DNA from: Acidimicrobiales bacterium
GTDB lineage: Bacteria > Actinomycetota > Acidimicrobiia > Acidimicrobiales > Aldehydirespiratoraceae
DNA length: 40,781 nucleotides
Direction: 5' to 3'
Assembly (NCBI GenBank): GCA_029263195.1
Contig: JAJCXX010000095.1
Span: 1-40,781, forward strand
Shown here: piece after piece, positions 1 to 40,781 of the stretch
Layout of the letters: each line of letters begins with the position of its first letter
Numbering within the stretch: the stretch's first letter is position 1
Program-made: the position numbers and the translations under genes
The notes under the pieces: generated by a model
Told to the model about the DNA's origin: nothing
Databases searched by the model: none
What the model saw: the letters and a program-made list of their open reading frames with translations, nothing else

Positions 1-17
1 GCCACAAGAATTGTGGC
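1..17. repeat. perfect inverted repeat at window start
   Basis: GCCACAA (1-7) and TTGTGGC (11-17) are perfect reverse complements separated by GAA. The element lies upstream of the -10 box of the first gene. It could be an operator, the end of an upstream terminator, or an edge effect of the contig; nothing before it is visible. Confidence 0.35.
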
Positions 18-43
18 CCACGCCCACAGATTTCGGAATCGGG

Positions 44-49
44 TAGCGT
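44..49 (+). promoter_or_regulatory. -10 box TAGCGT, leaderless-type
   Basis: TAGCGT lies 8 nt before the GTG at 58, a spacing that puts the transcription start at or next to the start codon. It is one of a dozen similar boxes in the window and is the main reason to prefer the 58 start. No clear -35 box is seen. Confidence 0.45.
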
Positions 50-57
50 CACGCGCT

Positions 58-867
58 GTGGCAGTTGAATTCGATCGCTTCACCGACATGTTCGACATGG
101 CTTCTCATGGACCCGACGCGTGGGTGGGCGAAAGTGCCGACTATCCGTGGGGTCGGGTCTACGGAGGACAGGTTGCAGCACAGGGCCTGTGGGCCGCGGC
201 ACAGACCGTTGATCCCACTTACAGCCCGCATTCGCTGCACGCATATTTCATACGGGGAGGCGACTCGAAGGAACCGATCAGGTTCGAGGTCGACCGCATT
301 CGTGATGGCCGTTCATTCATCACCCGCCGCGTCGTGGCTCGTCAGTCCAACGGCGCGATCCTCAACCTGTCGGCTTCGTTTCAGGCAACCGAGGAAGCGC
401 CCGACGAGACCGCCATCACGATGCCCGAAGGTGTCACGACTCCCGAGGATCTCTCGAGCAGCAACTGGGGCGGGCTGATCGAAAGGCGGCCGGTCGAACG
501 GGATCTGATGCAGGCCCGCACCTGGTTGAGAGTGCGCGGGCCGATCGGCGACGATCCGCTCATGCAGGTTCTCGCTCATACCTATGCCAGCGACGACATC
601 CCCACCGAAGCGGTCGAACTGACCCATCCGCGAGGCCGGCCCGGTCACGAGGACTTCGACGACGAGTATCCCTACATGGGGGCAAGTCTCGACCACTCGG
701 TCTGGTTCCATCGCAGCGCTCCGGCCGATGACTGGGTGCTCCACGACATGAGATCGGTCGGCGTGTACGGATCGCGGGGGTTGGCGCTGGGAGAGATCTG
801 GTCACGAGATGGGACCCACGTGGCAACGATGGTGCAGGAAGTGTTGCTGCGGGAGAACCGAAGGTGA
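58..867 (+). CDS. acyl-CoA thioesterase, TesB-like
   Basis: Predicted acyl-CoA thioesterase II (TesB, double hot-dog fold), which hydrolyses acyl-CoA to free acid and CoA in the cytoplasm. The protein is about 269 aa, close to the family's usual length. The N-terminal repeat carries the stretch RVYGGQVAAQ, the typical TesB FGGQ-like signature, followed by SLHAYFIRGGDS. The C-terminal half contains YMGASLDHSVWFH and a region ending DGTHVATMVQEVLLR, both typical of TesB. GTG at 58 is chosen because of the -10 box 8 nt upstream; an in-frame GTG at 13 would add 15 residues of poor character, and ATG 88 is a shorter option. The stop overlaps the next start by 4 bp, so it is probably co-transcribed with the Nudix gene. 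Physiological substrate is unknown. Confidence 0.88.
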   Translation: MAVEFDRFTDMFDMASHGPDAWVGESADYPWGRVYGGQVAAQGLWAAAQTVDPTYSPHSLHAYFIRGGDSKEPIRFEVDRIRDGRSFITRRVVARQSNGAILNLSASFQATEEAPDETAITMPEGVTTPEDLSSSNWGGLIERRPVERDLMQARTWLRVRGPIGDDPLMQVLAHTYASDDIPTEAVELTHPRGRPGHEDFDDEYPYMGASLDHSVWFHRSAPADDWVLHDMRSVGVYGSRGLALGEIWSRDGTHVATMVQEVLLRENRR

Positions 868-1388
868 CATTCGTTCTGCGTCGGCCGGCGGCCCGCTGTG
901 TAGTCCTGGATCCCCAGAGTCGGGTTTTCCTGATCGCTGCCGAGGATCCCATCGACCCGCGAAAAGATCCGTGGCTCGAGATCCCGGGCGGAGGCATCGG
1001 TTGGGGCGAGGACTCGGGTGAAGCGGCGCTGCGAGAGCTGCACGAGGAGACCGGGCTGAACAACGTCGAGATGGGACCGTGCGTCTGGGTGCAGCAAACC
1101 GAGTACACCTTCGCCGGCTATCAATTCGAGTCAGACGACCGGATCCACGTGGCGTTCTGCGACGGCGGCGAATACAACCCGCAGGGACTGGAGGCGCTCG
1201 AGGCGGCCGCCTTCATGGGGGCCCGTTGGTGGACGTTGTCGGAGCTCACGGCGAGCCCGATACCCACCGTGCCGGTGAGGTTGCTCGAGTTTCTTCCGGC
1301 GATCATGGCCGGCGACCTACCGTCCGAGCCGATCGACATCACTCCTCCGCCTCACCTGGGAGGCCGGATCACCCCGGCCGACCTCTGA
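864..1388 (+). CDS. Nudix hydrolase
   Basis: A 174-aa Nudix-fold hydrolase. The complete Nudix box is present at residues 43-65: G43, E49, then R57-E58 and E61-E62-T63-G64-L65, matching GX5EX7REUXEEXGU, the Mg2+-binding catalytic helix. The residues before it (RCVVLDPQSR, VFLI) form the usual first strands. The GTG start overlaps the thioesterase TGA in a GTGA, so translation is coupled. Its 3' end overlaps the convergent TetR gene by 20 bp. Substrate cannot be read from the sequence; pairing with a thioesterase is compatible with CoA or nucleotide-diphosphate housekeeping, but that is inference. Confidence 0.9.
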   Translation: MTFVLRRPAARCVVLDPQSRVFLIAAEDPIDPRKDPWLEIPGGGIGWGEDSGEAALRELHEETGLNNVEMGPCVWVQQTEYTFAGYQFESDDRIHVAFCDGGEYNPQGLEALEAAAFMGARWWTLSELTASPIPTVPVRLLEFLPAIMAGDLPSEPIDITPPPHLGGRITPADL

Positions 1389-1953
1389 GACCCGACCAGG
1401 CCAGATCGGCGACGCGGCTGGCGAGTTCTTCGGCGCTACCGCGACGGCCATTGCCAACCCAATGGTGAGCGGTCCGCTCGGCCATTCCGACGATTCCGTG
1501 GCCGAGAACGAGCCGGTCGTCTTCGCTCAGCCCTTCGGTGGTGATGAGAGCCGCCACGAAATCAGCGATGGATCGCTCGACCAGTTCGACCTCGGCCGCA
1601 AACTCCTCGTCGACTCGAACCCCTTCGCCAAAGAGCAACTGAAACTCTTCGGGGCGAGTCCCGACGAAATCGAAGTAGGCGCTGAAACCGCGCTCGACTT
1701 GGGCACGAGGCGAACTGGCGTCGGCGGTGGCCTCGGCAACCATCTCGGTGAGGCGGCGTCCGACCACGTGCAGCAGCTCGAGAAAGAGATCTCGCTTCGA
1801 GGGAAAGTGCTGGTAGAGCACCGGTTTGGTGACACCAGCGTCGGCCGCGACGGCGTCCATGGTCGTCTTCTGGTAGCCGTCGCTCGAGAAAATCCCCATG
1901 GCCGAATCGATGAGTTGAGAACGTCGTTCTGCTGCAGGAAGTCGAATGGCCAC
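1369..1953 (-). CDS. TetR-family transcriptional regulator
   Basis: A 194-aa TetR-type repressor. The N-terminal DNA-binding domain is clear: RRSQLIDSAMGIFSSDGY, then the helix-turn-helix MDAVAADAGVTKPVLYQHF and SKRDLF. The C-terminal ligand domain has no recognisable specificity. I place the start at the GTG at 1953 because TATGGT lies 6 nt in front of it and the residues from there (AIRLPAAERR) fit usual TetR N-termini; a TTG at 1983 would add 10 residues across the promoter. The gene is convergent with the Nudix gene, with a 20-bp 3' overlap. The regulated genes are not evident; the 2-4 kb carbohydrate genes or its own promoter are possible. Confidence 0.9.
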   Translation of the reverse strand: MAIRLPAAERRSQLIDSAMGIFSSDGYQKTTMDAVAADAGVTKPVLYQHFPSKRDLFLELLHVVGRRLTEMVAEATADASSPRAQVERGFSAYFDFVGTRPEEFQLLFGEGVRVDEEFAAEVELVERSIADFVAALITTEGLSEDDRLVLGHGIVGMAERTAHHWVGNGRRGSAEELASRVADLAWSGLRGRPG

Positions 1954-1959
1954 GGCGTC

Positions 1960-1965
1960 ACCATA
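1960..1965 (-). promoter_or_regulatory. -10 box TATGGT of the TetR gene
   Basis: On the minus strand TATGGT is followed by 6 nt and then GTG (1953-1951), the leaderless spacing seen repeatedly in this window. It lies inside the longer TTG-started reading and therefore argues for the shorter protein. Confidence 0.45.
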
Positions 1966-1994
1966 CTCAGCGAGGTCGGTCAATCCCTGACTGT

Positions 1995-2261
1995 TCAGCT
2001 GATGTCGCGGCCGTGCTCCAAGTCGTCCCTGGTGGCGGCCTTCACCGCGTAGCCGGCGATGATCGCAGGAGCCAGCACGATGGAGCCGGCGATGACCGAA
2101 CCGATCACGATGCTCGCCACCGTGTCGTTGAAGTCGATGGCGAAACCGAGGATGAAGCCGACGATCGCCACGCCGAACAGGCTGTAGCCGATTCGCTGCC
2201 CAAGATCAGCGAGCTTTGACGCCCTGGCTCTCTTGATCAGCACCGGGTCGGTTGGTGTCAT
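1995..2261 (-). CDS. small two-helix membrane protein
   Basis: Unrecognised 88-aa protein. Residues about 20-45 (IGYSLFGVAIVGFILGFAI) and 50-72 (VASIVIGSVIAGSIVLAPAII) are two hydrophobic membrane segments. A basic N-terminus (LIKRARASKLADLG) suggests the N-terminus is cytoplasmic, and a charged tail follows (KAATRDDLEHGRDIS). The ATG at 2261 is preceded by AAGGA with 5-nt spacing, which decides the start. It lies 40 bp downstream of the glycosyltransferase on the same strand and is probably co-transcribed with it. Such proteins are common in Acidimicrobiia genomes but I cannot assign a function. Confidence 0.7.
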   Translation of the reverse strand: MTPTDPVLIKRARASKLADLGQRIGYSLFGVAIVGFILGFAIDFNDTVASIVIGSVIAGSIVLAPAIIAGYAVKAATRDDLEHGRDIS

Positions 2262-2301
2262 CGGATTCCTTGCTGATCGACACCGTGTCGATCCGCCGGG
2301 G

Positions 2302-3342
2302 TCATGGCAACCAACCGGCTTCGTCGAGAAGAGAGCGTATGGCTTCCTCCATCGATTCGAGAGAGAAGTGTTCGATCGCCACTCGGCGGTTGTGGTCGAC
2401 CACGGCTGGATCGGGCTCACGCAACCAGTCGATCAGTGGAGCAGGATCGTCGGTTGGCATCCACTGGAATCCGAGTCGAAGCAGCTCTTCGGCCACCGGG
2501 TAGCGGTTCACAGCGGCGGGCACGCGATGGATGGCGGCTTCGATCGGCGGGTTACCGAACCCCTCCCATACGGACGGGAACACCACGGCATCGGCGGCCC
2601 GGTACAAGTCGGCGGCTCCCGCCGACGGAGTTCCTCTCACGACCCGGCACGACGCGGCGCGCAGGACCCGCCGGAGTTCGTCGTCGTAGCCATCCTCGGC
2701 TTCGCCCCACAGCCAGTAGGTTGCTCCGACCTGCCCGGCGAGCTTCACTGCGGCCGGTACATCCTTGCGTGGAATGGCTCTCACAGGATGGGCGAGGAGC
2801 CTCTCATCGGGATCAACCCCGAGCCACTGGCGAACCTCTGAGCTGTCCCCGTCGCTGGTGGAGGTCGGGAAGCCGTTGTAGATGCAGGTCGAGTCGAACC
2901 CCCGGTCGGACATCTCCGCGACGGTCAGGCGGTTGATCGTCACGTGCCTCCACGACCGGTCGTGCGGTGGAAGTTCCGTGATGTGAGCGAATCGCGACCG
3001 CTGCCACGGTGGATCGTGATGGTGCAGGATCGCCGATCGACCCGCCAGAACCTGAGCCGTCGCGTGCGAGGCCGCAAGATTGAGAGGGATCGAGCAGAGA
3101 TTCTCGACCACCACGAGGTCGGTACCGGCGAGGACATCGTCGAGCTCCGATCTCAGACTGCCATCGTTCGGGTCCGTGGCCCCGATCGCCAGTCCGGGTA
3201 CCGTCCGGTCGACTGGTCCTTCGCCGGCGACTGTCACGACATCGAACCCGATGTTGGTCATGGCACGCTGCCAGTTTCGGGCCACCACCGACACGCCGTC
3301 GGTCAAACCGAGTCGAAACGAGACGAAGGCGCACGTTGGCAT
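2302..3342 (-). CDS. GT4-type glycosyltransferase
   Basis: A 346-aa GT-B fold glycosyltransferase, group 1 (GT4-like). The N-terminus reads FVSFRLGLTDGVSVVARNW, where the glycine-rich acceptor-side loop of GT4 enzymes lies. The C-terminal donor domain shows ADAVVFPSVWEGFGNPPIEAAIH, the diagnostic E-G-F-G-x-P-x-x-E-A motif binding the nucleotide-sugar. The middle stretch LLAHPVRAIPRKDVP resembles the GT4 hinge (basic residues R and K that contact the diphosphate). ATG 3342 is the only start that keeps the first strand. It is divergent from a MGH/GH63-like glycosidase, so an alpha-glucoside or compatible solute may be made by one and degraded by the other; that link is inference. Sugar specificity is unknown. 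Confidence 0.85.
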   Translation of the reverse strand: MPTCAFVSFRLGLTDGVSVVARNWQRAMTNIGFDVVTVAGEGPVDRTVPGLAIGATDPNDGSLRSELDDVLAGTDLVVVENLCSIPLNLAASHATAQVLAGRSAILHHHDPPWQRSRFAHITELPPHDRSWRHVTINRLTVAEMSDRGFDSTCIYNGFPTSTSDGDSSEVRQWLGVDPDERLLAHPVRAIPRKDVPAAVKLAGQVGATYWLWGEAEDGYDDELRRVLRAASCRVVRGTPSAGAADLYRAADAVVFPSVWEGFGNPPIEAAIHRVPAAVNRYPVAEELLRLGFQWMPTDDPAPLIDWLREPDPAVVDHNRRVAIEHFSLESMEEAIRSLLDEAGWLP

Positions 3343-3352
3343 GCAGGACACG

Positions 3353-4531
3353 ATGCCCGATAGCGGCGATGACCACACCCCAGAGAAGCTTCGGCGTCTC
3401 GTTCGCGCCACGCTTGATTCGGCCTGGGTCGACCTCGGATACACCGCGCCGAATCTCGATGTCTACCCGTGGCTCTGGTTGTGGGACAGCTGCTTTCACG
3501 CCATCTTGTGGGCCGAGCTGGGAGTCCCCGAAAGGGCGTTGCGCGAACTCGAGTCGGTGTTGGCGGCCCAGGATTCGTCGGGCTTCGTTCCCCACATGGG
3601 CTACCAGCGCGATCCTGATCGATCGTCGGAGATCTGGGGCCGCAGGGGGTCGTCGTCGATCACCCAGCCGCCGATCTACGGCCACGCTGTCGCCGAGTTG
3701 GTTCGTCGTGGGATCACGGTCCCGGAGTCTCTCGTTGAGAAGGCTGCGCTCGGACTGGAATTCCTGCTGAAGCACCGCCGGCGCAGGCTCGATGGGCTGA
3801 TCACCGTGGTCCACCCTTGGGAGAGTGGCTGCGACGATTCGCCCCGCTGGGACGACATGTGTCCCGGCGACGAGTTCGAACTTCACCGGTGGCGCGACAA
3901 AAAGATGGACCTTCTGCCCGGAATCGAGAGAGGTCCGGTCGGGGAGCCGATCAGCAATCCTCAGTTCGATGTCGCCCCGGTTTCCTTCAACGCGCTGATC
4001 GCGTGGAACGTACGAGAGTTGGCCACGGTCGGCAGCGATCACCTCGTAGCAGAGGCCGATGAGTTGGCGCAGGCGATCGACACTCGATGGTTGCCCGAAG
4101 AACTCACATGGATCGACTCCGGAGCGACCAGCCGAGGTTCGGGCCGGACACGTACTGTCGAAGCATTGCTGCCTCTGTTGGTGTCGGAAAACATGAAGGC
4201 CCGTTCGGCGGCGACAGCTTCACTGGTTGATCCCGCCGCTCACGGGTCGAGGTTCGGGCCTCTCGGCGTGCATCGTCAGGAGCCATCGTTCTCTCCCGAT
4301 CAGTACTGGCGTGGGCCGGTGTGGCCTCAGCTCGCCTACCTGCTCTGGGTGGCGACGTCGAAATCCGGTATCAAGGGGGAGTCCGACATCGCCTCGGTGG
4401 TGCGGACCGGCACGGTGGCCGGCGCAGCCGAGTCGGGCATGGCTGAGTATTGGGTCGGCGATTCTGGGGTCGGCTTGGGAGCGATTCCCCAAAGCTGGTC
4501 GGGACTGCCCCTGGCGATGAGAGCCGATTGA
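3353..4531 (+). CDS. GH63/MGH-like glycoside hydrolase
   Basis: An (alpha/alpha)6-barrel glycosidase of the mannosylglycerate/glucosylglycerate hydrolase and GH63 type, about 392 aa. Visible motifs: YPWLWLWDSCFHAILWAELG near the N-terminus (the W-D-S-x-F-H substrate motif), GFVPHMGY, HPWESGCDDSPRWD in the middle (E and D candidate catalytic region) and SPDQYWRGPVWPQLAYLL near the C-terminus (Y-W-R-G-P-V-W-P, diagnostic of MGH1-like enzymes). ATG 3353 is used; ATG 3341 is in frame and would overlap the divergent GT start codon. The last 196 bp are overlapped antisense by the DUF5317 gene. It has no signal peptide and so is likely cytoplasmic. Substrate may be glucosylglycerate or a related alpha-glucoside; not decided by sequence alone. 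Confidence 0.82.
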   Translation: MPDSGDDHTPEKLRRLVRATLDSAWVDLGYTAPNLDVYPWLWLWDSCFHAILWAELGVPERALRELESVLAAQDSSGFVPHMGYQRDPDRSSEIWGRRGSSSITQPPIYGHAVAELVRRGITVPESLVEKAALGLEFLLKHRRRRLDGLITVVHPWESGCDDSPRWDDMCPGDEFELHRWRDKKMDLLPGIERGPVGEPISNPQFDVAPVSFNALIAWNVRELATVGSDHLVAEADELAQAIDTRWLPEELTWIDSGATSRGSGRTRTVEALLPLLVSENMKARSAATASLVDPAAHGSRFGPLGVHRQEPSFSPDQYWRGPVWPQLAYLLWVATSKSGIKGESDIASVVRTGTVAGAAESGMAEYWVGDSGVGLGAIPQSWSGLPLAMRAD

Positions 4532-5079
4532 CCGGACCTGCTCCGGGCCCGCCGCTTGCGCCGGCGCATGCCGTTGGCGATCACATCGGCCAATCCGACC
4601 AGGAGGATCAGGTCGCCGTACGACATGACCTGGCTGGTGAGCCGCACCGGAATCGTGTCGCCGAGTACGGCGAGAATCGTGGAGTCGCCGGTGAGTTCCC
4701 TCGACCCGTTGATGCTCAGGCCGGCGATATCGGCTTCTTCGATCATTTCGGCGTCGACCAGTGCGTCGGCTCGCACTGGGACGGCACCGTTGAGTACTAC
4801 CGGAAGAAGGTTGGCGAAGATTCCGATACCAACCACGACCATGCCGGCCAAGTGGATGTTGCGGAACGCGAAGCCAACGCCGGCAACGATTCCGATGACA
4901 GCGACCAGTGGTGCGACGGCTATGTCGTAGTGGTCGATCGCCAGGCCGCTGCCGATGACCGCCGCCACCAGTAGTGGCGAATTGATCTGCAATCGGCGGA
5001 GCTCCGAGAGATGGCCTCCATTGAACCAGCCAACGGCGATACCGGCGAGAACCGCGACCACCAAGGGTGCGAACGACAT
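4336..5079 (-). CDS. DUF5317 family membrane protein with extended tail
   Basis: A 247-aa membrane protein. It opens with a hydrophobic segment (APLVVAVLAGIAVGW), then GGHLSELRRLQI, two to three further membrane segments (PLLVAAVIGSGLAI, IAVAPLVAVIGIVAGVGFAF, GMVVVGIGIFANLLPVVL), an extracytoplasmic loop, and a last helix with SYGDLILLVGLADVIANGM, typical of the actinobacterial DUF5317 family, whose function is not known. The recognisable domain ends at about residue 180 with a basic stretch RRRKRRARSRSG. The remaining 65 residues, rich in S, P, A and T, are encoded entirely antisense to the end of the glycosidase gene. It is the last gene of a minus-strand group with the sortase and septum-formation lipoprotein, separated by a hairpin-rich 99-bp gap. 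Confidence 0.75.
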   Translation of the reverse strand: MSFAPLVVAVLAGIAVGWFNGGHLSELRRLQINSPLLVAAVIGSGLAIDHYDIAVAPLVAVIGIVAGVGFAFRNIHLAGMVVVGIGIFANLLPVVLNGAVPVRADALVDAEMIEEADIAGLSINGSRELTGDSTILAVLGDTIPVRLTSQVMSYGDLILLVGLADVIANGMRRRKRRARSRSGQSALIARGSPDQLWGIAPKPTPESPTQYSAMPDSAAPATVPVRTTEAMSDSPLIPDFDVATQSR

Positions 5080-5123
5080 ATGGACACCTCTCTCGAATCG
5101 CCGGGACTGCTTCGGGCAACAGT

Positions 5124-5147
5124 ACCGACCGCCCGATTTGGGTCGGT
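5124..5147. terminator. hairpin between lipoprotein and DUF5317 genes
   Basis: ACCGACC (5124-5130) pairs perfectly with GGTCGGT (5141-5147) around a 10-nt loop. It has no U tract. It may be an attenuator or part of the leader of the DUF5317 gene. Confidence 0.35.
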
Positions 5148-5150
5148 GGA

Positions 5151-5177
5151 CTCCGGCCGATGAGTCGCGGCCGGGAG
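5151..5177 (-). terminator. GC-rich hairpin after septum-formation gene
   Basis: CTCC-GGCCG (5151-5159) pairs with CGGCC-GGGAG (5168-5177), a 9-bp stem with one bulged G and an 8-nt loop. It begins immediately after the lipoprotein stop codon on the minus strand. No oligo-U follows, as is common in high-GC actinobacteria. It is a candidate terminator or expression-lowering attenuator before the DUF5317 gene. Confidence 0.45.
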
Positions 5178-5178
5178 G

Positions 5179-5829
5179 TCAGAGTTCCGAGAGCCTCGTT
5201 GGTCCGTCGAGTGGATCACCGTCGCTGCGATGGGCGAAGCAATGAATGCCGCGGTAGCGGGCGACGTCGTCCTCGAAGTTCTCTCGCGTCGGTGTGAGCA
5301 CCTCGATCTCGAGAGCCGACACTTCGTATTGTGTTCCCACCCAGCCCTCGAATTCCACGTAGCAGGACCTCAAGGCGAACTCCGTCATGACCTTCTCGCC
5401 TGGAAAGATCGCCGGAAATCCGACTGGAAATGTGAGTTGGTGAAACACTTCGAATTCGTGGGGCGTATTGCACCCGAGCTTGGTGGTGATGGTGACCGGC
5501 AGTCCGTTCTGGATGTCGCGCAGTTGGTCGAAGCAGTCTCCGAGACCGAGCGTGTATTGGTTGATGATGGCGCCCGGGACGGCGGTTGGGTCGAGTGGTT
5601 CGGTTCGTTGCGTGGTATTCGTCACCGGAACGGTGGTGGTCGTCGAAGTGGCGCCGGCGTCTTCCAGAGCCTGTGCGGCGGCGGCCGCCGGGTCGTCGGT
5701 CGGAGATCCTGAACTGGTCTCGTCGCCCGAGCACGCGGCAGCGAGCAACGCAACGACAACGATGAGGGCTGGTGTCAGCCTTGCTGAAGCCCTCAACCCG
5801 AGCGCTGGCTTCTTGGACGTCTCGGCCAC
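5179..5829 (-). CDS. septum formation family lipoprotein
   Basis: A 216-aa predicted exported lipoprotein with a Septum_form domain. The N-terminus is a lipoprotein signal peptide: basic KK and R residues, hydrophobic TPALIVVVALLAAA, then Cys33 as the lipidation site. A Ser/Thr/Ala/Pro-rich spacer follows (about 34-75). The domain starts at LGDCFDQLRDI and continues with TKLGCNTPHEFEVFHQ, FPGEKV, SCYVEFEGWVG and IHCFAH; the four cysteines (DCF, GCN, SCY, HCF) match the conserved pairs of this family, found in actinobacteria near cell-division and membrane genes. The GTG at 5829 is chosen because TAGCCT lies 7 nt upstream. It follows the sortase gene by 47 bp on the same strand. Confidence 0.85.
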   Translation of the reverse strand: MAETSKKPALGLRASARLTPALIVVVALLAAACSGDETSSGSPTDDPAAAAAQALEDAGATSTTTTVPVTNTTQRTEPLDPTAVPGAIINQYTLGLGDCFDQLRDIQNGLPVTITTKLGCNTPHEFEVFHQLTFPVGFPAIFPGEKVMTEFALRSCYVEFEGWVGTQYEVSALEIEVLTPTRENFEDDVARYRGIHCFAHRSDGDPLDGPTRLSEL

Positions 5830-5836
5830 GCTGACG

Positions 5837-5842
5837 AGGCTA
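5837..5842 (-). promoter_or_regulatory. -10 box TAGCCT of the septum-formation lipoprotein
   Basis: Minus-strand TAGCCT, 7 nt, then GTG (5829-5827). This is the leaderless arrangement, and it implies the lipoprotein has its own promoter in addition to any read-through from the sortase gene. Confidence 0.5.
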
Positions 5843-5876
5843 CGCCAGGCCTCGGTCGTCGGTGCTCGACGCGGCT

Positions 5877-7163
5877 TCAGTAGGCCGGCAAGGCACGGTC
5901 GATCATCTCGAACGAGAACCACATGAAGACCAGAGCCGGGAGCAGACCGGCGAGTCGATACCCAACTCGGCCGAGGGTTCGGGTGGTGCGTTGCTGTCCG
6001 ACTTTGCCCGCACCGATCCAGAAGAACATCGCCCCGAGCATCCACAGCGCTGCGCCGGGTATCGCACCGCGCTCACCGTTGAGTCCGGTGTCGAGATCGG
6101 CGTTGGGTGGCGGGGGTACGTCGAAGGTGCGTTGGATCGTCGTGGACACAGCCTGCGAGGCGACAGGTTGATCGGTTGTGGAAGGCGCCTCGTCCTCGTC
6201 GGCACCGAGGCCGGGGCTCGTCGCAGCCGCCACGAGCGCTTCCGATCGGGCCTGCTCAGCCCAGGTGGGGATGTGGACCGTGTCGCCCACGAGTTCGGCG
6301 GTGACGACGATGCGTTGCCGGGCCGAGAGCTTCGGGTGGCAGGCCGTGAGGGTGATGCGGTTGTCACCGAAATCACCCAGGACCCAGGTCGCGCTCGGCT
6401 TGACGATGATGTGACCGGGTCCGAACTTGTCGACCTGGTCTTCGTAGCCGGGATAGGCGGCGTTCGGATCGAGGACGCGGTAGGTGAACTCGCCTTGCAC
6501 ACCGATGACGGTGATTTCGTCCCCGGGCATCAGTTCGTCGATGCGGTTGAACGGCGCACCGTAGGTGGTGCGGTGACCGGCCACCGCGAAGTTTCCAGCG
6601 TTGCCAGGAAGAACCGTGGAGGGGTAGTGGCCGGGGCCCTTTCTGAGGTCAGCGACGTTGACTCCTCGGACCACGATCTTTTCGACTTCGATGGCCGGGA
6701 TCTCGATGCGGGCGAGTGCGTCGCCGTTCTCGGGGAAGAAGAGGGCCAGGAGATCTGGGTCGTATCCGCCCGGAAGAGTCGAGGTGGTCGTTGGTGCGGC
6801 CGAGACTTCGGACAAGTCGTCGGAAGGATCCGGGGTGGTGTCCGAAGGTGCAGGAGACTGTGTGGTTGTGGTCACCGGAATCTGTGACACCGCTTCCAGT
6901 CGTTGTGCCGCTACCGCGAGATTGTCCTCGAATTGTGACGACAGATCGTTCTGGGCCCGGCGTTCCTGAATGCCGGTTCCCCAGAGCTGATAGGCAACGA
7001 ACAGGAACACCACGAGACCGGCGGTGATGAGTGAGCGGCCGACGGCCCCGAGGATCACGGCCAGTCGGGGAACTTCGGGCGCGACCGTCGGAGGCGCGTC
7101 GTCGAGAAGGGATTCCTCCTGCGACGCGTCGGAGGAGGAAGGCTCCTGCTCTGACTCGGACAT
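5877..7163 (-). CDS. sortase, class E-like, with C-terminal membrane segments
   Basis: A 428-aa membrane-anchored transpeptidase that would link secreted proteins to the cell wall. A cytoplasmic acidic N-terminus (1-30) is followed by a membrane helix (about 43-60), a Thr/Ser/Pro-rich linker (95-135) and the sortase domain (about 145-295). Catalytic residues: His197 in NFAVAGHRTTYGAPF, Cys275 in ITLTACHPKLS and the Arg of SARQR (R284). T-L-T-x-C-H-P is the form seen in class E sortases. C-terminal hydrophobic segments (about 365-385 and 400-422) are an added membrane module. A leaderless -10 box lies 6 nt before the ATG. No substrate with an LAXTG-type sorting signal was recognised in the window. 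Confidence 0.9.
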   Translation of the reverse strand: MSESEQEPSSSDASQEESLLDDAPPTVAPEVPRLAVILGAVGRSLITAGLVVFLFVAYQLWGTGIQERRAQNDLSSQFEDNLAVAAQRLEAVSQIPVTTTTQSPAPSDTTPDPSDDLSEVSAAPTTTSTLPGGYDPDLLALFFPENGDALARIEIPAIEVEKIVVRGVNVADLRKGPGHYPSTVLPGNAGNFAVAGHRTTYGAPFNRIDELMPGDEITVIGVQGEFTYRVLDPNAAYPGYEDQVDKFGPGHIIVKPSATWVLGDFGDNRITLTACHPKLSARQRIVVTAELVGDTVHIPTWAEQARSEALVAAATSPGLGADEDEAPSTTDQPVASQAVSTTIQRTFDVPPPPNADLDTGLNGERGAIPGAALWMLGAMFFWIGAGKVGQQRTTRTLGRVGYRLAGLLPALVFMWFSFEMIDRALPAY

Positions 7164-7169
7164 GGAGGC

Positions 7170-7175
7170 AACCTA
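7170..7175 (-). promoter_or_regulatory. -10 box TAGGTT of the sortase gene
   Basis: Minus-strand TAGGTT, 6 nt, then ATG (7163-7161). It shares the roughly 100-bp divergent intergenic region with the ccmA promoter. Confidence 0.5.
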
Positions 7176-7252
7176 TCGGTCGTGGGAGCCCTGAGGTGAG
7201 CGCCGAGTTGCTGATGTGACACCTTGCCCTGTTGGTATTCGGCCGCTACCGA

Positions 7253-7258
7253 TAGCGT
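7253..7258 (+). promoter_or_regulatory. -10 box TAGCGT of the ccm operon
   Basis: TAGCGT, 7 nt, then the GTG at 7266. A weak TGTTGG sits 17 nt upstream at 7230-7235. As the genes from ccmA to the CcmI-like gene are almost all overlapping, this is the probable promoter of the whole maturation operon. Confidence 0.5.
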
Positions 7259-7265
7259 TTCGGGC

Positions 7266-7949
7266 GTGTCTGTGATCCGACTCGATGCTGTCGTGGCGCT
7301 GCTGGGAAGGTTCCCCGCCCTGGCAGGCGTCGATCTCGACATCGCCGACGGCGAGATCGTGCTCATTCAGGGTCCCAACGGCGCCGGAAAGTCGACATTG
7401 CTTCGACTGTGCGCCGGATTGTTGAGGCTCGAATCCGGGTCGGCGACCGTGCTCGGCTCGGATCTGTCCACATCTCGAGCCGCGGTCCGCCGGCGCGTGG
7501 GACTTCTCGGTCACGACACCGCCCTCTACGACGAGCTCTCGGTGGTCGAGAACCTCGAGTTCTGGGCCGCCGCTTCACGAGTCGATCGATCAAGTGTGCT
7601 TCCTGCCTTGGCCCGCCTCGGTGTTGCCCCCAGGCTCCACGACGTAGCGGTTTCCAAGTTGTCGGCGGGTCAACGTCGCCGCGTCGCTCTCGCCGGTGTG
7701 GTTGTGCGCCGTCCTGAGCTCTGGCTGCTAGATGAGCCCCATGCCGGCCTCGACCAAGCCGGCCGAGACCTGGTCGACGATCTCGTCGTGGAAGCCGCTC
7801 GGGCCGGAGCGACGGTTCTCATGGCCTCGCACGAACTCGATCGCACCGTTGACCTCGCGACTCGCACCGTTGTCATCGCCGGCGGAATGGTGGTCGCCGA
7901 CCGTCTTGGTTCTGTCCACTCTGAGGCAGGTGAGGGTTGTGCTGACTGA
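7266..7949 (+). CDS. ccmA: CcmA: ABC transporter ATPase of cytochrome c maturation
   Basis: A 227-aa ABC ATPase. Walker A is G36-P-N-G-A-G-K-S-T44, the signature LSAGQRRRV is at 132-140, and Walker B ELWLLDEP is at 151-158 followed by HAGLD and an H-loop (ASHE). CcmA hydrolyses ATP for CcmB/C/D to release holo-CcmE, the heme chaperone. Assignment rests on the short single-domain form and on ccmB, C, D, E, F, G, H following directly. The GTG at 7266 is preferred because of the -10 box 7 nt upstream; it gives SVIRLDAVVALLGR, a normal ABC N-terminus. Confidence 0.9.
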   Translation: MSVIRLDAVVALLGRFPALAGVDLDIADGEIVLIQGPNGAGKSTLLRLCAGLLRLESGSATVLGSDLSTSRAAVRRRVGLLGHDTALYDELSVVENLEFWAAASRVDRSSVLPALARLGVAPRLHDVAVSKLSAGQRRRVALAGVVVRRPELWLLDEPHAGLDQAGRDLVDDLVVEAARAGATVLMASHELDRTVDLATRTVVIAGGMVVADRLGSVHSEAGEGCAD

Positions 7950-8607
7950 CGCCCGACTCGTAGCGGCCAAGGACCTCAGGATCGAGATGCGATCGAAGGT
8001 CACCGTCAGCCAGGTCGTGCCTTTCGCCGGGTTGGTGCTGGTGATGTTCGGCTTCGCTCTCGATGCCAACCGTCCGACTCTCGACCTGGCGACGTCAGGT
8101 TTGTTCTGGGTCACCGTCTTGTTCGTGGCGGTCATGGCGGTGCAACGATCCACGGCCATCGAAACCACCGACGGTGCCCGACGGGCTCTGCTGTTGGCCG
8201 GGGTCGAACCGAGCGCGGTGTTCATGGGTAAGGCGGCCGCGGTGGCGGTCCAGTTGTTGGCGGTCGAGTTGGTTCTCATCGGGGGAATCATCGTGTTGTA
8301 CGACGCTTCGATCGAGGAGCCGTTGCTGTTGGTGGCCACGTGTGTGACCGCGACGGCTGGCATCGCCGCGGCCGGTACGCTTCTCGGTGCTCTCGTCGCT
8401 GGCGTCAGGGCGCGGGAAACGGTGCTGCCGATTCTCCTGCTCCCAGTATTGGCACCGGTCCTCTTGGGTGCCACCCGGGCGTTTGACGACGCTCTCGGGG
8501 CGGTTGCCGTCAACGGATGGTCATGGCTTGCCATGCTCGTCGGTTTCACGGTCATCAATGTGGCATTCGGAGTGACTGCCTACGGGGTTTTGTTGGAGGA
8601 AACGTGA
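7939..8607 (+). CDS. ccmB: CcmB: heme exporter membrane subunit
   Basis: A 222-aa, six-segment membrane protein, matching the usual CcmB length. It begins TDARLVAAKDLRIEMRSK, the typical amphipathic start of CcmB (K-D-L-R-x-E-x-R). Membrane segments are seen around residues 20-40, 50-68, 95-115, 125-150, 160-180 and 195-217. The start overlaps the end of ccmA; GTG 7939 is taken, with GTG 7930 an in-frame alternative three codons longer. Partner of CcmA and CcmC in the heme-handling complex. The end overlaps ccmC by 4 bp. Confidence 0.88.
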   Translation: MLTDARLVAAKDLRIEMRSKVTVSQVVPFAGLVLVMFGFALDANRPTLDLATSGLFWVTVLFVAVMAVQRSTAIETTDGARRALLLAGVEPSAVFMGKAAAVAVQLLAVELVLIGGIIVLYDASIEEPLLLVATCVTATAGIAAAGTLLGALVAGVRARETVLPILLLPVLAPVLLGATRAFDDALGAVAVNGWSWLAMLVGFTVINVAFGVTAYGVLLEET

Positions 8608-9455
8608 CCACAACGACAGCTAGCGACATCACCGGAACCCGGCGAAGAGGCACTGGATCGCGCACAACGTTCTGGCTCGGTTCGGTCGGACTCGTCGGCG
8701 TGGTGGTGCTCATTCTTCTCGGGTTCTTTGCGGCTCCGGCCGACGATGATCAGGTCGACGCAGTACGGATGATTTTCATCCATGTGCCGGTAGCGATGCT
8801 CACCTATGTGGCGTTCTCGCTCACGGCGGTCGGGTCGGTCCTCTGGCTCTGGAAGAGGTCGATCTGGTGGGACACGGTTGCACTGAGTGCAGCCGAGGTA
8901 GGGGTGATGTTCTGCGGTCTCACCCTGTTCACGGGTTCGATCTGGGGTCGTCCCACCTGGGGGACCTATTGGGATTGGGGTGATGTTCGCTTGGTCACCA
9001 CCATGATCCTGTTCCTGATCATGGTGGGCTATCTGGCGGTTCGATCCCTCGATGGCGACTCGGCCACGCTCGCCACTCGGGCCGCCGTGATCGGCATAAT
9101 CGGCGCGGTCAACATCCCGATCGTGAACCGGTCCGTCACCTGGTGGTCGAGTCGGCGCACTCTTCACCAGAAGTCGAGCCTCACCGACGGCAATCTCGAA
9201 GACCTCACGCTCTTCACGATGATGTTCGGGCTCGTTGTGTTCAGCATCCTGATGCTGTGGATGATGATCCATCGCTTCCGGATCTCCTGGCTCGAACGTC
9301 AGGTGAGCGAAGGCAACCTCTCTGAGGCCTTGATCGCCAGACGGGCCGAGGCGATGGTTGCGGTCGAAACAGGAAGAGTGGGCGGAGCAATCCAGCCCGA
9401 ACTAGGCAGGCAACCCGACAAGGGCGGATTTGGCGAAGTGGAGGATTCGAAGTGA
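8604..9455 (+). CDS. ccmC: CcmC: heme-handling WWD-domain protein
   Basis: A 283-aa membrane protein with six hydrophobic segments. The tryptophan-rich heme-binding motif WGTYWDWGDVR is at 119-129, flanked by conserved His60 (IFIHVP) and His188 (RRTLHQ) as probable heme ligands. Known role of the family: presents heme to CcmE on the outer face of the membrane. Both N- and C-terminal cytoplasmic extensions are somewhat long; the C-terminal 50 residues are polar and without homology I can see. GTG 8604 overlaps the ccmB stop (GTGA). Confidence 0.9.
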   Translation: MTTTTASDITGTRRRGTGSRTTFWLGSVGLVGVVVLILLGFFAAPADDDQVDAVRMIFIHVPVAMLTYVAFSLTAVGSVLWLWKRSIWWDTVALSAAEVGVMFCGLTLFTGSIWGRPTWGTYWDWGDVRLVTTMILFLIMVGYLAVRSLDGDSATLATRAAVIGIIGAVNIPIVNRSVTWWSSRRTLHQKSSLTDGNLEDLTLFTMMFGLVVFSILMLWMMIHRFRISWLERQVSEGNLSEALIARRAEAMVAVETGRVGGAIQPELGRQPDKGGFGEVEDSK

Positions 9456-9607
9456 CTCATCTCGGTTACCTGCTGGTCGGTTGGGGAGTGACGCTCGGAG
9501 TGGTCGGCCTCTATGCGGTCAGTCTGATTCGAAGAGGGCGAGATCTCGTCGGCCAGGTCCCGGCCGATCGCAGCAGATGGATGACCACGGGGGTGGACAA
9601 GACATGA
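9452..9607 (+). CDS. ccmD: CcmD-like small membrane protein
   Basis: A 51-aa protein with one membrane segment, too short for most gene callers. Sequence features: GYLLVGWGVTLGVVGLYAVSLI as the helix (residues 5-26), immediately followed by basic RRGRDL, the usual CcmD topology and ending. GTG 9452 overlaps the ccmC stop by 4 bp, and its TGA overlaps the ATG of ccmE (ATGA), so it is locked into the operon. CcmD stabilises CcmC-CcmE and is needed for release of holo-CcmE in known systems. Assignment is by position and form; CcmD sequences are poorly conserved. Confidence 0.75.
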   Translation: MTHLGYLLVGWGVTLGVVGLYAVSLIRRGRDLVGQVPADRSRWMTTGVDKT

Positions 9608-10209
9608 ATCAGGACAATCCGCGAGGCGACGACCCGGAGTCCGTCGGCGCCACAGGCGAAACCGCCGACCTGACACCAACATCACCGCGACCTCCCCGTA
9701 GCGCCAGGCGAAGGATCGTGCCTCTGGTGATAGCGCTCGGATCGGCTGCGGCTGTCGCCGTGCTGGTGGTCAATCTTCTCAACGGCTCTCTGTTCTTCTA
9801 CGACGCCAATGAGGCGGTCGCCCGACGCGCCGAACTGGGCACAGATCGATTCACCCTTCTCGGATCACCGATCGACGGTTCGATCGTTCAGGGCTTCCGG
9901 GGCGATGATTCGGTTGTGGCATTCACTGTCGCGTTCGACGGAATCGATGTCGATGTCGTTCACTTCGGAGACCCGCCCGACCTGTTCAAGGCCGGCGTAC
10001 CTGTCGTTCTCGATGGTGCCTGGGTTCACGAGATTGCCGATGTCGATGGATTCACTAGAAGTGAGTTCGACGGGTGGCATTTCTCGTCTGATCGAATGCG
10101 GGTGAAGCACGACAACGACTACAAGAACGGCGATGAGTTCGACGAAAGACTCGACACCGCAACGGTCGAGGGCCAGGAGCTGGCCACCTTGGATACGAGC
10201 GGGGAATGA
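9604..10209 (+). CDS. ccmE: CcmE: periplasmic-side heme chaperone
   Basis: A 201-aa, single-pass membrane protein with an OB-fold outer domain. The cytoplasmic Pro/Thr-rich N-terminus (1-37) is longer than in E. coli. The membrane helix is about 38-58, followed by SLFFYDANEAV, the standard CcmE domain start. The covalent heme-binding histidine is His169 in VKHDNDY with Tyr173, matching the H-x-x-x-Y motif. Heme received from CcmC is passed to CcmF/H. ATG 9604 overlaps the ccmD stop; the 3' end overlaps ccmF by 4 bp. Confidence 0.93.
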   Translation: MNQDNPRGDDPESVGATGETADLTPTSPRPPRSARRRIVPLVIALGSAAAVAVLVVNLLNGSLFFYDANEAVARRAELGTDRFTLLGSPIDGSIVQGFRGDDSVVAFTVAFDGIDVDVVHFGDPPDLFKAGVPVVLDGAWVHEIADVDGFTRSEFDGWHFSSDRMRVKHDNDYKNGDEFDERLDTATVEGQELATLDTSGE

Positions 10210-12155
10210 GCAACTCGTCCCTTGGAGCTGCTGCAGTCGCGCTCGGCGTGGCGGCATCGATCACCGGCCTGGTCGTCGTCGCCATGAGCCTGACCAATCG
10301 CCGAGGAAACTGGAAGCGTGAGATCCAGTGGCTGGTCGGAGCGATGGCTTTCGCGGCGGTTGCCGCGGTGGTCGTCATGGAGCGGGCCCTCATTACCCGC
10401 GATTTCACTGTGGCCTACGTGGCGGAGAATGGTTCATCGACAACTCCGGCTCTGTTCAACTTCGCGACTCTCTGGGCGGCGCTCGAGGGTTCGATCCTGT
10501 TGTGGACGATGATTCTGACCGGCTTCGTGGTGGCTGTCGTCGTGAAGTTCCGCGACCAACACGACGATCCGATGGTCGGCTGGGCGTTGTTCACGTTGTT
10601 CGTGGTCACCACGTTCTTCTTCATGTTGATGATGGGTCCGGCCAACCCGTTCGGAACATTTGATCCTTCGCCTGGTTTCGACGGGCCGGGCCCCAACCCA
10701 TTGCTCCAAAACCATGTTCTGATGGCGTTTCACCCTCCTGTGCTCTATCTCGGCTACGTCGGGTTCACCGTTCCGTTCGCGTTCGCGATCAGCGCGCTGA
10801 TCACCGGCCGCGTCGGTGAGGGCTGGCTGGTGGCAACCCGTCGTTGGACGGTCATGGCCTGGGGGTTCCTGACCCTCGGAATAGTTCTTGGGGCGTGGTG
10901 GAGCTACGAGACCCTCGGATGGGGTGGCTATTGGGCCTGGGACCCGGTCGAGAACGCATCATTTCTGCCTTGGCTCACCGGCACGGCATTCATCCACTCG
11001 GTGATGGTTCAAGAGCGACGCGGGATGTTGAGGGTGTGGAATCTGTCGTTGGTGGTGGCAACGTTCTCGCTCACGATTCTCGGCACATTCATCACCCGGT
11101 CGGGCATTCTCAACTCCGTGCACGCGTTCGTCGAGTCGGGCATCGGGCCGTGGATTCTCACCTTCTTCGGGCTCATCGTGGTTGTGTCTCTCGGCCTGAT
11201 CGCGTGGCGCGGAGATCAACTCCGGTCTCCGGGGCGAATCGACTCGCCTGTCTCGCGCGAAGGCGCGTTCCTGGCCAACAACGTGCTGTTCGCGGCGTTC
11301 GCGTTCGTGGTGTTGCTCGGAACGATCTTCCCTCTGTTCGTCGAAGCGGTCGACGGTCGCACAATCTCGGTCGGCAACCCCTACTTCGATCGCATGACGA
11401 TGCCGATCGGATTCTCTTTGCTGTTCCTCATGGCTGTCGCCCCCGTTCTTCCGTGGCGAAAGGCGTCACCCGGTGTGATGAGCCAGAGACTCATCGGTCC
11501 GGCCTGGTTCGCGGCTGCGGTGGTGGTGTTCTCGGTTCTGGTCGGGGCCCGTGGATGGGCTCCTTTGCTGGCGTTCGGTCTGGGAGGCTTCGCGGCAGGA
11601 GCCTCGGCGAGACAGTTGATCCTCGCCACCCGCCGGCAGGGATGGCGGGGCCTGGTGGGGCGAACCAATGGCGGCATGATCGTCCACATCGGGGTGATTC
11701 TCATAGCGGTGGCGTTCGCGGCGAGCAACGCCTATGTCCGCCAAGACGAGTTCAATCTGGTGCCCGGCCAGACTGCGACGATGTCGGGGCACGAGCTGAC
11801 CTATGAGGGTTCCACGGTGATCGAGTACTCCAACCGCACCGAACGCGTGGCGCGAATTCGCATCGATGGAGGTCAGGTGTACGAACCGGCGGTCGCGACC
11901 TATCCGTTCGCCGGCCAGAGCATCAACATCCCGTCGGTCCGGTCGACCGCGGTCGACGACATCGCCCTTTCGGTGTTGTCGTTCCCGGAGGGTGACGACG
12001 ATGCGGTTCTCCTTCGTTCCACGATCCAACCTCTGATCGTCTGGCTCTGGATCGGTGGGATCGTTATCGCGATCGGCACCGCCATGGCCGTCACCCCGGG
12101 GACCCGTCGTCGACCAACCGAACCAGTGTCTGCTCCTCTGGAGACGTTGGCATGA
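10206..12155 (+). CDS. ccmF: CcmF: cytochrome c heme lyase core
   Basis: A 649-aa polytopic membrane protein, the normal CcmF size, with about 14-15 hydrophobic segments. The WWD motif WWSYETLGWGGYWAWDPVEN is at 231-250, followed by FLPWL and His264. Other conserved histidine positions are H170 (LLQNHVLM) and H176 (FHPPVLY). An outer-face soluble domain lies near the C-terminus before the last helix (about 500-610). It transfers heme from CcmE to apocytochromes with CcmH. ATG 10206 overlaps the ccmE stop. Confidence 0.95.
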   Translation: MSNSSLGAAAVALGVAASITGLVVVAMSLTNRRGNWKREIQWLVGAMAFAAVAAVVVMERALITRDFTVAYVAENGSSTTPALFNFATLWAALEGSILLWTMILTGFVVAVVVKFRDQHDDPMVGWALFTLFVVTTFFFMLMMGPANPFGTFDPSPGFDGPGPNPLLQNHVLMAFHPPVLYLGYVGFTVPFAFAISALITGRVGEGWLVATRRWTVMAWGFLTLGIVLGAWWSYETLGWGGYWAWDPVENASFLPWLTGTAFIHSVMVQERRGMLRVWNLSLVVATFSLTILGTFITRSGILNSVHAFVESGIGPWILTFFGLIVVVSLGLIAWRGDQLRSPGRIDSPVSREGAFLANNVLFAAFAFVVLLGTIFPLFVEAVDGRTISVGNPYFDRMTMPIGFSLLFLMAVAPVLPWRKASPGVMSQRLIGPAWFAAAVVVFSVLVGARGWAPLLAFGLGGFAAGASARQLILATRRQGWRGLVGRTNGGMIVHIGVILIAVAFAASNAYVRQDEFNLVPGQTATMSGHELTYEGSTVIEYSNRTERVARIRIDGGQVYEPAVATYPFAGQSINIPSVRSTAVDDIALSVLSFPEGDDDAVLLRSTIQPLIVWLWIGGIVIAIGTAMAVTPGTRRRPTEPVSAPLETLA

Positions 12156-12763
12156 CCGCCCCCACCGATGCCTCCGCTCCGAGAGCCCGGATAGCGATCT
12201 GGATTGTCCTGCCTTTGGCCGTCACCATGGTCTTGTTCCTGGTACTTCTCGCCACAAGAGAGCCTTCATCGCACCGGGTGACCCAAAGTCGCCTGATCGG
12301 GGGAATCGGTCCGTCCATCGTCGGCGAGACGATCGACGGCGGCACTTTCGACCTCGACGGTGAGCGCGGCCGCTGGGTTGTCGTCAACTTCTTCTCGACG
12401 ACATGCGTGCCGTGCATTGTCGAACACCCCGAACTGGTGAAGTTCCAGAACGCCCACAGCGAGGCTGGCGACGCCACCGTCGTGTCGATTGCGTTCGACG
12501 ATTCGGCCGAACACGTTCGAGAGTTCTTCCAGGAGTATGGAGGAGGCTGGCCGGTCCTGGCCGAGGGCACCGGCACCTTCGCTGTGAGCTACGGGGTTGC
12601 TCAAGTCCCTGAGTCCTACCTGATTGCTCCATCGGGCCTCGTTGTCGACAAGCTATTCGGCGGCATCGTCCAGGACGACCTCGAGTCTCGTATCACGGCG
12701 TTGCAAGAGGCGGCCGCGAACCGTTCGGACTCAGACACCGACTCAGAAACGGAAGGTAGTTGA
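12152..12763 (+). CDS. ccmG: CcmG/ResA-type thioredoxin-fold protein
   Basis: A 203-aa membrane-anchored thiol-disulfide oxidoreductase. A cytoplasmic N-terminus with basic RAR is followed by one helix (about 14-35) and an exported thioredoxin fold. The active site is C85-V-P-C88 in FFSTTCVPCIVEHPEL, with the cis-proline in GVAQVPESYLI. It would reduce the heme-binding cysteines of apocytochromes. The last 15 residues are acidic Ser/Asp/Glu-rich. ATG 12152 overlaps the ccmF stop by 4 bp. Confidence 0.92.
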   Translation: MTAPTDASAPRARIAIWIVLPLAVTMVLFLVLLATREPSSHRVTQSRLIGGIGPSIVGETIDGGTFDLDGERGRWVVVNFFSTTCVPCIVEHPELVKFQNAHSEAGDATVVSIAFDDSAEHVREFFQEYGGGWPVLAEGTGTFAVSYGVAQVPESYLIAPSGLVVDKLFGGIVQDDLESRITALQEAAANRSDSDTDSETEGS

Positions 12764-13251
12764 GAGTGCTCAGACTTCGATCTTCGTCGCGATCGGACGC
12801 TCGGCTGTGGTCATGGATCGGCGCAGCCGTGATTGGGGTGTCGGCACTGCTCTACGGTTCCCTTGCGTCCGGTGAACCGCGGACCAATGCTGAGCGGGCC
12901 CACTCGCTCGCCAACCAGTTCGCCTGTCCGGTATGTGACGGACAATCGGTGGCGCAATCCGACGTCTCGGTCGCCCGAATCATCCGTCGTGAGATACGCA
13001 CCTGGGTCGACGAGGGCCGCACCACCGACTACATCCGATCGCAGCTGGTGGCCGACTTCGGCGAGGATATCGACTACACGCCGTCGGCTTCGGGTATCAC
13101 CAGCCTGGTCTGGATTCTGCCGGTCGTAGCCGGCGCTGGTGCAGTGACCGGCCTGTTCTTCGTGTTCCGGCGCTGGAAACTTGAGGCAGATCTCGAGCCA
13201 ACCGAAGAGGACGTGGCGCTGGTCGAGTCGGCCCGCGCCGACCGGTCGTGA
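12760..13251 (+). CDS. ccmH: CcmH: apocytochrome-binding thiol protein
   Basis: A 163-aa CcmH/CycL-type protein. A membrane segment (about 19-36) is followed by the exported three-helix domain with the redox motif FAC56-PVC59-DGQSVAQSDVSVAR, the hallmark L-R-C-x-x-C-x-x-x-S region of CcmH. Then WVDEGRTTDYIRSQLVADFGEDI and a second membrane helix (about 118-140). It holds the apocytochrome CXXCH thiols for CcmF. The TTG at 12760 overlaps the ccmG stop; the GTG two codons later (12766) is an equally good start. Confidence 0.92.
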   Translation: MRVLRLRSSSRSDARLWSWIGAAVIGVSALLYGSLASGEPRTNAERAHSLANQFACPVCDGQSVAQSDVSVARIIRREIRTWVDEGRTTDYIRSQLVADFGEDIDYTPSASGITSLVWILPVVAGAGAVTGLFFVFRRWKLEADLEPTEEDVALVESARADRS

Positions 13252-14465
13252 CATCCGAGGCCCGCTCTCGCACCGTCGACGCCGACCGACGTCGGATGGT
13301 GGCCCGGGTCGAGCAACGCGATTTCCTGCTTCGATCACTTGATGATCTCGAGGCGGAGTTCGATGCCGGGGATCTCGATTCCGACGATTATGCGAATCTG
13401 AGGGCCGACTACACCAAACGGGCCGCGTCGATCATCCGCAAGATCGAGTCGCAGGAGGCGAAGGATGCAGCCCGTGAGAAGGTTGCTTGGCTTCGTATCG
13501 CCGCATGGGTCGCCACGGTGGTCGTGGTGGCGGGTTTCGCCGGTTTCCTTCTCGCCCAGTTCTCCGGCAGTCGATCGCCCGGCGGATCGATCACCGGCGA
13601 CATACGAGTCAGCGCACGAGAGCTGCTGTTCGAAGCTCAGCAGACGTTCAGCGGAGGTGACCTCGACGGCGCACTCGACATTTACGACGAAGTTCTCGAC
13701 ATGCAACCGTCCAATGTGGAAGCCCTCACCTACAAGGGCTGGCTGACCCGTCTGCAGGGCGACACCGACGGGGCCAAGGTTCTTCTCGACGATGCCGTCG
13801 GGACCGATCCGGAGTATCCGGATGCCAGGGTGTTCGCGGCTGTGTTGGCGATGGACCTCGACCTGCCCGAGGAGGCGGCCTCCCATCTGGCGATTCTCGA
13901 CACTCTCGATGCGTCACCGTTCGTGACGCAACTCGTCGATTCGATGGGACTGAGATCTCGTATCGACAGCGCACTCGACGGAGACATGGTCGCGGCAGCC
14001 GAAGAGATTGCTCTGCGTCAGCAGGCCGCTCTCGACAAGGTCGGTCCGATTCTCATGGTCGACAGCCCGCCCCGGTTCACCGAGACCGACCTGAGCGTGA
14101 GCGAGGTCCTCGATGCGGCCGAAGCCTTGGCAGCAACGGGCGATCTCATCAATGCGGTGCAGTTGCTCGACCAGGTCCTCGCCGATTTGCCAGAGGATGT
14201 GGAGGCGTTGACCGGCAGGGGGTGGCTGCTGGCCCGGACCGGCAACGCCGAACTGGTCGAGGCCGGCGGCGCCTACTTGGATGCCGCCCTCGAGTTGCAG
14301 CCCGGGTATCCAGAGGCGTTGGTCTACCGAGCGTTCTCACGCAATCTCAGCGGCGACACGACGGGCGCTCGGTCCGATCTCGCCGAGTTCGATGCGCTCG
14401 ACGACAGGCCGCAGGAACTCGTTGATCTCATAGCCAATTTCGGCCTGAGGGAAGCGATCGGCTGA
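13248..14465 (+). CDS. CcmI-like TPR protein
   Basis: A 405-aa protein with a CcmI-like layout. A short N-terminal helix region (RDFLLRSLDDLEAEFDAGDLDSDDYANLRADY) matches the pre-membrane segment of CcmI family members, followed by a membrane helix at about 83-104 and an outer domain of tetratricopeptide repeats (about 120-215 and 270-395; for example the repeats around ALDIYDEVLDMQPSNVEALTYKGWL and AVQLLDQVLADLPEDVEALTGRGWL). CcmI binds apocytochrome C-termini and delivers them to CcmFH. GTG 13248 overlaps the ccmH stop, and the gene ends the tightly coupled operon. Confidence 0.8.
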   Translation: MTSEARSRTVDADRRRMVARVEQRDFLLRSLDDLEAEFDAGDLDSDDYANLRADYTKRAASIIRKIESQEAKDAAREKVAWLRIAAWVATVVVVAGFAGFLLAQFSGSRSPGGSITGDIRVSARELLFEAQQTFSGGDLDGALDIYDEVLDMQPSNVEALTYKGWLTRLQGDTDGAKVLLDDAVGTDPEYPDARVFAAVLAMDLDLPEEAASHLAILDTLDASPFVTQLVDSMGLRSRIDSALDGDMVAAAEEIALRQQAALDKVGPILMVDSPPRFTETDLSVSEVLDAAEALAATGDLINAVQLLDQVLADLPEDVEALTGRGWLLARTGNAELVEAGGAYLDAALELQPGYPEALVYRAFSRNLSGDTTGARSDLAEFDALDDRPQELVDLIANFGLREAIG

Positions 14466-14485
14466 CCAACCGCGATTCCATCGGC

Positions 14486-14491
14486 CATACT
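14486..14491 (+). promoter_or_regulatory. -10 box CATACT of the monooxygenase gene
   Basis: CATACT, 7 nt, then ATG 14499. It lies in a 33-bp gap after the ccm operon. It would give a leaderless transcript of the fusion gene independent of read-through from ccm. Confidence 0.4.
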
Positions 14492-14498
14492 CCCTGCC

Positions 14499-16580
14499 AT
14501 GTCTTGGCTCAGAAAACTCGATTTCGGGCGGTTGTCGATCCTCGCAGTACTCCTGATCGGTGCCGTCGCCTTCATCACGAAGGATCAGTGGGATTGGCTG
14601 TTGGCTGATGGCTCTGTGAAGTCGACCGGCGTAACGGCGCCGACCATCGACGATGTCGACCAGCAGACCGAGGACCTCTACAGGATCTCCAACCGATCGA
14701 CTGCCACCTACACGGTTGAGGAGAAGGTCGCGGGTTCATCACGGACCACGTCGGGCCTCACCACTGCCTTGGCCGGCGACATCGTGGTCGATCTGGTTGA
14801 TCCGGCTGCGAGCAGGGTGGGTTTGATCGTCGTCAACGTGGAGATGTTCGAATCTGATTCGAATCTTCGCGACAAGCGCATTCGTCACGACTTCCTGGAG
14901 TCGACCAAGTTTCCGTTCGCTCGCTTCGCGACGACCTCTCTCGACGGCCTACCTGACGAGATTGTCGAGGGTGTGGCGTATTCGTTGACCATCACCGGCG
15001 ACCTCACTGTGAAGGAGACCACGGCCCCTGTGTCGTTCACCGGCCCGGTGAACGTCAGCGGTGGTGTCTTGACCGCTGAAATGACCGCGGAGATCCTGAT
15101 GTCGGAGTTCGATGTGGGGCCGATCAGCATCGCCGGATTGGTTAACACCTCCGATGAGTTGACGCTCGGGCTGAACCTCGTGGCCGATCGTGTCGCACCT
15201 GGTTCCGCTGCCGACGAACCGGAGGCGTTCGATCCGGTGGCAGCGGTGCCGCCGGGCGGGGAGTTTGCTGCCACGGTGATGCCGATTCTCGAGAAGAGCT
15301 GCGTGTCGTGTCACACATCGGGTGCCTCCGGGTCCAGCACCTTCCTGCTCGACACGGCGGCGCACGCGTCCGAAGTCGCCGAAGACATCGCTCTGGTCAC
15401 CGAAGCGCGCTACATGCCTCCGTGGACCGCCAGCGACCGGAGCCTCGAGTTCTCTCACGACTGGTCGCTAGATGATGACGAACTTGCCACGTTGGCGGGC
15501 TGGGCCTCAGCCGGCGGTGGCCTCGATGTTGCCCCCGACACCAAGCTGGTAGCCGATCCGACCAAAGTGCGAACGGTCCAACGTGATGTCGTGTCGAGGG
15601 CCGAGCCCTACGTCGGCGACCTGGCACAGCAGGACGACTATCGGTGCCAGGTATTCGAGGTTGGCGACGTCTCCACCGACCGTTTCATCAAGGCATTCAC
15701 GTTCGAGGCAGACAAGGTTGCGGTGGTCCACCACGCGGTCACCTTCGCGGCGCCGGGATCATCCCGACTCAGTGCCGAGGTGCTCGAATTGCAGGACGAT
15801 GCTCCGGGATGGGCGTGTTTCGGATTGTCGAGCGTTCGTGACGCCACCCAAATTGCGGCTTGGGCTCCGGGAATGCAGCCGACCGAGTTCCCCGAGGGTT
15901 CGGCAATCCACCTCGATCCGGACGGCTTCCTGATCGTGCAGATCCATTACCACTACGACGACGACGTTCCGGCGGACCAATCCGCGATGGTTGTCGATCT
16001 GGCGTCAGATGACGAGATCGCGAATGCCGGCGGCTCCCTGGCCCCTGTCGATTTCCTGCTCTACCTGGCTCCAGCCGAGATTCCCTGCACCGCCGATCAG
16101 ACCGGACCGTTGTGTGACCGATCAGTATTGATGGCGGAATTGGAGGAGCAATACGGTGAGTTCGCCGTCCGTATCCCCGACGGGTTGTTGTTCTTGTGCG
16201 GACAAAGCCTCGATCAGTACATCGACGACACCGACGGTGTGGTCACGTCGACCTGCGACCACGGCGTCGGAAATCCCGGGAGGATCGTCTCGGTGTGGGG
16301 GCACATGCACGAGATCGGCGTGTCGTTCACGATGACCCTCAATCCGGATACCCCGGACGAGCAGGTTCTGCTCGACATTCCGACGTGGAGTTTCGAGTGG
16401 CAGTTGGATTACCAGCCGATCGACGACGTTGTGCTGACGGCATCGGACACTGTGCGTGTGTCGTGCACATGGGATCGGTCGCTCGGATTTCAGAACGAAC
16501 CTCGCTACATCACCTGGAACGAGGGCACTCTCGATGAAATGTGTTACTCCTCAATTGCGACGGTTCCGTCCGACGGCTGA
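14499..16580 (+). CDS. YceI - cytochrome c - PHM-like copper monooxygenase fusion
   Basis: A 693-aa exported protein of three modules. An N-terminal helix (11-27) anchors or exports it. Residues about 68-232 are YceI-like (AGDIVVDLVDPAASRV, RDKRIRHDFLESTKFPFARF, GDLTVKETTAPVSFTG), a lipocalin-like fold that binds isoprenoids. Residues about 255-345 form a small cytochrome c domain with C268-V-S-C271-H272 and Met306 (RYMPPW) as likely axial ligand. Residues about 355-690 resemble the peptidylglycine/dopamine beta-monooxygenase fold: His411-His412 (VHHAVTF), His483 (QIHYHY), His602 and His604 (WGHMHEIG) and Met681 (DEMCYSS) match the CuH (three His) and CuM (two His, one Met) sites of PHM. A heme electron donor fused to a two-copper hydroxylase beside the ccm genes is coherent. 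Substrate unknown. Confidence 0.85.
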   Translation: MSWLRKLDFGRLSILAVLLIGAVAFITKDQWDWLLADGSVKSTGVTAPTIDDVDQQTEDLYRISNRSTATYTVEEKVAGSSRTTSGLTTALAGDIVVDLVDPAASRVGLIVVNVEMFESDSNLRDKRIRHDFLESTKFPFARFATTSLDGLPDEIVEGVAYSLTITGDLTVKETTAPVSFTGPVNVSGGVLTAEMTAEILMSEFDVGPISIAGLVNTSDELTLGLNLVADRVAPGSAADEPEAFDPVAAVPPGGEFAATVMPILEKSCVSCHTSGASGSSTFLLDTAAHASEVAEDIALVTEARYMPPWTASDRSLEFSHDWSLDDDELATLAGWASAGGGLDVAPDTKLVADPTKVRTVQRDVVSRAEPYVGDLAQQDDYRCQVFEVGDVSTDRFIKAFTFEADKVAVVHHAVTFAAPGSSRLSAEVLELQDDAPGWACFGLSSVRDATQIAAWAPGMQPTEFPEGSAIHLDPDGFLIVQIHYHYDDDVPADQSAMVVDLASDDEIANAGGSLAPVDFLLYLAPAEIPCTADQTGPLCDRSVLMAELEEQYGEFAVRIPDGLLFLCGQSLDQYIDDTDGVVTSTCDHGVGNPGRIVSVWGHMHEIGVSFTMTLNPDTPDEQVLLDIPTWSFEWQLDYQPIDDVVLTASDTVRVSCTWDRSLGFQNEPRYITWNEGTLDEMCYSSIATVPSDG

Positions 16581-16673
16581 GACATGAGCCCGGGTGGGGT
16601 CATGGGTTCTCCCTCCTGTTGTCACTGATCGAACACAGTGGAAGAGGTCGGGCCCGCGTCGGGTTGCCACGCC

Positions 16674-17957
16674 ATGGCATACAAGAGGATCGTGCCCCTG
16701 TTCGTGGGTATCTCGTTGATAGCGGTTGCATGCGGGGGAGGTGGTTCCGACGTGCAGGCCATTGCCTCGGGGTCCGACGATCATCCGGAATCGTCCGGTG
16801 ATGGCGATTTCGGGGCGCAGAAGCCTGTGATCGAGGCGACGCTGCTCCCTGCTCTCGATCCTGATGCCGACTCCGATCCGTTTGAGGTCGATCAGATCGA
16901 GTCAACCCCCGTTGAGGAGGTTGATTCGGCGCTCCGCAACATCAACAACGTCAACTTCCCGGACCCCCTGATCTCCCCCGAGGAAGTTCGTTCCGGTGGA
17001 CCTCCTCCGGACGGGATACCGCCGATCGATGAGCCGAAGTTCCAGACCGCCGATTCCGTCGACTGGCTCAGCAATGTGGAGCCTGTGTTGTCGGTGGAGG
17101 TCAACGGAGAGGTGAGGGCCTACCCGATCCAGGTGATGACCTGGCACGAGATCGTCAACGACACGATCGGCGGCGTGCCGGTGACTATCTCCTACTGTCC
17201 GCTCTGCAATTCGGCTCTCGCCTACGACCGACGAGTTGGTGACAGGATCTTCGATTTCGGTACGTCGGGCAATCTGTTCAATTCGTCTCTGGTGATGTAC
17301 GACCGTCAGACGGAGAGCCTCTGGACCCATTTCGACGGGCGGGCTGTGATCGGTGTTCTCACCGGTGAGCAGCTGATCACCCTGCCGGTGGCGACGACAT
17401 CGTGGCAGAGCTTCCGTGACGCCCATCCTGACTCGCTGGTTCTGAGCAAGGACACCGGGTTCCGTCGTGACTACGGAAGGAATCCCTATCCCGGCTACGA
17501 CGATGTCAACACGAACCCCTTCCTCTTCGGCGGGTCGGTCGACGGTCGTCTGGCCGCCAAGGCTCGAGTTCTCGTGGTCCGCAGTGTCGATGGTCCGGCC
17601 GTCGCCTTGCCGCTCGAGTCGCTCTTCGAGCAACTGGTGGTTCCGTTCACGGCCCAAGGGCGTGAGGTGGTCGCAGTTCTCCAGCGGGGAACCGCCACGG
17701 CACTTGATGAGTCCGATCTTGCCAGCGGCTACGACCAGGGAGCCACCGCCGTGTTCGCGGCCGAGTTCGAGGGTGAACAACTCGACCTGGCTTCCGTCTC
17801 CGACGGGTTTCTCGACAACTCGAGCGGAGTGACCTTCGACATTTTCGGAGTGGCCACTGACGGCTCCGGGATGCGTCTGGAAGTGATCGAGCATCTCGAC
17901 ACGTTCTGGTTCGCCATCGGCGCCTTCGAACCCGATACCGAGGTGATCGGGCTCTAG
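16674..17957 (+). CDS. DUF3179 domain lipoprotein
   Basis: A 427-aa exported lipoprotein. The signal peptide ends in LIAVAC with Cys20 as the lipid site, followed by a Gly/Ser/Asp-rich linker. The DUF3179 domain runs from about 115 to 380: AYPIQVMTWHEIVNDTIGG, then TISYCPLCNSALAYDR with C175 and C178, then FGTSGNLFNSSLVMYDRQTESLW. The C-P-L-C pair and the nearby His158 would suit metal or heme binding, but the family's function is not established. ATG 16674 gives a normal signal peptide; an upstream in-frame GTG at 16638 adds 12 polar residues. The gene follows the copper monooxygenase after 93 bp in the same direction, so a shared role in extracytoplasmic redox is plausible. Confidence 0.85.
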   Translation: MAYKRIVPLFVGISLIAVACGGGGSDVQAIASGSDDHPESSGDGDFGAQKPVIEATLLPALDPDADSDPFEVDQIESTPVEEVDSALRNINNVNFPDPLISPEEVRSGGPPPDGIPPIDEPKFQTADSVDWLSNVEPVLSVEVNGEVRAYPIQVMTWHEIVNDTIGGVPVTISYCPLCNSALAYDRRVGDRIFDFGTSGNLFNSSLVMYDRQTESLWTHFDGRAVIGVLTGEQLITLPVATTSWQSFRDAHPDSLVLSKDTGFRRDYGRNPYPGYDDVNTNPFLFGGSVDGRLAAKARVLVVRSVDGPAVALPLESLFEQLVVPFTAQGREVVAVLQRGTATALDESDLASGYDQGATAVFAAEFEGEQLDLASVSDGFLDNSSGVTFDIFGVATDGSGMRLEVIEHLDTFWFAIGAFEPDTEVIGL

Positions 17958-18030
17958 GGTCGGCGTCCGGCGTCGGCGCTGAGTATTCACTGGGTGGAAC
18001 ACGAAGCGACCGTGGCGGGTTTCAGTTTCC

Positions 18031-18717
18031 ATGGCGAACACCTCCGACCGAACCGCCGACCTCGTTGAATGGCTGGCCAGCTCCCTGGGAAAGGGGAATT
18101 TGGCTCCACTTTCGTGCGACGATCTGGAGGAGCTCTCGAGTCACCTCACAGAGGTCTCGTATGCCGGTGGAACGCAGATCTACGAGCGCGATCAGCTTCC
18201 CGACCGCGTTCACATTCTGCGCTCGGGCACAGTCGAGTTGGCTCGCCAGTTCGGTGGCCGGCGAGTAGTCGTTCAACTGCTGCGCCCCGGCGCCGTGTTC
18301 GGCGACATCCCCTTGTTTCTTCGCACGGGAGAACCAACCGAAGCCCGTGCGGTCGAGGACAGTTTGGTGCTCGGAATCGATTCGCTCAAGCTGTTTGCCC
18401 TGCTCGGAGAACGTCCGAAGTTGGCACGGCGCTGGCTTGTCTCAGTGGCCGGAAGAATGTCGGAGATGCAGGACCGCGTCAGCGACCTGTTGGCCGGCAG
18501 CCTTGATCGTCAGGTTTCGTCTTGGCTGCTGCGAGAGGCCGGCAGCGATGGGGTATCGGTGAGCCAACAGACCCTCGCCCGCCTTCTCGGTGCCCGGCGA
18601 ACGAGCGTGAATCAGTCGCTGCGCCGTCTCGAGGAGAAGAAGTACATCGAGACCGGCTATCGCTACGTGTCGGTGCTCGACCCCGAGGCGCTGGCCGCAG
18701 TCATTGCCGGTCAGTGA
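18031..18717 (+). CDS. Crp/Fnr-family transcriptional regulator
   Basis: A 228-aa regulator. A cyclic-nucleotide-binding-type beta-barrel (about 25-140: DRVHILRSGTVELAR, LRPGAVFGDIPLFLRTGEPTEARAVEDS) is followed by a dimerisation helix and a winged helix-turn-helix (about 175-222: VSVSQQTLARLLGARRTSVNQSLRRLEEKKYI). The phosphate-binding cassette lacks the R-x-S/T arrangement of true cAMP binders, and there is no N-terminal Cys cluster of the Fnr type, so the signal is unknown. The 73-bp gap upstream shows no strong promoter. It may regulate the adjacent monooxygenase/DUF3179 genes; that is inference. It ends convergent with the SixA-like gene, overlapping by 17 bp. Confidence 0.88.
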   Translation: MANTSDRTADLVEWLASSLGKGNLAPLSCDDLEELSSHLTEVSYAGGTQIYERDQLPDRVHILRSGTVELARQFGGRRVVVQLLRPGAVFGDIPLFLRTGEPTEARAVEDSLVLGIDSLKLFALLGERPKLARRWLVSVAGRMSEMQDRVSDLLAGSLDRQVSSWLLREAGSDGVSVSQQTLARLLGARRTSVNQSLRRLEEKKYIETGYRYVSVLDPEALAAVIAGQ

Positions 18718-19180
18718 TCCAAGGACTCGGTTCGTAGCCGGCCCTCACGATGGCGTTGCCCTGCGTCTGAAGGCTCCACACCGACGCCTTCTCGCAGCCT
18801 CTGGGCCCGGTGAGCACCGCTCCCTCCCGCGCCAGAGCGGCGACAATGTCCGGTATGAGGTCGCCGTGGCTGCACATCACGAGGTCTCCGGGAACCGGAG
18901 CCTGTGATCGGACCAAATCAACCAGGTCGGACGGACGTGCGCCTTCGGTGAGTTCGGTGAAGGTCTCGATCTCGAGACCGTGAATCACCGCCAAGGGCTC
19001 GACGGTCTCAACGCAACGTGTGGCCACTGACGACCACACCGCCCTCACGGGATGCGAGGCGAAGAAACGGGACAATCCGTCGGCTTGCTGATGACCCGTC
19101 GTGTCGAGGTGTCGTCGTAGATCGTCGTCAGTGGATGCACGTCTGCCAGCGGAACCGTGGCGGACCAGGTGTATGGCCAT
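18701..19180 (-). CDS. SixA-like histidine phosphatase
   Basis: A 159-aa phosphoglycerate-mutase-fold phosphatase. The catalytic motif is LVR7-H8-G9, and the second His is H105 in MCSHGD. The short length and single domain resemble SixA phosphohistidine phosphatases. The ATG at 19180 is chosen because TATCAT lies 8 nt upstream and the first strand AIHLVRHG starts at once. It is 44 bp downstream of the SufR-like gene on the same strand, and its 3' end overlaps the crp-like gene by 17 bp. Target phosphoprotein unknown. Confidence 0.85.
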   Translation of the reverse strand: MAIHLVRHGSAGRRASTDDDLRRHLDTTGHQQADGLSRFFASHPVRAVWSSVATRCVETVEPLAVIHGLEIETFTELTEGARPSDLVDLVRSQAPVPGDLVMCSHGDLIPDIVAALAREGAVLTGPRGCEKASVWSLQTQGNAIVRAGYEPSPWITDRQ

Positions 19181-19188
19181 TCGTTGTG

Positions 19189-19194
19189 ATGATA
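19189..19194 (-). promoter_or_regulatory. -10 box TATCAT of the SixA-like gene
   Basis: Minus-strand TATCAT, 8 nt, then ATG (19180-19178), located in the gap after the SufR-like stop. Confidence 0.4.
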
Positions 19195-19224
19195 CGGATG
19201 ATCGTTCAACTCTGCCAACGAATG

Positions 19225-19971
19225 TCAGAGCGTCACGTGGGTTACGCAAATGTCGTCGCCATTGGGCTTCGACGAGGCCGTGTCGATGGTGGCGGGTCCG
19301 TACAGCTCGCTGAGGATTCCGCGAACCATTCCCCGGTCGACGGCACAGATGACCGGCGACTGGATGACGGCATCGCCGAACGGGCAGTTCTCCGAGATGA
19401 TCTGGGTCTCGCCGGCCGACTTCTCGGCTCGCGCCGCGAATCCATGGCTCGACATAGCGTCGGCGGCAGCATGCAGCGCTCCCCGAAATGATCGCTGCGA
19501 GGCGGCGGAGTCCATCGAATCGGTCATGGCTCTTCCGTACTCGAGGCCGACCTCTTCGGCCATCTGCTCGGCCGCTTCGGGCGGAAGCATGGCCAGGGCA
19601 CGGCCGAGCAACGACACGAGAATGTCGTCGTGACGCACCGATACTTCGAGGCGAACCTCGGGCTGAGATGCGCTGTACCGCTTGGATGGCCGCCCGGCTC
19701 CACCGGTGGGCTTCGACATCTCGACTTCGAGATAGCCGCCCGATGCCAACTTGTCGAGGTGGTGGCGAGCAACGTTGGCGTGAAGATCGAAGGTCTCAGC
19801 GGCCTGGGTCGCGGTGATTCCGCTGGGGTGTTCGTGAGTGAGAAGGTAGATCTTTCGGCGGGTGGGGTCCCCAAAGGCAGACGTGATAGCGGTCACGGCC
19901 GAGGCGAACTCGGCATGGCTGAGATTCGCCGGTTCGGTAGGCCCGGACGGGTTGGGGGAGGACTGATCCAC
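19225..19971 (-). CDS. SufR-like winged-helix regulator with C-terminal cysteines
   Basis: A 248-aa regulator. The N-terminal ArsR-type winged helix (about 20-95) shows FGDPTRRKIYLLTHEHPSG, ATQAAETFDLHANVARHHLDKL and SGGYLEV, then GRPSKRY. The C-terminal domain ends with C196-P-F-G, C209 (exactly 12 residues between) and C242 in NGDDICVTHV, the layout of SufR-type Fe-S sensing repressors, although one of the four expected cysteines is not visible. The GTG at 19971 is supported by a TACAAT -10 box 6 nt upstream. It is divergent from mrp, an Fe-S cluster carrier, with 72 bp between, containing a palindrome abutting its own -10 box. This suggests an Fe-S-responsive repressor of mrp and itself (inference). 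Confidence 0.78.
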   Translation of the reverse strand: MDQSSPNPSGPTEPANLSHAEFASAVTAITSAFGDPTRRKIYLLTHEHPSGITATQAAETFDLHANVARHHLDKLASGGYLEVEMSKPTGGAGRPSKRYSASQPEVRLEVSVRHDDILVSLLGRALAMLPPEAAEQMAEEVGLEYGRAMTDSMDSAASQRSFRGALHAAADAMSSHGFAARAEKSAGETQIISENCPFGDAVIQSPVICAVDRGMVRGILSELYGPATIDTASSKPNGDDICVTHVTL

Positions 19972-19977
19972 GGCGGT

Positions 19978-19983
19978 ATTGTA
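19978..19983 (-). promoter_or_regulatory. -10 box TACAAT of the SufR-like gene
   Basis: Minus-strand TACAAT, 6 nt, then GTG (19971-19969). The palindrome at 19984-19997 begins directly next to it, inside the -35/-10 spacer. Confidence 0.55.
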
Positions 19984-19997
19984 CCTATGGCCGTAGG
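19984..19997. promoter_or_regulatory. candidate operator palindrome between sufR-like and mrp
   Basis: CCTATGG-CCGTAGG is a 14-bp palindrome with one mismatched pair. It lies between the divergent starts and abuts the -10 box of the regulator gene, the place expected for an autoregulated repressor site. The sequence is seen directly; binding by the SufR-like protein is inference. Confidence 0.5.
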
Positions 19998-20043
19998 GGA
20001 AATCCCGACGGCGACAATCTCCCCCCCCAACCCGGAGCGTTCC

Positions 20044-21183
20044 ATGCCCGTGACCGAGTCTGAACTGCTCGACGTTCTCCGCAGCGTCGTCGACCTCGAA
20101 TTTCGACGCAACATCGTCGACCTCGGGATGGTCAGAGGAGTTTCGATCACCGGGGATCAAGTCGAGATCGGGCTCGATCTCGTGGTTGAGGGCCACCCCC
20201 GTGCCAACGAACTTCAGGAGTCGGTCATCGATGTGGTGTCAGCCATGCCGGGGGTATCGATAGTCACGTTCGATGTGGGCGTCATGAACGATGCACAGCG
20301 CTCGGAGGTCAAAGAGAAACTGATCGGCGATCCGGCGGCAACCGCCGGCACGCAGCCTGCGTCCGGTCACGCCGAGGGACGCGCCATACCGTTCGCTTCC
20401 TCGACCAACCGGACCCGAACCCTGCTCATCGCCTCCGGAAAGGGCGGCGTCGGCAAGTCCTCCGTCACTACCAACCTGGCGATTGCGCTGGCCCGGACGG
20501 GCGCCTCGGTCGCCGTGGTCGACGCCGACGTGTGGGGCTTCTCAGTCCCGCGAATGCTCGGAGTCGAGCATGGCCCGACCGTGGTCGACGACATGATCAT
20601 CCCTCCAGAGGCGCACGGCGTGAGATGCATCTCGATGGGCTTCTTTGCTCGTGAAGACCAGCCGGTGATGTGGCGCGGTCCGATGCTGCACAAGGCACTC
20701 GAGCAGTTCCTCACCGACGTGTTCTGGGACGACCCCGACTATCTCCTCATAGATCTTCCACCCGGCACCGGCGACATTTCCTTGTCGTTGGCCCAGTTCC
20801 TTCCACGAGCCGAGGCCTACGTCGTCACCACTCCGAATCCGGCAGCCCAGACCGTGGCCCAGCGATCTGCATTCATGTTTCAGCAGGTCAAGATCGACGT
20901 CAGGGGAGTGATCGAGAACATGGCTTGGTTCACCGGCGACGACGGGAAGCGCTACGAGCTGTTCGGAGCTGGTGGCGGCGCCGATCTCGCCGAGAAACTG
21001 GGCGTGGAACTGATCACTCAGATCCCGATGCAGGTGTCGGTACGGGAAGGTTCCGACTCCGGTCACCCTGCCATGGCCGAGGATCCTGACTCGGAGGCGT
21101 CGATTGCCTTCGCCCAGATGGCAGAGTGGGTTGCCGATCACGCCCCAACCAAGCGTGGTCATCCCGAGCTCAAGCTCATCTGA
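20044..21183 (+). CDS. mrp: Mrp/NBP35-type Fe-S cluster carrier ATPase
   Basis: A 379-aa Mrp protein. An N-terminal DUF59 (MIP18-like) domain (1-90: ESELLDVLRSVVDLEFRRNIVDLGMVRGV) is followed by a ParA/MinD-like ATPase with deviant Walker A S131-G-K-G-G-V-G-K-S-S140, DADVWGFS, and DYLLIDLPPGTGD. The C-terminal position where many Mrp proteins have C-x-x-C (before ELFGAGGG) reads WFTGDDGKRY, without cysteines, as I recall for other actinobacterial Mrp. ATG 20044 has GGAG 6 nt upstream; an in-frame ATG at 19987 would start within the operator. A run of eight C lies at 20021-20028 in the leader. It is divergent from the SufR-like gene. Confidence 0.92.
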   Translation: MPVTESELLDVLRSVVDLEFRRNIVDLGMVRGVSITGDQVEIGLDLVVEGHPRANELQESVIDVVSAMPGVSIVTFDVGVMNDAQRSEVKEKLIGDPAATAGTQPASGHAEGRAIPFASSTNRTRTLLIASGKGGVGKSSVTTNLAIALARTGASVAVVDADVWGFSVPRMLGVEHGPTVVDDMIIPPEAHGVRCISMGFFAREDQPVMWRGPMLHKALEQFLTDVFWDDPDYLLIDLPPGTGDISLSLAQFLPRAEAYVVTTPNPAAQTVAQRSAFMFQQVKIDVRGVIENMAWFTGDDGKRYELFGAGGGADLAEKLGVELITQIPMQVSVREGSDSGHPAMAEDPDSEASIAFAQMAEWVADHAPTKRGHPELKLI

Positions 21184-21230
21184 TATCACTTCCGGCGCGC
21201 TTCGAGGCGCCGATTAATCGAGGAGACCCA

Positions 21231-21461
21231 GTGGACATCCGAATCGGTGTGACCGACAACCCCCGAGAAATCAACCTGGATCTGGCAGCCGACACCAATC
21301 GTGAAGAGGTGAAGGCTTCGGTCAGGGCCGCGGTCGACGGCTCCTCCGACGCCTTGTGGTTCACCGACGACAAGGGTCGTGAGGTGGTGGTGCCGTCATC
21401 GCGCATCGCCTACGTGGAGATAGGTCCCGACGGCGACAACAATCCGATCGGCTTCGGCTGA
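21231..21461 (+). CDS. DUF3107 small protein
   Basis: A 76-aa protein of the actinobacterial DUF3107 family: DIRIGVTDNPREINLDL, then ALWFTDDKGREVVVPSSRIAYVEIG, a compact alpha/beta sequence. Function is not known. The GTG at 21231 has a good AGGAGA Shine-Dalgarno 4-9 nt upstream. It sits between mrp (47 bp upstream) and the ArsA-like gene. Confidence 0.85.
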   Translation: MDIRIGVTDNPREINLDLAADTNREEVKASVRAAVDGSSDALWFTDDKGREVVVPSSRIAYVEIGPDGDNNPIGFG

Positions 21462-21486
21462 CATAAAGGTCCGGTGGGGGCCGATC

Positions 21487-22434
21487 GTGTCGACGCCGCT
21501 CGGCCTGCTCGACCGACGCCTGCTGATCGTCACTGGAAAGGGTGGCGTCGGGAAGTCCACCGTTTCGGCTGCTCTTGCGGAGTGCGCTGCGGCTCGTGGT
21601 CGCCGAACGCTTGTCTGCGAGCTCGACGCCAAGGGGGACCTGGCTCGGATTCTCGGTACTGATCCGGTCGACTACTCGGGCCGCGAAGTCAGACCTGATC
21701 TGGTCGCCATGACCATGGATACCGAACAGTCATTGGCGGAGTACCTCAAGGTCCAGGTCAAGATCCCCTTCCTTGGCCGAATCGGGCCTTTGGCACGCGT
21801 GCTCGAGTTTGTCGCCACTGCGGCGCCGGGAGTACGTGAGATCCTCACCATCGGGAAGCTCGCGTGGGAAGCCAGAGAGAGCGACTACGACCTGGTGATC
21901 GCCGACGCGACTGCTACCGGCCACATCGTCGGTCAACTCTCGTCGCCCGCGGCGATCCGAGACCTCGTCCGGCTGGGAATGATTCGTCATCAACTCGACT
22001 GGATGCTCGAACTCCTGGAGGACCCCTCCAAGACCTCGGCGATCGTGGTTGCCACTCCCGAAGAGATGCCGGTGGTGGAGACGATGGAACTTGTGGGCCG
22101 GGTCAGAGACGACACACACATCGATGTGGGGGCCGCAGTGGTCAACCGAGTTCTCCCGGCCCCGTTCACCGCAGCCGAGCGGCCGGTCTTCGACACCCTC
22201 GCCGCGATTGCTCCTGAAGAGGATTGCAGTCCGCCCGGTTTCTTCTCCGCAGTCGAGGCGACCACACACGCTCTGCGCCGCCGTGAGGTCGGGTCCAGTC
22301 ACCTGCGTCGACTTCGCGAAGGTCTTCCGAAGGGGTTGCCGGTCCTGTTGTTGCCGGAGATCTTCGATGCGGCCGCTACCCATGGTGGGATCGACTTGAT
22401 AGCCGCCGCCCTCGCCGCCGAGGCGAACTGGTGA
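21487..22434 (+). CDS. ArsA/Get3-like ATPase, first of pair
   Basis: A 315-aa deviant-Walker P-loop ATPase: T-G17-K-G-G-V-G-K-S-T24 with the lysine pair of the ArsA/Get3/MinD class, then LVCELDAKGDLARILG (where canonical ArsA has V-D-P), and DLVIADATATGH as switch II. It resembles mycobacterial Rv3679, one half of a heterodimeric ArsA-like pair. No arsenite-binding cysteine cluster is seen, so arsenite transport is unlikely. The GTG at 21487 has a G-rich Shine-Dalgarno (GTGGGGG). It overlaps the second ATPase gene by 4 bp, consistent with a heterodimer. Confidence 0.85.
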   Translation: MSTPLGLLDRRLLIVTGKGGVGKSTVSAALAECAAARGRRTLVCELDAKGDLARILGTDPVDYSGREVRPDLVAMTMDTEQSLAEYLKVQVKIPFLGRIGPLARVLEFVATAAPGVREILTIGKLAWEARESDYDLVIADATATGHIVGQLSSPAAIRDLVRLGMIRHQLDWMLELLEDPSKTSAIVVATPEEMPVVETMELVGRVRDDTHIDVGAAVVNRVLPAPFTAAERPVFDTLAAIAPEEDCSPPGFFSAVEATTHALRRREVGSSHLRRLREGLPKGLPVLLLPEIFDAAATHGGIDLIAAALAAEANW

Positions 22435-23552
22435 CCGGCGCGACCATCCCCGGCATTCTGTCCGGCCACAAGACGGTCGTGGTAGCCGGTTCCGGTGGCG
22501 TCGGGAAGACGACCGTCGCCGCGGCGTTGGGAAATCTGGCGGCCCGAAGCCGCGAGGCCCGAGTTCTCGTTCTCACGGTCGACCCGGCTCGTCGCTTGGC
22601 CACTGCGCTGGGGGTCGTCGGGGTCGAGGGTGAACCGCGGCTCGTTGATTCGAGCGGACGGGGCGAGTTGTGGATGGCGATGCTCGACGCCCGGCAGGAG
22701 TGGGACCGGCTGATCGAGCGCCACGCGCCCGACAAACCGACGCGTGATGCGATCATGCGAAACCATCTCTACGACAGCATCACCCGGCGGTTTGCCCACA
22801 GCCATGAGTACGCCGCGATGGAGCGGCTGCACCAATTTCAGACATCGGGGGAGTGGGATTTGATCGTGCTCGACACCCCACCGAGTCGGAACGCTCTTGA
22901 TCTTCTCGACGCGCCCCGCCGAATGCGCGACTTCTTCAGTGGGCGTCTCCTCGGTTGGCTCACCGTGCCGGCCACCTCGCGTTTCACTCTGCAGGCGTTT
23001 CGGCCGTTCCGACTGGTCGCCGACAGAATCCTCGGTGGTCCTTTCATTGCTGACCTCACCGACTTCTTCGTGTTGATCAAGACCATGGAGAAGGGATTCG
23101 TCGAGCGGGCGACCGAGGTGGAGAACTCGCTTTCGGACGAGTCAACGGTTTTCGTCGTGGTCACAACACCCGAGGTTGGCCCTGTCGAGGAGGCTGCGAG
23201 ACTGGTCGGGGAACTCGATCGCCGAAACTGTCCGACCGGGGCGATTGTCGTCAACCGCTCAACGCCAAGAATCGATGGTGGCGATCGTTTGGTGGAGTCT
23301 CCGACAGTCGCCGAGTTACGCCTGTTCGAGAGGATCGAATCCCCCGAACTCCTCGCGCGGGTAGTCGACGTGATGTACGACACGCTGGGTCAGATGCGCC
23401 ACGCCGCGGCTTTGGAGGCCTCGCTCTTGGAGGCACTCCCGGGAGGAGTGCCGACCGTTGCTCTGCCGATGATGCAGTCCGACATCGCCGACCTCGAGGG
23501 GGTGGTGGAGTTGGCTGACCGCCTCGCCGCCTCGCCGGTGGCTCTAGCATGA
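22431..23552 (+). CDS. ArsA/Get3-like ATPase, second of pair
   Basis: A 373-aa ATPase: G20-S-G-G-V-G-K-T-T28 Walker A (SGGVGKTT form), LTVDPARRLATALG switch I, WDLIVLDTPPSRNALDLLDAP switch II, the features of ArsA/Get3. A hydrophobic-rich insertion (MRDFFSGRLLGWLTVPATSRFTLQAF) fits a client-binding region. It resembles Rv3680. It is translationally coupled to the upstream homologue by a GTGA overlap. It also carries at its end the -10 box of pdtaS. Likely role is membrane-protein or lipid-related chaperoning; not established. Confidence 0.87.
   Translation: MTGATIPGILSGHKTVVVAGSGGVGKTTVAAALGNLAARSREARVLVLTVDPARRLATALGVVGVEGEPRLVDSSGRGELWMAMLDARQEWDRLIERHAPDKPTRDAIMRNHLYDSITRRFAHSHEYAAMERLHQFQTSGEWDLIVLDTPPSRNALDLLDAPRRMRDFFSGRLLGWLTVPATSRFTLQAFRPFRLVADRILGGPFIADLTDFFVLIKTMEKGFVERATEVENSLSDESTVFVVVTTPEVGPVEEAARLVGELDRRNCPTGAIVVNRSTPRIDGGDRLVESPTVAELRLFERIESPELLARVVDVMYDTLGQMRHAAALEASLLEALPGGVPTVALPMMQSDIADLEGVVELADRLAASPVALA
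23545..23550 (+). promoter_or_regulatory. -10 box TAGCAT of pdtaS
   Basis: TAGCAT lies across the end of the preceding gene, 6 nt before the GTG at 23557, suggesting an internal leaderless promoter for the kinase. Confidence 0.4.
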
Positions 23553-23556
23553 CGGC

Positions 23557-25101
23557 GTGCCGAGTTTCGACCACCTTGCGAGGTCAAGCACCAAGCTGGA
23601 CGATGAGGCCCTCCGACACCTGCAGCGATTGGTCGGATCATGGGCACTGCTGTGTGATCTCTCATACTCGGATCTGCTGCTCTACGTTGCTTCCGATTCC
23701 GCCCCGACGGAGTTTCTGACCCTCGGACACCGCCGTTCAGTGACGGGCCCCACGGTTCATCCACGAGACCCGGTTGGGGCGATCGTCACGTCGGCGCATC
23801 AACCCCTGATAGCGACGACCATGTCGGAGGGCCGGCTGTTCGAGGGAGCTATCCCGGTGGCCGGGGTGGTTCACTCCCTCGCCGGCGATGACGAGGTCGT
23901 CGAAGAGGCCATGGCCCCTCCCGGCATCAACTCCCGCCTGCTTGGCGAGTACGTGCCGGTCGGTCACCAGGGCGAGGTCATCGCCGTGATGGCGCGCCAC
24001 TCTGATCCGGGCCTCATGCGCCAGACCGGCTCGCTCGAACGCACCTACCGCAATGTCTGGCACCGTCTCGTCGAGATGGTCATGTCGGGGGACTATCCCT
24101 TTGCCGACGAGGAGCGAGAAGGCGAGCTGCGTGAGCCCAGGGTCGGTGACGGCACCGTTCTGCTCGACCGGGAGCGACGAATCGAATTCGCGTCCCCCAA
24201 CGCCGTATCGGCCCTTCACCGGCTCGGGGTGGGTCAGAACCTCCCGGGTCGAACACTCTCCGACGTCGGAATCGAGGAGACGGCCGTGCGTCGAGCGTTC
24301 ACATCTCGACGCGGCACCATCACGGAACTGGTCGTCGAGGATCAGATCAATGTGGTCGTGCGGTGTTATCCCTTGTTGTCCGCCGGTCGTGTCACCGGGG
24401 CGCTCCTGCTCATGCGCGACATATCGGAGTTGCGAAGCCGGGATCGCCTCCTGTTGTCGCGAGAGGTGACGATCCGAGAGATCAACCACCGCGTGAAGAA
24501 CAACCTGCAGACCATCCAAGCCCTGCTGCGTCTCCAAGCCCGGCGGTCGGCCTCCGAAGACGCGAGGAACGCCATTGAGCAATCGGCAAGACGAATCGGT
24601 GCGATCGCTATTGTTCACGAGACTCTCTCGGCCGATGCCGCCGATGAAGTTGAGTTCGACCGGGTGGTGGCCAAGATCCTGAACATGGTGCAGGAGGGCT
24701 CGAGTGCGCCGGAGAGGCCCTTGTCGGTGGAGGTTGTCGGGAAGCTCGGAGTCCTACCGGGCGACGTGGCGATGCCGCTCGCCGTAATCCTCACCGAGTT
24801 GGTGCAGAACGCGATTGACCATGCGGTCGACGACATCGGTGGCCCTGATCGAGGATTGGTGACTGTCGAGCTCACCGCTGGCGGCCGTGAGCTCGTTCTT
24901 CGAGTCGTCGACTCCGGCATGGGCGTTGCGGACGGATTCTCGTTGGATCGCGACGCCGGGCTCGGACTCACGATCGTGCGGACATTCGTCGTTCAGGATC
25001 TCGGTGGATCGATCTCCATCGGGGCACGCGGCGACGGAGAATCCGGTTGTGTTGTCGAAGTGAAGGTCCCGGCCAAGCGTGAGGCACTGCCGCTGGGGTA
25101 G
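23557..25101 (+). CDS. pdtaS: PdtaS-type sensor histidine kinase
   Basis: A 514-aa cytosolic kinase without membrane segments. An N-terminal GAF-like sensor (about 20-175), a PAS domain (about 195-295: LLDRERRIEFASPNAVSALHRLG), then a HisKA_2 dimerisation domain with the phospho-acceptor His311 in REINHRVKNNLQTIQALLRLQ and a HATPase domain (LTELVQNAIDHAVDD as N box, VVDSGMGVADGF as G1, GLGLTIVRTF as G2). This is the PdtaS architecture of actinobacteria, whose partner is the ANTAR-type RNA-binding regulator PdtaR, not present here. It is convergent with whiB1, as in mycobacteria. The GTG start has a leaderless -10 box. Confidence 0.9.
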   Translation: MPSFDHLARSSTKLDDEALRHLQRLVGSWALLCDLSYSDLLLYVASDSAPTEFLTLGHRRSVTGPTVHPRDPVGAIVTSAHQPLIATTMSEGRLFEGAIPVAGVVHSLAGDDEVVEEAMAPPGINSRLLGEYVPVGHQGEVIAVMARHSDPGLMRQTGSLERTYRNVWHRLVEMVMSGDYPFADEEREGELREPRVGDGTVLLDRERRIEFASPNAVSALHRLGVGQNLPGRTLSDVGIEETAVRRAFTSRRGTITELVVEDQINVVVRCYPLLSAGRVTGALLLMRDISELRSRDRLLLSREVTIREINHRVKNNLQTIQALLRLQARRSASEDARNAIEQSARRIGAIAIVHETLSADAADEVEFDRVVAKILNMVQEGSSAPERPLSVEVVGKLGVLPGDVAMPLAVILTELVQNAIDHAVDDIGGPDRGLVTVELTAGGRELVLRVVDSGMGVADGFSLDRDAGLGLTIVRTFVVQDLGGSISIGARGDGESGCVVEVKVPAKREALPLG

Positions 25102-25128
25102 GTGTCGACAGAGCGTGTCGACGAGGGT

Positions 25129-25413
25129 TCAGATGGCGGTGGCCCTCTGTGCCCGTAGCTGACGCCTGATGATTCTGCGCTCGTCCTCGGTGGTGCCGCC
25201 CCAGACTCCGGTGTCCTGGTTGCTGGCGATGGCGAACTGCAGGCAGTCGTTGCTGCTGAGGCAGCCGATGCACACCTCTCTGGCCGACTCGATCTGATCG
25301 ACAGCCGGGCCGGTGGTTCCCACCGGAAAAAAGAGTGTCGGATCGGTGTCGCGGCATGCCGCGTTGATTCGCCAATCCTGGCCGAGCTGGTACGAGTCGA
25401 AGCTGAGCGCCAC
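25129..25413 (-). CDS. whiB1: WhiB1-like Fe-S regulator
   Basis: A 94-aa WhiB protein. Cluster ligands are Cys20, Cys48, Cys51 and Cys57 (C-X27-C-X2-C-X5-C). The WhiB1-type surroundings are CRDTDPTLFFPVG and GPAVDQI, then GVWGGTTEDERR (the G-[VI]-W-G-G turn) and a basic tail RRQLRAQRA that contacts DNA or sigma-region partners. Similarity over the whole length is closest to mycobacterial WhiB1, a 4Fe-4S nitric-oxide-responsive essential regulator. GTG 25413 has an AGGGGGA Shine-Dalgarno 8 nt upstream. A strong promoter with a palindromic spacer is upstream (25498-25526). Confidence 0.92.
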   Translation of the reverse strand: MALSFDSYQLGQDWRINAACRDTDPTLFFPVGTTGPAVDQIESAREVCIGCLSSNDCLQFAIASNQDTGVWGGTTEDERRIIRRQLRAQRATAI

Positions 25414-25497
25414 GTTGCTGTCCCCCTGTCATCGGTCCGGGCGTGTGTACCGGCCGATCGATGTTTGTGCCGGGAAGTGTGTGACCCCGGCACGGAG

Positions 25498-25526
25498 ATA
25501 ATAGGAACCGGTTCTACTTTGCGCAA
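25498..25526 (-). promoter_or_regulatory. whiB1 promoter with palindrome in the spacer
   Basis: On the minus strand, TTGCGC (25526-25521), 17 nt, TATTAT (25503-25498). The spacer contains the perfect 10-bp palindrome GAACCGGTTC (25505-25514), with a further GGTTCC half-site at 25542-25547. A protein bound there would block or realign polymerase. The rest of the 155-bp whiB1/GDPD gap is leader and the promoter region of the GDPD gene. Confidence 0.6.
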
Positions 25527-25568
25527 GGGATTCTCGTAACAGGTTCCATTTCCCGCGAGACTTCACCC

Positions 25569-26267
25569 ATGACACTTGTGATTGCACACCGCGGGGCCTC
25601 GGCGGCTGCCGCAGAAAACACCCTCGAAGCATTCCGGTTGGCTAGGGAACTCGGTGCCGACTGGGTCGAGCTCGACGCCCGACGGTCGGCCGACGGCGTA
25701 GTAGTGGTCAGCCACGACGCGTGTCTGCCCGATGGTCGCATGATCGTCGAGACAAACTGCGACGACCTACCGGAGTCGGTTCCGAGCTTGGCCGAGGCCC
25801 TGGAGGCGTGCGACTCGATGGGAGTGAACATCGAGATCAAGAACCTGCCCGAGGATCCCGACTACGACGCCGACAACGCGGTCTCCGATGCGGTCGCCGG
25901 GCTGGTGCAGGCCTACTTGGGTTCGGAGCGATCGCTCGTGACGTGCTTCAACGTCGACACGCTCGCTCGTCTCGAAGCGGTCGACCCGACCATCCCACGC
26001 GGTTGGCTCACCTTCGACATGGGCAATCCGGCCTCGGCGGTCGAACGTGCATCGGCCCACGGCATGACGACTATCAACCCTTTCGACTCCACCGTCGATG
26101 CCTCGTTCGTGCGTCGCGCCCACGAAGCCGACATCGAGGTGCATGTGTGGACCGTCGACGACCCTGAGCGGATGGAGCAGCTGATCGGATTCGGTGTCGA
26201 CGGAATCATCACCAACGTTCCCGACGTCGGGCGCGAGGTGGTCGATCGACTGTCGGCCGGCTCGTGA
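25569..26267 (+). CDS. glycerophosphodiester phosphodiesterase
   Basis: A 232-aa cytosolic GDPD (TIM barrel), hydrolysing glycerophosphodiesters to glycerol-3-phosphate and an alcohol. Motifs: H7-R8-G9 with E16-N17-T18, E34-x-D36, and the acid/base H49-D50 (VVSHD), then VNIEIKN and the late HVWTVDDPERM and GVDGIITNVPD. No signal peptide. It is divergent from whiB1. It neighbours a lipid kinase, so a role in lipid turnover fits. Confidence 0.93.
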   Translation: MTLVIAHRGASAAAAENTLEAFRLARELGADWVELDARRSADGVVVVSHDACLPDGRMIVETNCDDLPESVPSLAEALEACDSMGVNIEIKNLPEDPDYDADNAVSDAVAGLVQAYLGSERSLVTCFNVDTLARLEAVDPTIPRGWLTFDMGNPASAVERASAHGMTTINPFDSTVDASFVRRAHEADIEVHVWTVDDPERMEQLIGFGVDGIITNVPDVGREVVDRLSAGS

Positions 26268-26299
26268 GGCCCGTCAGACCCTATTTCTGAGGCGATCCC

Positions 26300-27211
26300 T
26301 CAGGGCATGACCAACGACATGTGATCGGCCGTCCACGCGAACCTCAGACGCCGGCTCGATCCCAGATGATCGCCGTCGACCTGATACTGGATCGGAGGAT
26401 CGGCCTCGATCACCAGTGATCTGACTCCGGTTCTGACATTGATCTTTCGACGCTTCTCGACGTCGCGGCCTGTCAGGGCGGCGACTGCCACCGGGACGAG
26501 TGCCGAGAGAGACAGGCTCTCGAGCGTGACCACTGCCAGCGGCTGATCGAGCGAGGTGCCCTTAACCAGATCGAAGGGGCGATTGCCGAGAAACGTGTAG
26601 GGGTTGGCATTCATCACGACCGTGAAGAAGCCGCTGGCGATGCGGTTGCCCTGCGCGTCGATGACCTTGATCGGAGGGTTCTTCCGATCGACCCGTCGCA
26701 GCCAGGTGTCGACAGCGGCGTAGATGAACAATGGGTGTCCGGCCCAACGTTTCCAGGGACCCCGCTTTTCGACCTGTTCGACCACTGCGGCATCGAACCC
26801 GATGCCGCAGTGGAACAGGAAATACCTACCCTCGACAGCCCCGAGACCGATCCGTTTGATCGCACCGCGGTCTATGGCGTCGAGAATCGTCGAGGTGGCC
26901 TCGACGGAGTCGTCGGGCAGCCCGAGTATTCGAGCAAAGACGTTGGTGGAGCCGCCCGGCAGAGGGGCGAGAGCCGTATCGGTTCCCGCCAGGCCGTTGG
27001 CTGCTTCGTTGAGGGTGCCGTCGCCACCGAGGACGGCCACGATGTCGTATCCGTCCCTGGCCGCCGACTGAGCGAGGCGTGTGGCATGGCCCCGTCGGCT
27101 GGTCTCCGCGAGGGTCACGTCGTGAGACGCGGAGAGTGCCTGATGAATCAGTACCCGTCTTCGGGCGGTCACGGACGAAGCGGCCGAGTTGACGATCAGC
27201 AGGATTCGCAG
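26300..27211 (-). CDS. diacylglycerol-kinase-like lipid kinase, non-canonical start
   Basis: A DAGK/YegS-type lipid kinase, 303 aa if started at the CTG at 27211. Motif G-G-D-G-T-L-N-E-A-A-N-G-L is present (residues 62-74 of this model), followed by PLPGGSTNVFAR and the C-terminal beta-sandwich ending in IQYQVDGDHLG. The nearest standard start, GTG 27172, would omit the conserved first strand, which is encoded upstream as LRILLIVNSAASSVTARRR. A Shine-Dalgarno GGAG at 27223-27220 lies 8 nt before CTG 27211, and a -10 box TAACGT lies at 27253-27248. Alternatively a base is missing near 27212-27214, which would join the ATG at 27219 to this frame. Convergent with the GDPD gene. Confidence 0.85.
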   Translation of the reverse strand: MRILLIVNSAASSVTARRRVLIHQALSASHDVTLAETSRRGHATRLAQSAARDGYDIVAVLGGDGTLNEAANGLAGTDTALAPLPGGSTNVFARILGLPDDSVEATSTILDAIDRGAIKRIGLGAVEGRYFLFHCGIGFDAAVVEQVEKRGPWKRWAGHPLFIYAAVDTWLRRVDRKNPPIKVIDAQGNRIASGFFTVVMNANPYTFLGNRPFDLVKGTSLDQPLAVVTLESLSLSALVPVAVAALTGRDVEKRRKINVRTGVRSLVIEADPPIQYQVDGDHLGSSRRLRFAWTADHMSLVMP

Positions 27212-27247
27212 GGTCTCATCTCCGTGCGCGACCAGATGTGGGCTTCG

Positions 27248-27253
27248 ACGTTA
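27248..27253 (-). promoter_or_regulatory. -10 box TAACGT of the lipid kinase gene
   Basis: Minus-strand TAACGT. Transcription from it would start about 30 nt before the CTG at 27211 and leave the GGAG ribosome-binding site in the leader; for the GTG at 27172 it would leave a leader of about 70 nt with no such site. A 6-bp hairpin (CAGGAC 27264-27269, GTCCTG 27274-27279) sits near the -35 region. Confidence 0.4.
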
Positions 27254-27364
27254 GCAGCGCCGACAGGACACCGGTCCTGCCCCCGATGCCGGCCCATCGG
27301 AAGTTCTTCGAATCGGTTTGTTCCCGGAATAGGCAATCGTCGCTGATGCTGGCAAACTGCGGCC

Positions 27365-28144
27365 ATGAAGGTTGTCGTATGTGTCAAACAGATCCCAGAT
27401 CCCGCCGATCCCGGCGAGCTCGATCCTGAAACCAAGACGCTCAAGCGCGACGTCAAGTTGATTCTTGATGAGTCCGACTCCTACGGAGTCGAGATGGCTC
27501 TTCAGCTTGTCGACGATGCCGGCGATGGCGAGGTTCATCTCGTTTCGATGGTGCCCAAGAATGAGGTGTCGGGCTTGCGAACAGCGCTCGCCATGGGTGC
27601 GGCCAGCGCCACTCTCATCAGCGACGAGTGCCTGTCCGGCTCTGATGCTCTCGGAACCGCCAAGGTCCTGGCCAAGGCGATTGCCGCCCAGGAACCCGAT
27701 CTGGTTCTTTCGGGCACCGAGTCGAGCGACGGCTACACGGGAACCGTGCCGGCGCAGATCGCCGAGCTTCTCGGCCTGCCATCGGTGACTTTCGCCAAGG
27801 AGATCTCAATCGAGGGCAGCACCGCCAAGGTGAAGCGTCAGACGGAGGCCGGCTACGACGATGTCGAATGCCCTCTCCCCGCTGTCGTTTCGGTGACAGC
27901 CGGCGTGGTCGAGCCCCGCTATCCGTCCTTCAAGGGGATCATGGCCGCCAAAAACAAGCCGGTCGAAGAACTCACGGTGGAGGCCCTCGGCCTCGATCCC
28001 GCGAACGTGGGATGGGCCGGGAGCCGCCAGGACATCATCGACATCGCGGCCGCACCCGTGCGTGAGGCCGGAGAAATCATCGAAGACGAGGGAGATGCCC
28101 ACGAGCGCATCGTTGCCTTCCTCGACGAACTCAAGGTTCTGTGA
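27365..28144 (+). CDS. etfB: electron transfer flavoprotein beta subunit
   Basis: A 259-aa EtfB. It starts MKVVVCVKQIPDP, the standard EtfB N-terminus, with LILDESDSYGVEMALQL, LSGTESSDGYTGTVPAQIAELLGLP (AMP/FAD loop) and a C-terminal domain ending in the helix that wraps EtfA. With EtfA it carries electrons from acyl-CoA and other dehydrogenases to the quinone pool via ETF-QO. The ATG at 27365 is unambiguous. EtfA follows after 10 bp. The gap upstream (27254-27364) holds no gene; it contains the lipid kinase promoter and a small hairpin. Confidence 0.95.
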   Translation: MKVVVCVKQIPDPADPGELDPETKTLKRDVKLILDESDSYGVEMALQLVDDAGDGEVHLVSMVPKNEVSGLRTALAMGAASATLISDECLSGSDALGTAKVLAKAIAAQEPDLVLSGTESSDGYTGTVPAQIAELLGLPSVTFAKEISIEGSTAKVKRQTEAGYDDVECPLPAVVSVTAGVVEPRYPSFKGIMAAKNKPVEELTVEALGLDPANVGWAGSRQDIIDIAAAPVREAGEIIEDEGDAHERIVAFLDELKVL

Positions 28145-28154
28145 GGGAGACGGT

Positions 28155-29126
28155 ATGGGACTAGACAAGATTTGGGTGTTCGCTGAAGCACAAGGAGACT
28201 CGGTCGCCAGCATCAGCCTCGAGATTCTGGCCAAGGCTCGCGAGATCGCCGACACCGTTGAGGTGTTCATGTCCGGAGACGGCGACGATCACGCCGAGGA
28301 ACTCGGCGATCACGGCGCAACTACGGTCTACGCCACCGGCGACCTCGATGGCTCGCTGCAGGGCAGCGCTGTGGCATCAGCGGTGGCCGCCGGCATTGAT
28401 TCGGGAGATTTCGATCTTCCCGACGCGTTCATCCTCGGAACCACACAGGATGGGCGCGATGTCGCTGGCCGGCTGTCGGTGAAGCTCGACGCTCCCGTCA
28501 TCACCAACGTGGTCGATCTCGAGCTCGACGGCGACGCTCTTGTCGGCACCGAGCCCGTCTTCGGCGGTAGCACCAACGTCAAGACCCGATTCACCTCCGA
28601 CAAGGTGGCGATCTTCCTCGTTCGGCCCAAGTCGTTCGAGGCTGAGTCGGTCGGCGGAGCAGAGGCCGATGTCGAGGATCTCGATGTTCCCGATCTCGGC
28701 GCCGCCGGTGGGGCGAAGATCACCGACAGTTTTGCCGAGGAAACCGAGGGACCCAGGCTCGACGAGGCCGCCATTGTCGTCTCGGGTGGCCGAGGAATGG
28801 GCGAGAAGGATGCCTTTTCGATGATCGAGGATCTCGCCAAGATTCTCGGCGCCGCGCCAGGGGCGACCCGCGCGATCGTCGACTCTGGATGGGTGCCCTA
28901 CAGCTACCAGGTGGGACAGACCGGCAAGGTCGTGAAGCCCACCGTCTACATCGCGTCTGGTATCTCGGGGGCCACCCAGCATCTGGTGGGGATGAAGGGC
29001 TCGAAGAATATCATCGCGATCAACAAGGACTCAGAGGCACCGATCTTTGCTGTCGCCGATCTTGGCATCATCGGTGATGTCCACAAGGTCATGCCGAAGC
29101 TCATCGAGGCGCTCAACAACAGGTGA
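28155..29126 (+). CDS. etfA: electron transfer flavoprotein alpha subunit
   Basis: A 323-aa EtfA. The N-terminal domain opens [21 protein letters not shown]; the C-terminal FAD domain shows [12 protein letters not shown], then [20 protein letters not shown] and [29 protein letters not shown], the conserved EtfA flavin-binding signature. ATG 28155 has a GGGAGA Shine-Dalgarno. Forms the heterodimer with EtfB. Confidence 0.95.
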
Positions 29127-29145
29127 TCACGCGGCGGCTTCGGTG

Positions 29146-30273
29146 ATGGAACGAAGCCGGGAAACCGACGCGGTTCAGGCCGGGCATTTCGTCGACTCGC
29201 GCGACGGATCGATCGTGCCGCCGTTGCAGATGTCGACGACATTCGCACGTGACGATTCCTATGAGCCGATCGGCGACTATGTGTACGGCCGCTACGGCAG
29301 TCCCACCATCACTCATCTCGAGGGGTTGCTGGCTCGACTCGACAGCGGAAGCAGCGCGAGGGTGTTCGCCTCGGGTATGGCAGCTCTTGCGGCTGTCCTC
29401 GAGAGTGTGCCCACGGAGGGCCATGTCGTTGCGCCTGATGTGATGTATCACGGCGGGCAGGACTGGCTTCGTCGACTTCACAAACTGGGTCGGATCGATC
29501 TGACTCTCTTCGACTCCTCCGACCCCGAAGCCCTGGCGTCAGCACTCAGACCATCAACGACTGATTTGGTGTGGATCGAGACACCTGTGAACCCGACGTG
29601 GGATGTGATCGACATTCGGTCGGCCGCCGAGGCCGCCCATGATTCCGGGGCCTCTCTCGCCGTCGATGCCACCGTCACCCCAGTGACCACCAGACCGATC
29701 GAACTCGGTGCCGACCTCACTTTCCATGCCGCGACGAAGGCCTACAACGGTCACTCCGATGTGAGTGGCGGCGTTCTCGTGACCGCGGCCGATGATGGTC
29801 GTTGGGAGGAGATCTGCCTGGCACGCGATCTGGGTGGAGCTGTTCTGGGACCGTTCGAGGCATGGTTGTTGACGAGAGGCCTCCGCACTCTTCATCTCCG
29901 GGTGGAACGATCCTCGGCGAATGCTGCAGCCATCGCCGAACACCTGTCGACACATCCCGGCGTCCACACGGTGCGCTATCCGGGGCTGCCAGATGATCCC
30001 GGCCATGACATTGCCGCCCGGCAGATGGACCACGGATTCGGCTCGATGCTCTCGTTCCAAGTCAACGGTGGAGAGGAAGCGGCCCGGCTGGTGGCAACCT
30101 CGACCGAGGTATTTGTAGCGGCTACTTCACTCGGTGGTGTCGAGAGCCTGATAGAGCACAGATCAACGGTCGAACCAAAACACTCGATCGTGCCCACTGA
30201 CCTTCTGAGGGTCTCGGTGGGTATCGAACCGGTGGGGGAGCTGATTGCTGATCTCGAGGCTGCCCTCGGCTGA
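29146..30273 (+). CDS. Cys/Met-metabolism PLP-dependent enzyme
   Basis: A 375-aa enzyme of the cystathionine gamma-synthase / beta-lyase / O-acetylhomoserine sulfhydrylase group. It has [34 protein letters not shown] (phosphate-contact Tyr and Arg), ASGMAA, the aspartate in LAVDAT and the Schiff-base lysine K198 in [16 protein letters not shown]. The C-terminus keeps [14 protein letters not shown] and LRVSVGIE. Exact reaction among the group is not decidable by eye. ATG 29146, with GTG 29143 one codon upstream, 19 bp after etfA. The stop directly abuts the stop of the convergent RidA gene. Confidence 0.9.
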
Positions 30274-30654
30274 CTATCCGCGTCGACGGGCCATCAGCTC
30301 GATCTCGATATCGGAACCCAGGGGTAGGGACGCCACGCCGATGGTCGTACGAGCAGGAAACGGGTGCTCGAAACGCGTTGCGTAGACCTCGTTCATCTGG
30401 TCGAAGTCGTCCATGTCGGTGAGATACACGTTGACCTTCACGACATCGGCCGCCGTGAGATCGGCAGCACCGAGAACGGAGAAGAGGTTGTCGAAACACT
30501 GATCGGTCCGATCCCCGATGGTGCCGCCCCGCAGTTCGCCGGTAGTCGGATCGATGGGGGTCTGCCCAGAGCAGAAAATGATCGGATCGGCGTCTATTCC
30601 GTGGCTGTAGGGCCCGACGGCGGCGGCAGACGGGCTGGTCAGGGGCTTTCTCAT
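30274..30654 (-). CDS. RidA family deaminase
   Basis: A 126-aa RidA/YjgF protein: SPSAAAVGPYSHGI at the N-terminus, IIFCSGQTPIDP, the helix around FDNLFSVLGAADLTAADVVKVNVYLTD and the C-terminal arginine motif PFPARTTIGVASLPLGSDIEIELMA with the substrate-binding Arg and Glu. It hydrolyses reactive 2-aminoacrylate and other enamine/imine intermediates made by PLP enzymes, which suits its place next to a PLP Cys/Met enzyme. TAGAAA lies 6 nt before the ATG on the minus strand. Confidence 0.92.
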   Translation of the reverse strand: MRKPLTSPSAAAVGPYSHGIDADPIIFCSGQTPIDPTTGELRGGTIGDRTDQCFDNLFSVLGAADLTAADVVKVNVYLTDMDDFDQMNEVYATRFEHPFPARTTIGVASLPLGSDIEIELMARRRG

Positions 30655-30755
30655 GGCCCATTTCTACTCGCTGAGGCCGAGATGGTGCCGCGCAATCCAC
30701 AGGAAAACCACAGGCGGGGTCATGAGCCCGGAAAAGGCGACAAAACGAAGAAATC

Positions 30756-30778
30756 GCCCCGACGACGGCGTCGGAGCG
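30756..30778 (-). terminator. hairpin in the RidA/SCO1664 gap
   Basis: CCGACG (30759-30764) pairs with CGTCGG (30769-30774) around ACGG, with three more G-C pairs beyond one mismatch. Read on the minus strand it is followed by a T-rich stretch (ATTTCTTCGTTTTG), so it may terminate transcripts from the SCO1664 operon. Confidence 0.45.
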
Positions 30779-30842
30779 AAGTTGATCTCTCCTTCCTATC
30801 ACACCTATCTGTTCGGTGCAGGGTCGAGGACCGAAATTTTGG

Positions 30843-30858
30843 CGAATCTCTCGATTCG
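30843..30858 (-). terminator. GNRA-capped hairpin after SCO1664 gene
   Basis: CGAATC and GATTCG form a perfect 6-bp stem. On the minus strand the loop is GAGA, a GNRA tetraloop, followed by CCAAAATTTCGG. It lies about 87 nt after the SCO1664 stop. Terminator or part of a structured RNA. Confidence 0.35.
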
Positions 30859-30916
30859 GGCCCTGTCGACCACTATGAGCGGTCAGAAAACCGACTCAGC
30901 GAGAGATATCCCCAAG

Positions 30917-30925
30917 TTGTCCACA
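30917..30925 (+). promoter_or_regulatory. DnaA-box-like 9-mer TTGTCCACA
   Basis: TTGTCCACA equals the preferred DnaA box of high-GC actinobacteria. It is a single good match plus one partial match in the gap, with no dnaA or dnaN nearby, so not an origin. Confidence 0.35.
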
Positions 30926-30944
30926 GAAGTTTCCAGTTCGAAAA

Positions 30945-31691
30945 TCAAACGAGAGGCCAAGGCCAACGGCGGCCCCCGGTGTCGTCCTCAGGGAAGCATC
31001 CAGTGTCAATCAGATGTCGCGATCGGGACATCACGGCGTCGCGTTCGAACGAATTGAGCAAAACGGCCGCTTCCTCGGGCAGGCCGGACTCGACGAGGGA
31101 CTCCAGATCCGTGACGATTGCCACGGGCAATTCCTCACCGGCAAAATCCCAGATGACGGTGCGCAACTTGAACTCCCGGTGCAGGGCCACGCCATGGTCG
31201 ATGGCGCGGATCTGTCCGTCGGTGCCCAACAGACAATGCCCGGACTTTCGGTCGGTGTTGTTGATCACGATGTCGAGAGCACAAATCCTGCGGAACGCAT
31301 CGTCGTGATCAGGCCCGGCTTCATGGAGGGTGAAGTAGTGCTCCTCGAACCTGCTCGGCGCGAACAGCTGAAATGAGCCGATCCCGGCCGGCAGGTCGCG
31401 TCGCGAGATGGTCGGCGGTACCAAATCCCAGCCAAGTCTCTCCGAGATCAGATACGTAGCGATCTCTCGCTGATAGAGGCCGTCGGGAAAGTCCCAGAGC
31501 GGACGCTCGCCCCGCAACGGCTTGTAGATCGCCTGAGCCGACAGTCCCTCGTGAACAACATCGACCAGGAACGTCGCGTTGGACGAGTACGGCATCCGGC
31601 CTCGAAGCTCTGGGGTGCCTTCGGTCAGAAGATCGAGGGCCCGTCGTGTCTCGATCGGATCCCGGTCGAAGAACGGTGACTCGTTCGGCAT
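30945..31691 (-). CDS. SCO1664 family protein (PI3/4-kinase-like fold)
   Basis: A 248-aa protein of the SCO1664 family, related to atypical PI3/PI4-kinase-like folds. Seen: RMPYSSNATFLVDV, AIYKPLRGERPLWDFPDGLYQREIATYLIS (the Lys and Glu expected for nucleotide binding), ALDIVINNTDRKSGHCLLG (N-x-x-D-R-K, like the catalytic loop) and RAIDHGVALH (D-H-G, like D-F-G). Activity is not established. It lies 7 bp after the DUF3090 gene; in many actinobacteria the trio MSMEG_4193 - DUF3090 - SCO1664 is next to mycothiol biosynthesis gene mshC. Confidence 0.87.
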   Translation of the reverse strand: MPNESPFFDRDPIETRRALDLLTEGTPELRGRMPYSSNATFLVDVVHEGLSAQAIYKPLRGERPLWDFPDGLYQREIATYLISERLGWDLVPPTISRRDLPAGIGSFQLFAPSRFEEHYFTLHEAGPDHDDAFRRICALDIVINNTDRKSGHCLLGTDGQIRAIDHGVALHREFKLRTVIWDFAGEELPVAIVTDLESLVESGLPEEAAVLLNSFERDAVMSRSRHLIDTGCFPEDDTGGRRWPWPLV

Positions 31692-31698
31692 CAAGGGC

Positions 31699-32202
31699 TC
31701 AGTTGTGGCACGGGCACCAGTCGCCGTTGCTGGTTTCGAGAGGTCGGCCGCAGTACTGACATGGAGGTCGGCCCGCGGCCACGATCTCCCGCGAACGACC
31801 CACGAGCCCGGCAACCTGCTCGCGGCTGAGAGTGAAACGAGCCCGCGCCGGCTCAGGGCCGTCGTCGTCGTCGGTATCGGTGAGTTCTTCGGCAATGATG
31901 ATCAGACGATCGGCCTCCTCGGTGTAGGCCACCCCCATCGATCCAATGGTCCACTCCGGCACGACCGGCTCACGCAGACTCATGTCGTCGGGGAGCGAAG
32001 ACAGTTCGGGGCGGGGGAGCTCCTCGAGAGCCCGCTCGAGGTAGTCGGCCAAAGCAGAAACCTGCTGCTTCTCGATCTTGAGCGACACGAACCGGCCCTC
32101 ACCGCGGCACTGGAGATAGAAGACTCGCTGGCCGCGAGGGCCGAGTGTCCCCACGGTCATGAACTCCAACACCTCGAAGTGAAACGACTCGGCCGGACTC
32201 AT
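31699..32202 (-). CDS. DUF3090 family protein with zinc-ribbon-like end
   Basis: A 167-aa protein of the actinobacterial DUF3090 family. Features: FHFEVLEFMTVGTLGPRGQRVFYLQ, FVSLKIEKQQVSALADYLERAL, and a C-terminal PPCQYCGRPLETSNGDWCPCHN with two C-x-x-C/C-x-C pairs, a probable zinc ribbon. Function unknown; the protein is always in this neighbourhood in actinobacteria as far as I know. The ATG overlaps the upstream gene's stop by 4 bp. Confidence 0.9.
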   Translation of the reverse strand: MSPAESFHFEVLEFMTVGTLGPRGQRVFYLQCRGEGRFVSLKIEKQQVSALADYLERALEELPRPELSSLPDDMSLREPVVPEWTIGSMGVAYTEEADRLIIIAEELTDTDDDDGPEPARARFTLSREQVAGLVGRSREIVAAGRPPCQYCGRPLETSNGDWCPCHN

Positions 32203-32846
32203 GACGGGGCCAGTGACCTGAGATCGTCGCCCGTGGAATTCACCGTGAGAACCATTGGGCCCGATGTCGAGTAGAGAATGGCTGTGATTGAACACGGAGA
32301 CACGACGATGCGCTGGAACAGGTCGAGGTGAGTGCCGGTGGCACTGGCAACGATCGCCTTGATCACATCGGCGTGGGAGACCGCCACGATCGTCTGGCCG
32401 CGATGTTGGTCGACAAGCTGGTGGACACAGTCGACAGAGCGGGTCTGCATCTCGGAGAACGATTCGCCGCCCGGAAACGTGAAGCCGCTCGGGTAGCGCT
32501 GCACCGTCTGCCAGGACTCCAGCTTCCGGAGTTCGGAGAGCTTGCGGCCGGTCCATCGGCCGAAGTCGCACTCGATGAGCCCCTTGGCCTGACGCACCCG
32601 CAGCTTCCGCGCCCGAGCAATTGGCGCTGCAGTCTCACGGGTGCGTTCCATTGGCGAGGCATAGACCGCGGCGATCGATGACAGAACCGCTATGCGGGCG
32701 GCCGCGGCTTCGGCCTGCTCGCGCCCGGTGTCGGCCAGGTGCAGCCCAGGGGCTCTCCCCGGCAGAGTTGCGCCCGTGGTGGGGGTCTGCCCGTGGCGCA
32801 CGAACAGCACCAAGGTCGGATTTGCGGGCTTGCGTCGACGCGTCAT
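32199..32846 (-). CDS. MSMEG_4193 family histidine phosphatase
   Basis: A 215-aa histidine-phosphatase-fold protein (putative phosphomutase of the MSMEG_4193 family). Catalytic FVR17-H18-G19, second phosphate-pocket region TRETAAPIARARKLRV and IECDFGRWTG, and the late histidine in VAVSHADVIKAI. First gene of a coupled trio with DUF3090 and SCO1664. ATG 32846 is taken, with TACGTT 11 nt upstream; downstream TTG/GTG codons directly before LFVRHG are alternatives that would shorten it by about 11 residues. Confidence 0.88.
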   Translation of the reverse strand: MTRRRKPANPTLVLFVRHGQTPTTGATLPGRAPGLHLADTGREQAEAAAARIAVLSSIAAVYASPMERTRETAAPIARARKLRVRQAKGLIECDFGRWTGRKLSELRKLESWQTVQRYPSGFTFPGGESFSEMQTRSVDCVHQLVDQHRGQTIVAVSHADVIKAIVASATGTHLDLFQRIVVSPCSITAILYSTSGPMVLTVNSTGDDLRSLAPS

Positions 32847-32857
32847 GAGTGAACGCC

Positions 32858-32867
32858 AACGTACCCT
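32858..32867. promoter_or_regulatory. overlapping divergent -10 boxes
   Basis: The 10-mer AACGTACCCT contains TACCCT on the plus strand (32862-32867), 7 nt before GTG 32875 of the glycosylase gene, and TACGTT on the minus strand (32863-32858), 11 nt before ATG 32846 of the phosphatase gene. The two promoters share two bases, so simultaneous occupancy is unlikely. Confidence 0.45.
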
Positions 32868-32874
32868 GCTACGA

Positions 32875-33570
32875 GTGGGAACCGCAGATCACCAACTGCC
32901 CGATCATCTCGGGCTGAAGGCACTCGAAGATGAGTTGGTGTCGTGCCGCGAATGCCCTCGACTGGTCGAGTGGCGTGAGGCGATTGGTCGCGACAAGCGG
33001 GCTGCCTACCGCGACGACGACTACTGGGCTCGGCCGGTTCCCGGGTTCGGCGATCCGGCTGCCCGACTCGTGGTGGTGGGACTCGCCCCGGCCGCGCACG
33101 GAGCCAACCGGACGGGACGGATGTTCACCGGTGACCGCTCGGGCGACTGGCTGTACCGGGCCATGTGGCGGGCCGGCTACGCATCGCAGCCCGAGTCTGT
33201 CGGACGCGACGATGGCCTGACTCTCACCGATGCCTGGGTGACCTCTCCGGTGAAGTGCGCCCCGCCGGCCAACAAGCCAACACCGGCCGAGCGCGACAGT
33301 TGTCGTCCGTTCTTTGCTCGGGAGATGGCTGCTCTGACCAGAGTCAAAGTGGTTGTGGTGCTGGGGCTGTTCGGATATCAGGTCGCCTGCAATGAGCTCG
33401 AAATCAGGCCCCGACCCAAGTTCGGTCACGGGGTGGAGGTCCCGATCTCCGATGATCGAACACTCATCTGCAGCTACCACGTGAGCCAACAGAACACGTT
33501 CACCGGTCGGCTCACCGAGGAGATGCTCGATTCCGTGTTCAACAGAGCGCGACAAATCAGCGCCGGGTGA
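32875..33570 (+). CDS. uracil-DNA glycosylase, family 5 (UdgB type)
   Basis: A 231-aa Fe-S uracil-DNA glycosylase. Cys motif VSCRECPRLVEWRE at the N-terminus, further cysteines in SPVKCAPP and RDSCRPFF complete the cluster ligand set. The active-site stretch is VVGLAPAAHGANRTGRMFTGD, with A-H instead of the Asp of families 1 and 4, typical of family 5. Late motif SYHVSQQNTFTG. The GTG at 32875 is preferred because TACCCT is 7 nt upstream; an in-frame ATG at 32845 would overlap the divergent start codon. A hairpin lies 14 nt after the stop. Removes uracil and deaminated purines in base excision repair. Confidence 0.9.
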   Translation: MGTADHQLPDHLGLKALEDELVSCRECPRLVEWREAIGRDKRAAYRDDDYWARPVPGFGDPAARLVVVGLAPAAHGANRTGRMFTGDRSGDWLYRAMWRAGYASQPESVGRDDGLTLTDAWVTSPVKCAPPANKPTPAERDSCRPFFAREMAALTRVKVVVVLGLFGYQVACNELEIRPRPKFGHGVEVPISDDRTLICSYHVSQQNTFTGRLTEEMLDSVFNRARQISAG

Positions 33571-33584
33571 TCCGTTGACCCCAT

Positions 33585-33604
33585 ACCTGTCGCGTTCGGC
33601 AGGT
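33585..33604 (+). terminator. hairpin terminator after the glycosylase gene
   Basis: ACCTGTCG (33585-33592) pairs with CGGCAGGT (33597-33604), 8 bp with one G-U, around the tetraloop CGTT, 14 nt after the stop. A short CTTGGG follows rather than a U tract. Confidence 0.5.
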
Positions 33605-33720
33605 CTTGGGACCTACGGCGCCGGCGTGAAGGTGGGCCGAATGCGCCGAAATCCTGCCCAATTCGGTGATTGGTCCGATTTACCCTTTGGTCGCCGCCTG
33701 TATGGGACGAAACATTCGAC

Positions 33721-33996
33721 ATGACTTTCGATCGGGTTCACAGGGCAGAAGACGGCCATCCCCATTCCGATGGAGTCGTGCTCGATCTGACAGACGAGGT
33801 CGGAATGCTGGTGGAGAACTACGTGGAAATCAATCCTGATGCGGTTCGTGGACTCCTGTCGGCGCTGAATCTGGCGCCGGCCGAACGGGTGGAAACGAAG
33901 GACTCAGCGGCGATCTACGACCTGGCGATGTACCGGGCAACGGGAAGCGCCCATCTGGCCGAACTGTTCTGCCGGGAGTTTCGCCCAGCCCGCTGA
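33721..33996 (+). CDS. small hypothetical protein
   Basis: Unrecognised 91-aa soluble protein. It is acidic at the start (DLTDEVGMLVENYVEINPDAVRGLLSAL) and has a helical C-terminal half ending LFCREFRPAR. It looks like a small single-domain protein; codon use matches its neighbours. ATG 33721 is the first clear start; no good Shine-Dalgarno. A TACCCT box at 33681-33686 could give a short leader. It lies between the glycosylase terminator and the lipoprotein promoter, so it may be monocistronic. Confidence 0.5.
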   Translation: MTFDRVHRAEDGHPHSDGVVLDLTDEVGMLVENYVEINPDAVRGLLSALNLAPAERVETKDSAAIYDLAMYRATGSAHLAELFCREFRPAR

Positions 33997-34012
33997 TATC
34001 GAATCGATCCGC

Positions 34013-34018
34013 TAGCCT
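34013..34018 (+). promoter_or_regulatory. -10 box TAGCCT of the small lipoprotein
   Basis: TAGCCT, 7 nt, then GTG 34026, the same arrangement as at the septum-formation lipoprotein. Confidence 0.5.
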
Positions 34019-34025
34019 CCAAGCC

Positions 34026-34445
34026 GTGATCGACTCCCGTAACAAGTCTCGGCGAGCACTCTGGGCCGGCCTCATGGCTTTGGTTCTCGTAGCCGCCGCG
34101 TGCAGCTCAAGCAACGACCCGAATTCGTGGACCGAGGCCGGCGAAACCGACCAGGTTCGAACCAACTTCGTCAAGGCCTGTCAGACGGCCAACGAAGGTG
34201 TCGACCAGTTGAGTCAGAACCAAGCCGCGAGTTACTGCACCCAGACCTTCGAGGCTCTGGTGGACTACTACGGCGGAGAGATCATGCCCGACGGGATCTT
34301 GCAGGACTCGTCCACTGCCACTGTTGGTCGCGACTTCGAGGCCTTCCTGCAGCTCGACAAAGACCTTCGTTCCGACCCGACGAGCATTCCGTCGGAGATC
34401 ACCGAAATCCTGAGCGGAATCATCGAGTCGGTCACGTCGGGATGA
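34026..34445 (+). CDS. small predicted lipoprotein
   Basis: Unrecognised 139-aa exported lipoprotein. Signal peptide with basic NKSRR, hydrophobic ALWAGLMALVLVAAA and Cys26 as lipid site, followed by SSSND. The mature part has two further cysteines (VKACQTANEG and ASYCTQTFEAL), possibly a disulfide, and is mainly helical. The GTG start is fixed by the -10 box 7 nt upstream. It precedes a PPOX-type flavoprotein gene by 22 bp. Confidence 0.75.
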   Translation: MIDSRNKSRRALWAGLMALVLVAAACSSSNDPNSWTEAGETDQVRTNFVKACQTANEGVDQLSQNQAASYCTQTFEALVDYYGGEIMPDGILQDSSTATVGRDFEAFLQLDKDLRSDPTSIPSEITEILSGIIESVTSG

Positions 34446-34467
34446 GATTGCTCTCGTCGTTGAACCG

Positions 34468-35067
34468 ATGAGCGATTCGACTCAACCCGGCGAACTCTAC
34501 GGCCGCGAGTCGCGTGCTCTTCAGGATCAGTTCGACAGTCGACGTTTGGCCGACCGCCTGGCGGAGATCACGCTCAACGACCGACTCGACGACAACCTTC
34601 GAGGTTTCATCGAGGCCGTTTCGTCCTTCTATCTGGCGACCGTCGACTCCGAGGGATTCCCCGACGTGTCTCACAAAGGTGGCGATCCGGGTTTCGTCGT
34701 GTGCCCCGACGACCGCACGATTCTGATCCCGAGCTTCGATGGCAATGGCATGTATCGCAGCCTGGGCAACATCATCAACAATGGTCGCGTCGCCATGCTG
34801 TTCGTGAGCTTCGGCCCCGACGCCCAACGCTGGCGGGTGCAGGGCCATGCAGTTGTTCACACGTCGGGCCCCGTGGTCGACCGTGTGCACGGTGCCGAAG
34901 CCGTTATCGAGGTCACCGTCGGCCGGACCTTCCCCAACTGCCCGAGATACCTGCCCGATCACGCCACGGGAGCGCCGTCGGACGACACGCCGCGACCAGG
35001 AGTGGTGCCGCCGGTAGCTGAATGGAAGACGTGGGAGATGTTCAGCGAGGTTCTTCCCGATAGGTGA
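34468..35067 (+). CDS. pyridoxamine 5'-phosphate oxidase-like flavoprotein
   Basis: A 199-aa protein of the PNPOx-like split-barrel fold. Seen: AVSSFYLATVDSEGFPDVSHKGGDPGFV, the FMN-phosphate contact strand, then LIPSFDGNGMYRSLGNIINNGRVAMLFVSF, and RWRVQGHAVV. It resembles proteins annotated as pyridoxamine-5-phosphate oxidase-related FMN-binding; in actinobacteria many such split-barrel proteins use F420 instead. Cofactor cannot be decided by eye. Its 3' end overlaps the class V aminotransferase gene by 4 bp. Confidence 0.82.
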   Translation: MSDSTQPGELYGRESRALQDQFDSRRLADRLAEITLNDRLDDNLRGFIEAVSSFYLATVDSEGFPDVSHKGGDPGFVVCPDDRTILIPSFDGNGMYRSLGNIINNGRVAMLFVSFGPDAQRWRVQGHAVVHTSGPVVDRVHGAEAVIEVTVGRTFPNCPRYLPDHATGAPSDDTPRPGVVPPVAEWKTWEMFSEVLPDR

Positions 35068-36374
35068 TCCGCGAGCGGCTCACGGCCGCTGCGGTCGACT
35101 ACGTTGCGCACATGACCTCCAAGTCCGAACTGTTGCCAGCGTTCGATGTCGGGTTCGTTCGTAGTCAGTTTCCAGCGTTCAGCCATCACGAGATCGGTCG
35201 CTGGGCTCACCTCGAGAACGCTGGCGGCAGCTATGTCCCGCGGCAGGTGATCGACCCGGTGACGGCTCTGTTCAGCAATCACAAGACCCAACCGAATTGG
35301 GATTTCGCTGCGTCACTGCGGGCCACGGAGGCGATTGATCATTCGCGGGACCTGATGGCGGCGACCTTCAATGCGCAGCCCGATGAGATCCACTTCGGCC
35401 CGTCCACCTCTCAGAACACTTACGTTCTGGCGAGATCGTTGCGCCACGGCTGGAACGATGGTGATGAGGTCATCGTCACCAATCAGGATCACGAAGCCAA
35501 CATCGGGGCTTGGCGTCGGTTGGCCGAGACAGGAATGGTGGTGAAGGAGTGGTCGGTCGACCCAGCCACGGGGATGCTCGACATTGCGGAACTGGAGTCT
35601 CTGATCACGGAGCGGACCCGACTCGTGGCACTGACCCACGCCTCGAATGTGGCGGCGACGGTGAACCCTGTCGGGAAGGTCGCCGAGTTGGTACACACCG
35701 TCGGTGGACTGTTGGTGATCGATGGGGTGTCCTACGCCCCTCACTATCCGATCGACGTGAAGGCGCTCGATTGCGACGTCTATCTCTACAGCGCCTACAA
35801 GACCTACGGACCCCACGTCGGGATGATGTACACGAAGAGAAGCGTCCTCGAATCGGCCCACCACGAGGGCCACTTCTTCAACGAGTCGCATCTCTCGGCC
35901 CGGCTGACCCCGGCCGGCCCGGACCATGTCGAGGTTGGTGCCTGTGGTGGAGTTGTCGACTACTACAACGCGGTGCACGACCATCACTTCGGTGGTGGAG
36001 GGTCGCAGACGCAGGTCGAGCGAATCAGCGATGTCTTCGACTTGTTTGGGGTCCAAGAGCAGTTCCTCATGACGCCACTTGTCGAGTTCCTCGCCGATCG
36101 CGACGATGTGCATCTCGTCGGAAGTCGGTCAACCGATCACTCGAAGCGTGCCCCGACCCTTGCGTTCCACAGCGGCAAGGTCGCGTCGGCTCGAATCTAC
36201 GACGCGTTGATTTCTGCCGAGGTCTCCTGTGGCCACGGAAACTTTTACGCCCACCGACTCGTGACCGCTCTAGGGCTCGACCCCGACGACGGTGTGGTGC
36301 GTCTGTCGATGGTGCACTACAACACGCTCGAGGATGTCGAGCGTGCACTCGCTGTTCTCGACGAGATTCTCTGA
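35064..36374 (+). CDS. class V aminotransferase, cysteine-desulfurase-like
   Basis: A 436-aa PLP enzyme of the class V fold (SufS/CsdA-like family). FGPSTSQNTYVLAR, TNQDHEANIGAWRRLA, LVALTHASNVAATVNPVGKVAELVH, Asp220 (VIDGVSYAPH) and the PLP lysine K246 in YSAYKTYGPHVG are all in place. I do not see a mobile loop with the catalytic Cys typical of cysteine desulfurases, so it may belong to the related aminotransferase-like subgroup. The GTG at 35064 overlaps the upstream stop; ATG 35112 (residue 17) is an alternative. Convergent with the DsbA-fold gene. Confidence 0.88.
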   Translation: MIRERLTAAAVDYVAHMTSKSELLPAFDVGFVRSQFPAFSHHEIGRWAHLENAGGSYVPRQVIDPVTALFSNHKTQPNWDFAASLRATEAIDHSRDLMAATFNAQPDEIHFGPSTSQNTYVLARSLRHGWNDGDEVIVTNQDHEANIGAWRRLAETGMVVKEWSVDPATGMLDIAELESLITERTRLVALTHASNVAATVNPVGKVAELVHTVGGLLVIDGVSYAPHYPIDVKALDCDVYLYSAYKTYGPHVGMMYTKRSVLESAHHEGHFFNESHLSARLTPAGPDHVEVGACGGVVDYYNAVHDHHFGGGGSQTQVERISDVFDLFGVQEQFLMTPLVEFLADRDDVHLVGSRSTDHSKRAPTLAFHSGKVASARIYDALISAEVSCGHGNFYAHRLVTALGLDPDDGVVRLSMVHYNTLEDVERALAVLDEIL

Positions 36375-36402
36375 CGGCAGCTCCCGGAGGGTCGGCCTCT
36401 GA

Positions 36403-37032
36403 TCAGGGCCTGTCGCCGAACTCCGGAGCTTCGGTTCGGGTGCGCTTGAGCTCCCAGAAACCGTCGACGTTCATCATGGCGGTCAGGGCGTCCCACATGG
36501 CGAGGGAATCCTCGGTCGGTGGAACCCGTGTGATGACCGGGCCGAAGTATCCCTGTTTCACGCCTTCGCGATTCTCGATTGCGATGATCGGAGTGCCCAC
36601 GTCGTCGCCGGTGAGCTCCAGGCCTGAATCCATTCGAGTTCGGATCTCGTCGTCCCACTTCTCGTCGTCGAACGCCTCGGCATGCTTCGGGTCTGCACCG
36701 ATTGTCTCCACGATCTCCAGAGCAGTGAAATCGCGCGATTGGTCGTGGTGGATTCGGCGGCCGCACTCCCAGTAGAAGTCGAAAGCGGCTTCGTTGCCGT
36801 CGGCGTCGCGTATCGATTCCATCACCCTCAGCAATCGATGCGTGAAATACACGACCTCGTAGTGCTCGGAGTCTTCGTCGGGTTCGTTCTTGAAGAACAA
36901 ACTGATGGGTTGCCATGTGATGTGGAGCCCTCGGGCGGGCATTACCTCGTCGACGACCCAACGGGCCGTCACCCAACACCACGGTCAAATGGGATCAACC
37001 CAGAATTCAACTTCAGTAGCTGTTTTGGTCAC
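36403..37032 (-). CDS. candidate selenoprotein: mycothiol-dependent reductase (Rv2466c-like), UPWC active site
   Basis: A DsbA-fold reductase of 209 aa if the in-frame TGA at 36987-36985 is read as selenocysteine. Starting at GTG 37032 the N-terminus is VEFWVDPI-U16-P17-W18-C19-WVTARW, aligned with FWFDPLCPWCW as I recall it for Mycobacterium Rv2466c, and the C-terminus ends ELKRTRTEAPEFG, also as in Rv2466c; that protein is about 207 aa. Other matching parts are GDDVGTPIIAI and GYFGPVITRVP. The start lies 7 nt after the stop of the frhB-like gene on the same strand, so an N-terminal extension is expected. The alternative GTG at 36972, after the TGA, would remove strand 1 and both active-site residues. 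A SECIS-like hairpin follows the TGA. A sequencing error or a decayed gene are the alternatives. Confidence 0.8.
36952..36987 (-). promoter_or_regulatory. TGA codon with candidate bacterial SECIS hairpin
   Basis: On the minus strand the TGA (36987-36985) is followed by 14 nt and then an 8-bp stem, GACGGCCC (36970-36963) with GGGUCGUC (36959-36952), fully paired with one G-U, closed by the loop GUU. The loop starts 23 nt after the TGA and begins with G. This fits the known bacterial SECIS rule: stem-loop within the coding sequence, loop 16-37 nt after UGA, G in the first two loop positions. The sequence is seen directly; SelB recognition is inference. Confidence 0.65.
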
Positions 37033-37039
37033 GGCTCAT

Positions 37040-38218
37040 TCAACCCCGGGACTTGGCGGGTATTCCAACTCGGGCGGCTCCTTGAGCCCATTCAGGCCAT
37101 CGCTCTCGGCTTTTCTGAGCGAGACGATGGAGCAGCGCTATTGCAGCGGGGTCGTCGTCGCCGGGTCGGGTCTCGATCACACCGTCGGCGACCATCGCGT
37201 CGATCACCGCCCGGCCCAGTTCGGTGCGAATGATCGTGAGTGTCCAGTCGGTCTCGTTTCCGATACCGCCGGTGGAGATGTCGGCGTGTTCGGCCGCGAA
37301 ATCTGGGCAGTGGAGACAGCCGGTGCGAGTCCAGGCGTGGCATTCCTTCAGATTGATCTCGTGGTATCCGCCGTCCTTCGTCCAGATCTGAAAGACACCT
37401 TTGATGTTCATCTTGGCGATGTTGTCTCTTTTCAACCCGTACTTGACCTCGAAAAGTTCATCGAACAAGGCGTCGTCGAAGGACTTCGAGCACAGCAACC
37501 CGATGTTGAGCTTGATCGGCTTGGAGACCTTTCCGATCTTGCGGTGCCACATCACCGGCGCGACGGATGTCTGACAGCTCATCCCCACGAGAGCGAGCCG
37601 ATCGAGTCCCTTCTCGCGGGCTTCGCCGTAGGCCATGGTGTTGGCGGAGTAGGTGTATCGACTTCCTGCCCCGTTGAGCACCTCCTCGCGGTTGGAGGCC
37701 ACCATCGGATGGGCCTTCCACCCCGGGGACCCATCGGGAAGACTCTCGACCCCGCTGGTGAGAGCACCGTCGATGACGTCGTTCTCGAGGCACCATATGA
37801 GGATCGCCGATACCAAGCCTCCGTCTTGACCGGTCTCGTAGACGAAGTCCTCGGAGGCTCGGGTGAGCAGTATGTCGGAGTAGATGCCGGCCATCTCGTC
37901 GGGTTCGCGCTCACGCGCATGAAGATGCCGGTCGGCTTCGGGCTCCCACATCCTGAACCGGGGACACGCCCGTGTGCACGACGTGCAGCCCTTCTGGCCG
38001 TGGACACAATCGTCGGGTCCGAGCTCCTCTTCGAGATGAAAGGGCTGGTAGGCGCCCGGTTCGTGTTCGTAACCGATGACGTCGTGGGGACACGAAATCA
38101 CACAGCCGGCGCAGCCGGTGCAGAGACCGCTGGTGATGACCTCGGTGTGGAGTTCCTTCCATTGGTGGGTCCAGCGCTCCTTCTTCACTGCTGGAGTGGG
38201 CGTCTCGGTCGTCGTCAT
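37040..38218 (-). CDS. FrhB-like coenzyme F420 dehydrogenase beta-subunit family protein
   Basis: A 392-aa iron-sulfur flavoprotein of the FrhB/FpoF family. Two ferredoxin-type 4Fe-4S motifs at the N-terminus: C33-x2-C36-x2-C39-x3-C43-P and C78-x2-C81-x3-C85-P. The FrhB domain follows: ETGQDGGLVSAILIWCLENDVIDGAL, ALVGMSCQTSVAP, NIGLLCSKSFDD and ECHAWTRTGCLHCPDFAAEHADIS, the C-terminal cluster-binding region. Family members move electrons between F420 and Fe-S partners. The ATG at 38218 has TAGCTT 6 nt upstream. The DsbA-fold selenoprotein candidate begins 7 nt after its stop, so the two are very likely co-transcribed. Confidence 0.9.
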   Translation of the reverse strand: MTTTETPTPAVKKERWTHQWKELHTEVITSGLCTGCAGCVISCPHDVIGYEHEPGAYQPFHLEEELGPDDCVHGQKGCTSCTRACPRFRMWEPEADRHLHAREREPDEMAGIYSDILLTRASEDFVYETGQDGGLVSAILIWCLENDVIDGALTSGVESLPDGSPGWKAHPMVASNREEVLNGAGSRYTYSANTMAYGEAREKGLDRLALVGMSCQTSVAPVMWHRKIGKVSKPIKLNIGLLCSKSFDDALFDELFEVKYGLKRDNIAKMNIKGVFQIWTKDGGYHEINLKECHAWTRTGCLHCPDFAAEHADISTGGIGNETDWTLTIIRTELGRAVIDAMVADGVIETRPGDDDPAAIALLHRLAQKSRERWPEWAQGAARVGIPAKSRG

Positions 38219-38224
38219 GGGGCG

Positions 38225-38230
38225 AAGCTA
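38225..38230 (-). promoter_or_regulatory. -10 box TAGCTT of the frhB-like/selenoprotein operon
   Basis: Minus-strand TAGCTT, 6 nt, then ATG (38218-38216). On the other strand TACCCT (38266-38271) is the likely -10 of the YciI-like gene; the two promoters occupy the 80-bp divergent gap. Confidence 0.5.
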
Positions 38231-38299
38231 GCCGGACGGCGTCGCCTTGGCTTACAAGGAACGCCTACCCTGATTGTTCGATCACCAAGAAGGATGGAC

Positions 38300-38584
38300 A
38301 TGCTCTGGGTTGTCATTGCTGAAGACCGTGCCGGGTCCGGAAACCTACGTGGCGACAATCGCGGCGCTCATCTCGATTGGCTGGCGGCGTCCGGCGATCA
38401 AATCGTGAGGGCTGGGCCGTTCACCACCGACGATGGTTCGGCCATGATCGGATCGATGCTGGTGGTCGACTTCCCCGATCGCAACTCTGTCGAGGAGTGG
38501 GCCGGAGGCGATCCGTACGCGATCGCCGGCCTGTTCGAGTCCGTGAGCATCCAGGCCTGGAAGGAAGTGATCAGGCCCGACTGA
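38300..38584 (+). CDS. YciI-like protein
   Basis: A 94-aa ferredoxin-like fold protein of the YciI family: LWVVIAEDRAGSGNLRGDNRGAHLDWLAASGDQIVRAGPFTTDDG with the family His (RGAHLDWL) and a central GSMLVVDFPDRNSVEEWAGGDPYAIAGLFESVSIQAW. Family function is poorly known. ATG 38300 is chosen because AGAAGG lies 7 nt in front of it; ATG 38294 directly abuts that Shine-Dalgarno. It is divergent from the frhB-like operon and ends 3 bp from the convergent PF10118 gene. Confidence 0.85.
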   Translation: MLWVVIAEDRAGSGNLRGDNRGAHLDWLAASGDQIVRAGPFTTDDGSAMIGSMLVVDFPDRNSVEEWAGGDPYAIAGLFESVSIQAWKEVIRPD

Positions 38585-38587
38585 TGG

Positions 38588-39475
38588 TCAACACGATCCG
38601 ATGTCGATCGGTGCGTCCCACGCGGGGATGGTTCCGGTCTCGGAGTCGTAGCTCTGGAGCCACATCGGCATCCATGAGGGATCGGCGAGGTCGCTCGGGT
38701 GGTGGCCGGGAAGGGCAGTCATGGCCATCGTCGGAAGTGCATCGAACGTGAACCGGATGCCCCATGACACGAGCCGTATCCACGTCAGCGGGTTGAAGAT
38801 TCGGCGGGTCTTCCAAAGCTGAGTGATTGTGCCGAGCAGTATGAACCAGGTGAGCAGCACGAAGGCCGTCGCCATGGCACCGACGTATCGCAGGCGCTTG
38901 CCGTCGACGTGCTGCCAGACATCGAACGCCACGTTCTTGTGTTCGACCTCCTCGGCCAAATGCCAGAGGAAGAGAGTCGACGGGAGGGTTTCTGCCCCGG
39001 CGAAGAACTCCCGCCTGTTGGAATCGATCCAGCGGGCCGCGGCGAAGGCAACCGCTTCGAAGCCCGCAGCGAAGGCCACATTGAACTCACGTGAACGACG
39101 ACGCCGGAGCCAGCGGTAGCTGATGGCCAGCCATCGCTCGATTCGTTTCAGCGCGGGATGCTCGGCGGTTACCAGGTCGTTGAACCGGCGGTGGTGGCGA
39201 TAGTGGCCACGCTCCTGCGCGATGTAGGCCCTGGCTTGTTCGGCCAACTCGGGCGCTGTGTCGTTGTCGATGTCGTCGAGGACGGCCCGCACCGAAGCAA
39301 TGACGTACGGCTCGCCGTAGGGCATACCGAGCGATAGGGCGTTGCATGCCGCCGCAAACTCGGGCTTTGAGGGATGCCACTCCGACCGTGTGTCGTCGGG
39401 CCACTCGAACTGGATGGACCGGAATGGAACAGCCGGGTCGGTCGTGGGGCGATCGATCGCCGTGGTTGGCTGCAT
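38588..39475 (-). CDS. PF10118 family putative metal-dependent hydrolase
   Basis: A 295-aa predicted metal-dependent hydrolase (PF10118). It has a ferritin-like helical core with paired E-x-x-H sites: AYIAQERGHYRHHRRFNDLV (E and H-x-x-H-H) and LFLWHLAEEVEHKNVAFDVWQ (H, E-E-x-E-H), a probable di-metal site. A hydrophobic segment (AMATAFVLLTWFILLG) and amphipathic C-terminal region suggest membrane association. Substrate unknown. ATG 39475; the next gene upstream on this strand stops 31 bp before it. Confidence 0.82.
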   Translation of the reverse strand: MQPTTAIDRPTTDPAVPFRSIQFEWPDDTRSEWHPSKPEFAAACNALSLGMPYGEPYVIASVRAVLDDIDNDTAPELAEQARAYIAQERGHYRHHRRFNDLVTAEHPALKRIERWLAISYRWLRRRRSREFNVAFAAGFEAVAFAAARWIDSNRREFFAGAETLPSTLFLWHLAEEVEHKNVAFDVWQHVDGKRLRYVGAMATAFVLLTWFILLGTITQLWKTRRIFNPLTWIRLVSWGIRFTFDALPTMAMTALPGHHPSDLADPSWMPMWLQSYDSETGTIPAWDAPIDIGSC

Positions 39476-39506
39476 CCTCTACGTATCGGCAGACTTGCTC
39501 GCCGGT

Positions 39507-39992
39507 TCAGTCGAGCCGTTTCTCGAGCCAGGTGTCGCACTCGGTTCCGTCGCTGGAAACTTTGGTGATAGTGAATCCACAACTCTTGTAGAGGGCGACG
39601 GCGTCGGTCCAACTGGAAGAGGTTTCGAGGATCACCCGCGTCATGCCCCATTGGGATGCTGTGTCGAGGAGTTCGGCAACCATGGCTCGCGCCAGGCCAC
39701 GGCGTCGGCAATCACAACGGACCGACATACGAACGATCTGGGCGGTGGATTCATTGATGGGAATGCATGTCCCGGTGGCGGCGATCCCGGAGTTGTCGCG
39801 TAGGACGATTGTTCGGCCGTGACCGTAGGTGACAGCGATGTCGTCGAGATCGCGGTTGAGGGAATCGTCTGATTCGCCCCATCGATCAATGAGGCCGGCC
39901 AGTATGAGTGCACGCACGTCGGCCTGATCGGAGGGGATGAAGTCCTCGAACCGAACGGTAGGGGATGGCTCTTGTGGACCGCTTGGTGTCAT
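39507..39992 (-). CDS. GNAT family N-acetyltransferase
   Basis: A 161-aa GNAT acetyltransferase. Motif A, which holds the acetyl-CoA pyrophosphate, is VRMSVRCDCRRRGLARAMVAELL (R/Q-x-x-G-x-A form), followed by VILETSSSWTDAVALYKSCGF (motif B). Substrate unknown. Its ATG overlaps the stop of the next GNAT gene by 4 bp, so the two form an operon. Confidence 0.9.
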   Translation of the reverse strand: MTPSGPQEPSPTVRFEDFIPSDQADVRALILAGLIDRWGESDDSLNRDLDDIAVTYGHGRTIVLRDNSGIAATGTCIPINESTAQIVRMSVRCDCRRRGLARAMVAELLDTASQWGMTRVILETSSSWTDAVALYKSCGFTITKVSSDGTECDTWLEKRLD

Positions 39993-40741
39993 CGCGAGCT
40001 CTCACTGTGGGCGAAGCGGTAGTGGTAGCGATGAGCTTCGCACATTCCGGCCTTTGTGTAGAGCTGCCGGGCCGGGTCGTTGTCGTCCATCACCTGGAGC
40101 CACATTCGATCGGCACCGTGGTGGCGACCGTGTTCGGCCAGGCTCCACAGCACTCGTTGGGCCACCCCGGTTCGGCGGGCTTCCGGAACTGTCTTCATGG
40201 CAGAAATGCCCATCCAGCGGCCGTCGAGCGTCGCTCGACCTCCGCCGAGTGTGTCTCCATCCGGTCCGCTGAGGGTCAGGAAGAGCTGCCGAAGCGGCGT
40301 TGATTTCATTTCGAGCACCCGGTTGGGCTGACCCACCAACTCCTCGAACTCATGGCTCGGGCTTGATTCGATGACCATGGTCGGGGCGTCACCGGCCGAC
40401 GTTCTGGGGTCGGTCGTGAGGTCGTCGATCGCCATGGTCATGAGGATGGCGCCGGGGACCTCGAGATAGCCACGCCGATCGAGCTCAGCGGTGAGATCCG
40501 GGTGCGTCCCGGAGTACATCTGGAACCCGGGTCGAAGCTGGAGCGATTCGTACCACCGCTCGACCTCGTCGACGGCATCCGACGTCGACAGGGCCGGCTC
40601 ACCGGTCGGCCACGCGGAATTGGCTCGTCCGGTTGAGCCGCGATCGCCACGCAGTCGCCAGTCGCCGAGTCGACGCCGGTTGGTGCCGGGCATGGAACGG
40701 TCGCTCAGACCCTCGAGTTGCTCACGCAGCGAGTCGCCCAT
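39989..40741 (-). CDS. GNAT family N-acetyltransferase, two-domain type
   Basis: A 250-aa acetyltransferase. The C-terminal GNAT domain (about 140-245) shows MGISAMKTVPEARRTGVAQRVLWSLAEHG (motif A with R-R-T-G-V-A) and MWLQVMDDNDPARQLYTKAGM (motif B). The first 90 residues resemble a degenerate GNAT half, as in MshD-like and similar two-domain enzymes, though I do not assign mycothiol synthase. ATG 40741 has GGGAG immediately upstream; an in-frame ATG at 40768 lies in the terminal repeat. Coupled to the next GNAT gene by a 4-bp overlap. Confidence 0.85.
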   Translation of the reverse strand: MGDSLREQLEGLSDRSMPGTNRRRLGDWRLRGDRGSTGRANSAWPTGEPALSTSDAVDEVERWYESLQLRPGFQMYSGTHPDLTAELDRRGYLEVPGAILMTMAIDDLTTDPRTSAGDAPTMVIESSPSHEFEELVGQPNRVLEMKSTPLRQLFLTLSGPDGDTLGGGRATLDGRWMGISAMKTVPEARRTGVAQRVLWSLAEHGRHHGADRMWLQVMDDNDPARQLYTKAGMCEAHRYHYRFAHSESSR

Positions 40742-40757
40742 CTCCCAATCTCCCTCC

Positions 40758-40781
40758 CCCCACCCCACCCCACCCCACCCC
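40758..40781. repeat. CCCCA tandem repeat at window end
   Basis: Four copies of CCCCA followed by CCCC run to the last base. It probably reflects a contig end where assembly stopped in a simple repeat. Confidence 0.7.

What the first reader, a model, noticed from the sequence alone, without database searches (positions are those of the whole stretch)
36403..37032. Selenocysteine form of an Rv2466c-type mycothiol-dependent reductase (UPWC active site)
Seen: reading the minus strand from GTG 37032 gives an intact DsbA-family N-terminus interrupted only by TGA at 36987-36985, placed exactly where the first Cys of CPWC belongs; the second Cys, the flanking W/P residues and the whole rest of the protein are intact. 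Known: Cys-to-Sec replacement in C-x-x-C thioredoxin-fold enzymes is common among bacterial selenoproteins, and Rv2466c uses a CPWC site with mycothiol. Inferred: this is a selenoenzyme. It would be misannotated as a truncated protein starting at GTG 36972 without its catalytic residues.
Basis: partly seen in the sequence, partly recalled or inferred. Interest (0 to 1): 0.95.

Follow-up and report, generated by a model that had tools for sequence, protein, structure and literature searches.

The report
Selenocysteine version of a mycothiol reductase
A bacterial gene that looks cut short by a stop signal has that signal at exactly the same catalytic codon in dozens of related genomes, so it very likely encodes a selenium-containing version of a known redox enzyme (predicted to reduce oxidised proteins with the help of the thiol mycothiol), which protein databases appear to list often without its active site.

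The parts
36403..37032 (-). Predicted Sec-containing Rv2466c-like reductase gene, GTG start, 209 residues, terminal TGA stop at 36405-36403
   Evidence: (PF22234 124.3 bits, cut-off 27; PF01323 30.3 bits, cut-off 25.6)
36985..36987 (-). In-frame TGA, predicted Sec codon (residue 16) in U-P-W-C
   Evidence: column is TGA in 62 and Cys in 38 of 100 rows that reach it
36976..36978 (-). TGT codon of the presumed resolving Cys (residue 19) of U-P-W-C
   Evidence: Cys in 62 of 62 U-forms
36952..36970 (-). Predicted bacterial SECIS hairpin: stem columns 18-25 with 29-36 of alignment A1, loop GUU with invariant G; 22 nt separate the UGA from the loop
   Evidence: Cys control
37040..38218 (-). FrhB/FpoF-like F420-type iron-sulphur protein gene directly upstream, 7 nt before the GTG; conserved partner within the window's family only, as far as searched

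Best explanation
The gene at 37032-36403 (minus strand) carries an in-frame UGA exactly at the catalytic nucleophile of an Rv2466c-family (PF22234) thioredoxin-fold protein; this UGA is very likely decoded as selenocysteine, giving a U-P-W-C reductase that would be recycled by mycothiol. Shown: the TGA, its conservation, its alignment with Cys, the covarying hairpin immediately downstream, and genes for the full Sec machinery in the same genome. Inferred: SelB with Sec-tRNA(UCA) binds the hairpin and inserts Sec at UGA, while other TGA codons, including this gene's own terminal one, still stop translation. Inferred by analogy with Rv2466c and Corynebacterium glutamicum NCgl2478: the selenolate attacks a disulphide or a mycothiolated protein, the resulting bond is resolved by Cys19 or by mycothiol, and mycothiol/mycothione reductase/NADPH restores the enzyme. 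In the window's family an F420-type FrhB partner encoded in the same apparent operon may supply electrons or a substrate (speculative).
Against: No protein-level or selenium-level evidence. The hairpin of the window sequence folded alone is not unusually stable (z -0.59). The outermost stem pair does not exceed synonymous shuffles (321 of 2000 as high). MshA and both MshC candidates are below their curated cut-offs, and both MshC candidates also pass the CysS cut-off; mycothione reductase passes one of its two models and misses the other. No NCBIfam model covers the protein itself. The FrhB link was not found outside the window's family.
Confidence: 0.8

Rival explanations
1. The TGA is a real stop and the cell makes only the downstream 179-189 aa fragment (or the gene is decaying).
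For: Gene callers behave so: 50 of 120 listed homologues lack the motif, 48 of them starting [M/V]TARWVV, the residues just after the UPWCW motif.
Against: The fragment would lack the catalytic motif and the first strand. Trp, Asp and Pro upstream of the TGA are invariant in 62 of 62 rows, with all four third bases at Pro. One internal TGA and no scattered stops in dozens of species. The covarying hairpin has no purpose under this reading.
Confidence: 0.03
2. Sequencing, assembly or binning error, e.g. TGC/TGT misread as TGA, or Sec genes from a contaminant bin.
For: The assembly is a draft with 106 contigs and 3.66% contamination; reads are not available.
Against: The same TGA lies in 62 loci of 59 genomes and in 78 of 80 named records, one of them without a MAG label (L169, EGI L10123); the two sets overlap. 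All 11 sampled genomes of the window's family have both the TGA form and SelA.
Confidence: 0.01
3. UGA is reassigned genome-wide (for example to Trp), or read through by a near-cognate tRNA, and the residue is not Sec.
For: TGA is in frame and appears to be translated through.
Against: The column alternates only with Cys (38 of 38 non-TGA rows). TGA is also the usual terminal stop of these genes (42 of 60). tRNA-Sec with anticodon tca is present, and a structured element follows the codon.
Confidence: 0.01
4. It is a selenoprotein, but not a mycothiol-dependent reductase: it could use another donor (thioredoxin, F420H2 through the FrhB partner) or have another substrate (peroxide, arsenate adduct, nitro compound).
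For: MshA and MshC candidates score below curated cut-offs. An FrhB gene precedes it in 11 of 11 sampled genomes of the family. The characterised C. glutamicum relative also accepts thioredoxin, about 120 times more slowly (PMC8280269, passages read).
Against: Best sequence and fold match is Rv2466c, with the full U-P-W-C motif. Mycothione reductase homologue above the NF005884 cut-off.
Confidence: 0.15

Closest known systems
Rv2466c / Mrx2 (DsbA-Mrx cluster, PF22234; PDB 4nxi, 4zil, 5xur)
   Different: The nucleophilic Cys19 position is an in-frame UGA (predicted Sec); about 30% identity; a SECIS-like hairpin overlaps the codons after the site.
C. glutamicum NCgl2478 and NCgl2339 (CPFC, mycothiol-dependent reductases; PMC8280269, passages read)
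   Same: Same cluster by that paper; nucleophile plus resolving Cys; stress-related reductase chemistry.
   Different: Cys enzymes. Among the relatives here CPFC proteins fall mainly in one Cys-rich clade.
DsbA-like UxxC selenoproteins (PF01323/COG2761; Sargasso Sea 2005, GOS 2008 DsbA 1-3, later lists; PMC1088965, PMC2398784, PMC13188914, PMC1794560, PMC5029168, passages read)
   Same: Thioredoxin-fold DsbA-like protein with UxxC; the present protein also passes the PF01323 cut-off (30.3 against 25.6 bits).
   Different: Those lists name no Rv2466c-like subfamily or mycothiol link in the passages seen. I could not compare the exemplar NIP15863.1 or the 2005/2008 sequences, so overlap is possible.
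Sec-containing SelD
   Same: Same genome, same kind of recoding: SelD reads YSHGAG-TGA-ACKLAPGE.
   Different: Unrelated protein; long-known selenoprotein family.

Membership tests
Rv2466c-like (PF22234) | Profile match over the whole domain above the curated cut-off | tested here: met
   124.3 bits against cut-off 27, profile 1-180 of 180
Rv2466c-like (PF22234) | Thioredoxin fold with helical insertion as in solved Rv2466c | tested here: met
Rv2466c-like (PF22234) | C-P-W/F-C site with nucleophilic first residue (Cys or Sec) and resolving Cys | tested here: met
   U-P-W-C here, predicted Sec in place of the first Cys; the first residue is literally Cys in 38 of 100 aligned rows
Rv2466c-like (PF22234) | Reduction by mycothiol; demycothiolation activity | not testable with these tools
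   Gene evidence only: mycothione reductase 624 bits (NF005884 cut-off 501) but 582 on TIGR03452 (635.65); MshA 376 (462.5); MshC 421 and 404 (485.1), both also above the CysS cut-off of 340, with a separate CysS gene at 447
Bacterial selenoprotein | In-frame TGA aligned with Cys of homologues, conserved in other species | tested here: met
   62 TGA, 38 Cys of 100 rows; 78 of 80 named loci
Bacterial selenoprotein | SECIS hairpin just 3' of the UGA, with a G early in the apical loop | tested here: met
   Covarying 7-8 bp stem, loop G invariant (column 26), absent in Cys forms. The expected spacing (about 16-37 nt) is recalled, from no call
Bacterial selenoprotein | selA, selB, selC, selD in the genome | tested here: met
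Bacterial selenoprotein | Selenium or Sec peptide detected | not testable with these tools
   needs 75Se labelling or mass spectrometry
DsbA-like UxxC selenoproteins already described | PF01323 match and UxxC | tested here: met
   30.3 bits against cut-off 25.6; UPWC
DsbA-like UxxC selenoproteins already described | Same subfamily as the published exemplars | not tested
   Exemplar sequences were not fetched

The most novel reading that the evidence does not exclude
Acidimicrobiia run a selenium-based branch of the mycothiol (and, in the window's family, F420) redox network: Sec was put into the Rv2466c/Mrx2 reductase and has been exchanged with Cys many times, and in the window's family the Sec enzyme is wired to an FrhB-type F420H2 oxidoreductase made from the same operon, a coupling of deazaflavin electrons to selenol-disulphide chemistry.
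Probability: 0.2. Interest if true: 0.8.

Novelty: new variant of a known kind. Interest (0 to 1): 0.58.

Why it matters
It extends the predicted selenoproteome to a mycothiol-type reductase across a widespread actinobacterial class. It suggests that annotation removes the active site of this enzyme in many records. It also offers natural Sec/Cys pairs of one enzyme, switched repeatedly between relatives, for asking what Sec buys. The Cys relative Rv2466c activates antitubercular prodrugs (PMC11841060, passages read), so the chemistry of this fold with a selenolate is of wider interest.

Tried and rejected
Single-sequence folding of the window's hairpin gave no signal (z -0.59); only the alignment did. 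Rfam found nothing in the window at gathering scores, ARAGORN no tRNA in the window. An NCBIfam name for the protein: none at E 0.01. Distant '1 TGA' rows looked like further Sec forms; all 10 listed ones that I fetched have Cys at the column and the TGA within two residues of an end of the match. Of the rows flagged TGA in the phylum search other than the three known ones, two had been fetched before and five were fetched now; all seven read Cys at the site. Three rows flagged TAG there were not fetched. A conserved operon across the order: not found. FrhB occurs in the fetched stretches of the window's family only, and other families have other neighbours (some stretches are cut by contig ends). 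UGA=Trp: rejected, see rivals. SelA is not exclusive to U-form genomes: 124 of the other 239 genomes have it, and 21 of 33 genomes with a fetched Cys row, some of which also hold a U form.

Papers: no paper of the held library has both Rv2466c and selenocysteine. Six have selenoprotein, selenocysteine, Actinobacteria and mycothiol; of these I read passages of one (PMC4531530, Frankia: selenoproteins present, no DsbA), the others listing only. Two have selenoprotein and Acidimicrobi- (listing only, titles off-topic). Five have selenocysteine and mycoredoxin (PMC4531530 again, the rest listing only). Four have selenoproteins, SECIS, DsbA and Actinobacteria; passages of two read (PMC1794560, PMC5029168), which list DsbA-like selenoproteins without naming an Rv2466c type. 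PMC9312934 and PMC12013277: passages read, nothing on this subfamily. The library holds open-licence PMC papers only, so absence in print is not shown.

Rows dropped and limits: 101 rows were aligned; L132 (contig begins after the column) was left out of the 62/38 count. Besides the window the rows are the 80 best's list, all 11 listed lower rows with an internal TGA or TAG, and 9 further Cys rows. One search lists only its best matches, so 59 genomes is a lower bound. Only the 120 best of 2077 homologues were examined; of the 50 without the motif, two were traced to a TGA locus held here, so that the rest are Sec forms is inferred from where they start. The tree used 132 rows, 32 of them database proteins: every third motif-bearing one plus all CPWC ones.

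Full report

MACHINERY. The window lies in a 3.63 Mb draft genome of 106 contigs, 94.6% complete and 3.66% contaminated. It has selA and selB next to each other on contig C69, a tRNA-Sec with anticodon tca on the same contig, and selD on C84 with its own in-frame TGA in the motif YSHGAG-TGA-ACKLAPGE. At E 0.001 the own genome shows no second copy of the reductase.

RELATIVES. I searched 298 genomes of the same order with the read-through protein; 233 have some match. I fetched 100 stretches besides the window. At the column of residue 16, 62 rows have TGA and 38 have TGC or TGT; one row (L132) starts after the column and was dropped; no row has a third residue. The 62 come from 59 genomes in 11 families of the order. 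The 10 more distant listed paralogues that the search flagged with a TGA have Cys at the site; their TGA lies at an end of the match. In a sample of 396 genomes of the phylum, the only matches with the TGA at the site at E 1e-30 are three already known from the order; seven other TGA-flagged rows read Cys at the site, and three TAG-flagged rows were not fetched. NCBI taxonomy of their titles puts 69 of 80 in Acidimicrobiia, three in 'Actinomycetes', three only in Actinomycetota, five nowhere.

CO-OCCURRENCE. All 59 genomes with the TGA form have SelA, against 183 of 298 overall and 124 of the remaining 239; Fisher p 4e-15. Relatedness is not corrected for. All 11 sampled genomes of the window's family have both.

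SECIS. In the 39 nt from the UGA, alignment without gaps, the stem of columns 18-25 with 29-36 forms standard pairs in 95.1% of cells (41 distinct sequences), with covariation score 0.219 against 0.129 in shuffles and 0 of 500 as high; sliding the partner by one to three columns drops pairing to 17-60%. The same columns of the 38 Cys genes pair in 53.9%, the shuffled mean, and RNAalifold finds no such stem there while it finds it de novo in the TGA set. The pair of the third bases of the ACN and GTN codons is G-C in 51, U-A in 4, C-G in 2, A-U in 2, G-U in 1, U-G in 1 and broken in 1; the changes fall in families f17, f18, f28 and f59. Shuffling synonymous codons within columns never reaches the observed total pairing or that core pair (0 of 2000 each), so the protein sequence alone does not explain it; the outermost pair does not stand out (321 of 2000 as high). 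One distant member (L120) breaks the core pair but shows a compensatory C-G to G-C change two pairs further in. The loop G is invariant. Third-position entropy is 0.67-0.95 bits at the non-Trp stem codons (5-8, 10, 11) and 1.41-1.97 at codons 12-15; upstream it ranges from 0 (Trp) to 1.88. Among the named loci, 77 of 78 TGA rows keep all seven pairs tested and one keeps six. The hairpin of the window alone is not unusually stable.

TRANSLATION ACROSS THE UGA. Upstream of the TGA, Trp, Asp and Pro are invariant in 62 of 62 rows, while the Pro codon uses all four third bases and Asp both of its two. The same genes end in TGA 42 times of 60 (two run off the contig), so UGA is also an ordinary stop here. 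In the protein database, 50 of the 120 listed homologues lack the motif: 45 are exactly 189 aa, and 48 start [M/V]TARWVV, right after UPWCW; two of them were traced to TGA loci held here. The other 70 all carry Cys, 55 CPFC and 15 CPWC. The Sec forms thus appear to be recorded truncated.

EVOLUTION. On a quick tree of 132 rows the U/C state needs 13 changes, at least 7 of them forced by starred branches. Direction cannot be read from these counts. The window's nearest row is a CPWC protein (P0007), with support 88 (not starred).

FUNCTION. Rv2466c uses Cys19 as nucleophile and Cys22 as resolving Cys, and is reduced by mycothiol (PMC11841060, PMC8280269; passages read). By analogy the Sec is the nucleophile and Cys19 of the window protein the resolving residue. 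The genome has a mycothione reductase homologue (624 bits on NF005884, cut-off 501; 582 on TIGR03452, cut-off 635.65), an MshA best match (376 bits, cut-off 462.5), and two MshC-like genes (421 and 404 bits, cut-off 485.1), each better as MshC than as CysS but also above the CysS cut-off, beside a separate ordinary CysS gene (447 bits as CysS, 278 as MshC). Mycothiol is therefore likely but not certain. In the window's family an FrhB/FpoF-like gene (82-87% identical to the window's) lies on the same strand just upstream in 11 of 11 genomes counting the window's (distances between the two matches in the ten relatives 6 to 147 nt, and 643 nt in one of them). It was not found in the fetched stretches of other families by tblastn at 1e-8. 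In family f27 another gene (Zn-alcohol-dehydrogenase-like by my reading of its sequence, not by a call) precedes it in 7 of 8 rows. So the enzyme looks like a stand-alone reductase with family-specific neighbours.

NOVELTY. UxxC DsbA-like selenoproteins have been listed since 2005 (PMC1088965, PMC2398784, PMC13188914; passages read). No paper in the held library contains both Rv2466c and selenocysteine. I could not compare sequences with the published exemplars, so part of this subfamily may sit unnamed within those lists. I file it as a new variant of a known kind.

Noticed in passing
L020 (G000:C84:170181-171104): SelD of the same genome has an in-frame TGA in its N-terminal motif (YSHGAG-TGA-ACKLAPGE), a second predicted selenoprotein.
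   Followed up: partly
L042/L071 (genome G235), directly downstream of the Rv2466c-like gene: A second TGA-containing DsbA-like gene (LTVFSDFL-TGA-PWCYVAAVRLDDV), a tandem pair of predicted UPWC selenoproteins; seen in one genome by a codon-pattern scan of L053-L152.
   Followed up: partly
37040-38218 (-): FrhB/FpoF-like protein with N-terminal 4Fe-4S domain, just upstream of the Sec gene in 11 of 11 sampled genomes of the family, suggesting an F420 link.
   Followed up: partly
L231: A Cys (TGC) homologue that still pairs at 6 of 7 stem positions including a C-G core pair, possibly a recent Sec-to-Cys change.
   Followed up: no
L233 and L234 (G000:C48 and C71): Two MshC-like genes of 402 aa in one genome besides a CysS, both scoring better as MshC than as cysteinyl-tRNA synthetase but under the MshC cut-off.
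   Followed up: partly
L113 and L117: Sec forms with UPFC instead of UPWC, standing among CPFC Cys proteins on the tree, a candidate for a separate Cys/Sec switch.
   Followed up: no
35064-36374 (+): Class-V aminotransferase gene convergent with the Sec gene, 28 nt apart; a relative also lies near it in two same-family genomes.
   Followed up: no
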